Part shown: piece by piece, positions 1 to 38,600 of the stretch
How positions within the stretch are numbered: the first letter of the stretch is position 1
How the letters are laid out: every line of letters begins with the position of its first letter
From: Chloroflexota bacterium
GTDB lineage: Bacteria > Chloroflexota > UBA5177
Direction: 5' to 3'
DNA length: 38,600 nucleotides
Assembly: GCA_025966365.1 (NCBI GenBank)
Contig: JAICWV010000015.1
Location: 1 to 38,600 of the forward strand
Program-made: the position numbers and the translations under genes
The notes under the pieces: model-generated
What the model was told of the DNA's origin: nothing
The model's input: the letters and a program-made list of their open reading frames with translations, nothing else
Databases searched by the model: none

Positions 1-40
1 GCCGCACGAACACATGTGCCGGGTGCGTGCTGCCAGCCAT
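1..40 (-). CDS. Partial N-terminus, possible SRPBCC-family protein
   Basis: Only the first 13 codons lie in the window and the gene runs off the left edge. The visible start reads MAGSTHPAHVFVR. A GGAGG lies 11 bases upstream of the ATG, and an in-frame ATG also exists at 58. The THVFVR-like opening resembles the first beta strand of AHSA1/SRPBCC proteins, and the gene follows a full SRPBCC gene on the same strand, so a tandem pair is likely. This is inference from very little sequence. Confidence 0.35.
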   Translation of the reverse strand, partial: MAGSTHPAHVFVR

Positions 41-139
41 AGTGGAACCGTCCTCCATTTTGGTTTGTTCTGCGAGCCGATATGGCAATCTGCCCCAGCG
101 TGGCCGGGCATCCTACCTGTCTCAGCTTCCCGGCCGCCC

Positions 140-574
140 CTATCCCAGAGCTTCCAGCCGGCCGAGGAAGTACATCCAGCCGTCGAGGTGTTCCTGGCGG
201 CGCTCGCGGCCGGCCTCTGTATCCGGATACGGACCGTGCGTCACCGCCAGAGCAGTCCCTCCGGTGGGTAGAGCGTCGAAATGGGCATCGACGATGGTCT
301 CGGCATCGTGTGGGTCGTGGTCCCAGCGCCAGGTGTAGGTGAGGCGATTGCCGGGTTGGAACTCCGCAAACCGGCCCCGCAGGTGCCAATTCTGCGCCGG
401 CCAGAAGAAGTGATACGAGCCGCCCTGCATCGGATCAACCTCCGCGATTGGCGGCCACCACTGGGTCAGCTGCTCCGGCACCACCCATCGGTCGAAGGCC
501 GCCGCGGCCGCAGTATCTACCAGGACCGCCGTGAGCGAGATCCGATCGGACCGCGTGTCTTGCTGCTCGGGCAT
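140..574 (-). CDS. SRPBCC (AHSA1-like) domain protein
   Basis: 144 residues, the usual size of a stand-alone SRPBCC/AHSA1 (activator of Hsp90 ATPase homologue) domain, a small helix-grip fold with a hydrophobic cavity. Family features are visible: an N-terminal strand, then 'FDRWVVPEQLTQWWPP' (the helix where proteins often carry W-x-x-P), a 'GGSYHFFW' strand, 'GNRLTYTWRWDHDP', and a C-terminal amphipathic helix with 'GWMYFLGRLEAL'. The ligand cannot be predicted from sequence. It lies 35 bases downstream of a winged-helix gene on the same strand, so the two are probably cotranscribed. In many bacteria such proteins pair with ArsR-type winged-helix regulators, but the neighbour here is not a typical ArsR. 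The ATG start lacks a strong ribosome binding site. Confidence 0.8.
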   Translation of the reverse strand: MPEQQDTRSDRISLTAVLVDTAAAAAFDRWVVPEQLTQWWPPIAEVDPMQGGSYHFFWPAQNWHLRGRFAEFQPGNRLTYTWRWDHDPHDAETIVDAHFDALPTGGTALAVTHGPYPDTEAGRERRQEHLDGWMYFLGRLEALG

Positions 575-609
575 GGGTTTGCTCGTTCCCTACGTTGCCG
601 CAGACCCAC

Positions 610-1428
610 CTACGCCTCTGTCCAGACGTAGCGGGCGGTCTTGCCCTCGCTGTGACGCTCCGCCAGTCCCTGCTCCACGAGGCGATCGAGGGCGGAGTGG
701 AGGGGCGCCTCATCGATGCCGAGATGACGGGCAAGCGGGACAGGAAGGGCGTAGACGGCGTTGGGGAGGTAGGTTGTCAGGAGGCGGTCGAGCGCCTCGT
801 CGAAGCTGAGCCTGCCGGCGGCGCCAAGGTAGTCGCGGTAACGCTCCATGACCAGCGCATGGTGCATGTCGTCGTCCTCGGTCGAGAACTCTTTGGTCAG
901 CATCAGACGGGTATCCAGTTCCTCCACCGCCTTCTGATAGGCGGCTCGCTGCTCCTTTCCGGTGGGAAAGCCGGCGGCCTTTCTGAGTTCCCCGGTGCTG
1001 AGCACCCCACCCGCGGACTCGAGCGTCGAGGCGATGCGATAGGCCGCATCTGAGATCACGCCCAGATCGAACAGCTCGTCGGGCGTGCGCAGCTCGCCGC
1101 GCAGCCGCAGGACCGCGGGCAGCAGGTCCCAGTGCACCCACGTGGGTCGCTTGCGGACGATAGCGGTATAGAAGCCGGGTCGCAAGCGGCCAAGATGCCA
1201 GCGCCAGGCATAGACATGGCCGGCGGGGCTGTCGTGCTTTGAATCCATCGCCGCGTCCGGGTCACCCATGTAGGCGTGGTAGAGGTTGGGGAGCTCGGGG
1301 GAGGCGGGGAAGTGGGTGATGAGTCCCAGCCGCTCAATTAGCGGCACTGCTGCCTCGGGGTCGGGCACCCGGCTGCCCGGGGTTTGCCCCCATCGCTCCA
1401 GCCGAGCCGCGTGTTGATGCTCATCCAT
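610..1428 (-). CDS. Winged-helix protein, possibly AlkZ-related; function unknown
   Basis: 272 residues from the ATG at 1428, chosen because GAGG lies 8 bases upstream; an upstream in-frame ATG at 1497 has no better signal. The N-terminal half has a Trp/Arg-rich stretch ('YAWRWHLGRLRPGFYTAI'). The middle and C-terminus look like two helix-turn-helix units, 'LSTGELRKAAGFPTGKE' near residue 145 and 'VPLARHLGIDEAPLHSALDR' near residue 230, followed by a basic wing ('HSEGKTARYVW'). The layout recalls AlkZ-related winged-helix proteins, some of which are DNA glycosylases, but I cannot point to a catalytic motif. It is first in a two- or three-gene minus-strand unit with SRPBCC proteins. A regulator or a DNA repair relative are both possible. 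Confidence 0.6.
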   Translation of the reverse strand: MDEHQHAARLERWGQTPGSRVPDPEAAVPLIERLGLITHFPASPELPNLYHAYMGDPDAAMDSKHDSPAGHVYAWRWHLGRLRPGFYTAIVRKRPTWVHWDLLPAVLRLRGELRTPDELFDLGVISDAAYRIASTLESAGGVLSTGELRKAAGFPTGKEQRAAYQKAVEELDTRLMLTKEFSTEDDDMHHALVMERYRDYLGAAGRLSFDEALDRLLTTYLPNAVYALPVPLARHLGIDEAPLHSALDRLVEQGLAERHSEGKTARYVWTEA

Positions 1429-1543
1429 TCGTCGTACCTCATGCCCATCATCTCCTGCAATGGTGCCATTCTGCGTCAGCATTTGCGAGGAAGGCACGGA
1501 CCTTGCCGTGCCTGGTCCAGTACAAGGGCAAAGGAGTCACGAT

Positions 1544-2038
1544 ATGCTGGATTCAATCGTGCAGCAGTTTCTCGGTGGCCAGGCTCAGAACCTGGACGGA
1601 GACACGCTGCATCAGCACGTGCGACATATGGCCGGCAACGCACCGACGCCATCGGTTGTCGGCGCGGTTCAGGGCGCGCTGGGCCAGATGGGGCCGCAGG
1701 GCTTCGGACAGAGCGTGCACCACGCTTCTCAGGGGGCGTCGCAGGGCCAGCGGAACGAGCTCGGCTCGATTTTGCTGCACGCGATCGAGCAGGGGGGCGG
1801 GAATCCGAAGCAGGCGCTGGCGAAGCACAACGCCGATCCCAACAGTATGCAGGCGTCGGGTCTGGCCGGGCTGGCAACTCAGGCCGCCGAGAATAATCCT
1901 CAGGTCCTGGCGTCGCTCCTCGGCGGCCACATTAGCCAGAACTCCAGCTCCGGCGGGGGCGGTGGGATCATGCAGCTGCTCGGAAACCCGATGGTGCAGC
2001 AGATCGGCATGCACCTGGCGCAGAACGCCTTCAAATAG
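1544..2038 (+). CDS. Gly/Gln/Ala-rich small protein, function unknown
   Basis: 164 residues. The ATG at 1544 is set by AAAGGAG 7 bases upstream; a longer in-frame opening from 1460 has no support. Composition is rich in Gln, Gly, Ala and His. It has several short amphipathic helices ('MLDSIVQQFLGGQAQ', 'GQRNELGSILLHAIEQ', 'SGLAGLATQAAENNPQVL') and a glycine run before a C-terminal helix. The pattern is reminiscent of DUF937/YidB-type proteins, but that is weak. There is no signal peptide or membrane segment. The gene stands alone, converging on the secreted phospholipase gene with only 24 bases between the stops. Confidence 0.65.
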   Translation: MLDSIVQQFLGGQAQNLDGDTLHQHVRHMAGNAPTPSVVGAVQGALGQMGPQGFGQSVHHASQGASQGQRNELGSILLHAIEQGGGNPKQALAKHNADPNSMQASGLAGLATQAAENNPQVLASLLGGHISQNSSSGGGGGIMQLLGNPMVQQIGMHLAQNAFK

Positions 2039-2062
2039 AGCGTTCCGCGCCAGGCTCAGTAC

Positions 2063-3727
2063 CTACGCCGGCGTAAACGATGTGGTCGAGTAAACCAGGC
2101 GGGTGACTCTCGCCTTCTTGCCGTATGCAGCGACGTAGTCTCCGACTTTGAGTCCGGCCTCGAGGCTGGCGCGATCGCGCGCCGTGAAGATGGCCCTGGG
2201 ACCGAGGTTCAGCTGCAAGGGGCCGGTGGCCGTGGTGATGGTGATCGTGGTGGCGTTCAGCGCCGTCAGCTGACCGCTCCCCAGTAGCTTGCCCTTTCCC
2301 TTTTTGGCGCCGGTGCCGGTTCCGGTGCCGGGTGCTGGTGCAATCAGCGTAGTCGTGGGGTTCGTCGGCAGGATCACCGGAGCGCGGGGCTTCTGCTTGA
2401 AGTTGAAGTCGTTGACCAGGTTGCCCAGTTGGGCCACGTTTTCGCGCACGTCGGGCCGCGAGTCCGGGCGGCCGTCGGTAGCCGGATCTAGGCGCTGTCC
2501 CTTCATGAAGTCATCCTCGATGAACTTCAGATAGGCATCGTGGCTCAGTGTCTGGTGGTCGATGTACCCCTTGCGGGCATACGGGCTGATGACGATAGAG
2601 GGAACGCGCAGGCCGTAGCCGTTGGCATCCACGGCCGGCGGCTTGACGTTATCATAAAAGCCGCCCCAGTCATCCCATGACAGGAAGATGGCGCTGCTCT
2701 TCCAGTCCTTGCTCTTCATCACGGCGTTGATGATGCTGGTGACGTAGGACTGTCCCCGACTGACAAGGGCCGGCGGGTGCTCGCTGTCGGCAACCTGCGG
2801 CATGACCCAGGAGACGGCGGGGAGCGTGCCCGATTGTGCCTTCGTGAAGAAATTGGTCAGGTTCTGGATATTGCCGGACTGGCCCGTTTCCTGGAGATCG
2901 GTGAAGCCCGGCAGCACATTCCAGATATAGGGAACACCTTTGTTATTGGCCCCGAAGCCGGTGGTGGCAGCGCCATCGTCGAGGTAGTAGCCCCAGCTGA
3001 CGTGGTTCTTGTGCAGCAGATAGGTGATGTCGGTCCAGGCGTAGGGCGTCGTGTGCGTCTTTCCCCAGACCTGAGCCTGCAAGTTGCTGGTGCAGCTCAT
3101 GGGGTTGGCACTTGACGCGCATTCCGCGCTCCAGCCCGAGACCATGGCCAGGTGCATGGGAAGGCTCCAGGTTGCCACGTTTTCAAACATGTGGTCGTGG
3201 AGGACAAAGTCCCTGGCGTAGGTCCAGTAGTTGGGGATGTCGCTCTGGGTGTGATAGCCCATGACCTGAGCGCCCTTGGCATTGGCGGCCTGCACGCAGG
3301 CCGGGTTGGTGGGGTCGGTGCAGCCCTTCTTGCCGAACTCGGCCTCCTTGACGAAGCCGTCCATCCGGCCGCTGTCGATGTCGGCAGTCGCCGCCGCCGC
3401 CAGGTGGGGGCCACCGCCGTTGCGGTCGTTGTGATCCACGAACGGCTTGACGCAGCCGCCATTGACCGGATCGGGGACACACGAAGTGGGCTGGCCGTTC
3501 TGCATTGGAATCCCATCGGCGCCCGGGTAGGTGCCGAAGTAGGTATCGAAGGAGCGATTCTCCTGCATGATGACGATTACGTGCTTGATCTTGTGGATGC
3601 CGCTGGCGGCTTTGAGCGCCGGATCACCGCTCTGCGCGTACGGACTGCTCGCCTGGGTGTAGCCAATTCCGGCAATTGCACTCAGAACCACCGCCACGGC
3701 GGCGAGAAACGTGACCAGAAATCTCAT
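2063..3727 (-). CDS. Secreted phospholipase C/acid phosphatase-family phosphoesterase with C-terminal DUF5666-like domain
   Basis: 554 residues from the ATG at 3727, preceded by a purine-rich GGAAGGG. Residues 1-30 form a signal peptide, so the protein is exported. The phosphoesterase domain (Pfam Phosphoesterase family; phospholipase C and AcpA-like acid phosphatases) starts with the diagnostic '[20 protein letters not shown]' near residue 50, whose Glu-Asn pair ligates the metal. It continues with 'YLDDG', '[13 protein letters not shown]' and '[20 protein letters not shown]'. A Pro/Thr/Gly linker near residues 455-480 leads to a C-terminal module ('[19 protein letters not shown]', '[16 protein letters not shown]') resembling DUF5666-type beta domains. 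The likely role is release of phosphate from phospholipids or organic phosphates outside the cell. An 11-bp repeat array 70-110 bases upstream suggests phosphate control. Confidence 0.9.
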
Positions 3728-3798
3728 ATGTGCCCTTCCTCTCCACGACAACTACTACGAGGGTAGAAGGCACCTCTTAGCACGCGGTTTCTTCGGCC

Positions 3799-3837
3799 TT
3801 AAAGGTTGCTTAACAATGCTGAACGATAGTGTTCACA
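3799..3837 (-). promoter_or_regulatory. Pho-box-like array: four hexamers with exact 11-bp period
   Basis: On the plus strand the hexamers TTAAAG, TTAACA, GAACGA and TTCACA begin at 3799, 3810, 3821 and 3832, each 11 bases from the next. PhoP/PhoB-type regulators bind direct repeats with an 11-bp period. The array lies 72-110 bases upstream of the secreted phosphoesterase start, a typical phosphate-regulated gene. In the gene's own orientation the units read TGTGAAC, TCGTTCA, TGTTAAG and CTTTAAG with 4-base spacers. The assignment to a PhoP-like regulator is inference. Confidence 0.45.
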
Positions 3838-3863
3838 TACGGGGCAGCGAGGCTGAGCGCCGG

Positions 3864-4739
3864 TCAAGACGGCGCTGCGGGAGAGTAGTACAGCCTCTCG
3901 CCGATGAGGCGAAAGCCGAGGTTCTGGTAGAGGATCCTGGCGGGTTGTCCGGCGGCGGTAAGCCAGGCGACACGGGCGCCGGAGGCGAAGGCGTCTTCCA
4001 GCATGACGCTGGTCAGGGTGGCGGCTACGCCTCGACGGCGGGCTGAGGGCGTGGTGGCAACGCGCGTGATCTCGGCCACGCCGTCGAGGACGGAGATGAA
4101 TCCGGTTCCGGCCGGCTTGCCGGCCAGCGTTGCCAGGGCGTGTGATCGTCCGCCTGACTGCTGCGTCTCTGACCGGAGCCTGGCAATCTTATCCGATGAT
4201 TCCGCGTAGGACCTCTCCAGGAGGACCTCGGTAAAGATGCGCAGATAGGCGGAAAACGCGTCGTCCCCATCGTCCTGCCGCAGGAAGCGCACTTCCACGT
4301 CGCCGCGCCGGGAGGGCGTGAAGTCGGCGGGATCGAGCACCAGCAGCGGCTCGCGCTCGGCCACGGCGAGCCCTTCAGATTCCAGCAGCTCGGGCAGCTC
4401 CGGAAAGAGCAGAGTATTGAACTCGATGGAGAGGGGCTGGCCGCGCTCTCGAAAGAGATCCTTCAGGTCGCGTAGGCCGACAACGACCTCGGCTTCGTCT
4501 GGAAGAGGCGCGATCGGCTGCGCATACTGAAAGCCGAGGGCGTGGGGATCGGCATGAAGGTAGGCTTCAAAGGGCCCGACCCGATGCACCTCACCACCAG
4601 CACGAGCGACCGCTTCGCGCAGGGCGTCGCCTGGCTCGAGCAGCCGCAGGAGATCTTCATCGCCCACATACTCACCAGACATGTCCCCAGCGTAGTCGAC
4701 TCTGTGGCCGATCCATCGCCACCCGTATGATGGCAGCAT
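3864..4739 (-). CDS. GNAT family N-acetyltransferase
   Basis: 291 residues. The start at 4739 has GGAG 7 bases upstream; a second in-frame ATG at 4682 is preceded by GGGGA at only one base, so the longer form is favoured. The N-terminal half (about 1-150) is a divergent domain. The C-terminal half is a clear GNAT fold: 'RSHALATLAGKPAGTGFISV' (strands 2-4), then 'AEITRVATTPSARRRGVAAT', whose R-R-x-G-V-A is the acetyl-CoA pyrophosphate loop, and 'ILYQNLGFRLIGERLYY', the usual closing motif. The acceptor is unknown. The gene is divergent from a second GNAT gene 52 bases away. Confidence 0.85.
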   Translation of the reverse strand: MLPSYGWRWIGHRVDYAGDMSGEYVGDEDLLRLLEPGDALREAVARAGGEVHRVGPFEAYLHADPHALGFQYAQPIAPLPDEAEVVVGLRDLKDLFRERGQPLSIEFNTLLFPELPELLESEGLAVAEREPLLVLDPADFTPSRRGDVEVRFLRQDDGDDAFSAYLRIFTEVLLERSYAESSDKIARLRSETQQSGGRSHALATLAGKPAGTGFISVLDGVAEITRVATTPSARRRGVAATLTSVMLEDAFASGARVAWLTAAGQPARILYQNLGFRLIGERLYYSPAAPS

Positions 4740-4791
4740 GAACGCGCTCCGATCATTTGCCCTGTCACTTCTGGCTTCAGAGCGCTGAAAC

Positions 4792-5388
4792 GTGTTCGGC
4801 CCCGTTCTTCAGGGTGAGAGGATCAGCCTGGAGCCGCCGCGCCCCGAGGATTCGGCCGCGCGTATCCGCTGGTTTGCCGACCATATCGTGGCCCGGTATT
4901 ACACCTCGCCCGGCGTCCCGCTGCAGGGTGCGGACGTTGCCTCGGCGGACCGTGCGGCGCGAGACGAATCGTTAGTTCTGTGGCGGATCGCGCTTGACGG
5001 ACGGTCGATTGGGACGTCTTTTCTCCTGGGTATCGACTATGTCAGCCGTCACGCTATGAGCAGCATGATGATCGGCGAGCGTTCCATGTGGGGACACGGT
5101 TATGCCACCGAGGTGGTGCGCCTCAGAACCGCGTTCGCATTCAATGAACTGGGTCTGGAGCGGCTGGAGTCGTCAAGCTTTGCGGCGAACGTGGGTATGC
5201 ATCGTGCCCTGGAACGGTCCGGGTATCGCCCCATCGCGCATCGCACGCGGCAGTACTTCGTGGACGGCCGCTGGCACGATGAGATTGTCTTCGAGCTACT
5301 TCGCCGGGACTGGCTTTCATCTCAGTCCAGCAGTCTGGTCCGTAACCGCTCCATGTCCTCCGGCTCCACGCCGGCCCAGCGCACGTAG
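4792..5388 (+). CDS. RimJ/RimL-type GNAT acetyltransferase with overprinted Ser-rich tail
   Basis: 198 residues from a GTG at 4792; no convincing ribosome binding site is visible, so the start is tentative. The GNAT signature is clear: 'GERSMWGHGYATEVVRLRTA' is the acetyl-CoA loop (G-x-G-Y-A-T-E), followed by 'FNELGLERLESSSFAANVG' and 'ALERSGYRPIAHRTRQYFVD'. This matches the subfamily that acetylates ribosomal protein N-termini or small substrates; the true substrate is unknown. The last 22 residues are Ser/Arg-rich. They are encoded antisense to the 3' end of the neighbouring phosphatase gene (67-bp overlap), which suggests a stop-loss extension into the neighbour. Confidence 0.85.
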   Translation: MFGPVLQGERISLEPPRPEDSAARIRWFADHIVARYYTSPGVPLQGADVASADRAARDESLVLWRIALDGRSIGTSFLLGIDYVSRHAMSSMMIGERSMWGHGYATEVVRLRTAFAFNELGLERLESSSFAANVGMHRALERSGYRPIAHRTRQYFVDGRWHDEIVFELLRRDWLSSQSSSLVRNRSMSSGSTPAQRT

Positions 5389-6059
5389 TTCTCGATGCTG
5401 CCGTGGCGCGCTTCCAGGCCGCGGATGACCGCGTCCATGACCTCCCCTTTCGGCGCGTAGCTGACGGACAGGCGGTGCCGCTGCTCCCTTTCCTTGGGCG
5501 TGGGAGCGCTTTCGACCCACGCGCGATCCTTGTCCCGCATCAGTTCCTCTGTCAGCGCGTAGTCCTGGTCAACCACCTCGGTAGGGACGCCGGCGAGGCG
5601 CAGAATCAGGGCCGAGGTGAGGCCGGTGCGGTCTTTGCCGCCATGACAGTGAAAGAGGACCGGCCCCTCCGGCGCGCGGGCGATGGCGGTGAGGATGGCG
5701 GCGACACCCGCCCGATCGCGCTGCAGCATATGCAGATAGCCGTCGGACATGGAGAGCCCCTCCGGCGTGTCCGGCTGCGACTCGTCCACGAAGGGGATGT
5801 GTTGGTACAGGATCGTCGGGTGATCGGCAAAGGGCGACGGGTACTCGGCGAGCTCGCCGGTCCCGCGCACGTCGATGATGGTTCCGACTCCGCTATTCAG
5901 GAGCGACTGGCGCCCTGCCTCGGTGAGGTCGTAGGGGTTATCCGACCGAAGGATCCGGCCCCACTGGGTCTCGCGCCCGTCCGCGGTTGGGTACCCGCCG
6001 AGGTCGCGGGCGTTGGGGCAGCCTTCCCATTTCAGAAGTCGGCGCTCGTGAATGGCCAT
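5322..6059 (-). CDS. Tyrosine/serine phosphatase, PTP-type (Y_phosphatase3)
   Basis: 245 residues. The catalytic P-loop 'HCHGGKDRTG' is at 137-146, with Cys138 as nucleophile and Arg144 binding phosphate. The K-D-R-T-G variant is typical of bacterial PTPs with dual-specificity or lipid phosphatase activity (MptpB-like). The N-terminal 'NARDLGGYPTADGRETQWG' and 'ILRSDNPYDLTEAG' are the usual opening motifs of this family. The length matches. There is no signal peptide, so it acts in the cytoplasm. It starts 6 bases after the aldehyde dehydrogenase stop, indicating one transcript. Its 3' end overlaps the convergent GNAT gene by 67 bp. Confidence 0.9.
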   Translation of the reverse strand: MAIHERRLLKWEGCPNARDLGGYPTADGRETQWGRILRSDNPYDLTEAGRQSLLNSGVGTIIDVRGTGELAEYPSPFADHPTILYQHIPFVDESQPDTPEGLSMSDGYLHMLQRDRAGVAAILTAIARAPEGPVLFHCHGGKDRTGLTSALILRLAGVPTEVVDQDYALTEELMRDKDRAWVESAPTPKEREQRHRLSVSYAPKGEVMDAVIRGLEARHGSIENYVRWAGVEPEDMERLRTRLLD

Positions 6060-6065
6060 GATCCC

Positions 6066-7472
6066 TTACTCCGCCGGCCCGGCGACCTGCATCTGCGGAC
6101 CGGTCGCCGGGCCGACCCAGATGGTCTGGATGTTGGTGAACTCATGGATTCCAAAGGTGGAAAGCTCGCGCCCGAAGCCGCTGCGCTTGACGCCCCCGAA
6201 GGGGAGGCGCGGATCGGAGAAGACCATGCCGTTGATAAACACGCTTCCCGATTCAATCTGGCGCGCGATCTTCACGCCTGCCTCGCCGTCACCGGTCCAG
6301 AGGTCGGCGCCAAGGCCGTATTGGGTGTCGTTGGCCATCTCCACGGCCTGGTCTGCATCGCGGACCCGGAAGATGGGAGCCACCGGCCCGAAGGTCTCCT
6401 CGGTGAAGACCGGCATCTGGGTGGTGACGTCCGTCAGGACGGTGGGCTGATAGAAGAAGCCGGGCCCCTCGGTCGGGGCGCCGCCGGTCAGCACCCTGGC
6501 GCCCATCGCCTCAGACTCTCGCACCTGTCGCTCCAGATTCTCACGCAGATCTTCCCGTGCCAGAGGGCCGATCTGGGTGGTGGGATCTCTGGGGTTTCCC
6601 ACCCTGAGCCGGGAGACCGCCTCCACGAACCGGTGCTCGAACTCGTCGGCCACGGCATCGACCACCAGAAATCGCTTGGCTGCGATGCAGCTCTGGCCGG
6701 TGTTCTGGAAGCGGGACTTGACGGCAAATTCGACCGCGCCGCCGAGATCGGCATCTTCCAGGACGATAAAAGGATCGGAGCCTCCGAGCTCCATGACGCT
6801 CTTCTTGAGGGCCGCACCCGCCGCACCGGCCACGGCGCTTCCCGCGCGCGGACTGCCCGTGAGAGTAACTGCGGCGATGCGCGAGTCGGCGATGACACGC
6901 GCGGCATCCTCATTGCTGAGGAAGAGGTTGGTCACCAGGCCGTCGGGGAAGTCGCAGGCGCGGAAAATCTCCTCCACGGCCAGGGCGCTCTGCGGGCAGT
7001 TGGGGGAGTGCTTGACCACGGCGCCGTTTCCGGCCATGAGACCCGGGATGGCAAAGCGGAGGACCTGCCAGACCGGATAATTCCAGGGCATGACGGCGAA
7101 GACCACCCCCAGCGGCTCGAAGGCGATGATGCTCTTCCTCGCGTTGGTCGATACGGGCACATCGTCCAGAAATTCTCCGGCGCGGCCGGCATAGAACTCG
7201 GCGGTCCAGGCTGCTTTCTCGATCTCGCCCTCGGACTCGGCAATCGGCTTCCCCATCTCATCGGTGATCAAGCCGGCCAGATGGTCTTTATTAGTCCGAA
7301 GATAGGCCGCCACCTGCCGCATGGGCTCGGACCGCTCCTCCACGGAGCAGGTGCGCCAGGTGGTGAAGGCGACGCGAGCGCGGTCCAGCGCCGCGCCGAT
7401 TTCATCCGGTCTCGCCTCCGGGAAGCTCGCCATTCGCTGTCCGGTCGCGGGGTTGATTGATTCGTATGCCAT
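6066..7472 (-). CDS. NAD(P)-dependent aldehyde dehydrogenase, succinate-semialdehyde dehydrogenase-like
   Basis: 468 residues with GGAG 6 bases before the ATG. It oxidises an aldehyde to the acid. Catalytic residues are all visible: Asn131 in 'MPWNYPVW', Lys154 in 'VVKHSPNCP', the 'TGSPRAG' cofactor loop near 205, Glu228 in 'MELGGSDPFIVLEDADL', and Cys262 in 'FQNTGQSCIAAKR'. 'FGPVAPIFRV' and 'LPFGGVKRSGFGRE' close the fold. The short length and the P-W-N-Y-P-V-W-Q motif are typical of GabD1-type succinate-semialdehyde dehydrogenases, but the substrate cannot be fixed from sequence. It is the first gene of a two-gene operon with the phosphatase and has no obvious partner aminotransferase. Confidence 0.92.
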   Translation of the reverse strand: MAYESINPATGQRMASFPEARPDEIGAALDRARVAFTTWRTCSVEERSEPMRQVAAYLRTNKDHLAGLITDEMGKPIAESEGEIEKAAWTAEFYAGRAGEFLDDVPVSTNARKSIIAFEPLGVVFAVMPWNYPVWQVLRFAIPGLMAGNGAVVKHSPNCPQSALAVEEIFRACDFPDGLVTNLFLSNEDAARVIADSRIAAVTLTGSPRAGSAVAGAAGAALKKSVMELGGSDPFIVLEDADLGGAVEFAVKSRFQNTGQSCIAAKRFLVVDAVADEFEHRFVEAVSRLRVGNPRDPTTQIGPLAREDLRENLERQVRESEAMGARVLTGGAPTEGPGFFYQPTVLTDVTTQMPVFTEETFGPVAPIFRVRDADQAVEMANDTQYGLGADLWTGDGEAGVKIARQIESGSVFINGMVFSDPRLPFGGVKRSGFGRELSTFGIHEFTNIQTIWVGPATGPQMQVAGPAE

Positions 7473-7514
7473 GCCGTCTCCCTCCCTCTCAGCATAGTGC
7501 GAGCGATGGCCCCA

Positions 7515-8372
7515 CTACGCCGGTGGCGGAATAGAGGGCTCGGAGGTGCTGCGGGTGGCGCCGATGGAGGCGGCCATGATCAGGATGATAGCCGCAACAG
7601 CGCGCAGGCTGAGGACCTGGCGAAGGAGGATGAGCCCCACCACTGCTCCCACGGCGGGCTCGCTGCTCATCAGGACCCCAAACAACCGGGTGGAGATGGT
7701 CCGGAGGGCCTCCATCTCCAGCGAGTACGGGATCACGGCCGAGAGGAGGCCGACGCCCAGACCGATGAGGAGGACGCGGCCATCGAACAGTCGCGGTCCG
7801 GCGGTAACCAGGCCCACCGGCAGGAGAGCGAGGCTACCGGCCAGCAGCGCGATCGCCAGGCCGTTCCCGCCGGTAAATGCTCGGCCCACGCGTGCGCTGA
7901 AGAGGATATAGAGCGCCCAGAAGATCCCGGCCATCAGGGCCAGCAACAGGCCGACCGGGTCGATGGAGTGTCCGCCCAGCGGCGTGAGCAGGAGGACACC
8001 GGTGGCAGCGAAGCCGACCCACAGGAGATCGAGTGGTCGCCGCGAGCCGAGCACGGCCAGTGTCAGGGGGCCGAGGAATTCCAGCGTCACGGCGATTCCC
8101 AGCGGGATCCGGTTCAGCGCCGAGTAGAAGGAGAGATTCATGGCCGCCGTGGTCAGGCCGAAGAGGATGGCGTCACGATAGGCGTGACGGCCGTACTGTC
8201 CGGGGCGCGGCCGCCACAATCCGAGAAGGATGATGGCACCGAAGCCGACACGCAATAACGTCGCCCCTGCCGGACCGACGGAGGTAAAGATGTGGGTGGC
8301 GATCGCCGAGCCCGACTGGACAGAGACGACGGCGCCCATGACACGGACAACGGACGGCACGCGTTGAGACAC
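7515..8372 (-). CDS. EamA-family (RhtA-like) membrane exporter
   Basis: 285 residues with about ten hydrophobic segments in two five-helix EamA repeats. The first spans roughly residues 10-130 ('VGPAGATLLRVGFGAIILLG', 'LEFLGPLTLAVLGSRRPLD'), the second 140-275 ('LLALMAGIFWALYILFSARV', 'MSSEPAVGAVVGLILLRQ'). The E-F-L-G-P-L and S-S-E-P-A motifs are characteristic of threonine/homoserine exporters of the RhtA group. It probably exports amino acids or other small metabolites across the inner membrane. The GTG start at 8372 has no clear ribosome binding site; another GTG lies four codons in. It follows no operon partner closely, with 42 bases to the dehydrogenase start. Confidence 0.88.
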   Translation of the reverse strand: MSQRVPSVVRVMGAVVSVQSGSAIATHIFTSVGPAGATLLRVGFGAIILLGLWRPRPGQYGRHAYRDAILFGLTTAAMNLSFYSALNRIPLGIAVTLEFLGPLTLAVLGSRRPLDLLWVGFAATGVLLLTPLGGHSIDPVGLLLALMAGIFWALYILFSARVGRAFTGGNGLAIALLAGSLALLPVGLVTAGPRLFDGRVLLIGLGVGLLSAVIPYSLEMEALRTISTRLFGVLMSSEPAVGAVVGLILLRQVLSLRAVAAIILIMAASIGATRSTSEPSIPPPA

Positions 8373-8433
8373 GCAACCAGTATGGGCGTTCTCACCGGTC
8401 CGCCCGCGTCAGGCGAGACGCGCTTGGAGCCTG

Positions 8434-8658
8434 CTAGGTGTTGTTGGGCGTTCCCGCGCCGCTGGCGCCGAGAGTCGCAGGCGTGTCGGGATTGCCCGCG
8501 TTGGCGTTCAGCTCCACAGCGGCGGCCAGGCCCCCCTCAATCTCTTCGAGGAGTGAATTGTGCTTCAGCTTCTCGTCCTCGGGGCCCCCATCGGTCAGCT
8601 CATGGTCTTCGTTGGTCTCGCGACGCTCGACCTGCTGGTCGGCCATGTTCTCGTTCAC
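8434..8658 (-). CDS. Small acidic hydrophilic protein, unknown
   Basis: 74 residues from a GTG at 8658, chosen because AGGAGG lies 8 bases upstream; a longer frame from 8709 has no such signal. It is charged and low in hydrophobics: an N-terminal stretch of Glu/Asn/Gln/Arg, a middle 'DEKLKHNSLLEEIEGGLAAA' helix, then a Gly/Ala/Asn/Thr-rich tail ('GASGAGTPNNT'). It probably has a disordered tail and one helix. No family recognised. It stands between the exporter gene and the divergent methyltransferase gene. Confidence 0.55.
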   Translation of the reverse strand: MNENMADQQVERRETNEDHELTDGGPEDEKLKHNSLLEEIEGGLAAAVELNANAGNPDTPATLGASGAGTPNNT

Positions 8659-8779
8659 GGTGGCATCCTCCTCACTGCTTCGCAGTGCGTGTGCCAGGGA
8701 GTGCAACAATCATGCCGCCCGCCGTGGCGTAAGGGACCACCGTCCAACCCCCCCGGTCGGTACCCACTCATGGCGCATC

Positions 8780-8808
8780 TTGACGCGGTCCGTAATTGTG
8801 CGTATCCT
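8780..8808 (+). promoter_or_regulatory. Sigma70-type promoter TTGACG-17-TATCCT
   Basis: TTGACG at 8780-8785 and TATCCT at 8803-8808 are separated by exactly 17 bases, an optimal housekeeping promoter. The ATG of the methyltransferase gene is 24 bases beyond the -10 box, so the predicted leader is about 17 bases and contains no obvious Shine-Dalgarno sequence. Confidence 0.6.
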
Positions 8809-8831
8809 GTGGGCTACCGGACGGTGTCCTG

Positions 8832-9578
8832 ATGCAATCCAACGTCGAGCATTACCAGGCGCTCGCGCGTGTCTACCGCCTCTTCTACCACGACTACGAA
8901 GGGACAATGCGTGAGGAAGGGGCGTGGTTGGCTGCGCTGCTCCACCGCTTGGGGGCACGGACGGTGCTGGACGCGTGCTGTGGTATCGGCCGCCAGGCGA
9001 TTCCCCTGGCAGAGGCTGGATTCCTGGTGGTTGCAGCCGATCCCTGTGGTGCCATGCTGGCCGAGGCGAAGCGCCTCTCGGGGGAACGTGACCTCTCCAT
9101 CGCCTGGCTTCTCTCCGACTTTGAGGGCCTTTCAACGACACTTTCAGGGCAATTCGATGCCGTGATCGCACTTGGCAATGGGCTCTGTCACTGCCCGACG
9201 CGTGACGCGGTAGGGCGCGCTCTGGCCGCCCTCCGCCGCTTCAATGCGCCTGCCGGCGCGTGTGTGGTCGGAATCAAGGACTTTGACCGTCTCCGCGGGG
9301 CATCCAGACAGTCCCACGCCTACGGCCGGTGCGAGGAGGAGGGCATGACCAGCGACCTGACCCAGACCTGGGACGTTCAGGAGCCGCAGCTCATCTGCCG
9401 TACCGTCCTGCGCCGGAGGGACAGCGCCTCGGGGCGCGTGCAGTCGGAGGTTCGGGCCGAAACCAGGGAATACATGCTGGGAAGTGCCGAGCTACGGGAG
9501 GTCGCGGCTGAAGTGGGGTTCCGCTCAGTCGAGCCTCTGGCGCATCCGGGCGAAGCAGTCTATCTGCTCCGCCCCTGA
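8832..9578 (+). CDS. Class I SAM-dependent methyltransferase
   Basis: 248 residues from the ATG at 8832, preferred over an upstream in-frame start because it follows a good promoter. The Rossmann methyltransferase motifs are present: motif I 'VLDACCGIGRQAIPLAEAG' (SAM binding) near 42, 'VVAADPCGAMLAEAKR' with the acidic ribose ligand near 65, and 'FDAVIALGNGLCHC' (motif IV) near 110. The C-terminal beta region ('AETREYMLGSAELREVAAEVGF') resembles glycine/sarcosine N-methyltransferase-like proteins, but the substrate is unknown. Its TGA abuts the stop of the convergent small gene; both stops lie inside the palindrome CCTGATCAGG at 9574-9583. Confidence 0.85.
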   Translation: MQSNVEHYQALARVYRLFYHDYEGTMREEGAWLAALLHRLGARTVLDACCGIGRQAIPLAEAGFLVVAADPCGAMLAEAKRLSGERDLSIAWLLSDFEGLSTTLSGQFDAVIALGNGLCHCPTRDAVGRALAALRRFNAPAGACVVGIKDFDRLRGASRQSHAYGRCEEEGMTSDLTQTWDVQEPQLICRTVLRRRDSASGRVQSEVRAETREYMLGSAELREVAAEVGFRSVEPLAHPGEAVYLLRP

Positions 9579-9842
9579 TCAGGAGTGGGTGGCATCGTGC
9601 AGGTAGAGGCGCTGAAATTCCTCTTCTGCCTTTCGATAGATCTGTGGCCGGTGTTGTTTCCACTCCGTCAGCTTCCCCAGGACGATGGTTTGCTCCCGTC
9701 TCAGGTGGGCGCGCACACCTTCCTCGGCCGAGTCGAGATCAACCGTTTGCATGTTGAGAAGGAGCGCGCGCAGGCGATGCATCTCCGCCAGGATGGCGTG
9801 GTACACCGCCTCGTTCTTCTTCTCGTCGGTCGAAGTCATCAT
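9579..9842 (-). CDS. Small helical protein, unknown
   Basis: 87 residues starting at tandem ATGs (9842/9839). Almost the whole chain is predicted helical and highly charged ('EAVYHAILAEMHRLRALLLN', 'AHLRREQTIVLGKLTEWKQH', 'YRKAEEEFQRLYLH'). The regular heptad-like hydrophobic spacing suggests a helical hairpin or coiled coil. There is no signal peptide or known motif. A longer in-frame frame (to 9971) would run into the divergent secreted-protein gene and is rejected. Confidence 0.6.
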   Translation of the reverse strand: MMTSTDEKKNEAVYHAILAEMHRLRALLLNMQTVDLDSAEEGVRAHLRREQTIVLGKLTEWKQHRPQIYRKAEEEFQRLYLHDATHS

Positions 9843-9906
9843 TGCCCCCAGACTCCATCGTATCGGGTATGATGGCGGGTCCAACTTTTCCCAGCAGAGG
9901 TAACCT

Positions 9907-10506
9907 GTGCGCAATCCGATTTCACCCGTCCCGGCGCTGCTTGTCGCCACACTGGCTGCGGCCGCCTGCACCGGCAGCGTCCTGGCGGCGACTCATCCGG
10001 TCGGCGCCGCCACGTTTATCCTGAAGCGCTCCGACGTGCCGGCAAGCTTCAATGCCAAAACCGACTATGTGCGTCCAGTTTCATTTGCGGACGCCCTGAC
10101 CCGCTACAGCGTCAAGGCAGCCACGCTGACCAAGAAGGGCCTCGTAAACGGCTACGAGTCGGGGTTCACTCGCCGCTACAACGGAAAGAGCACGGCGCCA
10201 GGTTTCTACGGTGTGGCCGATAACGTGACCCAGTTCAAGTCCACCTCCGGCGCTCACTGGTTCTTCCAGCACATGAAACGGGCAGGGTACGGGACGCTGT
10301 CGACGGCTGTTCCGTCGATTGGGGATGAGGTCGTCGCCATCCATACCGGAACGGAGCATGGCTCTCGGATTGCCGACATCACGTTCCGGCACGGCGATTT
10401 TGTGGTCAGCGTGAGTACATCCTATATCGGTAAGTCCGATCCTCTGCCCAAAGCGGTCCACTTCGCCAAACTCATCGATCATCGTTTGACGGCGCATTCC
10501 GAGTAG
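9907..10506 (+). CDS. Secreted protein of unknown function
   Basis: 199 residues from a GTG preceded by AGAGGTAAC. Residues 1-27 form a signal peptide ('PALLVATLAAAACTGSVLA'); a Cys at 21 is a poor lipobox, so soluble export is favoured. The mature part has a pattern 'ADNVTQFKSTSGAHWFFQHM' and 'PSIGDEVVAIHTG' followed by 'ADITFRHGDFVVSVS'. This resembles actinobacterial/Chloroflexota exported proteins in which a DUF-type alpha/beta domain senses or binds something at the surface, but I cannot name the family. A TATGAT at 9868-9873 is a possible -10 box. Confidence 0.7.
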   Translation: MRNPISPVPALLVATLAAAACTGSVLAATHPVGAATFILKRSDVPASFNAKTDYVRPVSFADALTRYSVKAATLTKKGLVNGYESGFTRRYNGKSTAPGFYGVADNVTQFKSTSGAHWFFQHMKRAGYGTLSTAVPSIGDEVVAIHTGTEHGSRIADITFRHGDFVVSVSTSYIGKSDPLPKAVHFAKLIDHRLTAHSE

Positions 10507-10546
10507 AGGTACGCATCTTGCCGGTTCGTGGACCAAAGGAGGAGTC

Positions 10547-10918
10547 ATGAGCCAGCACGATCAGAACACCTCCCCCGGATACCCGGGATCGGACGCGCCG
10601 CAGCCCGAGCAGACGCAAGACACGCACCAGAGCGTGGGTGAGAAGATACGCGAGTTTGTGAGCGGGGTCTTCGGGGGGACGACCGAAGAAACGGCAGAGA
10701 ACGCGCCGGAGCTTCTCGATGCTGGCGTCGATCCGGAAGAGCGGCGTGATTTAGGTCTCGGGGTCGCGGACGTGGAAGAGGATCCCTACCAGGGCAGCGC
10801 GGGCTCGAAGGCGCTCGATATGATCAGCGATGAGATTCCGGGGCGAGACGCTCCACCGGACTCGGCGCTCTACCCGCTCGACGAAAACGACGACTCGGCC
10901 AGTGTTCCAGCGGATTAA
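10547..10918 (+). CDS. Acidic, probably disordered protein, unknown
   Basis: 123 residues with a near-perfect ribosome binding site (AAAGGAGGAGTC before ATG), implying strong translation. It is very acidic and low in aromatics. It has a short amphipathic helix 'SVGEKIREFVSGVFGG' near 27-42, then 'ELLDAGVDPEERRDLGLGVA' and an Asp/Ser-rich end. There is no signal peptide. The composition suggests a stress-type or scaffold-like hydrophilic protein, but no family is recognised. It converges on cutA with 3 bases between the stops. Confidence 0.65.
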   Translation: MSQHDQNTSPGYPGSDAPQPEQTQDTHQSVGEKIREFVSGVFGGTTEETAENAPELLDAGVDPEERRDLGLGVADVEEDPYQGSAGSKALDMISDEIPGRDAPPDSALYPLDENDDSASVPAD

Positions 10919-10921
10919 CGG

Positions 10922-11248
10922 TCAGGACGGGACGGAAACCTGGCTCTCCAGCCAGGCGATGTAATCCGAATGCCCGGCAACAACGGGCACAGCCAGGATC
11001 TCGGGCACATCGTAGGGGTGGTTCTCGCGGATCACCTCTTGTAGGCCCGTGTAGGCCCGCTCGGTGGTCTTGATCAGGCAGAGCCACTCTTCAGCCGTCT
11101 CGATTGCTCCCTCCCACCAGTAGGTGCTCCGCAGCGGTCCCAGCACCTGAACGCAGGCTGCCAGGCGGCGTTCGACCAGCACGCGCGCGATCGTCTCCGC
11201 TGCCTCCCTGGAATCCACCGTGGTGAAGACCTGAATGGCGTCGGTCAT
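10922..11248 (-). CDS. cutA: CutA-like divalent cation tolerance protein
   Basis: 108 residues, the standard CutA length. Family motifs are clear: 'SREAAETIARVLVERRLAAC' with the conserved Cys, 'STYWWEGAIETAEEWLCLIKT' (the W-W-x-G-x-I core) and 'HPYDVPEILAVPVVAGHSDYIAWLE' at the C-terminus. CutA forms a very stable trimer of PII-like fold; it was linked to copper tolerance in E. coli, but its precise role is unsettled. Its ATG overlaps the stop of the alpha-glucosidase gene (ATGA), so it is translationally coupled to it. Confidence 0.93.
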   Translation of the reverse strand: MTDAIQVFTTVDSREAAETIARVLVERRLAACVQVLGPLRSTYWWEGAIETAEEWLCLIKTTERAYTGLQEVIRENHPYDVPEILAVPVVAGHSDYIAWLESQVSVPS

Positions 11249-12852
11249 GCGCCCTCGATCTGGATCACGAGTCCTTCGTTGGGTCGGAGGACGAGCGGAT
11301 CCAGGCCGTCCACCGACTCCCGATCGAGGTGCGTTGAGAGGACCTGACCGGGCTTCGTGCCGGGGAGCAGGACCGTCCGCGGGTCCGAGGTCAGATTGAG
11401 CGCGATTAGCCAGGATTCGCCGTCCGCCTCACGTTCGTACACAACTGTTCCGTCTTCACTCTCACGGGGACGATATGCACCCAGCGCCAGAGCCGGAGAG
11501 GAGCGCCGCAGCGATAGGAGCCGGGCGGTGAGGGTGAGCATGGATCGGGGATCGTTCCGCTCGACCTCGACGTTCACGCGATCGGCATCGGCTGATACCG
11601 GCAGCCAGGGCTCGACGTTCGGCGGGCAAAAGCCGGCGTGGGGGCCGCTGGTCCACTGCATGGGCGTCCGCTCCGCATCGCGCCCCTGTCCCGGCACGCC
11701 GTGGCCGGCCGGGTCCTGGAGTTTCTCTACCGGAATGGGCACATCCTGCATGCCGAGCTCGTCGCCGTAGTACAGGGTCGGCGTTCCGCGCAATGTCAGC
11801 AACAGCATGGTCGCCACCCGCGCCTGCTCCGTGCCGAGACGCGAGGCCAGGCGGGATACGTCATGGTTTCCCAGAACGTAGTTGGGCCAGGCGTCCGGCT
11901 GGATCGCACCTTCCACGCTGTCGACGACGGTCCGAACAGTCTCCGAGGTCCAGGGGCCGAAGAGGAGCCCGAAGTTAAAGGGCATATGGATCTCGTCCAG
12001 ATCGGATCCGTAGTAGGATGCCCAGACCGGCCAGTCGAAGATGTGGATCTCGGCCACCGCCATGCGCGGCGACTGCTCGCTGTATTCGTCGAGCACGGAG
12101 CGCAGTCGCCGGAAGGTGGCGTGGATATCCTCGTGCCCCTTGTCGTGGGGATGGAGGAAGGCGTCATACTCATCCGGGGCGCCCGTGTGTGCGGGATTCG
12201 GTGGATTATTCCGCATGGCCGGGTCTTTCATGATGAGGTGGGCGGCGTCGATGCGGAAGCCGTCCACGCCACGCTCCATCCAGAAGCGCAGCACATCGAA
12301 CATGGCCGCTTCCACCTCGGGATTGCGCCAGTTCAGGTCGGGCTGCTCCTTCAGGAAGGAGTGAAGGTAGTACTGGCCGGTTTGCTCGTCCCGCTCCCAG
12401 GCGCCGCCGCCGAAGATGCTCTGCCAGTTGTTGGGCGGCGAGCCGTCCGGCCCGGCGTCGGCCCAGACGTACCAGTCGCGGCGGGGATTATCGCGCGAGG
12501 AGCGCGACTCGACGAACCAGGGGTGGCGATCCGAGGTGTGGTTGATCACGTAGTCGATGATGATCTTCATGCCGCGCCCGTGCAGCGCCGCAGTCAGGGC
12601 GTCGAAGTCGGCCAGCGACCCGAACTGGGGATCGACGTCAACGTAGTTGGAGACGTCGTAGCCGAAGTCGGCCATGGGGGATGGGAAGAAGGGCGAGAGC
12701 CAGACCGCGTCCACGCGCAGCACGTCGTGCAGGTAGCCGACCTTCTCGGTGATCCCGGCGATATTGCCGATGCCGTCGCCATCAGTATCCAGATAGCTTC
12801 GCGGGTAGATCTGGTACACCACGCCACTCTGCCACCACAGCGGTTGCGTCAT
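11245..12852 (-). CDS. GH13 alpha-glucosidase (oligo-1,6/alpha-1,4-glucosidase type)
   Basis: 535 residues. The start is the ATG at 12852 with GGAGGAAGTG just upstream; the frame stays open to 13185 but that extension is antisense to the FRG gene. GH13 conserved regions are all present: 'DYVINHTSDRHPWF' (region I), 'GVDGFRIDAAHLI' with nucleophile Asp202, 'MAVAEIHIFD' with acid/base Glu268, and 'YVLGNHDVSRLASR' with Asp331. 'WWQSGVVYQIYPRSYLDTDG' at the N-terminus with a Ca-binding-like D-x-D-G-D-G is typical of the oligo-1,6-glucosidase/alpha-glucosidase subfamily. There is no signal peptide, so it acts on imported maltodextrins, isomaltose or sucrose-like sugars in the cytoplasm. No sugar transporter is adjacent. 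Confidence 0.93.
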   Translation of the reverse strand: MTQPLWWQSGVVYQIYPRSYLDTDGDGIGNIAGITEKVGYLHDVLRVDAVWLSPFFPSPMADFGYDVSNYVDVDPQFGSLADFDALTAALHGRGMKIIIDYVINHTSDRHPWFVESRSSRDNPRRDWYVWADAGPDGSPPNNWQSIFGGGAWERDEQTGQYYLHSFLKEQPDLNWRNPEVEAAMFDVLRFWMERGVDGFRIDAAHLIMKDPAMRNNPPNPAHTGAPDEYDAFLHPHDKGHEDIHATFRRLRSVLDEYSEQSPRMAVAEIHIFDWPVWASYYGSDLDEIHMPFNFGLLFGPWTSETVRTVVDSVEGAIQPDAWPNYVLGNHDVSRLASRLGTEQARVATMLLLTLRGTPTLYYGDELGMQDVPIPVEKLQDPAGHGVPGQGRDAERTPMQWTSGPHAGFCPPNVEPWLPVSADADRVNVEVERNDPRSMLTLTARLLSLRRSSPALALGAYRPRESEDGTVVYEREADGESWLIALNLTSDPRTVLLPGTKPGQVLSTHLDRESVDGLDPLVLRPNEGLVIQIEGA

Positions 12853-12926
12853 CACTTCCTCCAGCCGCGATTTGTGGGCCACGCTCAACATGGTAGTAGC
12901 TGATAGCGTGAAAGGAGGTGCCGGGC

Positions 12927-13763
12927 ATGGAAGATCTTCGCGTGTCGAGCTGGAACGAGCTGACCGAAGCGCTCTTCGCCGGCTCATGGCAGCCGGACAT
13001 CGAGCGGTTCCGCTCCCCATTTGTGTTCCGGGGCATGACCTGCGCCCGATACGACCTGACCACCAGTCTGGCGCGCAGCACGGGGCCGCGCCAGCTGGAA
13101 GACCACATCCTTCGGGCGTTCCGGAAGTACGCCTACGCGCCGGCGCTCGACTCCTACTCGGTCTGGCAGTGGCTGGCCCTGGCACAGCATCACGGGCTCA
13201 GTACTCGCCTGCTGGACTGGACGTACTCGCCGCTGGTTGCCATGCACTTTGTCACCGAAGGGCCGGAGCACCTGGACGAGGACGGTGTGATCTGGGCGGT
13301 GGACCATACCAAAACCAACGCACTGCTCCCGTCCAGCCTCAGCGCGCTCCTGGAGGACGAAGGGACGGCGGTCTTCACCGCCGATATGTTGAGCCGGGCG
13401 GCGCAGTCGTTGCGTGCCTTTGACGCGCTCTCCCGTGAGCCGTTCGTGGCCTTCTTCGAGCCGCCGTCACTGGACGAGCGGATCATCAACCAGTACGCGC
13501 TCTTCTCATTGGTCTCCGACCCGCAAGTGCGGCTGGACGAGTGGCTGTCGAAGCATCCGGATGTGTACCGGCGCATCATCGTGCCCAGGGAGCTCAAGCC
13601 GGAGGTCCGCGACCGTCTGGACAACTCCAACATCACCGAGCGCGTGCTCTATCCGGGTCTGGATGGGCTCACCCGCTGGCTGAATCGCTACTACTCTCCG
13701 AGGTTGAAGACGGTTGAGCGGCATCACGGTCAGCTTCCGGCCGACCCGGCAGGGAGTCGATGA
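12927..13763 (+). CDS. FRG-domain protein
   Basis: 278 residues. The ATG at 12927 is chosen because AAAGGAGG lies 8 bases upstream; the in-frame GTG at 12918 is inside that site. The FRG domain is recognisable from 'SPFVFRGMTCARYDLTTSLA' (the F-R-G motif near residue 35) and 'WLALAQHHGLSTRLLDWTYS' near residue 80, followed by 'PLVAMHFVTE'. FRG domains occur alone or fused to other domains in bacteria and phage; their chemistry is not settled and some occur in defence islands. It is divergent from the alpha-glucosidase gene (74 bases) and its last 95 bases overlap the convergent GNAT gene. Confidence 0.88.
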   Translation: MEDLRVSSWNELTEALFAGSWQPDIERFRSPFVFRGMTCARYDLTTSLARSTGPRQLEDHILRAFRKYAYAPALDSYSVWQWLALAQHHGLSTRLLDWTYSPLVAMHFVTEGPEHLDEDGVIWAVDHTKTNALLPSSLSALLEDEGTAVFTADMLSRAAQSLRAFDALSREPFVAFFEPPSLDERIINQYALFSLVSDPQVRLDEWLSKHPDVYRRIIVPRELKPEVRDRLDNSNITERVLYPGLDGLTRWLNRYYSPRLKTVERHHGQLPADPAGSR

Positions 13764-14322
13764 TACCCACCACCTGAAACCACTCCGGCTCCGGCGCGGG
13801 ATTGCGCTCGATGCGCATCCCAGCGCGGCGCATGACCGCCATCGAGGCCTCGTTGTCATAGCTGGTCTGGGCGATGATGCGATCAAGGTTCCAGGCGCTG
13901 AAGCCGTAGTCGATCAGGGCGCGGACCGTTTCCGTGGCGTAGCCCTGCCGGCGAACGTCAGGGGCCAGGGCATAGAAGAGTCCCACCTGTGGGACGTTGT
14001 GCGCGCGGCGAGCAGGTGGGATATCGGCGAAGGAGGGCAGCAGGCCGAACGGTCCCATGGCCGGAACGAGCCCGCAGGAGCCGATGACCGTGTCGTCCGC
14101 TCGGCGGACAATGGCCCGGTCGCCGTAGGGCGGCTGGAAAAGAGCGGCGAGCTGCTCGGCGTTGTCGATGCTCCAGCGCAGCCAGGCAGCCCGCTCCTCT
14201 CTCGTCGCTGGGGCGTAATCGAGGAGGGCGGCATGGATGGCGTCGAGGTCGGAGGAGATGAATGGCCGGATCACCAGCCTGTCTGTGACCAGCGGCGGCA
14301 TGGCGGTGGGTGAATTGGACAT
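13669..14322 (-). CDS. RimJ/RimL-type GNAT acetyltransferase with overprinted Ser-rich tail
   Basis: 217 residues. 'LVTDRLVIRPFISSDLDAIH' is the usual opening of RimJ/RimL-like enzymes. 'VGLFYALAPDVRRQGYATET' contains the acetyl-CoA loop (R-x-Q-G-Y-A-T-E), then 'DYGFSAWNLDRIIAQTSYDN' and 'SMAVMRRAGMRIERNPA'. The acceptor is unknown. The final 20-25 residues are a Ser/Asp/Ala-rich low-complexity tail lying entirely within the 95-bp overlap with the FRG gene, as in the other overlapping GNAT at 4.8-5.4 kb. The functional domain probably ends before the tail. Confidence 0.87.
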   Translation of the reverse strand: MSNSPTAMPPLVTDRLVIRPFISSDLDAIHAALLDYAPATREERAAWLRWSIDNAEQLAALFQPPYGDRAIVRRADDTVIGSCGLVPAMGPFGLLPSFADIPPARRAHNVPQVGLFYALAPDVRRQGYATETVRALIDYGFSAWNLDRIIAQTSYDNEASMAVMRRAGMRIERNPAPEPEWFQVVGIIDSLPGRPEADRDAAQPSSTSESSSDSASG

Positions 14323-14513
14323 GATGACCTGCCATTATCCACGGCTGCCGTGCGCTAACGGCATCAACCCGTCACTGCGTCCATGTCTGTATGGGAATTG
14401 GACGAGGTGTACTCGGGCCCAATGCACGCCCGACACGCCATCGCCTCAAATGTGGTGCCGATTCGCAACCACCTCAAATATGGGGCCACTTACAACTGCC
14501 GGTAGAAGCGTCG

Positions 14514-14532
14514 GGCCGATTTGCAATCGGCC
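14514..14532. repeat. Perfect palindrome GGCCGATT-TGC-AATCGGCC
   Basis: An 8-base stem with a 3-base loop, at the junction between the two opposing repeat groups. It may be a hairpin or protein-binding site. No T-run follows, so it is not a classical terminator. Confidence 0.6.
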
Positions 14533-14583
14533 GCCACATTTCAGGTGGTTGCAAGTCGGCCGCCACGTTTCAGGTGGTTGCCC

Positions 14584-14612
14584 GTCTGCCCTGCGTTTGA
14601 GGTGCGGCAGAC
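14584..14612. repeat. Hairpin GTCTGCC...GGCAGAC in the last repeat unit
   Basis: A perfect 7-bp inverted repeat (14584-14590 with 14606-14612) flanks the most divergent repeat copy. It could be the end of the repeat element. The stretch 14613-14700 shows nothing recognisable. Confidence 0.45.
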
Positions 14613-14707
14613 AGGAACAGGGCCTATGGCCCACTACCCCGGTGACTCATTCCCCTGTACGGCGGCGTCGCTCCGGCTCCAGACTGAATGTGCGAGTCGC
14701 TTACTCC

Positions 14708-14739
14708 GCGCGCCGCGGTGCGCAAGCGCCGTGGCGCGC
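14708..14739. promoter_or_regulatory. Very GC-rich hairpin upstream of psuG
   Basis: GCGCGCC at 14708-14714 pairs with GGCGCGC at 14733-14739, and GCGC at 14720-14723 can pair with GCGC at 14726-14729 around an AA loop. It ends 37 bases before the psuG ATG. A TAGGAT follows at 14759-14764. It could be a transcription roadblock, an attenuator or simply GC-rich DNA. Confidence 0.3.
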
Positions 14740-14776
14740 CCTCCCCCTGTCGGTGCGGTAGGATGAGGCCGCAGTG

Positions 14777-15706
14777 ATGAACGGTCTCATCCGCATCCGT
14801 CCTGATGTTCGCGATGCCACCGACCGCGGCCAGCCGGTGGTGGCACTGGAGAGCACCCTCTTCGTCCACGGCCTGCCTCCCCCGATGAACCTGGAGGTGG
14901 CCACCGAAATCGAGCGCATCGTGCGGGACGAGGGCGGCGTGCCCGCAACCATCGGACTGTTCCGCGGACAGATCGTGGTCGGCCTGACCTCCAAGGAGAT
15001 CGAGCAGCTAAGCACGGGGGCGGACGTGCCCAAGGTGAGCGTGCGCGACCTGCCTATTGCCCTCGCCCGCGGCTCCGACGGGGCAACCACGGTGGCCAGC
15101 ACCTCGGTCCTGGCCGTTCGCGCCGGCATTCCCATCTTCGCCACCGGTGGGCTCGGCGGCGTCCACCGTGGCGCGGCCGACAGCTGGGACGAGTCGGCCG
15201 ATCTGGTGACGCTCAGCCGCACGCCGATTACCGTCGTCTGCGCCGGTGTCAAATCGATCCTCGACGTCGCCGCGACCCTGGAACGGCTGGAGTCTCTTTC
15301 TGTCTCCGTTGTGGGATTTCGGACCAGTCGCTTTCCCGGCTTCTATCTGGCCGATTCCGGGTTCGATCTTGACTGGTCGGTCTCCAACGAGGAGGAGGTG
15401 GCGGCGATCATGGCAGTGCGGGTGGCGCTGGCAGCGGAGAGCGCGCTGGTGGTGGCCAATCCCATTCCGGCAGAGAAGGAGCTGGACCGGGGTCTGCACG
15501 ACCGGGTTCTTGAAGAAGCGCTGGCGGCCGCGTCACGTACCGGAATATCCGGCAAGGCGGTGACTCCCTTCGTCCTCGACCACTTTCACCGCGCCACCGA
15601 GGACCGCAGCCTGCGCGTGAACATGGACATCATCTACAACAATGCGCGACTGGCGGCGCGGATCGCGCGTGCCCACGCCGGACAACGGGCGGCCGCCGGG
15701 GAGTGA
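14777..15706 (+). CDS. psuG: Pseudouridine-5'-phosphate glycosidase
   Basis: 309 residues. The ATG at 14777 has GAGG 8 bases upstream; a GTG directly before it is the alternative. PsuG splits pseudouridine 5'-phosphate into uracil and ribose 5-phosphate. Hallmarks: 'PVVALESTLFVHGLPPPMNL' near the N-terminus, 'GGVPATIGLFRGQIVVGLT', 'TTVASTSVLAVRAGIPIFATGGLGGVHRG', with active-site Lys in 'VVCAGVKSILD', and the C-terminal 'GISGKAVTPFVLDHFH'. Length fits the family. Its stop overlaps the GTG of the kinase gene (GTGA), giving the classical psuG-kinase pair in which the kinase makes the substrate. Confidence 0.95.
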   Translation: MNGLIRIRPDVRDATDRGQPVVALESTLFVHGLPPPMNLEVATEIERIVRDEGGVPATIGLFRGQIVVGLTSKEIEQLSTGADVPKVSVRDLPIALARGSDGATTVASTSVLAVRAGIPIFATGGLGGVHRGAADSWDESADLVTLSRTPITVVCAGVKSILDVAATLERLESLSVSVVGFRTSRFPGFYLADSGFDLDWSVSNEEEVAAIMAVRVALAAESALVVANPIPAEKELDRGLHDRVLEEALAAASRTGISGKAVTPFVLDHFHRATEDRSLRVNMDIIYNNARLAARIARAHAGQRAAAGE

Positions 15707-16623
15707 AGCCGGCAATCCTGGCCGTCGGGGACGTCATCACCGACATCGCGGTTCAGCTTCGCGAGCCGGTGGTATGGGGAACCGATACCCGAAGCAGCGT
15801 TCAACCTCGTGCCGGTGGATCGGCTGCCAACGCCGCGGCATGGATGGCGGTGGCGGGAGCGGAGGTGGTGTTTGCGGGTAGGGTCGGCAATGACGTCTTC
15901 GCTGACTTTCACCGGCAGGAGCTGGGACGGTTGGGGGTCGACGCTCGATTATCAGTGGACCTGCTGCTTCCCACCGGCTCGATCGTGGTACTCGTCAACA
16001 CCGACGGTGAGCGTACCATGCTGACGGACCGGGGCGCTAATCTGGACCTGCGGTCCGATGATCTCCCCGGCCGTCTCTTCCGCAAGGATCGTTGCCTTTA
16101 CATAACCGGGTACAGCTTCTTCGAGCCGGGAGTGCGCGAGGCGGGACTGTATGCCATCGACCAGGCGCGGCATCACCGCATGAACATCGCCGTCGACCCC
16201 TCGAATCACCCGCAGCTTCTGGAAATCGGGCCCGATCGATTCTTCGAATGGACCGAGGGGGCCGATTACCTCTTCCCGAACCTGGCAGAGGGGAATTCGC
16301 TTACCGGGCACGCGGACCCGGAAGCGATGGCCCGTGCACTGGCACAGCGATATGGGGAAGTGGCACTGACGCTGGGACCGGCGGGCGCCCTCTGGTGTCG
16401 CGGCGAGGAAGAGATCGTCCGGGTACCGGCAGAGACGGTGCGGGTCGTGGACACTACCGGTGCCGGCGACGCGTTCGCGGCCGGGTTCCTCACAGCCCGG
16501 CTGGCAGGCGGCTCACCACGAGAAGCGCTGACTGCCGGAAGCGTCCTGGCGGGTCGTGTCGTGTCTCAGATCGGCGCGCGTCCGGACTCGATTACAGGTA
16601 TCCCTCGTCCCCGCGCTCTTTGA
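15703..16623 (+). CDS. PfkB-family sugar kinase, probable pseudouridine kinase
   Basis: 306 residues from a GTG overlapping the psuG stop by 4 bases. PfkB signatures: 'PRAGGSAANAAAWMAVAGAE' (signature 1, near 36), 'FAGRVGNDVFADFHRQELGR', and 'VRVVDTTGAGDAFAAGFLTA' (signature 2, with the catalytic Asp in G-A-G-D) near 248. It phosphorylates a ribose-like alcohol with ATP. Coupling to psuG makes pseudouridine kinase (PsuK role) the best prediction, though adenosine/ribokinase-type specificity cannot be excluded. Its last 32 bases overlap the convergent guanylyltransferase gene. Confidence 0.85.
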   Translation: MKPAILAVGDVITDIAVQLREPVVWGTDTRSSVQPRAGGSAANAAAWMAVAGAEVVFAGRVGNDVFADFHRQELGRLGVDARLSVDLLLPTGSIVVLVNTDGERTMLTDRGANLDLRSDDLPGRLFRKDRCLYITGYSFFEPGVREAGLYAIDQARHHRMNIAVDPSNHPQLLEIGPDRFFEWTEGADYLFPNLAEGNSLTGHADPEAMARALAQRYGEVALTLGPAGALWCRGEEEIVRVPAETVRVVDTTGAGDAFAAGFLTARLAGGSPREALTAGSVLAGRVVSQIGARPDSITGIPRPRAL

Positions 16624-17650
16624 GCATTTCCAGAATCTTCTTGACGTCCTGGGTTCGATCGCGTCGCACCAGCAGCAGCACATCGGGCGTGTCCACCGCG
16701 ATCAGGTCCTCGACGCCGATGGCGGCGACCAGCTTTCTCCGCATCAAGAAGCCGGAGTTCTTGGTGTCCAGCAAAACACTGGCGCCCTCGGAGGCGTTGC
16801 CGTCGGCATCATGGCTCATCAGCTCGTAGAGCGCGTTCCAGTCGCCGACGTCGCGCCAGCCGAACTCAGCCGGGATCGCGACCACGTCGGACACTTTCTC
16901 CATGATGGCGTAATCCACCGATATATCGGGGATCGATTCATAGGCGTGCTGAAGTGCCTCGGGAGAGCCGTCAGTGAAGGCGGTATCCAGGGCTTCGTAC
17001 GTCTGGGGAAGATGCGTCTGGAGCTGATTCAGGAAGCGTTGAGCCTGCCACACAAAGATGCCGGAGTTCCACATGTAGTTGCCGGCCTGGAGATACTCCT
17101 GCGCCTTCTCGACGGTCGGTTTCTCCACGAAACGCTTCACGTGATAGGCATCCAGGCCATCGCGTGAGGTCATGAGGTCCCCGAGCTCGATATAGCCGTA
17201 TCCGGTTTCCGGGTGCCCGGGTGGGACGCCGATATCGACTACGTCGTGCCGGCGCGCCAGATCCGAGCCAAAGTCGACGGCACGAAGCAGGACGTCCGGA
17301 TGGAGGATGACGTGATCTGCCGGAAAGACGCCGAAGACTGCATCGGGGTCCTCCCTGGCAATGCGAAAGGCCGTCATGGCGATGGCCGCGGCGGTGTTGC
17401 GCCCGAAGGGCTCGCTCATTACATTGTCCGGGGGAACCGACGGCAGGTGGCTGCGGATGGGGTCCACATAGCGCTGGGCGGTAACGACCAGGATGTGGTC
17501 GGGGTCAAAGGCTTCCGAGAGCCGTTTCACGGTGACGGCGATAAGCGGCTCCTCGTAGATCAGCTTCTGAAGCTGTTTGGGGCTCTCTTGGCGCGCGGCC
17601 GGCCAGAGGCGGGTTCCTGCCCCACCGGCCATGATGACGGCATAGCGCAT
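16592..17650 (-). CDS. manC: Mannose-1-phosphate guanylyltransferase, monofunctional
   Basis: 352 residues with GGAGG 6 bases before the ATG. It makes GDP-mannose from mannose 1-phosphate and GTP for glycan and glycolipid synthesis. The nucleotidyltransferase motif 'VIMAGGAGTRLWPAARQESPKQ' is at 6-27. 'EPFGRNTAAAIAMTAF', 'VFPADHVI', 'ETGYGYIELGD', 'FVEKPTVEKAQEYL', 'NSGIFVWQ' and 'DISVDYAIMEK' follow in the canonical order. 'IPAEFGWRDVGDWNALYEL' closes the core. It lacks the C-terminal cupin isomerase domain of bifunctional enzymes, which agrees with its length. No other glycan genes are adjacent. Confidence 0.94.
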   Translation of the reverse strand: MRYAVIMAGGAGTRLWPAARQESPKQLQKLIYEEPLIAVTVKRLSEAFDPDHILVVTAQRYVDPIRSHLPSVPPDNVMSEPFGRNTAAAIAMTAFRIAREDPDAVFGVFPADHVILHPDVLLRAVDFGSDLARRHDVVDIGVPPGHPETGYGYIELGDLMTSRDGLDAYHVKRFVEKPTVEKAQEYLQAGNYMWNSGIFVWQAQRFLNQLQTHLPQTYEALDTAFTDGSPEALQHAYESIPDISVDYAIMEKVSDVVAIPAEFGWRDVGDWNALYELMSHDADGNASEGASVLLDTKNSGFLMRRKLVAAIGVEDLIAVDTPDVLLLVRRDRTQDVKKILEMLKERGDEGYL

Positions 17651-17716
17651 TCGCGACCTCCCGGAGCGACGTGTGCCTCATTGTAGGGAGGTAGGGGGCG
17701 CCCGCTTGTGCCCGTC

Positions 17717-17950
17717 TCAGCCGAAGAAACGGTTTCCAGGTGTGCGCTGCCAGGCGAGGTAGCCTCCCAGGAAGTAGGCGCCCACCAGAATGAGCGCCGC
17801 GAGGACAACCATGGGGGTCAGGATCGCGCACTCGCCCAGATCGTTGCAGGGCGCGGCGGCAACCGCCAGCCGGAACCCGAGATAGCCGAGGATGAGAACG
17901 GCGAGTGTGTCGACGGCCGCCGCCAGCGCCGTCTTTACGCCCTCGCCCAC
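17717..17950 (-). CDS. Small two-helix membrane protein, unknown
   Basis: 77 residues from a GTG at 17950, with a weak ribosome binding site. It has two predicted transmembrane helices, about 8-29 ('ALAAAVDTLAVLILGYLGFR') and 45-67 ('MVVLAALILVGAYFLGGYLA'). The short loop between them has two Cys residues ('APCNDLGEC') that could form a disulfide on the outside. No family recognised. Its start overlaps the 3' end of the HAD phosphatase gene by 16 bases, so it is the last gene of the plsC-HAD operon. Confidence 0.7.
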   Translation of the reverse strand: MGEGVKTALAAAVDTLAVLILGYLGFRLAVAAAPCNDLGECAILTPMVVLAALILVGAYFLGGYLAWQRTPGNRFFG

Positions 17951-18783
17951 GCGTCCATCAATTGCTGGAGATTCTCGACGACCAGGTCCGGCGGGGTGGA
18001 CGTTTTCTCCAGGTCGGACCTGGTCGAGACGCCGGTGAGGATGAGTATCGACTTCATTCCGATGCGCTCGGCGGCGGCGATGTCGGTGTCGAGGCGATCG
18101 CCCAGCATGGCGGTGTCGTTCAGCGTTCCTCCACAGTCCTTCATGGCCAGCTCCAGCAGGAGTGGGTGCGGCTTCCCAATCACCGTCGGCTCCCGGCCTG
18201 TGGTGGTCACCAGAGCTGCCAGCAGTGCTCCGGCGCCCGGTACCAGTCCACGCTCGGTGGGAAAGGAGGAGTCAGGGTTGGAGCCGACGAAGCGAGCTCC
18301 TCCCTCCAGTGCCAGCGCTGCCCGGGCAAGCATCTCGTAGGTCGCCTTGCGGTCCAGTCCGACCACCACCCAGTCGCCACCTTCTTCGACCAGTCGGAGC
18401 CCGCTCTTCTCCACCGCCTGGCGCAGCCCGGCTTCGCCCACGACCTGCGCCGTCTCGGTTCCGTCCACGTGCTCGCGCAGATAGATGCCCGTCGCCAGCG
18501 CGCTGGAAAAAATCTCGCCTGCCTGGGCCTCGATGCCTATTCCGGCCAGCTTCTGCACCGCCTGTTCCGGTGTTCGGCTGGAGTTGTTGGTTACCAGCCG
18601 AAAGGGAATGCCTTTCCTACGGAGGAAGGCGATAAACTCCTGAGCACCAGGAAGGGCGGTATTTCCGCGGTACAGCACGCCGTCCAGGTCGATCAGCAGA
18701 TGACGAATGCGGCCGAGAGCGAGAGGCACGGCCCATTCTAGAGTCGGGCGCATGCCGTCTCGCGGGCGTCGGCCAGGTGTCAC
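17935..18783 (-). CDS. HAD-IIA sugar-phosphate phosphatase (NagD-like)
   Basis: 282 residues from a GTG that overlaps the plsC-like stop (GTGA); ATG at 18753 is an alternative. HAD motif I 'LLIDLDGVLYRGNTALPGA' carries the nucleophile Asp and catalytic Asp. Motif II is in 'FRLVTNNSSRTP', motif III Lys in 'VIGKPHPLLLELA', and motif IV 'AMLGDRLDTDIAAAERIGM' binds Mg. The C2-type cap between motifs II and III is typical of the NagD/TIGR01460 group, which dephosphorylate nucleotides or sugar and glycerol phosphates. Next to an acylglycerophosphate acyltransferase, a role in glycerophosphate metabolism is plausible but unproven. Confidence 0.88.
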   Translation of the reverse strand: MTPGRRPRDGMRPTLEWAVPLALGRIRHLLIDLDGVLYRGNTALPGAQEFIAFLRRKGIPFRLVTNNSSRTPEQAVQKLAGIGIEAQAGEIFSSALATGIYLREHVDGTETAQVVGEAGLRQAVEKSGLRLVEEGGDWVVVGLDRKATYEMLARAALALEGGARFVGSNPDSSFPTERGLVPGAGALLAALVTTTGREPTVIGKPHPLLLELAMKDCGGTLNDTAMLGDRLDTDIAAAERIGMKSILILTGVSTRSDLEKTSTPPDLVVENLQQLMDAWARA

Positions 18784-19502
18784 TGATCGGCGGCCAGCGT
18801 CTGCCTGCGCTCTTCCGCTTCCTGCACCATGTCGTGCACGCGGTTCCAGAGCACGGCTGTCGCTTCGGCGAGCACCTCGGCGCTCAGGCCTCGCCCCTCG
18901 AACTCCGAGAGATCGAACGGCTCCCCGATGACCACGGCGCAGGCGGTGTCTGGCCGGGGTATCCAGCTTCCCAGCGGCAACAATTCGCGTGCTCCCGCGA
19001 TTCCGGCCGGGATGAGGCAGGCCCGCAGTTTAATCACCAGTCGGGTGAAGTCCTCCATGAACGGCATCATCTCGCCTGTCTTGCTTCGCCCTCCTTCCGG
19101 GTACACCACCACGATGCGGCCTTTGCGATAGGCGTCGACCATAGTTCGCACCGCCGCGGCATCCGCCGTTCCCTGGTGGAGCGGAAAGATCCCGATCTTT
19201 TCCATGACGTAGGTGAATACCGGATTTTTGAAGATCTCAACCTTTCCGGGGCCCAGCAGGATGCGGTGGGGGATTCCCACGCCCATCATGAGGGGATCGA
19301 TGCCGCTGGCGTGATTGGCCACAAGAAAGGCAGACCCCTCTGTGGGAACGTTACCGACTCCGTAGGCGCGGAATCGCCGTACATAGAACCGGAAGATGAG
19401 CTGGAGCAGGAACCTGATGGTGAGGTACCAGGTGCGGCTCTGTTTGTCGGCCCAGCGGCGTGGCGCCAGTCGTTTGTGTGTTTTCAGGCCCATGGTTGCC
19501 AT
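18780..19502 (-). CDS. plsC: 1-acyl-sn-glycerol-3-phosphate acyltransferase (PlsC-type)
   Basis: 240 residues from the ATG at 19502; ATG at 19493 is equally possible. The frame stays open upstream to 19679, but that would cross the divergent secreted-protein gene. It transfers an acyl chain to lysophosphatidic acid, giving phosphatidic acid for membrane lipids. Block I 'LVANHASGIDPLMMGVGIPH' is the H-x4-D catalytic motif, block II is 'KVEIFKNPVFTYVMEKIGIFPL', and block III is 'VVVYPEGGRSKTGEMMPF'. A hydrophobic segment 'WYLTIRFLLQLIFRFYV' near the N-terminus anchors it to the membrane. It is first in an operon with the HAD phosphatase and a small membrane protein. Confidence 0.88.
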   Translation of the reverse strand: MATMGLKTHKRLAPRRWADKQSRTWYLTIRFLLQLIFRFYVRRFRAYGVGNVPTEGSAFLVANHASGIDPLMMGVGIPHRILLGPGKVEIFKNPVFTYVMEKIGIFPLHQGTADAAAVRTMVDAYRKGRIVVVYPEGGRSKTGEMMPFMEDFTRLVIKLRACLIPAGIAGARELLPLGSWIPRPDTACAVVIGEPFDLSEFEGRGLSAEVLAEATAVLWNRVHDMVQEAEERRQTLAADQ

Positions 19503-19534
19503 GATATCGTGACCGGCATCCCTGCCCTGGGCCC

Positions 19535-19540
19535 TATACT
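19535..19540 (+). promoter_or_regulatory. -10 box TATACT five bases before the start codon (leaderless type)
   Basis: TATACT at 19535-19540 is followed after CTGAC by the ATG at 19546. The transcript would begin at or next to the start codon, and no Shine-Dalgarno sequence is present. There is no convincing -35 box. This layout is common in Actinobacteria, Deinococcus and related groups. Confidence 0.5.
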
Positions 19541-19545
19541 CTGAC

Positions 19546-20526
19546 ATGCGATTGTCACGATTCTTCGCCGTCCTCCTGATGCTCGCCGTTGCTATGCCGG
19601 GTCTCGCTCGCGCCTCCACGTCACGGGCGCCGGACCCAAGTCCGCCGGGCCGGGCCCTGGTGCTCGAGCCGTTCGCCACCCAGCTCGGTTACGGACCGAC
19701 CGCAGGAGCTGCTGTGGCGTCGACACTGACCGCTGCCGGTTTCTCGGTGGATATCCTGCGCGACGAACAGGTGACCGTGCCGGTGATGCAGAGCATGTCC
19801 CAGTACTCGGTCGTCTATATCGAGACCCACTCACAGACCGTGGACAATCACGGCTTTATCCTGACCGGCGATCAGGATGCGGATGATTACACCACCATGC
19901 GCCGTGACTGCGCCGCCTCCAACCCGAGCTACTGCGCCCTCATGCAGGGCTTTGCCGGACACGACGCCGGCCATCTCTACAACGCCATCACCGATCGCTT
20001 CATTCAGGATGATCTGAACGGTACCTTCCCCAACAGCACCATCGTGTTCATCAACGGCTGCAACTTGCTGGCCGCCCCGTCCTTCTGGAATGCCCTGTCC
20101 GCGAAGAACACCTCGACGATGGTCAGCTGGAATAACGATGTCGATAGCGTCACGACCGAGCCCAGCGCTGCGCTGTTTTTCAAAGATATGGCCCAGGGCA
20201 TGTCGGTGACCGATGCCGTGGCCGCGGTTACGGCCTCCGGTCTCGGAACCAGCACCTTTACCGATCCCACCGACGGGCACACCTATATCGCGCAACTTGG
20301 CTTCCTGGGCGACGGCTCCGCCACGCTGGCACGCGCCAGAGTGGGTGATCCGCCACCGGTCACGGCCACGTCCACCCCGACTGCAACGCCCAGGCCGACA
20401 GCCACTCCCAGGCCGAAGGCCACCCCGGTCAAGAAGCGGCTGCACTGCAAGAAGGGGTATCACATCTCGCACGGAAAGTGTGTGAAGACCAAGAAGAAGT
20501 CGGCAAAGCACAAGAAGAAGAAATAG
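19546..20526 (+). CDS. Secreted caspase-fold-like (CHAT/clan CD-like) protein with Lys-rich C-terminal tail
   Basis: 326 residues. Signal peptide 1-24 ('FFAVLLMLAVAMPGLARA'). The mature N-terminus is an alpha/beta domain. After a strand 'YSVVYIETHSQTVDNHG' comes His95, and after strand 'STIVFINGCNLLAAPSF' comes Cys172. A His at the end of one strand and a Cys in [hydrophobic]4-x-G/A-C at the next is the dyad layout of clan CD peptidases (caspases, gingipains, CHAT). A Thr/Pro/Arg linker at about 265-290 leads to a two-Cys motif 'LHCKKGYHISHGKCVK' and a run of Lys, a tail common on surface proteins of high-GC Gram-positive-like bacteria. Peptidase activity is inferred only. Confidence 0.6.
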   Translation: MRLSRFFAVLLMLAVAMPGLARASTSRAPDPSPPGRALVLEPFATQLGYGPTAGAAVASTLTAAGFSVDILRDEQVTVPVMQSMSQYSVVYIETHSQTVDNHGFILTGDQDADDYTTMRRDCAASNPSYCALMQGFAGHDAGHLYNAITDRFIQDDLNGTFPNSTIVFINGCNLLAAPSFWNALSAKNTSTMVSWNNDVDSVTTEPSAALFFKDMAQGMSVTDAVAAVTASGLGTSTFTDPTDGHTYIAQLGFLGDGSATLARARVGDPPPVTATSTPTATPRPTATPRPKATPVKKRLHCKKGYHISHGKCVKTKKKSAKHKKKK

Positions 20527-20558
20527 AGAAAGGGCGCGGCTGGGACCGCGCCCTTTCT
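20527..20558. terminator. Bidirectional terminator-like hairpin
   Basis: A perfect 13-bp stem AGAAAGGGCGCGG (20527-20539) and CCGCGCCCTTTCT (20546-20558) with a 6-base loop, between two convergent genes. The A/T-rich bases at the stem ends can serve both strands. Confidence 0.75.
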
Positions 20559-20599
20559 GCGTTCGCCTGGCTCTACGACGCAGGTGAGAACCGGCGGTT

Positions 20600-21340
20600 C
20601 TACCTCACCCAGTTCTGATAGATCCTCGGAATGCGGTTGGGCAGGATATGCGCCGCCAGTACCTGGCTGAAGACGATGGTGGAGCCTGGCGAGATGTAGT
20701 ACGTCGCGGCACCGACCATGTATGAGCCCTGGGTCGTCTGGGTGGAGCTGACGATGTTGGTCACGGTTCCGGTGATGGTGTTAGCGGCGCAGTTTCCTGC
20801 CGCTACCGTCATCGCCGTGACCCGGCCGAGCGGGCTCAAGGTTAGAGTGAACTGCTGCGTCTGGCCGGCGGTTGGTGTCCCGCCGGTTACGGCGGCGTCG
20901 CTCTGCAGGGTGAAGGTCGTACCGCCGACACTCAGGACGGTGCCCGCTGTGTAGGCTGCGGTGAGCCCGCAGACCGTCAATGTCGTGGAGGTGGGCGGCA
21001 GAACCGTCCCACCGGAGATCTGGTTGCTGGAGTTCGCCGCGCCCGGCACGAAGCATACCGATGCCCCGGCGGTGAGGCCGGTGTCACCGGTCACGGTCGA
21101 CCCCGGAGCGATGGCGTAGGTCTGGCTCGACGCGGTATTGGGTGGGGTCGTGGCCAGAACGAGCGAGCCCGCCGCCGAGGCTGTGGCGGCAGCATACGAG
21201 GTGACTGTCCCGCACACGCCGCTTGGCAGCGTCGGTACTGGAGCCACCGCGGGTGTCTGGGCATGGGCCGAGGTCGCCGCCAGCGCCGAGAAACCGGTCA
21301 AACAGACGAGAGTGAGCAGTAGTCGCACGGGTTTGAACAC
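20600..21340 (-). CDS. Secreted Ala/Thr-rich protein, part of sigma/anti-sigma operon
   Basis: 246 residues from the GTG at 21340, chosen because GGAGG sits 8 bases upstream; the ATG at 21355 overlaps that site. Residues 1-28 are a signal peptide ending in A-H-A-Q. The mature protein is Thr/Ala/Gly-rich and built of beta-type segments ('SQTYAIAPGSTVTGDTGL', 'TVLSVGGTTFTLQSDAAVT', 'ATYYISPGSTIVFSQV') with four spaced Cys that could form disulfides. The segments resemble DUF5666-like small beta domains, weakly. It lies 71 bases downstream of the anti-sigma gene on the same strand, so it is probably part of that regulon or operon. Confidence 0.7.
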   Translation of the reverse strand: MFKPVRLLLTLVCLTGFSALAATSAHAQTPAVAPVPTLPSGVCGTVTSYAAATASAAGSLVLATTPPNTASSQTYAIAPGSTVTGDTGLTAGASVCFVPGAANSSNQISGGTVLPPTSTTLTVCGLTAAYTAGTVLSVGGTTFTLQSDAAVTGGTPTAGQTQQFTLTLSPLGRVTAMTVAAGNCAANTITGTVTNIVSSTQTTQGSYMVGAATYYISPGSTIVFSQVLAAHILPNRIPRIYQNWVR

Positions 21341-21411
21341 CTGAGAATCCTCCATACCTGTGGTAATGCAAGCGGCTTGCGGGGCAAGATTCGCGCCAGC
21401 ATGTCGGGAGG

Positions 21412-22173
21412 CTAGGTGCTGACCGCGCCCGCCAGTACCTTGGGCCCGTGAGGGGCCTGAGAACCGTGTGGTCCCGGCTCCTCGGTCACGGCTGTGATCG
21501 GGAACCCTTTGGCGGATTTACTCAACTGCCAGATTTGCAGGCCCTGCCCCGGGGAGCCGAAGACACCGGCGGGCACGGGCGGCCGGGAAGGCTTGACCAG
21601 CCATACCTCGTAGACACGGTTCGCTTTCAGGTTGGGGAGGCCCTGAACGATCAAGTAGCCAGGCCCGGGGTGCGCGGGTTGGACCAGGGCCGCGGTGGCT
21701 CCGGGGGCGACGGCGGTTCCGGGAACCTTCGAGACTCGGCCGCCGTTCAGAATCGCCTGGTTGACCGCGTGCTGGTACCGGAGCGCGGCCTTATTTGTGG
21801 ATATCTGGGACTGGAGATGAATGTTCCAGGCCCCCAGGGCGACGATCAAAACAGCCGCCGCGGCGGCCACCGCGATTTCCAGATAGCTCCAGGGCACGGG
21901 GCGACGCGGGGTGGGCCGGCCGCCGGTGATCGGCTTCAGAGCCGGTCGCTCGTTTTCAATCGTGTCCCGGATGCGGTCGAAGAGATCGGCGGGCGGCTCG
22001 ACCTGGTCCACCGCCAGAGGGAGCGCCCCCACCGCCTCCTGCAATTGGTACACCTCGAGCCGGCATTCGGGACAGGACTGGAGATGTTCCTGAAACGCGC
22101 GCGTCTCTGCGGGAGAAAGCGCGTCCAGGACATAGGCGCCGACCAGATCGTGCATCTCGCCGTCGTCCATCAC
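21412..22173 (-). CDS. RskA-like membrane anti-sigma factor with zinc-binding domain
   Basis: 253 residues. The N-terminal anti-sigma domain has 'HDLVGAYVLDALSPAETRAF' and the zinc motif 'HLQSCPEC' (His30, Cys34, Cys37), with His8 as probable fourth ligand. One transmembrane helix lies at about 97-117. The external domain ('GYLIVQGLPNLKANRVYEVW', 'QGLQIWQLSKSAKGFPITAV') matches the RskA C-terminal domain family. It should hold the ECF sigma factor at the membrane until a signal, often regulated proteolysis, frees it. Its GTG at 22173 overlaps the sigma stop (GTGA); the following ATG at 22170 is the alternative start. Confidence 0.9.
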   Translation of the reverse strand: MMDDGEMHDLVGAYVLDALSPAETRAFQEHLQSCPECRLEVYQLQEAVGALPLAVDQVEPPADLFDRIRDTIENERPALKPITGGRPTPRRPVPWSYLEIAVAAAAAVLIVALGAWNIHLQSQISTNKAALRYQHAVNQAILNGGRVSKVPGTAVAPGATAALVQPAHPGPGYLIVQGLPNLKANRVYEVWLVKPSRPPVPAGVFGSPGQGLQIWQLSKSAKGFPITAVTEEPGPHGSQAPHGPKVLAGAVST

Positions 22174-22742
22174 TCTAGCTCCAATTCCTTCGTCCCTGCT
22201 TCGAGTAGGGATCGCAGCTTGTGAAGTCCCAGCCGCATGCGCCCTTTGACCGTGCCCAACGGTAGATTCAGACGGCCGGCTATCTCTGACTGGGACAGGC
22301 CCCCAAAGTAGGCCAGCTCGATTGACTCTCGCTGCTCGGTGGGGAGGGTGTCCAGTGCCGACCGAACGGCGCTGCCCGTGAGCCGCTGCGAGACTTCCGA
22401 CCAGACGTCAGAGGAATCGGCGACGGGCAACGCGTCGTCCAGCGGGGTAGTCATGGGGCGGCTGCCCCGGCCGCGCAGCTTATCGATGGCTCGGTGATGG
22501 ACGATGCTCATCAGCCAGGCACGGCTACCGCTCCGACCGGCACGGTACGTTCCGGCGGCGCGCCACACGTTCAAGAACGACTCCTGTACCACGTCCTCGG
22601 CGTCACCGGCATCGTTTAGCAGCCGGTAGGCCACGGAGTAGGCAAGGACCCGATAGCGATCAAATAGCTGTTCCAGTGCCTGCATATCTCTCGCCTGGAT
22701 CGCTGCGATCAATTGATCGTCGGTCGGTGACTCGCTAGCCAT
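22170..22742 (-). CDS. ECF-family RNA polymerase sigma factor (SigK-like)
   Basis: 190 residues. Region 2 includes 'YRVLAYSVAYRLLNDAGDAE' and 'DVVQESFLNVWRAAGTYRAG' (core binding and -10 recognition). Region 4 includes 'LPTEQRESIELAYFGGLSQS' and 'EIAGRLNLPLGTVKGRMRLG', the -35 reading helix-turn-helix. There is no extra domain. The size and RskA partner fit the SigK/SigL-type ECF groups. The gene overlaps its anti-sigma gene and faces a divergent ferritin-like gene, so autoregulation from the shared intergenic region is likely. GGAG precedes the ATG at short spacing. Confidence 0.93.
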   Translation of the reverse strand: MASESPTDDQLIAAIQARDMQALEQLFDRYRVLAYSVAYRLLNDAGDAEDVVQESFLNVWRAAGTYRAGRSGSRAWLMSIVHHRAIDKLRGRGSRPMTTPLDDALPVADSSDVWSEVSQRLTGSAVRSALDTLPTEQRESIELAYFGGLSQSEIAGRLNLPLGTVKGRMRLGLHKLRSLLEAGTKELELE

Positions 22743-22760
22743 CAGCTCCAGGTCGTTTCC

Positions 22761-22777
22761 TCAGTACTAATCAGTAC
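22761..22777. promoter_or_regulatory. Direct repeat TCAGTAC-TAA-TCAGTAC upstream of the sigma gene
   Basis: Two identical 7-mers start exactly 10 bases apart, one helical turn, 19 bases upstream of the sigma factor start. This spacing suits a same-face protein-binding site. No known regulator is assigned. Confidence 0.35.
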
Positions 22778-22851
22778 GTGATCGATACCGCGTCGGATCA
22801 CCGGCAGGCCGCTCCAGTATCGCATGGTGATCTAAAAGGCAGGACAACACG

Positions 22852-22857
22852 TATAAA
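22852..22857 (+). promoter_or_regulatory. Candidate -10 box TATAAA for the ferritin-like gene
   Basis: An A/T-rich TATAAA in otherwise GC-rich DNA, 53 bases upstream of the GTG start. No clear -35 is visible, which might mean an ECF-type or activated promoter. Confidence 0.35.
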
Positions 22858-22879
22858 TAGAACGAGGCGCACTTGCCTG

Positions 22880-22891
22880 CTGATATATCAG
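22880..22891. promoter_or_regulatory. 12-bp palindrome CTGATATATCAG in the leader
   Basis: A perfect palindrome between the TATAAA and the AGGAGG of the ferritin-like gene. It is a candidate operator or a small leader hairpin. Confidence 0.35.
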
Positions 22892-22910
22892 ATGACCAGG
22901 AGGAAAATAG

Positions 22911-23765
22911 GTGAATAAGGACGAGCGAGACTTTCAAGAATCGGTCATACGCGAGTCGATCAAGTCCAGAATGTCCCGGCGAACGCTGTTGAGCGGTGCC
23001 GCGGCCACCGCGGCAGCCATTGCCATACCGGGCGCCGCTCACGCGCAGGGACCGACCGTGCTGAGTCTTCCCTTCTTTCCCAACGTGCCCGGGAGGTACT
23101 CTCCGGAGTCCATACCCACCATGATCAATACGGCGATCACCGCCGAAGCCCTCGCCGTGACGTTTCTCACGGCGGCGCTGGGCTCCAGCGCGCTGGGATT
23201 GAACAGCCTGGAAACAGCGATTGTCCAGGCGGCGCTGGTGGAGGAGCAGGACCACTACGATGTTCTGGCCAGCTTCGGCGCAACCCCGCTCACCACCACC
23301 TTCACGGTGCCCGACCCCAAGATGCTGACCGACAAGGTCACATTCTTTACGACGCTGTGGGCGGCAGAGAGCCTCTTTGTCGCCGCCTATCTCGCCGCTG
23401 TGCGTGAGGGCGCCGAGCTGGGTCAGCCAACCTTCTCCCTCCTGGCAGCCGAGGTTATGGGTGTCGAGGCGGAGCACCGGACGCTGGCGCGCGCCGCGCT
23501 TGCGCTCAACGGCGACGACGCCGGGATTCCCCCGAACGACAAGGCCTTTGAGACCGGCTTCTTGCTGTACGTCTCCGATGCAGTCGGGGTCCTCCAGACG
23601 CTGGGCTTCGTGGGTGGAAACGGCATCCAGGCCGCGTATCCGGGCAAGGACAAGGCACTGGCGGCAGCCGGTCCCATGGCCACCGCGGTCATCCAGCAGT
23701 CGCCCAGCTTCCCCGGCCCCACGCCGACCATCACATCGGCGGCGGACCTTCTCGTTCAGCGCTAA
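22911..23765 (+). CDS. Tat-exported ferritin-like diiron protein (Ferritin_2)
   Basis: 284 residues from a GTG preceded by AGGAGG. The N-terminus has a twin-arginine motif 'SRRTLL' at 22-27 then a hydrophobic run to about 45, so it is exported folded. The four-helix domain shows the diiron pattern: Glu79, Glu112-x-x-His115 ('LVEEQDHYDVLA'), Glu153 ('WAAESLFVAAY') and Glu186-x-x-His189 ('GVEAEHRTLARA'). This matches the ferritin-like/desiccation-related group of secreted proteins. The role is probably iron- or oxidant-related protection at the envelope. It is divergent from the ECF sigma gene and is a likely target. Confidence 0.88.
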   Translation: MNKDERDFQESVIRESIKSRMSRRTLLSGAAATAAAIAIPGAAHAQGPTVLSLPFFPNVPGRYSPESIPTMINTAITAEALAVTFLTAALGSSALGLNSLETAIVQAALVEEQDHYDVLASFGATPLTTTFTVPDPKMLTDKVTFFTTLWAAESLFVAAYLAAVREGAELGQPTFSLLAAEVMGVEAEHRTLARAALALNGDDAGIPPNDKAFETGFLLYVSDAVGVLQTLGFVGGNGIQAAYPGKDKALAAAGPMATAVIQQSPSFPGPTPTITSAADLLVQR

Positions 23766-23777
23766 TCGCGACGTCTC

Positions 23778-23808
23778 CATGGGCCCCGGCGGTAAGCCGG
23801 GGCCCATG
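23778..23808 (+). terminator. Strong hairpin terminator-like element
   Basis: CATGGGCCCCGGC (23778-23790) and GCCGGGGCCCATG (23796-23808) form a perfect 13-bp stem with loop GGTAA, 12 bases after the ferritin-like stop. A C/T-rich stretch rather than a T-run follows. Confidence 0.65.
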
Positions 23809-23858
23809 CCCTCTCCGTGGCGCGCCGAGCCCTCGCTATACTGCGATACAGGTTGTCC

Positions 23859-24560
23859 GTGCGCCGAGTCTTTTTGATCCTCTCTCCCCTCCTGACAGTC
23901 CTGTCGGCGTGCGGGGCGATTCCGGCCGCGACCCAGCCCAGCCCCACCATTACGCGCCCTACGCTTGTCCCGGCCCGTGCAGGAGTGTATGTGGCCCTCG
24001 GCGCGTCCGAAACCTACGGCACCGGAGCGCAGCCCTATACGAACGGCTACGCCTACCGGGTGGCTCGATCGCTTCACGCCCGCCGCTTTCTGGATCTGGG
24101 GATTCCCGGCGCCACCCTTGACGCGGCCTACCAGACGGAGTTGACGCGGGCCCTGGCAGCACACCCGGCGCTGTGTACCGTCTTCTTCGGTGTCAATGAC
24201 CTGCGTGCCGGGGTCACCAAGGACAACTTCACCGCCGAGCTGTACGATCTTGTCGCCACCCTGCGCCGCGGCGGCGCGCGGGTCCTCATCATTGGGATGC
24301 CGGATCTGGCAGAGCTTCCTGCCGCCCAGGCCTTTCCCGACGCGGGACCCATCTCCAGGCGCTGGAACACGGGAATGGCGCGAGTCGCCCGCAAGGCCGG
24401 GGCAGCCTTCCTCGATCTTTCGCGCTTCTCGCACGAGCTCGCCGCCCACCCGGAATACCTGGCGCCGGATGGCCTGCATCCCAGCACCACCGGGCACGCG
24501 CGGCTGGCGCAGGTCGTTCTGGCCGCGATTCGCGCAGACCATCTCTGGGTCGCCGGATGA
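23859..24560 (+). CDS. SGNH-hydrolase lipoprotein, TesA-like
   Basis: 233 residues from a GTG with AGG upstream and a TATACT -10 box at 23837-23842. Residues 1-18 are a lipoprotein signal ('LLTVLSAC', lipid-bearing Cys18). SGNH blocks: Ser50 in 'YVALGASETYG' (GDSL-like), Gly83 in 'DLGIPGATLD', Asn113 in 'FFGVNDLRAG', and Asp204/His207 in 'APDGLHPST'. It should hydrolyse acyl esters at the outer face of the membrane. It overlaps the ABC ATPase gene by 4 bases, and the ATPase overlaps the FtsX-like permease. In E. coli the SGNH enzyme TesA is encoded beside YbbA-YbbP, so this is that system with a lipid-anchored esterase. Confidence 0.88.
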   Translation: MRRVFLILSPLLTVLSACGAIPAATQPSPTITRPTLVPARAGVYVALGASETYGTGAQPYTNGYAYRVARSLHARRFLDLGIPGATLDAAYQTELTRALAAHPALCTVFFGVNDLRAGVTKDNFTAELYDLVATLRRGGARVLIIGMPDLAELPAAQAFPDAGPISRRWNTGMARVARKAGAAFLDLSRFSHELAAHPEYLAPDGLHPSTTGHARLAQVVLAAIRADHLWVAG

Positions 24561-25225
24561 CCGTCGCGCTATCGGTTCAGAGCGTGTGCAAGTCCATATC
24601 CCTGAGACGAGAGAGTATCGAGATTTTGCGCGGCGTCACCTTCGAGCTGGACCGCGGCGAGATGGTCGCGCTCATGGGGCCATCCGGTAGCGGAAAGAGC
24701 ACTCTGCTGGGTATCGTGGCCGGTCTCGACCGGCCCACCAGCGGACAGGTGACCGTGGCGGGAACCGAGATCGGCTATCTCCCGGAACGTGCGCTGGCGT
24801 CGTTCCGGGCCGATAACGTGGGCATGGTGTTCCAGGCCTACAACCTGATTCCCACCCTCACTGCGCTCGAAAACGTCCAGCTTCCGCTTCTGGTGCCGGG
24901 CCGCGACTCACGCGATGGAGAGCGGGCGCAGAGGGTCCTGGAAGAGGTTGGTCTTGGCCATCGCCTGGGCCATCGACCGGCACAGCTGTCCGGCGGCGAG
25001 CAGCAGCGGGTCGCGGTGGCCCGGGCGCTGGTGTCGGAGCCTCCCCTGATCATCGCCGACGAGCCCACTGGCAATCTGGACAGCGACACGGGGAATGCGC
25101 TCATTGATCTGCTTCTCGATCTGCGAGCCCGCCATCACACCACCATCCTCCTGGCCACGCACAATTCAGCGGTGGCGGAGCGGTCCGACCGCACCCTGCA
25201 CATGCGGGACGGACGCATTCAATGA
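24557..25225 (+). CDS. ABC transporter ATPase, YbbA/LolD/MacB type
   Basis: 222 residues. The Walker A motif 'GPSGSGKST' is at 41-49. The Q-loop region is '[20 protein letters not shown]', the signature '[15 protein letters not shown]' near 145, Walker B '[12 protein letters not shown]' near 163, and the H-loop 'ILLATHN'. These are the motifs of the MacB/LolD/FtsE group, which power FtsX-type permeases rather than pores. ATGA overlaps on both sides link it to the SGNH lipoprotein and the permease, so the three products are made together. Confidence 0.95.
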
Positions 25226-27924
25226 GCGTCCTGTTCTGGCCCAACTATGTCGTTCGCTCGATGTGGCGAGGCGGCAGCCGCACGTTGGTTGCCGTGATCT
25301 GCGTGGCAGTGGGCTCGGCAGGCGTGGTGGCGTTGCAAACCGCCTCCCTCAGCTTGCAAGCCGCGCTCATCAGCAACGTCCGGGCGGCCAACGGCGGCGA
25401 CATCTCGATCGCCACGCAGGGCAGCCCGCTGGCACGGTCCGACCTGCGCGTCTTTCCGCGGCTGGAGGCGCGGAGGCAGATTGCCGGCTGGGCGGCGGTC
25501 GCGTCCGCACCCGCCACCTCGGTGGGAGCCAACGGCACTCTTGTCCCCTTCGACGTCGACATCGTGGGCCCGTCCTACCCGCTCGGTGGGCAGCCGACGT
25601 TTGTTCGGCCGCAGAACGGCTCGGTCCGGGCGCTCCTCCGCGGGCCGCGTGACGTGCTCGTGACCTCGGTTCTTGCCGACGAGCTGGGCATCGGTCTCGG
25701 AAGCCGTTTGCTGGTCAATGCCATCGGAGGGCACGGCCTGGCAGTGACGGTGCGGGGAATCCTGGCCGAGACCGACTTCTCGCATGCCTCGGTGATGACG
25801 ATGACGGAACGGACCGGCGCCGCGCTCACGAAGCGTCCCCGGCGCTACACGGCGGTGTACGTGAATGTTCCTTCCGGGAACAGTGGCCCGGTTGCGGCCC
25901 GGCTTCGAAATCTCTTCCCCGTGGCCACCATTCAGACCGTTCAGCAGTCGCTGGACGAGACCAAAGCGGAGACGCACGACTTTCAGCAGTTCATGCTGCT
26001 GGTGGCGCTCCTCGCCCTGCTGACGGCCGGCATCGGCACCTTCAACGCCATGCAGTCGCTCCTGGTCCGGCGGCGTCTCGAGATTGCCATGCTCAAGGCC
26101 ATCGGTTTCCGCCAGGGCGCGCTGTACGCGCTCTTCGGAGGAGAAGCAATTGCGATCGGCGTGGCCGGAGGCATCGCAGGTACCCTGATTGGCGTTCTGG
26201 TGAGCCGGACGGTCACCGACGTGCTGGCCCAGGCCATGGCGCTGCAGGTGCCGTATGCCCTGGATGGAGGAACCCTGCTCGAGGGTGTTGCGGTCGGGCT
26301 GGGATCCACGTTTGCCTTCGCGCTCTTGCCGATCGTGCGCGCCGCGGATTTCCGGCCCATCGAGATGCTGCGCTACGGCGAGGAGCTGCCCGCCGGCGCC
26401 CGGCTGCCGCAAACGCTTCTCGTCGCCGCTACGGTCCTGGTCCTGTTTGTGATCCTATCCGCGACTCTGCTGGGCGATCCTGTGCTGGCGCTCCAACTGG
26501 TACTCGGCTCCACGGCCGCGCTGATTGTTCTGGGACTGGTCTTCGCCGGGGCCATTCATGGTCTCGGCCTGGTTCGCGCGCCTCGTTCCCAGCCGGCCGG
26601 CTGGTCTGTCGCGGTTGTGCTCCTGGCGCTGACAGTCCTGGCCGGCCTCGGCCGTTCCCCTTTTCTGGGCATCCTGCTGCTGATCGACGCCCTCTGGCTG
26701 GCGGTGCTCTCGCTGACCGGCTCGCGATTGCTGCCGCTGACCGTCGCGGTTCGCTCGCTCCAGCGCCGTCCGGTTCGTACGTCCGTGACCCTCGTCGCCT
26801 TCTTCATCGGGGTCCTGAGCATGGCGCTTTCGCTGACCATCGCGCGCGGCCTGCAGACGGAGATCTCGGCGGCACTCGCCCGGAATGGAACCAACCTCGT
26901 CCTTATCACGGACCCCGCCGGTTCGGCATCGGCCTCCCGGGCCGTACGGAGGCTCGAAGGAGTCCGGACCGCGGCGACCCAGGTGGTCGTTTCCACCCGG
27001 CCCATCGCCATCAACGGTGCGCCTCTGACCGTCGCTTCCTCAGGGTCGGGCGGATCGGGCGATGCGGACCGTCCGGGGCGATTGCTGGGCGGAATCACGG
27101 GCCTTGATGTGCAGCACGGTGAGACGGTGGCAGGAATCACGCTGGTTGCCGGGCGGCTGCTCGGCCCCCGGGACTCGGGCACAAACCATGTTCTGCTCAA
27201 CAGTGCGCTGCGAGCCGGACCCTTCTTTCTGAAGCTTGGCGATTCGGTGCGGGTGAAGGAGGCGGGCTCCGGCAGAACGGGCGGGGTGCGGGTCGTGGGT
27301 TTCTACCGGAGGCCGTTCCGGCGCCGTGGCTTCAGCTCGTTCTTTCTCTCGCCCATCCTGGGCGACCGGCGGCTGGCACTCCGTCTAGGTGGTCCCGACG
27401 CTCAGGTGGTGATGAGCCTGGGCATCAATCCGGACCTGCTGGCGCACGACGCGACATCCCTGCAAAATGCCGTTCCCGGGGCGCTCGTCATCGACATCGG
27501 AAACCTGACGGCGATCATCGACCGCATCCTGGGCGAGTTGCTGGACGTACTCGCGGTCATTACAGCCATCGCGCTGGGAGCCGGAATCGCGGTGGTGGGG
27601 AATGGCGTTGCTCTGGCCATGCTGGAGCGGCGGCGCGAAATCGCGCTCTACAAGTCGATCGGCTTCCGGCCGGGCGACGTCCTCCGCTTCGTCCTGGTGG
27701 AGAACGCGCTGGTGGGCGGGCTGGCGGGGGCGCTGGCCATTCTGGGGGCGGCGCTGGCGCTCGACCTGATCTCGCACTTTGCGCTGCAGACCGCAGTGCC
27801 GTTCGACCCCGAGGTGTCGGTGTTTGTCGTTCTGGCGGCGGCTCTTCTGGCCGTGTTGACCGCCTATGTCGCCGGCCGGCGCCCTATCCGCGTGCGGCCG
27901 CTGGAGGCGCTGCGCAACGACTGA
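25222..27924 (+). CDS. FtsX-like ABC permease, YbbP type
   Basis: 900 residues, slightly longer than E. coli YbbP (about 800). An N-terminal membrane helix at 20-40 is followed by an external domain (about 41-250). A first FtsX bundle covers roughly 255-375 ('LLTAGIGTFNAMQSLLVRRR', 'EIAMLKAIGFRQGALYALFG'). Further hydrophobic helices lie at about 399-540, then a second external domain (545-770) and a second FtsX bundle at 775-890 ('GVALAMLERRREIALYKSIG'). Two FtsX units with the R-R-x-E-I-A-x-K-x-I-G coupling motif indicate one fused permease rather than a dimer. It probably acts mechanically, extracting hydrophobic molecules from the membrane for the SGNH enzyme, by analogy with YbbAP-TesA. 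Confidence 0.92.
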   Translation: MSVLFWPNYVVRSMWRGGSRTLVAVICVAVGSAGVVALQTASLSLQAALISNVRAANGGDISIATQGSPLARSDLRVFPRLEARRQIAGWAAVASAPATSVGANGTLVPFDVDIVGPSYPLGGQPTFVRPQNGSVRALLRGPRDVLVTSVLADELGIGLGSRLLVNAIGGHGLAVTVRGILAETDFSHASVMTMTERTGAALTKRPRRYTAVYVNVPSGNSGPVAARLRNLFPVATIQTVQQSLDETKAETHDFQQFMLLVALLALLTAGIGTFNAMQSLLVRRRLEIAMLKAIGFRQGALYALFGGEAIAIGVAGGIAGTLIGVLVSRTVTDVLAQAMALQVPYALDGGTLLEGVAVGLGSTFAFALLPIVRAADFRPIEMLRYGEELPAGARLPQTLLVAATVLVLFVILSATLLGDPVLALQLVLGSTAALIVLGLVFAGAIHGLGLVRAPRSQPAGWSVAVVLLALTVLAGLGRSPFLGILLLIDALWLAVLSLTGSRLLPLTVAVRSLQRRPVRTSVTLVAFFIGVLSMALSLTIARGLQTEISAALARNGTNLVLITDPAGSASASRAVRRLEGVRTAATQVVVSTRPIAINGAPLTVASSGSGGSGDADRPGRLLGGITGLDVQHGETVAGITLVAGRLLGPRDSGTNHVLLNSALRAGPFFLKLGDSVRVKEAGSGRTGGVRVVGFYRRPFRRRGFSSFFLSPILGDRRLALRLGGPDAQVVMSLGINPDLLAHDATSLQNAVPGALVIDIGNLTAIIDRILGELLDVLAVITAIALGAGIAVVGNGVALAMLERRREIALYKSIGFRPGDVLRFVLVENALVGGLAGALAILGAALALDLISHFALQTAVPFDPEVSVFVVLAAALLAVLTAYVAGRRPIRVRPLEALRND

Positions 27925-27948
27925 CGGAGCGTTGCGAGTCGGGGTGTG

Positions 27949-28131
27949 TTACGAGACCAGGATGGTCAGAGCCATGTAGAGGATGAGCCCCCACAGAGCG
28001 GTCGCGAGCGTGTACCGGGCCAGGAACTCGACCGCCTGGTTCGTCTGAGGAAGAACGGCGGCGACGACGGCAACGAACTCGTCGCGCCGGTCGGGCGACT
28101 GGTCGAGGGCCTGGGTATGGGGTAGATGCAT
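27949..28131 (-). CDS. Small single-helix membrane protein, unknown
   Basis: 60 residues. The ATG at 28131 is set by AGGAGG 6-7 bases upstream; the frame upstream is open but has no start signal. The hydrophilic N-terminus is followed by an amphipathic segment 'EFVAVVAAVLPQTNQAVEFL' and one membrane helix ('LATALWGLILYMALTILVS') at the very end, so it is probably tail-anchored. No family is recognised. It converges on the FtsX-like gene and is divergent from the HtrA gene. Confidence 0.6.
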   Translation of the reverse strand: MHLPHTQALDQSPDRRDEFVAVVAAVLPQTNQAVEFLARYTLATALWGLILYMALTILVS

Positions 28132-28290
28132 GGTGCTCCTCCTACGGAGATGAAGGAAGCTGGAGGTGGGGACAAAACCTGCAGCAAGAACCGTGCCGGC
28201 CCAGAAACGACGGGCGTGTCGGGGCGGCAGTTGGTCGCGTTCTTGCAGGTGTCCGCTCGGAGCGCACTCTGGTACTGGAGGCATTGACCC

Positions 28291-29400
28291 ATGTTTCGTC
28301 CTACCATTCATCCTATACGACGCCGCCGAGACGTGTTCCTTGCGGTCTGGTTCGGGTTCGCCGTGGGAGCGCTGGCGTCCTGCGCGAGCAATACCATCCA
28401 GTCGGCCGGTCCTGCGGCCACCACCACGTCGGGCCTGGCCCTGGCCAGTCAGTCCACGGTGCCGGTGCCGAATATCGATAAGTATCGAGAGAATGCCGTC
28501 AATACCGTGGGGCCCGCCATTGTGGAAGTGAAGACGAACCGGGGGTTGGGCTCCGGCGTCATCATCAGGCCAAACGGCTACATCGTGACCAACCATCATG
28601 TGGTCGAGGGAGCGTCATCGGTGTCGGTGACACTGGCCAATGGACGGACGCTCCATGCCACGGTGCGGGGCATCGACGCGGTGGACGACCTTGCGGTGGT
28701 CAAGGTCAGTACCGATCACCTTCCGGTCGCGAGCTTCGGAGATTCCACCAAGCTCAACGTCGGGCAAACGGTCATGGCCATCGGCAACCCCCTCGGCGTG
28801 ACTCACACGGTCACCGACGGTATCGTGAGCGCGCTGAACCGAACCGTGAGCGAGGGCCAGGGCGGAGGCTCCATCCCCAATGCCATCCAGACCAGCGCTC
28901 CCATCAATCCGGGGAACAGCGGCGGTGCACTCATCAACCTTGGCGGTCAGGTGGTCGGAATCCCCACGCTCACCGCGGTTGATCCTGAGTTCAACGCGCC
29001 CGCCGCCGGTATCGGCTTTGCCATTCCGTCCAATGTCGTCACCCGGATTGCCTCCCAGATCATTCAGAAAGGCAAGGTCGTTCACACCGGTCGGGCTGCT
29101 ATCGGCGTCTACGTGGTCTCGGTGAATCCCAATTTGGCCGCTCAATATGGCCTACAGGTTGACCATGGGACGTTGATCGCCAAACTCGCTGCCAACGGTG
29201 GCGCGGCCAGAGCGGGACTCAAAAAAGGCGACGTCATCGTCAAGGTGAATAACACGACCATCGGGAGTGAGAGCGACCTGCTGGATGTGCTGGCGAAGCA
29301 CAGTCCGGGAGACAAGATCCAGGTCACGGTGGTGACGCCCGGCGGCCAGCACAAGACCTACAGCGTCAAGCTCGGCGAACTGCCCGCTTCAACCAAGTAA
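28291..29400 (+). CDS. HtrA/DegP-like serine protease lipoprotein with one PDZ domain
   Basis: 369 residues. The N-terminus has a basic run and hydrophobic helix ending in 'VGALASC', so Cys31 is a likely lipidation site. The protease domain has His103 in 'GYIVTNHHVVEGA', Asp133 in 'AVDDLAVVKV' and Ser210 in 'NPGNSGGALINLGGQ'. One PDZ domain at about 270-360 includes 'AARAGLKKGDVIVKVNNTTI'. This is the standard DegP/HtrA layout for envelope protein quality control. GGAGG lies 10 bases before the ATG. It is monocistronic, and a possible folded RNA element follows its stop. Confidence 0.94.
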   Translation: MFRPTIHPIRRRRDVFLAVWFGFAVGALASCASNTIQSAGPAATTTSGLALASQSTVPVPNIDKYRENAVNTVGPAIVEVKTNRGLGSGVIIRPNGYIVTNHHVVEGASSVSVTLANGRTLHATVRGIDAVDDLAVVKVSTDHLPVASFGDSTKLNVGQTVMAIGNPLGVTHTVTDGIVSALNRTVSEGQGGGSIPNAIQTSAPINPGNSGGALINLGGQVVGIPTLTAVDPEFNAPAAGIGFAIPSNVVTRIASQIIQKGKVVHTGRAAIGVYVVSVNPNLAAQYGLQVDHGTLIAKLAANGGAARAGLKKGDVIVKVNNTTIGSESDLLDVLAKHSPGDKIQVTVVTPGGQHKTYSVKLGELPASTK

Positions 29401-29404
29401 GAGT

Positions 29405-29445
29405 GCCGGAGGGCGAGGGGTTTCTGCCTTCCGGCGAGCCCTCGC
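29405..29445. other. Interlocking inverted repeats after the htrA-like gene
   Basis: GCCGGA (29405-29410) pairs with TCCGGC (29430-29435), and GCGAGGG (29413-29419) pairs with CCCTCGC (29439-29445). The pairs cross, so they form either alternative hairpins or a pseudoknot. It could act as a terminator between convergent genes. Confidence 0.35.
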
Positions 29446-29529
29446 ACACTCGATCCCAGCCACTCCTGGGCGATGGGTGGGAGCTGCAGCAGTGCGTCCG
29501 TGCGGTCCGCTCCCTGAGGAGCAGCCGAA

Positions 29530-29931
29530 CTATGCCTTCCTGGGGGGCTCAGCCTTGGCGGGCTCGGCTTTTTCGTCCTCTGGCGCGACCTTGGGCGGCG
29601 TCTCGAAGTCGCCGGCCTGGTAGCGCGCGTAGCGATCGGGCAGGCACTTCGGACAGATGTGGTAGGTCGCGGGCGAGATGCCGGGGGTGACGAAGACTTC
29701 CTCGAGGCTCCCGCAGCGGTAGCAGTAGGTGGGCTCGCCCGGTGCAGGCATGAGCGCGTGGCCATGCTTCTCGGTGCAGGCATCGCACATCATCGAGCTC
29801 ACCACCACCCGCGGCTTGCTCAGCCGCGCTCTGCTCTCCAACTTCGTTCCGCAGCCCTTGCAGTAGACGAACTGCTCGGTCGCCGGGGCGGCCTCGACGG
29901 CAGTATCTCCCTCACGTCCCTTCGCTGGCAT
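29530..29931 (-). CDS. Zinc-ribbon protein with four CxxC pairs, unknown
   Basis: 133 residues. Four C-x-x-C knuckles lie at 24/27 ('YCKGCG'), 49/52 ('MCDAC'), 70/73 ('YCYRCG') and 93/96 ('ICPKC'), enough for two zinc sites, with a charged Lys/Glu/Pro-rich C-terminal tail. There is no signal peptide. Such multi-ribbon proteins often bind nucleic acids or the transcription/translation machinery, but the family is not recognised. It lies upstream of nothing on its strand and is 86 bases from the TraR/DksA-like zinc finger gene, also minus strand. Confidence 0.7.
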   Translation of the reverse strand: MPAKGREGDTAVEAAPATEQFVYCKGCGTKLESRARLSKPRVVVSSMMCDACTEKHGHALMPAPGEPTYCYRCGSLEEVFVTPGISPATYHICPKCLPDRYARYQAGDFETPPKVAPEDEKAEPAKAEPPRKA

Positions 29932-30017
29932 CTATCCCTGTCCCTTCAGGCCGGTTCACGGACCGGTTGTCTTCTCCTCCAGTGTACGCCGTCCTGAGGG
30001 GTTGTCCAACCGGCAGC

Positions 30018-30377
30018 CTAGCGGACGGCAACGCGGCGAACACCTCGCTTGTCGGCGACACTCTGACAGGAAACACAGAGGGTGGCAAAGGGAAGCGCCT
30101 CAAGGCGCCGCGGAGGAATGGGCTTTGAACAGTCGGCACAGGTTCCGTAGGTGCCGGTCTCCAGGCGTGCCAGCGCGTTGTCGATATCCGTCAAGCGGCT
30201 TTCCAGTACCGCCGCGATCGCACCTTCCCGCTCGAAGCCGGAAGGGGGAATGCCGTCAGACTCCATCTCAAAGGCCATCGAGTCACGTGAAATTGTCTGC
30301 ATCCGAGCAAGAATGGCAGTGCGCTCCTTCTCCAGCATGTCGCGCGTCGTATCGAGAAACGTGAGATCGTGCGTCAT
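30018..30377 (-). CDS. TraR/DksA-family C4 zinc-finger protein
   Basis: 119 residues. A long N-terminal coiled-coil hairpin (about 5-70) is followed by a C4 zinc finger: Cys80/Cys83 in 'YGTCADCSKPIPPRRLEALP' and Cys101/Cys104 in 'TLCVSCQ'. This is the DksA/TraR layout; such proteins enter the secondary channel of RNA polymerase and alter promoter responses, often with ppGpp. The coiled-coil tip lacks an obvious D-x-x-D-x-A motif, so a true DksA function is uncertain. GAGAGG is 10 bases before the ATG. The 190 bases upstream (30379-30571) hold nothing else I can recognise. Confidence 0.85.
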   Translation of the reverse strand: MTHDLTFLDTTRDMLEKERTAILARMQTISRDSMAFEMESDGIPPSGFEREGAIAAVLESRLTDIDNALARLETGTYGTCADCSKPIPPRRLEALPFATLCVSCQSVADKRGVRRVAVR

Positions 30378-30571
30378 CTCAAGAACACCTCTCCTCGGTA
30401 ATGGGCCGACCTAGAGCAAGAAATGTGCCGCCCACTTTACATGAGCAAGCAGCATTCCTCCTAAGGGCCGCTCTCAGAACCCGGTGGGCCGCCCCTGCGA
30501 GACCGGCCGGGTGCGGGCATCCTCGGGTACGCCTGTCGGGCAAAGGAGTGTGCGGGCTGGCGGTGTCGCGT

Positions 30572-32143
30572 CTAGTAGCCCAGCGCCAGACTCTCAGTGC
30601 GTGGATCGGCGGCGCCCAGATAGGCATCGCTGTTCAGCACTTCGATAGCGTGCGCGTGTCCTGCCTGGGCGGTGTACGGGGGCCAGATCTGAACAACGTT
30701 TCCGCGCTGCTCCAGTCCCCGGACGGTCGCGTCGGCCACACGGCCCTCGACGGCGAGGATCGGCTTGCCCTCCTCGCTGCCCAGAACGGCGTCGAAGCGC
30801 GGCGCGTCTAGCGCCTTATCGAGCGGCATTCCTCGGTCCAGCATCCGGGTGAGGATCTCTACATGAATCTGGGATTGCATGCTCCCCCCCATGGTCCCGA
30901 AGACCAGCCAGGGCTGCTCCCCGCGAAACGCCATTGCCGGCATGAGCGTGTGCATCGTTCGCTTCCCGGGCGCGATCACGTTTACATGTTTGGGGTCCAG
31001 CGAGAACCAGGCGCCGCGGTTCTGGAGCATGATGCCGGTGCTGCCGCCCATGACGCCGGAGCCGATTCCGCGGTAGTTGCTCTCGATCAGCGATACCAGG
31101 TTGCCGTCCCCATCGGCAGCGCAGAGATAGATCGTATCTCCCGGCTCACCGGCCGGGGCGTTCACCGTTGCCCACTTGCCGACCAGCGCCGCCCGCCGCT
31201 CGGCATAGTCCGGAGACAGCAACGCGTCCACCGTCACCGTCATGTGACGGGAGTCGGTGAAGTAGCGCTCGCGATCGGCGTAGGCCAGCCGCGCCACCTC
31301 CGACAGCGTGTGGATATACTCTTCCTCTGTCCCGCAGATCGCCTCCGACGGAAGATTGCTCAGGATGTTCAGCATGATGAGGGCAGTCATGCCCTGAGAG
31401 TTGGGCGGCAGCTCGTAGACGGTAACGCCTCGATAGGAGGCCGAAACCAGGTCGACCCACTCGCCGGTGTGCTGCTCGAGATCGGCGGTGGAGAGCAGAC
31501 CACCCGCCTCTCGAACGGCGCGGACAATCTCTTTCCCGGTCGCGCCACGGTAGTAGGCATCGGGTCCCTCGGCGCCGATGGTGCGAAGGGATGCTGCCAG
31601 GGCGGGTTGGCGAAACATGCTCCCTTCGGTGGGTGCGGTGCCGCCGGGCAGGAAGGTCTCTCCGGCGGGCGTGGACGGGTGGAAAATCGCTGCACTCCGC
31701 TCGATGGATCGCTCGAACTCGGCTGATACCGGGAACCCTTCGTCGGCATAGCGGACAGCATCGTCCAGCAGAGACTGGAAGGGAAGTCGCCCGAAGCGCT
31801 GGTGCAGCCGCCACCACGCATCCACGCACCCGGGAACGGTAATGGTCAGGGGGCCGAACTGGGGCAGCGTCTCACTCCCCGCCAGATCCCGCATCCGCTC
31901 CGGCGTCGCGTCGGTCGGGGCGCGTCCGCTGCCGTTCAACCCGTGCAGAGAGCCGTCGTGGTAGACAATGGCGAAGAGGTCGCCGCCGATGCCGCATACA
32001 TAGGGCTTGACGACGGCCAGGACCGCATTGGTGGCGATCGCCGCGTCCACGGCATTCCCTCCTCGCCGCAAAATGTCCACACCCGCCCCCGTGGCCAGGT
32101 AGTGTGGAGAGGCAACCATTCCTCGACGGCCCAAAACTCGCAT
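30572..32143 (-). CDS. ggt: Gamma-glutamyltransferase family protein (YwrD-like, cytoplasmic)
   Basis: 523 residues, GGAG 8 bases before the ATG. The precursor is self-cleaved before a Thr that becomes the nucleophile of the small subunit. The candidate is Thr337 in 'GDTIYLCAADGDGNLVSLIE'. Other hallmarks are 'GNAVDAAIATNAVLAVVKPY', 'GIGGDLFAIVYHDG', 'PGCVDAWWRLHQRFG', 'YELPPNSQGMTALIMLNIL' and 'PSMVF'-like 'PWLVFGTMGGSMQSQIHVEI'. There is no signal peptide, unlike periplasmic glutathione hydrolases, so cytoplasmic substrates or a glutaryl/gamma-glutamyl acylase role are likely. Its start is only 12 bases from the divergent gene. Confidence 0.9.
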   Translation of the reverse strand: MRVLGRRGMVASPHYLATGAGVDILRRGGNAVDAAIATNAVLAVVKPYVCGIGGDLFAIVYHDGSLHGLNGSGRAPTDATPERMRDLAGSETLPQFGPLTITVPGCVDAWWRLHQRFGRLPFQSLLDDAVRYADEGFPVSAEFERSIERSAAIFHPSTPAGETFLPGGTAPTEGSMFRQPALAASLRTIGAEGPDAYYRGATGKEIVRAVREAGGLLSTADLEQHTGEWVDLVSASYRGVTVYELPPNSQGMTALIMLNILSNLPSEAICGTEEEYIHTLSEVARLAYADRERYFTDSRHMTVTVDALLSPDYAERRAALVGKWATVNAPAGEPGDTIYLCAADGDGNLVSLIESNYRGIGSGVMGGSTGIMLQNRGAWFSLDPKHVNVIAPGKRTMHTLMPAMAFRGEQPWLVFGTMGGSMQSQIHVEILTRMLDRGMPLDKALDAPRFDAVLGSEEGKPILAVEGRVADATVRGLEQRGNVVQIWPPYTAQAGHAHAIEVLNSDAYLGAADPRTESLALGY

Positions 32144-32155
32144 GTGTCACGCTCC

Positions 32156-32677
32156 ATGAAGTCTGTACTCCATCCTCACATACCCCGGTCTCCCACCATC
32201 TCGGTGGTGTTGCGGGCCGCGGTCCTGGCCGCTGCTTCCGGCGAGCGCATCATGATGCCAGCGGCGGTGCTTAGCTGGGCGACGGTCTCCGGGCGCATCT
32301 CGCTCACGCAGTGGCCGTTCAGCTTGCTGGGCCGACCCTGGGTCATGAATCTGTTCTGGTTCTCGGTGCTGGGCGAAATCGTTGCCGATAAGCTGCCCTT
32401 CACGCCCCCCCGCACGGACCCGGGGCCGCTCCTGGCAAGGGCAGCGTCCGGGGCAGGTGTGGCAGCCGCGCAATTCTCGGCCTCCAACCGGTCTCCCTGG
32501 GTTGGAGGGCTCCTCGGCGCTGGCGTGGCAGCAACGCAGACTTTTGCCGCTTACAGCGTCAGGGCCCGGCTCAACCAGGGCCTCCCCAACCCCGTTTCCG
32601 GCTCCGTTGGCGATCTCATCGCGCTGGCTTCCGCGCTGATGGCCGTTGCTTCAAAGAAAGAGCGCTGGATATGGTGA
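32156..32677 (+). CDS. DUF4126-like membrane protein
   Basis: 173 residues from the ATG at 32156, 12 bases from the divergent ggt start; no ribosome binding site is visible, so a start a few codons downstream is possible. Features of DUF4126 proteins are seen: 'RAAVLAAASGERIMMPAAVL' near residue 20, 'FWFSVLGEIVADKLPFTPPR' near 70, Gly/Ala-rich membrane segments 'GAGVAAAQF' and 'GGLLGAGVAATQTFA', and a closing 'GSVGDLIALASALMAV'. The function is unknown. It is followed closely (23 bases) by a cupredoxin-like gene. Confidence 0.7.
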   Translation: MKSVLHPHIPRSPTISVVLRAAVLAAASGERIMMPAAVLSWATVSGRISLTQWPFSLLGRPWVMNLFWFSVLGEIVADKLPFTPPRTDPGPLLARAASGAGVAAAQFSASNRSPWVGGLLGAGVAATQTFAAYSVRARLNQGLPNPVSGSVGDLIALASALMAVASKKERWIW

Positions 32678-32700
32678 AATAGCGAGGGAGGAGACCGCCG

Positions 32701-33123
32701 TTGGACATCCGCTTTGGCCTGGGGCTGCTCGGCGTCATCATTCTGGCTGTCGTGGTCGGGCTGATCGCGGCGCAATCACAATCGAAGACCGCGGCCGCGC
32801 CCGCGCCCACCGCCATTTCCCGGCCCATCCCCACACCGCAGGTCAACCACGTCAACATCGTGTCCGATGCCGCCAATAGCGGGGGGTTTTTCGTGCCCAC
32901 CTCGCTCACGGTTCAGGTCGGCCATCCGGTCACATTCGTCAACGACGATTCCAGCTCGCACAGTGTAATCGCCGACAACGGAGCCTTTAATAGCGGAGTG
33001 CTGACACCAGGTGAAACCTTCACCTGGACGCCAAAGAAGCCGGGCCGCTACGAGTACTCCGACTTCCTTGTCCCCTCCTTGCACGGGGCACTGGAAGTCG
33101 TCACCTTCCCCGTCGCCGGGTAG
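32701..33123 (+). CDS. Membrane-anchored cupredoxin-fold protein lacking copper ligands
   Basis: 140 residues from a TTG with GGAGGAG about 9 bases upstream. One N-terminal membrane helix (6-24) and a Pro/Ala linker precede a plastocyanin-like domain: 'FVPTSLTVQVGHPVTFVNDD', 'SSSHSVIADNGAFNSGVLTP' with His87, and 'KPGRYEYSDFLVPSLHGALE'. In copper-binding relatives the last motif is Y-x-Y-H-C-x-x-H-P-x-M. Here the positions are Asp121, Val124 and Leu127, so Cys, His and Met are all replaced and only His87 remains. Electron transfer by a type 1 site is therefore unlikely. It is cotranscribed with acylphosphatase, 4 bases apart. Confidence 0.82.
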   Translation: MDIRFGLGLLGVIILAVVVGLIAAQSQSKTAAAPAPTAISRPIPTPQVNHVNIVSDAANSGGFFVPTSLTVQVGHPVTFVNDDSSSHSVIADNGAFNSGVLTPGETFTWTPKKPGRYEYSDFLVPSLHGALEVVTFPVAG

Positions 33124-33127
33124 CTGC

Positions 33128-33400
33128 GTGACCGTCCGCGTCCGGCTGCGGATCCATGGACACGTTCAAGGAGTCTCCTTCCGCTACTACGCGCGCCGGC
33201 AAGCCTCGGCACTCGGGCTGTCCGGCTGGGTCCGCAACCGACCGGATGGAACGGTCGAGGCGGAGGCTCAGGGCCCCGAAGACGCGGTGAACCGATTCAT
33301 CGGCTGGGCACGAGACGGACCGTCGCTGGCGAGCGTGGAGCGGGTTGAGGTCGATCGCGTCCCACCCCAGGACGGCGAGACCTTTCGCATAACCCACTAG
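33128..33400 (+). CDS. acyP: Acylphosphatase
   Basis: 90 residues from a GTG, the standard size. It hydrolyses acyl phosphates such as acetyl phosphate or 1,3-bisphosphoglycerate. Signature 1 'RIHGHVQGVSFRYYARRQAS' carries the phosphate-binding Arg, and 'LSGWVRNRPDGTVEAEAQGP' contains the catalytic Asn and signature 2. It follows the cupredoxin-like gene by 4 bases, and coupling may replace a ribosome binding site. The stop overlaps the convergent Lrp-type gene by 4 bases. Confidence 0.94.
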   Translation: MTVRVRLRIHGHVQGVSFRYYARRQASALGLSGWVRNRPDGTVEAEAQGPEDAVNRFIGWARDGPSLASVERVEVDRVPPQDGETFRITH

Positions 33401-33702
33401 GAATCGGCTTCAGCAGGCGGGTCCTCTTCCATGCCGATGGCGAAGAGCCGGTCGAGGTCGTGGCGGGAGAAGCACTGGAAGGCCATGAGCGTCTCGGTTC
33501 GCGCGATTCCCTGCAAGCGCTGCAGCTTGCCCGGCACGACCTCTGCCATGTCGCTGTATTCCTTGACGCGGAGAATCGCCACCAGGTCGTATTCGCCGGC
33601 CACGGAGTAGACTTCGGAGACCTCAGGAATATCCAGTAGCTCCTGGGCCACGTCGGGCGTGGAGCCGCGCGCTGTTTGGATGAGAACGATAGCCGTGATC
33701 AT
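33397..33702 (-). CDS. Lrp/AsnC ligand-binding (RAM) domain protein
   Basis: 101 residues, no helix-turn-helix. It is a stand-alone RAM domain: 'AIVLIQTARGSTPDVAQELL', 'VYSVAGEYDLVAILRVKEYS' (the V-x-G-x-Y-D motif) and 'LQRLQGIARTETLMAFQCFS'. Such proteins bind amino acids and form ring oligomers, sometimes modulating full-length Lrp proteins. The Glu/Asp-rich end is an extension. GGAGG is 9 bases before the ATG. Confidence 0.9.
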   Translation of the reverse strand: MITAIVLIQTARGSTPDVAQELLDIPEVSEVYSVAGEYDLVAILRVKEYSDMAEVVPGKLQRLQGIARTETLMAFQCFSRHDLDRLFAIGMEEDPPAEADS

Positions 33703-33787
33703 GGACCCGCACCTCCAGACGATCTCACTCTACCCGAGACGTGTCACGCGCGAGCACCGACCCGCGTTGTAGTGGTAGGAGCGACTC

Positions 33788-34498
33788 ATGAAGTACGTCC
33801 GAACCCTGTGCTGTCTGGCGGTGCTGCTCTTCTCGGCGGTTACGGCAGCTCCGGTGTCCGCAGCCACTCGGTCGTTGTCGTTGGTATCCCTGGCCGGGAA
33901 AGGTGTCGGAGTGCACGGAGCAGGGTGGGGACACGGCCGCGTGGTGCTCTCCCTTCAGACCGGCCCGTGGGTACTCGCCGTGAGTTTGCGGCCGACAGCC
34001 ACCGGGACCTTCACCGTCACCGCTCCCGGCGTCAACCTCTGTGCCGGAGTGGTGTTGGTGGCCCATGACACGCACGGACACGGCAAGAAGGTCCACGGCC
34101 CTCCGCTTGGATGCGCCAGTCCGGCCGACTACCCGCGTCCGCGGCTCCAGGTCACGCTCGGAAAGCGCGTTGCGTCCCCGACGGTCCGCATTTTGGACGC
34201 GCATCCGGCCTCGATCACACTCCATGTAGGTGATGTTCTGTACCTCTGGGAGCCGGGTACCACGGCACCGTTCTTCAGCCCTCGCGAGTCAGGTACCCCC
34301 GGTGTTTTGCAGTTGATCGCCCAGGGGCAGACGACGGCAAAACCGTGCGCTGAGGCAGAGTGTGCTGCCGGGTTCTACTGGAAGTGGCTGGCAGTCAAGA
34401 CTGGCGACAGCGGAATCGAGCTCTCGGCAGCCTGCCGCCAATCGAAGCCGCCCTGCATGCTGCCGGACTTCGTGATTCGCGTCCAGGTCGTGCCGTGA
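33788..34498 (+). CDS. Secreted protein, Cys-containing, unknown
   Basis: 236 residues with TAGGAG 6 bases before the ATG. Signal peptide 1-26 ('CCLAVLLFSAVTAAPVSA'). The mature protein is mostly beta with a His/Gly-rich patch ('VHGAGWGHGR', 'DTHGHGKKVHG') and several Cys (for instance in 'KPCAEAECAAGFYW' and 'SAACRQSKPPCM') that could form disulfides. The W-G-H-G/H-G-H-G patch might bind metal or sugar; this is speculation. No family recognised. It is monocistronic. Confidence 0.65.
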   Translation: MKYVRTLCCLAVLLFSAVTAAPVSAATRSLSLVSLAGKGVGVHGAGWGHGRVVLSLQTGPWVLAVSLRPTATGTFTVTAPGVNLCAGVVLVAHDTHGHGKKVHGPPLGCASPADYPRPRLQVTLGKRVASPTVRILDAHPASITLHVGDVLYLWEPGTTAPFFSPRESGTPGVLQLIAQGQTTAKPCAEAECAAGFYWKWLAVKTGDSGIELSAACRQSKPPCMLPDFVIRVQVVP

Positions 34499-34561
34499 AC
34501 CTGAGACGTTTCGGATGGCACTCCCTGGTAGGGGCGCGATTCCATTGCGTCCTCAACTCAA

Positions 34562-34584
34562 ATCTGCACGGAGTATGCGCAGAT
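34562..34584 (-). terminator. Possible terminator of the GAF gene
   Basis: ATCTGC (34562-34567) and GCAGAT (34579-34584) form a stem just beyond the GAF gene stop; on the minus strand it is followed by TTTGAGTT. Stem is short, so confidence is low. Confidence 0.35.
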
Positions 34585-34585
34585 C

Positions 34586-35410
34586 CTAACTCGCGTTGCG
34601 AGCGATGCTGGTAAGGACCTCGATTGCCAGCCGGCGGGAGCGGTCTCCGCGACGGCCGATGCGCTGGACCAGGCGTGCCAGCTCAAGGGTGCCGTCGATG
34701 GCGTCGTTGCCGTCGGCCAGAGCACCACGCGCCGCATCCGCCAGCGGCTCGTTGCCACGTCCCTCCGCCGCGCTCTCCAGCTCTTGAATCAAGAGTCGGC
34801 CGATGGTGCTCACCATACGTGCCTGCTCGACACCGATAGCGGCGGGCCGCGCGAAGAGGCCGAGCAGATCCATGTCGTCAAGCCCGAACGACGCGGCGCT
34901 GGCCTTGTCCAGCACCGAGAGGACGCCGATGACGTCCTCGCTGACGATCAAGGGGACCGCCAGGATGGACTTGGGCACGTAGCCGGTGGATTTGGCGAAG
35001 TCCTTGGCGAAGCGCGGGTCGCGCATGACGTCGGAGACGGCAATCGGCTCGCCGGTCATCACCACCCAGCCGGAAATCCCCTGGTGGGCCGGAAACCGCC
35101 GGTTGAGGACGGCATCGCCGTCGGTCGAGGCCTCGAACACCAGCTCGTTCGTCTCCTCGTCCAGAATGCTGACCGAGGCAGCGCGGGCATCGAAGATGCG
35201 CCGAGCTGCTTCCACGATTCCGGCCAGCAGCGCCCGATACGGCGTCTGGCCGACGGTGGCGCTGACCACATCCGACAACTCCAGTACACCGCGCAGAGCA
35301 CCGGCGGCGCCGCGCGACTCGAGCTCCGACTGCAGCCGGTGAATCTGGACTGCCTGCGTCGCTACGGTAGCTCGCGCCGACTCCAGTTCTTGCTGCAGAT
35401 CCTCCGTCAT
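34586..35410 (-). CDS. GAF-domain sensor protein with N-terminal coiled coil
   Basis: 274 residues. The start at 35410 has AGGAGG just upstream and overlaps the subtilisin stop (ATGA). Residues 1-35 are a coiled coil. The GAF domain at about 55-205 includes 'RRIFDARAASVSILDEETNE', 'FPAHQGISGWVVMTGEPIAV' and 'SILAVPLIVSEDVIGVLSVL', the usual small-molecule or redox-sensing core. A helical C-terminal region follows, with no histidine kinase, cyclase or DNA-binding domain visible. It therefore likely acts by protein contact, and its coupling to the protease suggests it regulates or is cut by that enzyme. Confidence 0.86.
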   Translation of the reverse strand: MTEDLQQELESARATVATQAVQIHRLQSELESRGAAGALRGVLELSDVVSATVGQTPYRALLAGIVEAARRIFDARAASVSILDEETNELVFEASTDGDAVLNRRFPAHQGISGWVVMTGEPIAVSDVMRDPRFAKDFAKSTGYVPKSILAVPLIVSEDVIGVLSVLDKASAASFGLDDMDLLGLFARPAAIGVEQARMVSTIGRLLIQELESAAEGRGNEPLADAARGALADGNDAIDGTLELARLVQRIGRRGDRSRRLAIEVLTSIARNAS

Positions 35411-36252
35411 CCGATCCTCCTCGACTGTGCCTGCCGGACGTTCTTCGCGGTGTAGTACAGAACGCTTTTGATCTGGAAGGGGGTCAGCTCGGGGTGTTTG
35501 CCCAGAATTAGCGCCACGATCCCCGCGATATGGGGCGTTGCGTAGCTGTTTCCGGTTCCCACGGCAGTGGACTTCCCGGCCCAGGCCAGCTCCAGGTCCA
35601 CGCCCGGCGCCGTAAATTCCACCGGTGGGTCGGGATTGTAATAGAAGGTGAAGGGATCGTGCTCGGCATGGCTGGCTACCGAGATCACCGAGGCGAAGAG
35701 CCATGGGTAGCTGTAGACCGGCGTGTTGTTGGCGGAGGACACGATCACCGTGTTCTGGAAGTACGCCTCGTCGGCGAGGTCGTGCAACGCCCGCACGTGC
35801 TCCTGTTTGCGTGTGCTCAAGCTGAGGTTGATGATGTTCATTCCCTGGTCAATGGCCCAGCGCACGCCCGCGATCAAGGCATCGCCTCCGCCCTTGAGAT
35901 TCTGACCGAGGACACGGGCACTGTAGAGCTCCGCCTCCGGAGCGAGAGAGTGGATGATCCCGGCGCAGGCGGTGGCGTGGCCGAAGAGATCGTCGTGCGG
36001 CTCCTCGCGCACGATCGGACCTTCCGGTCCCTTCTCGACCAGGATCCCGCCGCGGACCATACCGCCGACCATGGGATGATCGGCCTCGATTCCGGAGTCC
36101 ACGATGCAAACCCGTACCCCTTTGCCGGTACTCCCGCCCCAGGCCCATTCCGGGGTGATTTCGACATTGGGCACGGGAATGATGGGTGGTTGATCTTCCG
36201 GCCGTGTGGGCCAGCTAAAAGCGGGAAGCTCGTCGTCTTCTTCGTCGTCCAT
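35407..36252 (-). CDS. Subtilisin-like serine peptidase (S8), intracellular type
   Basis: 281 residues from the ATG at 36252, which follows an acidic-coding start and sits 7 bases after a TATAGT box. There is no signal peptide and no classical prodomain; only a short acidic/Pro-rich leader (1-40) precedes the domain. The triad is complete: Asp52 in 'VRVCIVDSGIEADHP', His92 in 'LFGHATACAGIIH', Ser236 in 'GTGNSYATPHIAGIVALIL'. The oxyanion Asn is in 'VIVSSANNTP'. The protease probably acts in the cytoplasm. It is translationally coupled to a GAF protein and lies downstream of the His-rich repeat gene, separated by a terminator-like hairpin. Confidence 0.92.
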   Translation of the reverse strand: MDDEEDDELPAFSWPTRPEDQPPIIPVPNVEITPEWAWGGSTGKGVRVCIVDSGIEADHPMVGGMVRGGILVEKGPEGPIVREEPHDDLFGHATACAGIIHSLAPEAELYSARVLGQNLKGGGDALIAGVRWAIDQGMNIINLSLSTRKQEHVRALHDLADEAYFQNTVIVSSANNTPVYSYPWLFASVISVASHAEHDPFTFYYNPDPPVEFTAPGVDLELAWAGKSTAVGTGNSYATPHIAGIVALILGKHPELTPFQIKSVLYYTAKNVRQAQSRRIG

Positions 36253-36259
36253 GACGCTA

Positions 36260-36265
36260 ACTATA
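36260..36265 (-). promoter_or_regulatory. -10 box TATAGT seven bases before the S8 peptidase start
   Basis: On the minus strand TATAGT is followed by TAGCGTC and the ATG at 36252, with no Shine-Dalgarno sequence. This is the second leaderless-type start in the window. It lies just beyond the hairpin that ends the upstream unit. Confidence 0.45.
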
Positions 36266-36275
36266 CCTAATGAAA

Positions 36276-36307
36276 AGAGACGGATCGCACAAGTGCGATC
36301 CGTCTCT
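36276..36307 (-). terminator. Terminator after the His-rich repeat gene
   Basis: A perfect 15-bp stem (36276-36290 with 36293-36307, loop of 2) ends on the minus strand in TTTTC. It should stop transcripts of the His-rich gene 45 bases after its stop codon, so the peptidase gene has its own promoter. Confidence 0.8.
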
Positions 36308-36352
36308 GCTTCGGCTAGGGATTGGCGGGAAGCCAACCCGCACAGTAGTGAG

Positions 36353-36907
36353 CTAAAGGTTGCCCGTCATCTTGGGGGCGCCGTGATGGGTGTGCTTGGC
36401 GAAGCTGTGGCCCTCGACGTCGTCCTCCTCGATCTCATCCTGGCGCGGGGCGCCGTGATGGATGTGCTTGGGGGCGCCGTGATGGGTGTGCTTCGAGAAG
36501 CTGTGGCCCTCGACGTCGTCGCCCTCTGTCTCGTCCTGACGGGGGGCACCGTGGTGCACGTGCTTGGGCGCACCGTGGTGGGTGTGCTTGGGCATGCCGT
36601 GACCTTCCACGTCCTCGATCTCATCCTGGCGCGGAGCGCCGTGATGGATGTGCTTGGGGGCGCCGTGGTGGGTGTGCTTGGGCAGGGCGTGGCCTTCAAC
36701 GTCGTTGTCTTCGGTCTCGTCCTGACGGGGGGCACCGTGGTGCACGTGCTTGGGAGCGCCGTGGTGGGTGTGCTTGTGACCCTCGACATCCTCATCCTCA
36801 TGATGAGGACGACCGTGGTGGGTATGCTTCGACTCGGTGGGCTGGCCAAAAGTCGAGCTGCCGTGATCGCCTTCCAGGGACTCGTTGTTGATTTTCTCGT
36901 CGTTCAT
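36353..36907 (-). CDS. Histidine-rich tandem-repeat protein (KHTHHGAP / DVEGH)
   Basis: 184 residues, 38 of them His, no Cys, no signal peptide, and AGAGG upstream of the ATG. After an acidic leader (1-26) comes a degenerate unit (27-44), then four full units of 30-32 residues starting at 45, 77, 107 and 139, and a partial fifth (171-178). Each unit is 'KHTHHGAPKH(V/I)HHGAP', an acidic spacer 'RQDE(T/I)E', then 'DVEGH' and three variable residues. Units 1 and 3 share HVHH/DETE, units 2 and 4 HIHH/DEIE, so a two-unit block was duplicated. H-x-H-H clusters could chelate zinc, nickel or copper. An alternative is a precursor cut between acidic and basic blocks. The antisense hydrophobic frame is a shadow. 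Family not recognised. Confidence 0.85.
   Translation of the reverse strand: MNDEKINNESLEGDHGSSTFGQPTESKHTHHGRPHHEDEDVEGHKHTHHGAPKHVHHGAPRQDETEDNDVEGHALPKHTHHGAPKHIHHGAPRQDEIEDVEGHGMPKHTHHGAPKHVHHGAPRQDETEGDDVEGHSFSKHTHHGAPKHIHHGAPRQDEIEEDDVEGHSFAKHTHHGAPKMTGNL
36390..36826 (-). repeat. Tandem DNA repeat encoding the His-rich units (90-96 bp period)
   Basis: The four protein units are also highly alike at DNA level, with units 2 and 4 nearly identical over more than 60 bases (36431-36500 and 36613-36682). Recent duplication and copy-number change are likely. Confidence 0.8.
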
Positions 36908-36924
36908 TACTCTAACCTCTCACT

Positions 36925-36995
36925 TGAACTACTGTGGCCGATTGGCTTTGTAGTTCACACTGTATTCTTGCGCCGGGAACGGCGCTATGAACTAC
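36925..36995. promoter_or_regulatory. Three copies of TGAACTAC upstream of the His-rich gene
   Basis: TGAACTAC occurs at 36925-36932 and 36988-36995, and its inverse GTAGTTCA at 36950-36957, all in the 98-base gap before the His-rich gene. The direct copies are 63 bases apart (about six turns); the first and second form an inverted pair. TCACA half-sites at 36997 and 37006 resemble Crp/Fnr sites. It is a candidate operator cluster. Confidence 0.45.
36971..36984 (-). terminator. Short hairpin CGCCG-GGAA-CGGCG after the Crp/Fnr gene
   Basis: A 5-bp GC stem with a 4-base loop lies about 22 bases after the regulator's stop. It is weak as a terminator, so readthrough into the His-rich gene is possible. 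Confidence 0.35.
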
Positions 36996-37005
36996 TTCAC
37001 ATTTC

Positions 37006-37698
37006 TCACAAAGTTCCTACCGCGTACTCCTCCAGTGCCTCCCGATCCAGAATCCGAATGCGGCCACGCCATAGCTGTACGACCCCTTCATCCACCAATG
37101 CGTTCAGATGCTTGTTGACGCTTTCCCTGGTGGCCCCCGTCATGTGGGCGAGGTGTTGCTGGGTCAGCCGGAAGGTGTTGTCTGTCCCGTCCAGCATTCC
37201 GCCGCTCTGCAGGGAGAGGAGTCTTCGTGCCAGCCTGCTCCGGACGTCCATCAGCGCCAGCTCATCCACCAGATCGGTACAGCGGCGCAGCTGGCGCACC
37301 ACCACCTGAAGGCATGAAAAAAGCGCCGAAGGGTGCTGTTCCAGAAACTCGCGGAACAGTGAGCGGGACAGGAAGAGGGCCGTGGTCGGCTCCTCCGCTG
37401 TAGCACTGGCCGAGCGCGGCTCGTCGTCAAACAGGGCCAGCTCGCCGAAGTACTCGCCCGGCTCGTGCAGGGTGATGATCACTTCGTCGCCGCTGGCGTT
37501 CTCGCGGCTGATCCGGACATGGCCGTCGGTGACAATGTAGAGCCCATCGCCACGGTCTCCCTGGGAGAAGATCAGCTCGTTGCGGCCGTACTCACGGCGC
37601 GCCACCTGCCGCACCAGGACCGCGAACTCCGTATCGGGGAGGTCGCGGAACAGGGCGACATCGCGAAGAACCAGGCTGGATGCACCGGAGACAGCCAT
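37006..37698 (-). CDS. Crp/Fnr-family transcription regulator
   Basis: 230 residues from the ATG at 37698; a GTG at 37725 is an alternative. The N-terminal cyclic nucleotide-binding fold (about 10-120) contains 'LIFSQGDRGDGLYIVTDGHV', 'EVIITLHEPGEYFGELALFD' and 'EPRSASATAEEPTTALFL', where the G-E-L-A-L-F-D and P-R-S-A-S match cAMP-binding contacts. The C-terminal HTH_Crp domain includes 'RLTQQHLAHMTGATRESVNK' and 'HLNALVDEGVVQLWRGRIRI'. It lacks the Cys cluster of Fnr, so cAMP or another nucleotide is the likely ligand. It is divergent from an MFS transporter and upstream of the His-rich gene. Confidence 0.93.
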   Translation of the reverse strand: MAVSGASSLVLRDVALFRDLPDTEFAVLVRQVARREYGRNELIFSQGDRGDGLYIVTDGHVRISRENASGDEVIITLHEPGEYFGELALFDDEPRSASATAEEPTTALFLSRSLFREFLEQHPSALFSCLQVVVRQLRRCTDLVDELALMDVRSRLARRLLSLQSGGMLDGTDNTFRLTQQHLAHMTGATRESVNKHLNALVDEGVVQLWRGRIRILDREALEEYAVGTL

Positions 37699-37799
37699 AT
37701 GGTGTGTATCGTCACCGTAGCACACCCGGCGAGGGTTGTCATCTTCGTTGCCGACACGCGTGGGGTTACGATAGCATCATTGCATTCCGGGGAGTGGCG

Positions 37800-38600
37800 A
37801 TGCGCGAGCTGGCGGCGGTCCTTCGCAATCGAAACATGGTTCTGCTGTTGGCCGGCCGGCTCATCTCGACCGGCGGGGACTGGATCTATAACATCGCGCT
37901 CAGCATCGCGATCTACCAGTACGGCCACGGTCAGACGTTTCTCATCAGCCTGTTCTGGCTGATCAAGCTGGTTCCCAGCCTGGCCTTCGGGCCGCTTTCG
38001 GGCAGCCTGGCCGACCGGCTGGGCTATCGCCGCTCCATGATCCTCTCCGACGTGGGCCGCATGGTGCTGGTCGCTGCGCTGGCTCTGGTTCTGAGCGGCT
38101 CGACCTGGCTGGTCATCTACCCGGTCGCCTTTCTGGTGACGTCGCTCAGCACCCTCTTCAGCCCTGCCAGCACCGGAATCATTCCGTCCCTGGTCGGCTC
38201 GAAAGAGGAGCGCCTGGCCGGCAATGCCGCGATCTTGCAGGTCGGCTCGATCGCCATGATTGCCGGCAGTGCCATTGGAGGCGTCGTTGCAGGAGTTGGT
38301 CACATCGCCCCGCTGCTGTTCATCGAAGCCGCCAGCTTTGGCATATCCGCTCTCTCGCTGGCCTTCATTCGGCCGCACCGGCCGGCGGTCACGACGGATG
38401 AAGCGGAGGAAGACGAGGAGGAGGAAATCGCAGCAGACGAGCCGGGCGGATACCTTGGGTCGTACCGGATGCTGGCCAGGCGACCAATCCTCCTTTTCTC
38501 TGCCAGCGTGCTGGCTCTCCCCGAGCTGGCGTCCGGCGCCACCGTGGTGTGGATCGTCCCCTATGCTGAAGCCCATCAGTACCTCAATATGGGCTCGTCC
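37800..38600 (+). CDS. MFS transporter, partial at right edge
   Basis: 267 codons are visible and the gene runs off the window. The ATG at 37800 has GGGGAG 5 bases upstream. Membrane helices are clear, and 'GPLSGSLADRLGYRRSMILS' is the MFS loop 2-3 motif. 'GRLISTGGDWIYNIALSIAI' at the start and 'STLFSPASTGIIPSLVGSKE' are typical of the EntS/MFS_3 group of multidrug or siderophore exporters. An acidic loop 'DEAEEDEEEEIAAD' sits after the first half. It is divergent from the Crp/Fnr gene with 101 bases between, so it is a likely target of that regulator. Confidence 0.9.
   Translation, partial: MRELAAVLRNRNMVLLLAGRLISTGGDWIYNIALSIAIYQYGHGQTFLISLFWLIKLVPSLAFGPLSGSLADRLGYRRSMILSDVGRMVLVAALALVLSGSTWLVIYPVAFLVTSLSTLFSPASTGIIPSLVGSKEERLAGNAAILQVGSIAMIAGSAIGGVVAGVGHIAPLLFIEAASFGISALSLAFIRPHRPAVTTDEAEEDEEEEIAADEPGGYLGSYRMLARRPILLFSASVLALPELASGATVVWIVPYAEAHQYLNMGSS

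Follow-up and report, generated by a model that had tools for sequence, protein, structure and literature searches.

In this work, we analyzed a histidine-rich tandem-repeat gene in a 38,600-nucleotide stretch of Chloroflexota DNA (hereafter, the window), together with its neighbours and its relatives across the phylum. The encoded protein is apparently one member of an undescribed bacterial family of "beads-on-a-string" peptide precursors. Judged from sequence, it is probably a multicore peptide precursor that would be cut after each DVEGH motif by a partner S8 protease, and whose products are perhaps plain linear peptides. Computed support comes from several sides: (i) the gene belongs to a cassette that recurs in other genomes, (ii) the motif is kept in the relatives while the cores are replaced, (iii) the motif is linked to the protease gene, and (iv) the same motif class marks the leader/core boundary of precursors encoded beside lanthipeptide synthetases.

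The repeat gene and its neighbours in the window

The repeat gene lies on the minus strand at 36353..36907, and its listing as a predicted multicore precursor with five DVEGH motifs and His-rich cores is based on an ORF recount, on Tandem Repeats Finder and on the motif and gene position shared with the relatives. The recount gave 184 residues with 38 His and no Cys, as the earlier note on this DNA had it, and reproduced the six KHTHHG (residues 27, 45, 77, 107, 139 and 171), four KH(V/I)HHGAP (residues 53, 85, 115 and 147) and five DVEGH copies (residues 40, 69, 99, 131 and 163) counted there. The period of 30-32 residues given there has to be widened to 29-32, the DVEGH spacings being 29, 30, 32 and 32. 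The first motif (aa 40-44) occupies 36776..36790 on the minus strand, where the predicted cut after His is based on sequence and motif conservation; the others, placed by sequence on the same strand, are at 36689..36703 (aa 69-73), 36599..36613 (aa 99-103), 36503..36517 (aa 131-135) and 36407..36421 (aa 163-167). The 32-residue unit reads SFSKHTHHGAPKHIHHGAPRQDEIEEDDVEGH. Tandem Repeats Finder detected the array independently, with a period of 96 bp (4.3 copies, score 476) and also with one of 186 bp (score 590).

Pairwise comparison of four aligned 22-codon units, whose pairs are not independent, yielded 38 synonymous and 8 nonsynonymous codon differences, where neutrality would predict 79% nonsynonymous; of the 52 nucleotide differences between units, 44 fall in third codon positions. 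This synonymous excess indicates that the protein sequence, its His-rich part included, is maintained, and rules out a spurious or non-coding ORF. The long antisense ORF at 36206-37309 on the plus strand was taken to be a side effect of the repeat and of the GC content. By inspection, the N-terminus (MNDEKINNESLEGDHG) is hydrophilic and does not resemble a signal peptide, and the protein had no match in Pfam, NCBIfam or PADLOC, so that the absence of a signal peptide and of a known family, both asserted earlier, held. Neither the search of the repeat protein against plasmids nor that of the whole window against Rfam returned a match, and AlphaFold2 run on the single sequence predicted no structure (pLDDT 54, pTM 0.13). 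A role of the locus in anti-phage defence was discarded, as the PADLOC matches were only generic (subtilase, cNMP-domain).

On the minus strand, the repeat gene is preceded by a gene for a CRP/FNR-family regulator and followed by a hairpin, an S8 subtilase gene and a GAF-protein gene, with a divergent MFS gene on the other side; these partner genes on both sides had been overlooked in the earlier reading. The regulator (37006..37725, minus strand; cNMP-binding and Crp HTH domains) is encoded directly upstream. The hairpin (36276..36307, minus strand), with a 14-bp perfect stem, a T run and a fold z of -7.0, resembles an intrinsic terminator between the repeat and protease genes, and would leave more mRNA for the precursor than for the enzyme. 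The predicted processing protease (35407..36252, minus strand; 281 aa; PF00082, 5.8e-31) belongs to peptidase family S8 by its subtilisin fold, its Asp-His-Ser triad and its oxyanion Asn: the catalytic set D52/H92/S236 plus N176 is complete, these four residues are invariant among 32 aligned homologues, and the structural model (pLDDT 88) retrieved subtilisins in Foldseek (E ~1e-18). On inspection it showed neither a signal peptide nor an I9 propeptide, so that we expect a cytosolic enzyme that does not inhibit itself. The constant companion of the protease is a coiled-coil and GAF-domain protein (34586..35410, minus strand), whose gene start and the S8 stop overlap by 4 bp. The MFS transporter, assigned by domain match (37800..38600, plus strand, continuing past the window end), is a candidate exporter. 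Elsewhere in the window we observed a cupredoxin-like small protein with an N-terminal hydrophobic segment (32701-33123, plus strand), 3 kb from the His-rich gene and with no conserved linkage seen, and three long putative ORFs without a Pfam match at E 1e-5 (19546-20526, 20600-21355 and 22767-24542).

The cassette across Chloroflexota

Relatives of the S8 protease were found at E <= 1e-60 in 40 of 400 genomes of the phylum searched, and 55 non-redundant cassettes, loci from GTDB contigs included, were compared. The conserved cassette comprises a CRP-type regulator, a repeat protein, the S8 subtilase, the GAF protein and, often, an MFS transporter. The GAF gene lies on the same strand within 500 bp of the S8 gene in 50 of the 55 loci, and a CRP regulator and an MFS transporter are each found within 6.5 kb of it in 33/55. 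Gene order varies between genomes, yet the S8, GAF, CRP and repeat genes remain together. About 25 of the 55 S8 genes have beside them a gene for a small protein that carries between one and seven [DE]n-(V/T)-E-G-H motifs. At the Anaerolineae loci L014, L015, L018, L020 and L022, the protease is partnered by a short protein whose leader looks helical and which carries motifs of the form E-V-x-(A/G)-H. An independent DNA-pattern scan for [DE]3-x-EGH, with matches in 24 S8-positive genomes, placed 50 of its 75 matches no more than 5 kb from an S8 gene (0.29 expected), and 20 of the 24 genomes had such a match (again 0.29 expected). These figures are far above expectation, and the linkage of motif and protease is thus not due to chance.

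Within the family, the motif is the constant part. In a profile over 91 copies, selected with the pattern [DE][VTA]EGH, a D/E-rich stretch leads into D(V/T)EGH, position 1 being D in 97% and the next V or T in 98%, and codon changes inside the motif between copies of six arrays were 76 synonymous and 14 nonsynonymous. The spacers differ between genomes, with KP, RKG (RKGLTD), AKLPG (AKLPGAA), APQRD (QRAPQRD) and HKVKAV types, and outside the window genome they are basic, poor in Cys (0.4%) and contain 1.9% His. Since DVEGH is kept while the spacers are unrelated, the His clusters on which the earlier note laid its emphasis are the variable part of this one genome, and DVEGH is the conserved element.

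The association is not universal. About 12 of the 55 S8 loci have no recognisable precursor, several of them at contig ends; G002 and G226 (82% and 89% complete) bear arrays without S8, G158 has a partial S8 only, the L136 array is not adjacent to S8, and a repeat protein with RLKPESD spacers (L029) adjoins CRP only. L139 (G338) was excluded from the family, as its two DDVEGH copies lie inside a larger protein of a different kind. In a subset of loci a conserved helical-looking tail, xLLPDPxLxRxLAxAREREIERxxR, follows directly after the last motif (L053 4968-5180, L116 10925-11209, L127 7940-8167, L128 8259-8585, L131 6134-6460 and L136). It may represent another type of cargo or serve in docking; it could also be a sign of a structural role (L053, L116, L131), which would count against the precursor reading. 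Outside Chloroflexota the S8-GAF pair occurs at least once, in the actinomycetote Miltoncostaea: on a plasmid of M. oceani (L153, 7067-8868) it lies by genes for a 90-aa NHLP-leader-like protein, an MBL-fold protein and an MFS transporter, with no VEGH array seen at this locus.

Lanthipeptide-linked relatives and protease specificity

The S8-GAF pair adjoins class III/IV lanthipeptide synthetases in Ktedonobacteria and their neighbours, among them Ktedonosporobacter rubrisoli and Tengunoibacter tsumagoiensis. The synthetases of these LanKC/LanL-linked relatives carry RamC_N, kinase and LANC domains, L048, L026, L107 and L113 have both such a synthetase and a Cys-bearing core, as in class III/IV lanthipeptides, and eight of the nine RamC_N loci found in the tested genomes adjoin S8. 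The leader/core boundary of 21 lanthipeptide-like precursors is marked by [DE]-V-x-G-Y, the cores bearing Cys, Ser or Thr; the layout is an NHLP-like leader (searched for one precursor), the motif and then the core, as in EVSGY-LVDQCSLTCVLTSCTITSL (L117) and DVAGY-LGSGFCSLTVY (L121). The motif occurs in 22 of 709 small ORFs near these loci, 21 of them precursor-like, against 0.2 expected from shuffling. At the RamC_N synthetase locus without S8 (L152, in G299) no clear precursor was seen, and it provided no motif control. Taken together, the H and Y forms define a boundary of the type (D/E-5)(V-4)x(G-2)(H or Y-1). Two further arrangements were observed. In Tengunoibacter, several separate lanthipeptide-like precursor genes precede one class III/IV synthetase (about six in L121 1-2462, about four in L117 1172-2341). 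The L106 locus (9314-12142) combines the S8-GAF pair with a radical SAM protein resembling YydG and with a small protein whose sequence ends in DVQGYAKGNGNFYY; this is possibly an epimerised-peptide cluster.

One branch of the S8 tree (16 rows, support 88/91) has all Y-motif enzymes on one side, and the H-motif enzymes lie elsewhere in the tree. Only two alignment columns, those of S146 and R148 of the window protease, separate the two types without exception, the former holding Ser in 29/29 H-type and Gly in 12/12 Y-type enzymes. S146 aligns with Gly127 of subtilisin BPN', a residue that lines the S1 pocket, which holds the residue before the cut. The covariation of S146 and R148 with motif type is suggestive of S1-pocket specificity and not proof of it, because the motif classes nearly equal one split in the protease tree and the covariation may be one event. 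The window genome has a second S8-GAF pair (L046, contig C44, 1083-2815) with Gly at the S146 position, that is, of the Y-motif type, on a 7-kb contig that held no recognisable precursor. As classified by the residue at this position, this genome holds both protease types, H and Y.

Proposed processing and comparison with known systems

In the model that we favour, the repeat protein would be an intrinsically disordered multicore precursor whose conserved acidic block, ending in DVEGH, acts as the processing signal and alternates with a hypervariable, lineage-specific core (in the relatives, mostly basic). The cytosolic S8 protease encoded next door, together with its constant GAF partner, to which we tentatively assign a gating role, would cleave after the His of each DVEGH and release four His-rich units of 29-32 residues, (xxx)KHTHHGAPKH(V/I)HHGAPRQDE...DVEGH, plus end pieces. 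Fragments ending at GH, one of the two ends proposed earlier, would agree with this cut; the ends at GAP found no support. The adjacent CRP/FNR regulator would control transcription, the terminator after the precursor gene would keep the precursor in excess of the enzyme, and the peptides, for which a biological activity is inferred, would probably leave the cell through the MFS transporter. The neighbours conserved in the VEGH cassettes were only S8, GAF, CRP and MFS, with no conserved modification enzyme among them, and the products may therefore be plain linear peptides, perhaps outside the strict definition of RiPPs.

The earlier note had left the choice between a metal buffer and a multi-copy precursor. 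The second option gained from the partner protease, from the motif being the only conserved part and from its use at lanthipeptide boundaries. A role of the intact protein as a metal buffer or metallochaperone, with Zn, Ni, Cu or Co bound at its HxHH clusters, is suggested by its 38 His in 184 residues, by the purifying selection on the KHTHHGAP units within the array, by the H-x-H that follows the motif in some relatives (5/5 in L050, 4/5 in L053, 2/3 in L134) and by a C-terminal HHGHH in L044. However, the His richness is not conserved among the orthologues, the spacers of the equivalent gene in other genomes showing no His enrichment, and this comparison led us to reject metal buffering as the function of the family. 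Moreover, the partners are a protease, a GAF protein and a CRP regulator, with no metal transporter or metalloregulator, and no metal-protein family was matched in Pfam or NCBIfam. We thus consider this explanation of the window protein quite improbable, while metal binding by this genome's own peptide is possible. Alternatively, the repeats could bind the S8 protease (or the GAF protein) multivalently, as a regulatory tether or pseudosubstrate that holds it inactive or concentrates it, with no peptide maturation. A disordered acidic protein that keeps its motif and has a fixed linkage to the protease would suit such a role, a protease without inhibitory prodomain needs some restraint, and hypervariable spacers are as expected for mere linkers. 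Against it, the motif stands at leader/core boundaries in the lanthipeptide-linked relatives, the cores of the window array are under purifying selection, which is unexpected for linkers, and a terminator separates the repeat gene from the protease gene. We give this alternative only a slight chance.

A sub-case of the precursor reading, whose probability overlaps with that of the whole, is that an enzyme whose gene lies outside the cassette, at another place in the genome, modifies the cores before the cut, as in a modified multicore RiPP. The occurrence of S8-GAF pairs with lanthipeptide synthetases and with the YydG-like radical SAM protein indicates that this protease family serves modified peptides elsewhere. 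Nevertheless, besides the missing enzyme in the VEGH cassettes, RamC_N was absent from all 20 VEGH-group genomes tested (the window genome G000 and 19 others), the Cys-poor, mutually unrelated cores share little for one enzyme to act on, and no candidate unlinked modification enzyme was found. We therefore regard this sub-case as unlikely.

S8 leader proteases and multicore precursors are each known; the open-access literature that we searched describes no system that combines them with GAF and CRP proteins and tandem DVEGH arrays but has no modification enzyme, subscription journals being a place where a prior description could stand. In open-access full text, DVEGH retrieved unrelated papers only, and VEGH with RiPP, or GAF with subtilisin-like and RiPP, retrieved no such system. 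It is tempting to speculate, as a possibility that we hold rather tentatively, that the cassette is a widespread bacterial counterpart of prohormone and pheromone arrays, in which a cytosolic, signal-gated S8-GAF module, shared with lanthipeptide clusters, cuts repeat proteins into unmodified lineage-specific peptides. If so, the cargo might be signals, antimicrobials or, in the window genome, His-rich metal-binding peptides; a new peptide-producing system would be spread across Chloroflexota, making a ribosomal peptide family missed by genome-mining tools keyed to modification enzymes; and the system would supply a protease that cuts at a defined site, recognises a short portable tag, (D/E)V-x-G-(H/Y), and has a natural switch between H and Y specificity.

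Measured against the strict definition of a RiPP precursor, the window cassette has the boundary motif and a cognate protease gene (by motif and linkage, cleavage being predicted) and contains no modification enzyme. It falls outside class III/IV lanthipeptides, as the protein has no Cys and its genome no RamC_N. QhpE is a small S8 protease of a peptide-maturation pathway. It was the second-best partial NCBIfam match of the window protease, behind mycosin; both scores were below the NCBIfam cut-offs (108.1 bits against 165 for QhpE, 126.6 against 278.75 for mycosin), and no qhp genes were seen near the window protease. The AmyP-type S8 proteases of class III lanthipeptides recognise a (T/S/A)EVE motif in LanKC-type precursors (PMC10885120); compared by description only, they share the protease family and a short acidic motif in the precursors with our system, but the motif is another one, and no synthetase is encoded in the window cassette. 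Fungal Kex2-processed repeat proteins (KEPs) combine tandem repeats, protease signals and diverse cores, some of them unmodified linear pheromones (PMC7329392). Tandem repeats, protease signals and highly diverse cores are found here as well, a likeness in logic and not membership: KEPs use the secretory pathway and dibasic sites, whereas our system is bacterial and predicted to be cytosolic, and the repeat protein has a hydrophilic N-terminus on inspection and acidic DVEGH sites in place of KR, RR or KK.

Two other systems offer parallels in site architecture. In cyanobactin biosynthesis, PatA cleaves after G(L/V)E(A/P)S (PMC10885120), and PatE, like the repeat proteins, has hypervariable cores with short recognition sequences recurring on either side of them; in contrast, a PatG macrocyclase, a heterocyclase and a DUF are all missing from the window cassette, and its protease, at 29.4 bits for TIGR03895 against a cut-off of 421, is not a PatA/PatG member. 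ElxP, a proven cytoplasmic S8 leader protease of epilancin-type class I lanthipeptides, recognises (D/E-5)(L/V-4)XX(Q-1) (PMC10885120). It differs in having Gln at -1 instead of His or Tyr, in making a single leader cut instead of serving a tandem array, and in that no GAF partner has been described for it. ElxP and the window protease are both of family S8, the former cytoplasmic and the latter predicted to be so, and their proven or predicted sites have D/E at -5, L/V at -4 and a defined -1 residue, and the predicted boundary (D/E-5)(V-4)x(G-2)(H/Y-1) fits the register of ElxP and resembles the PatA site.
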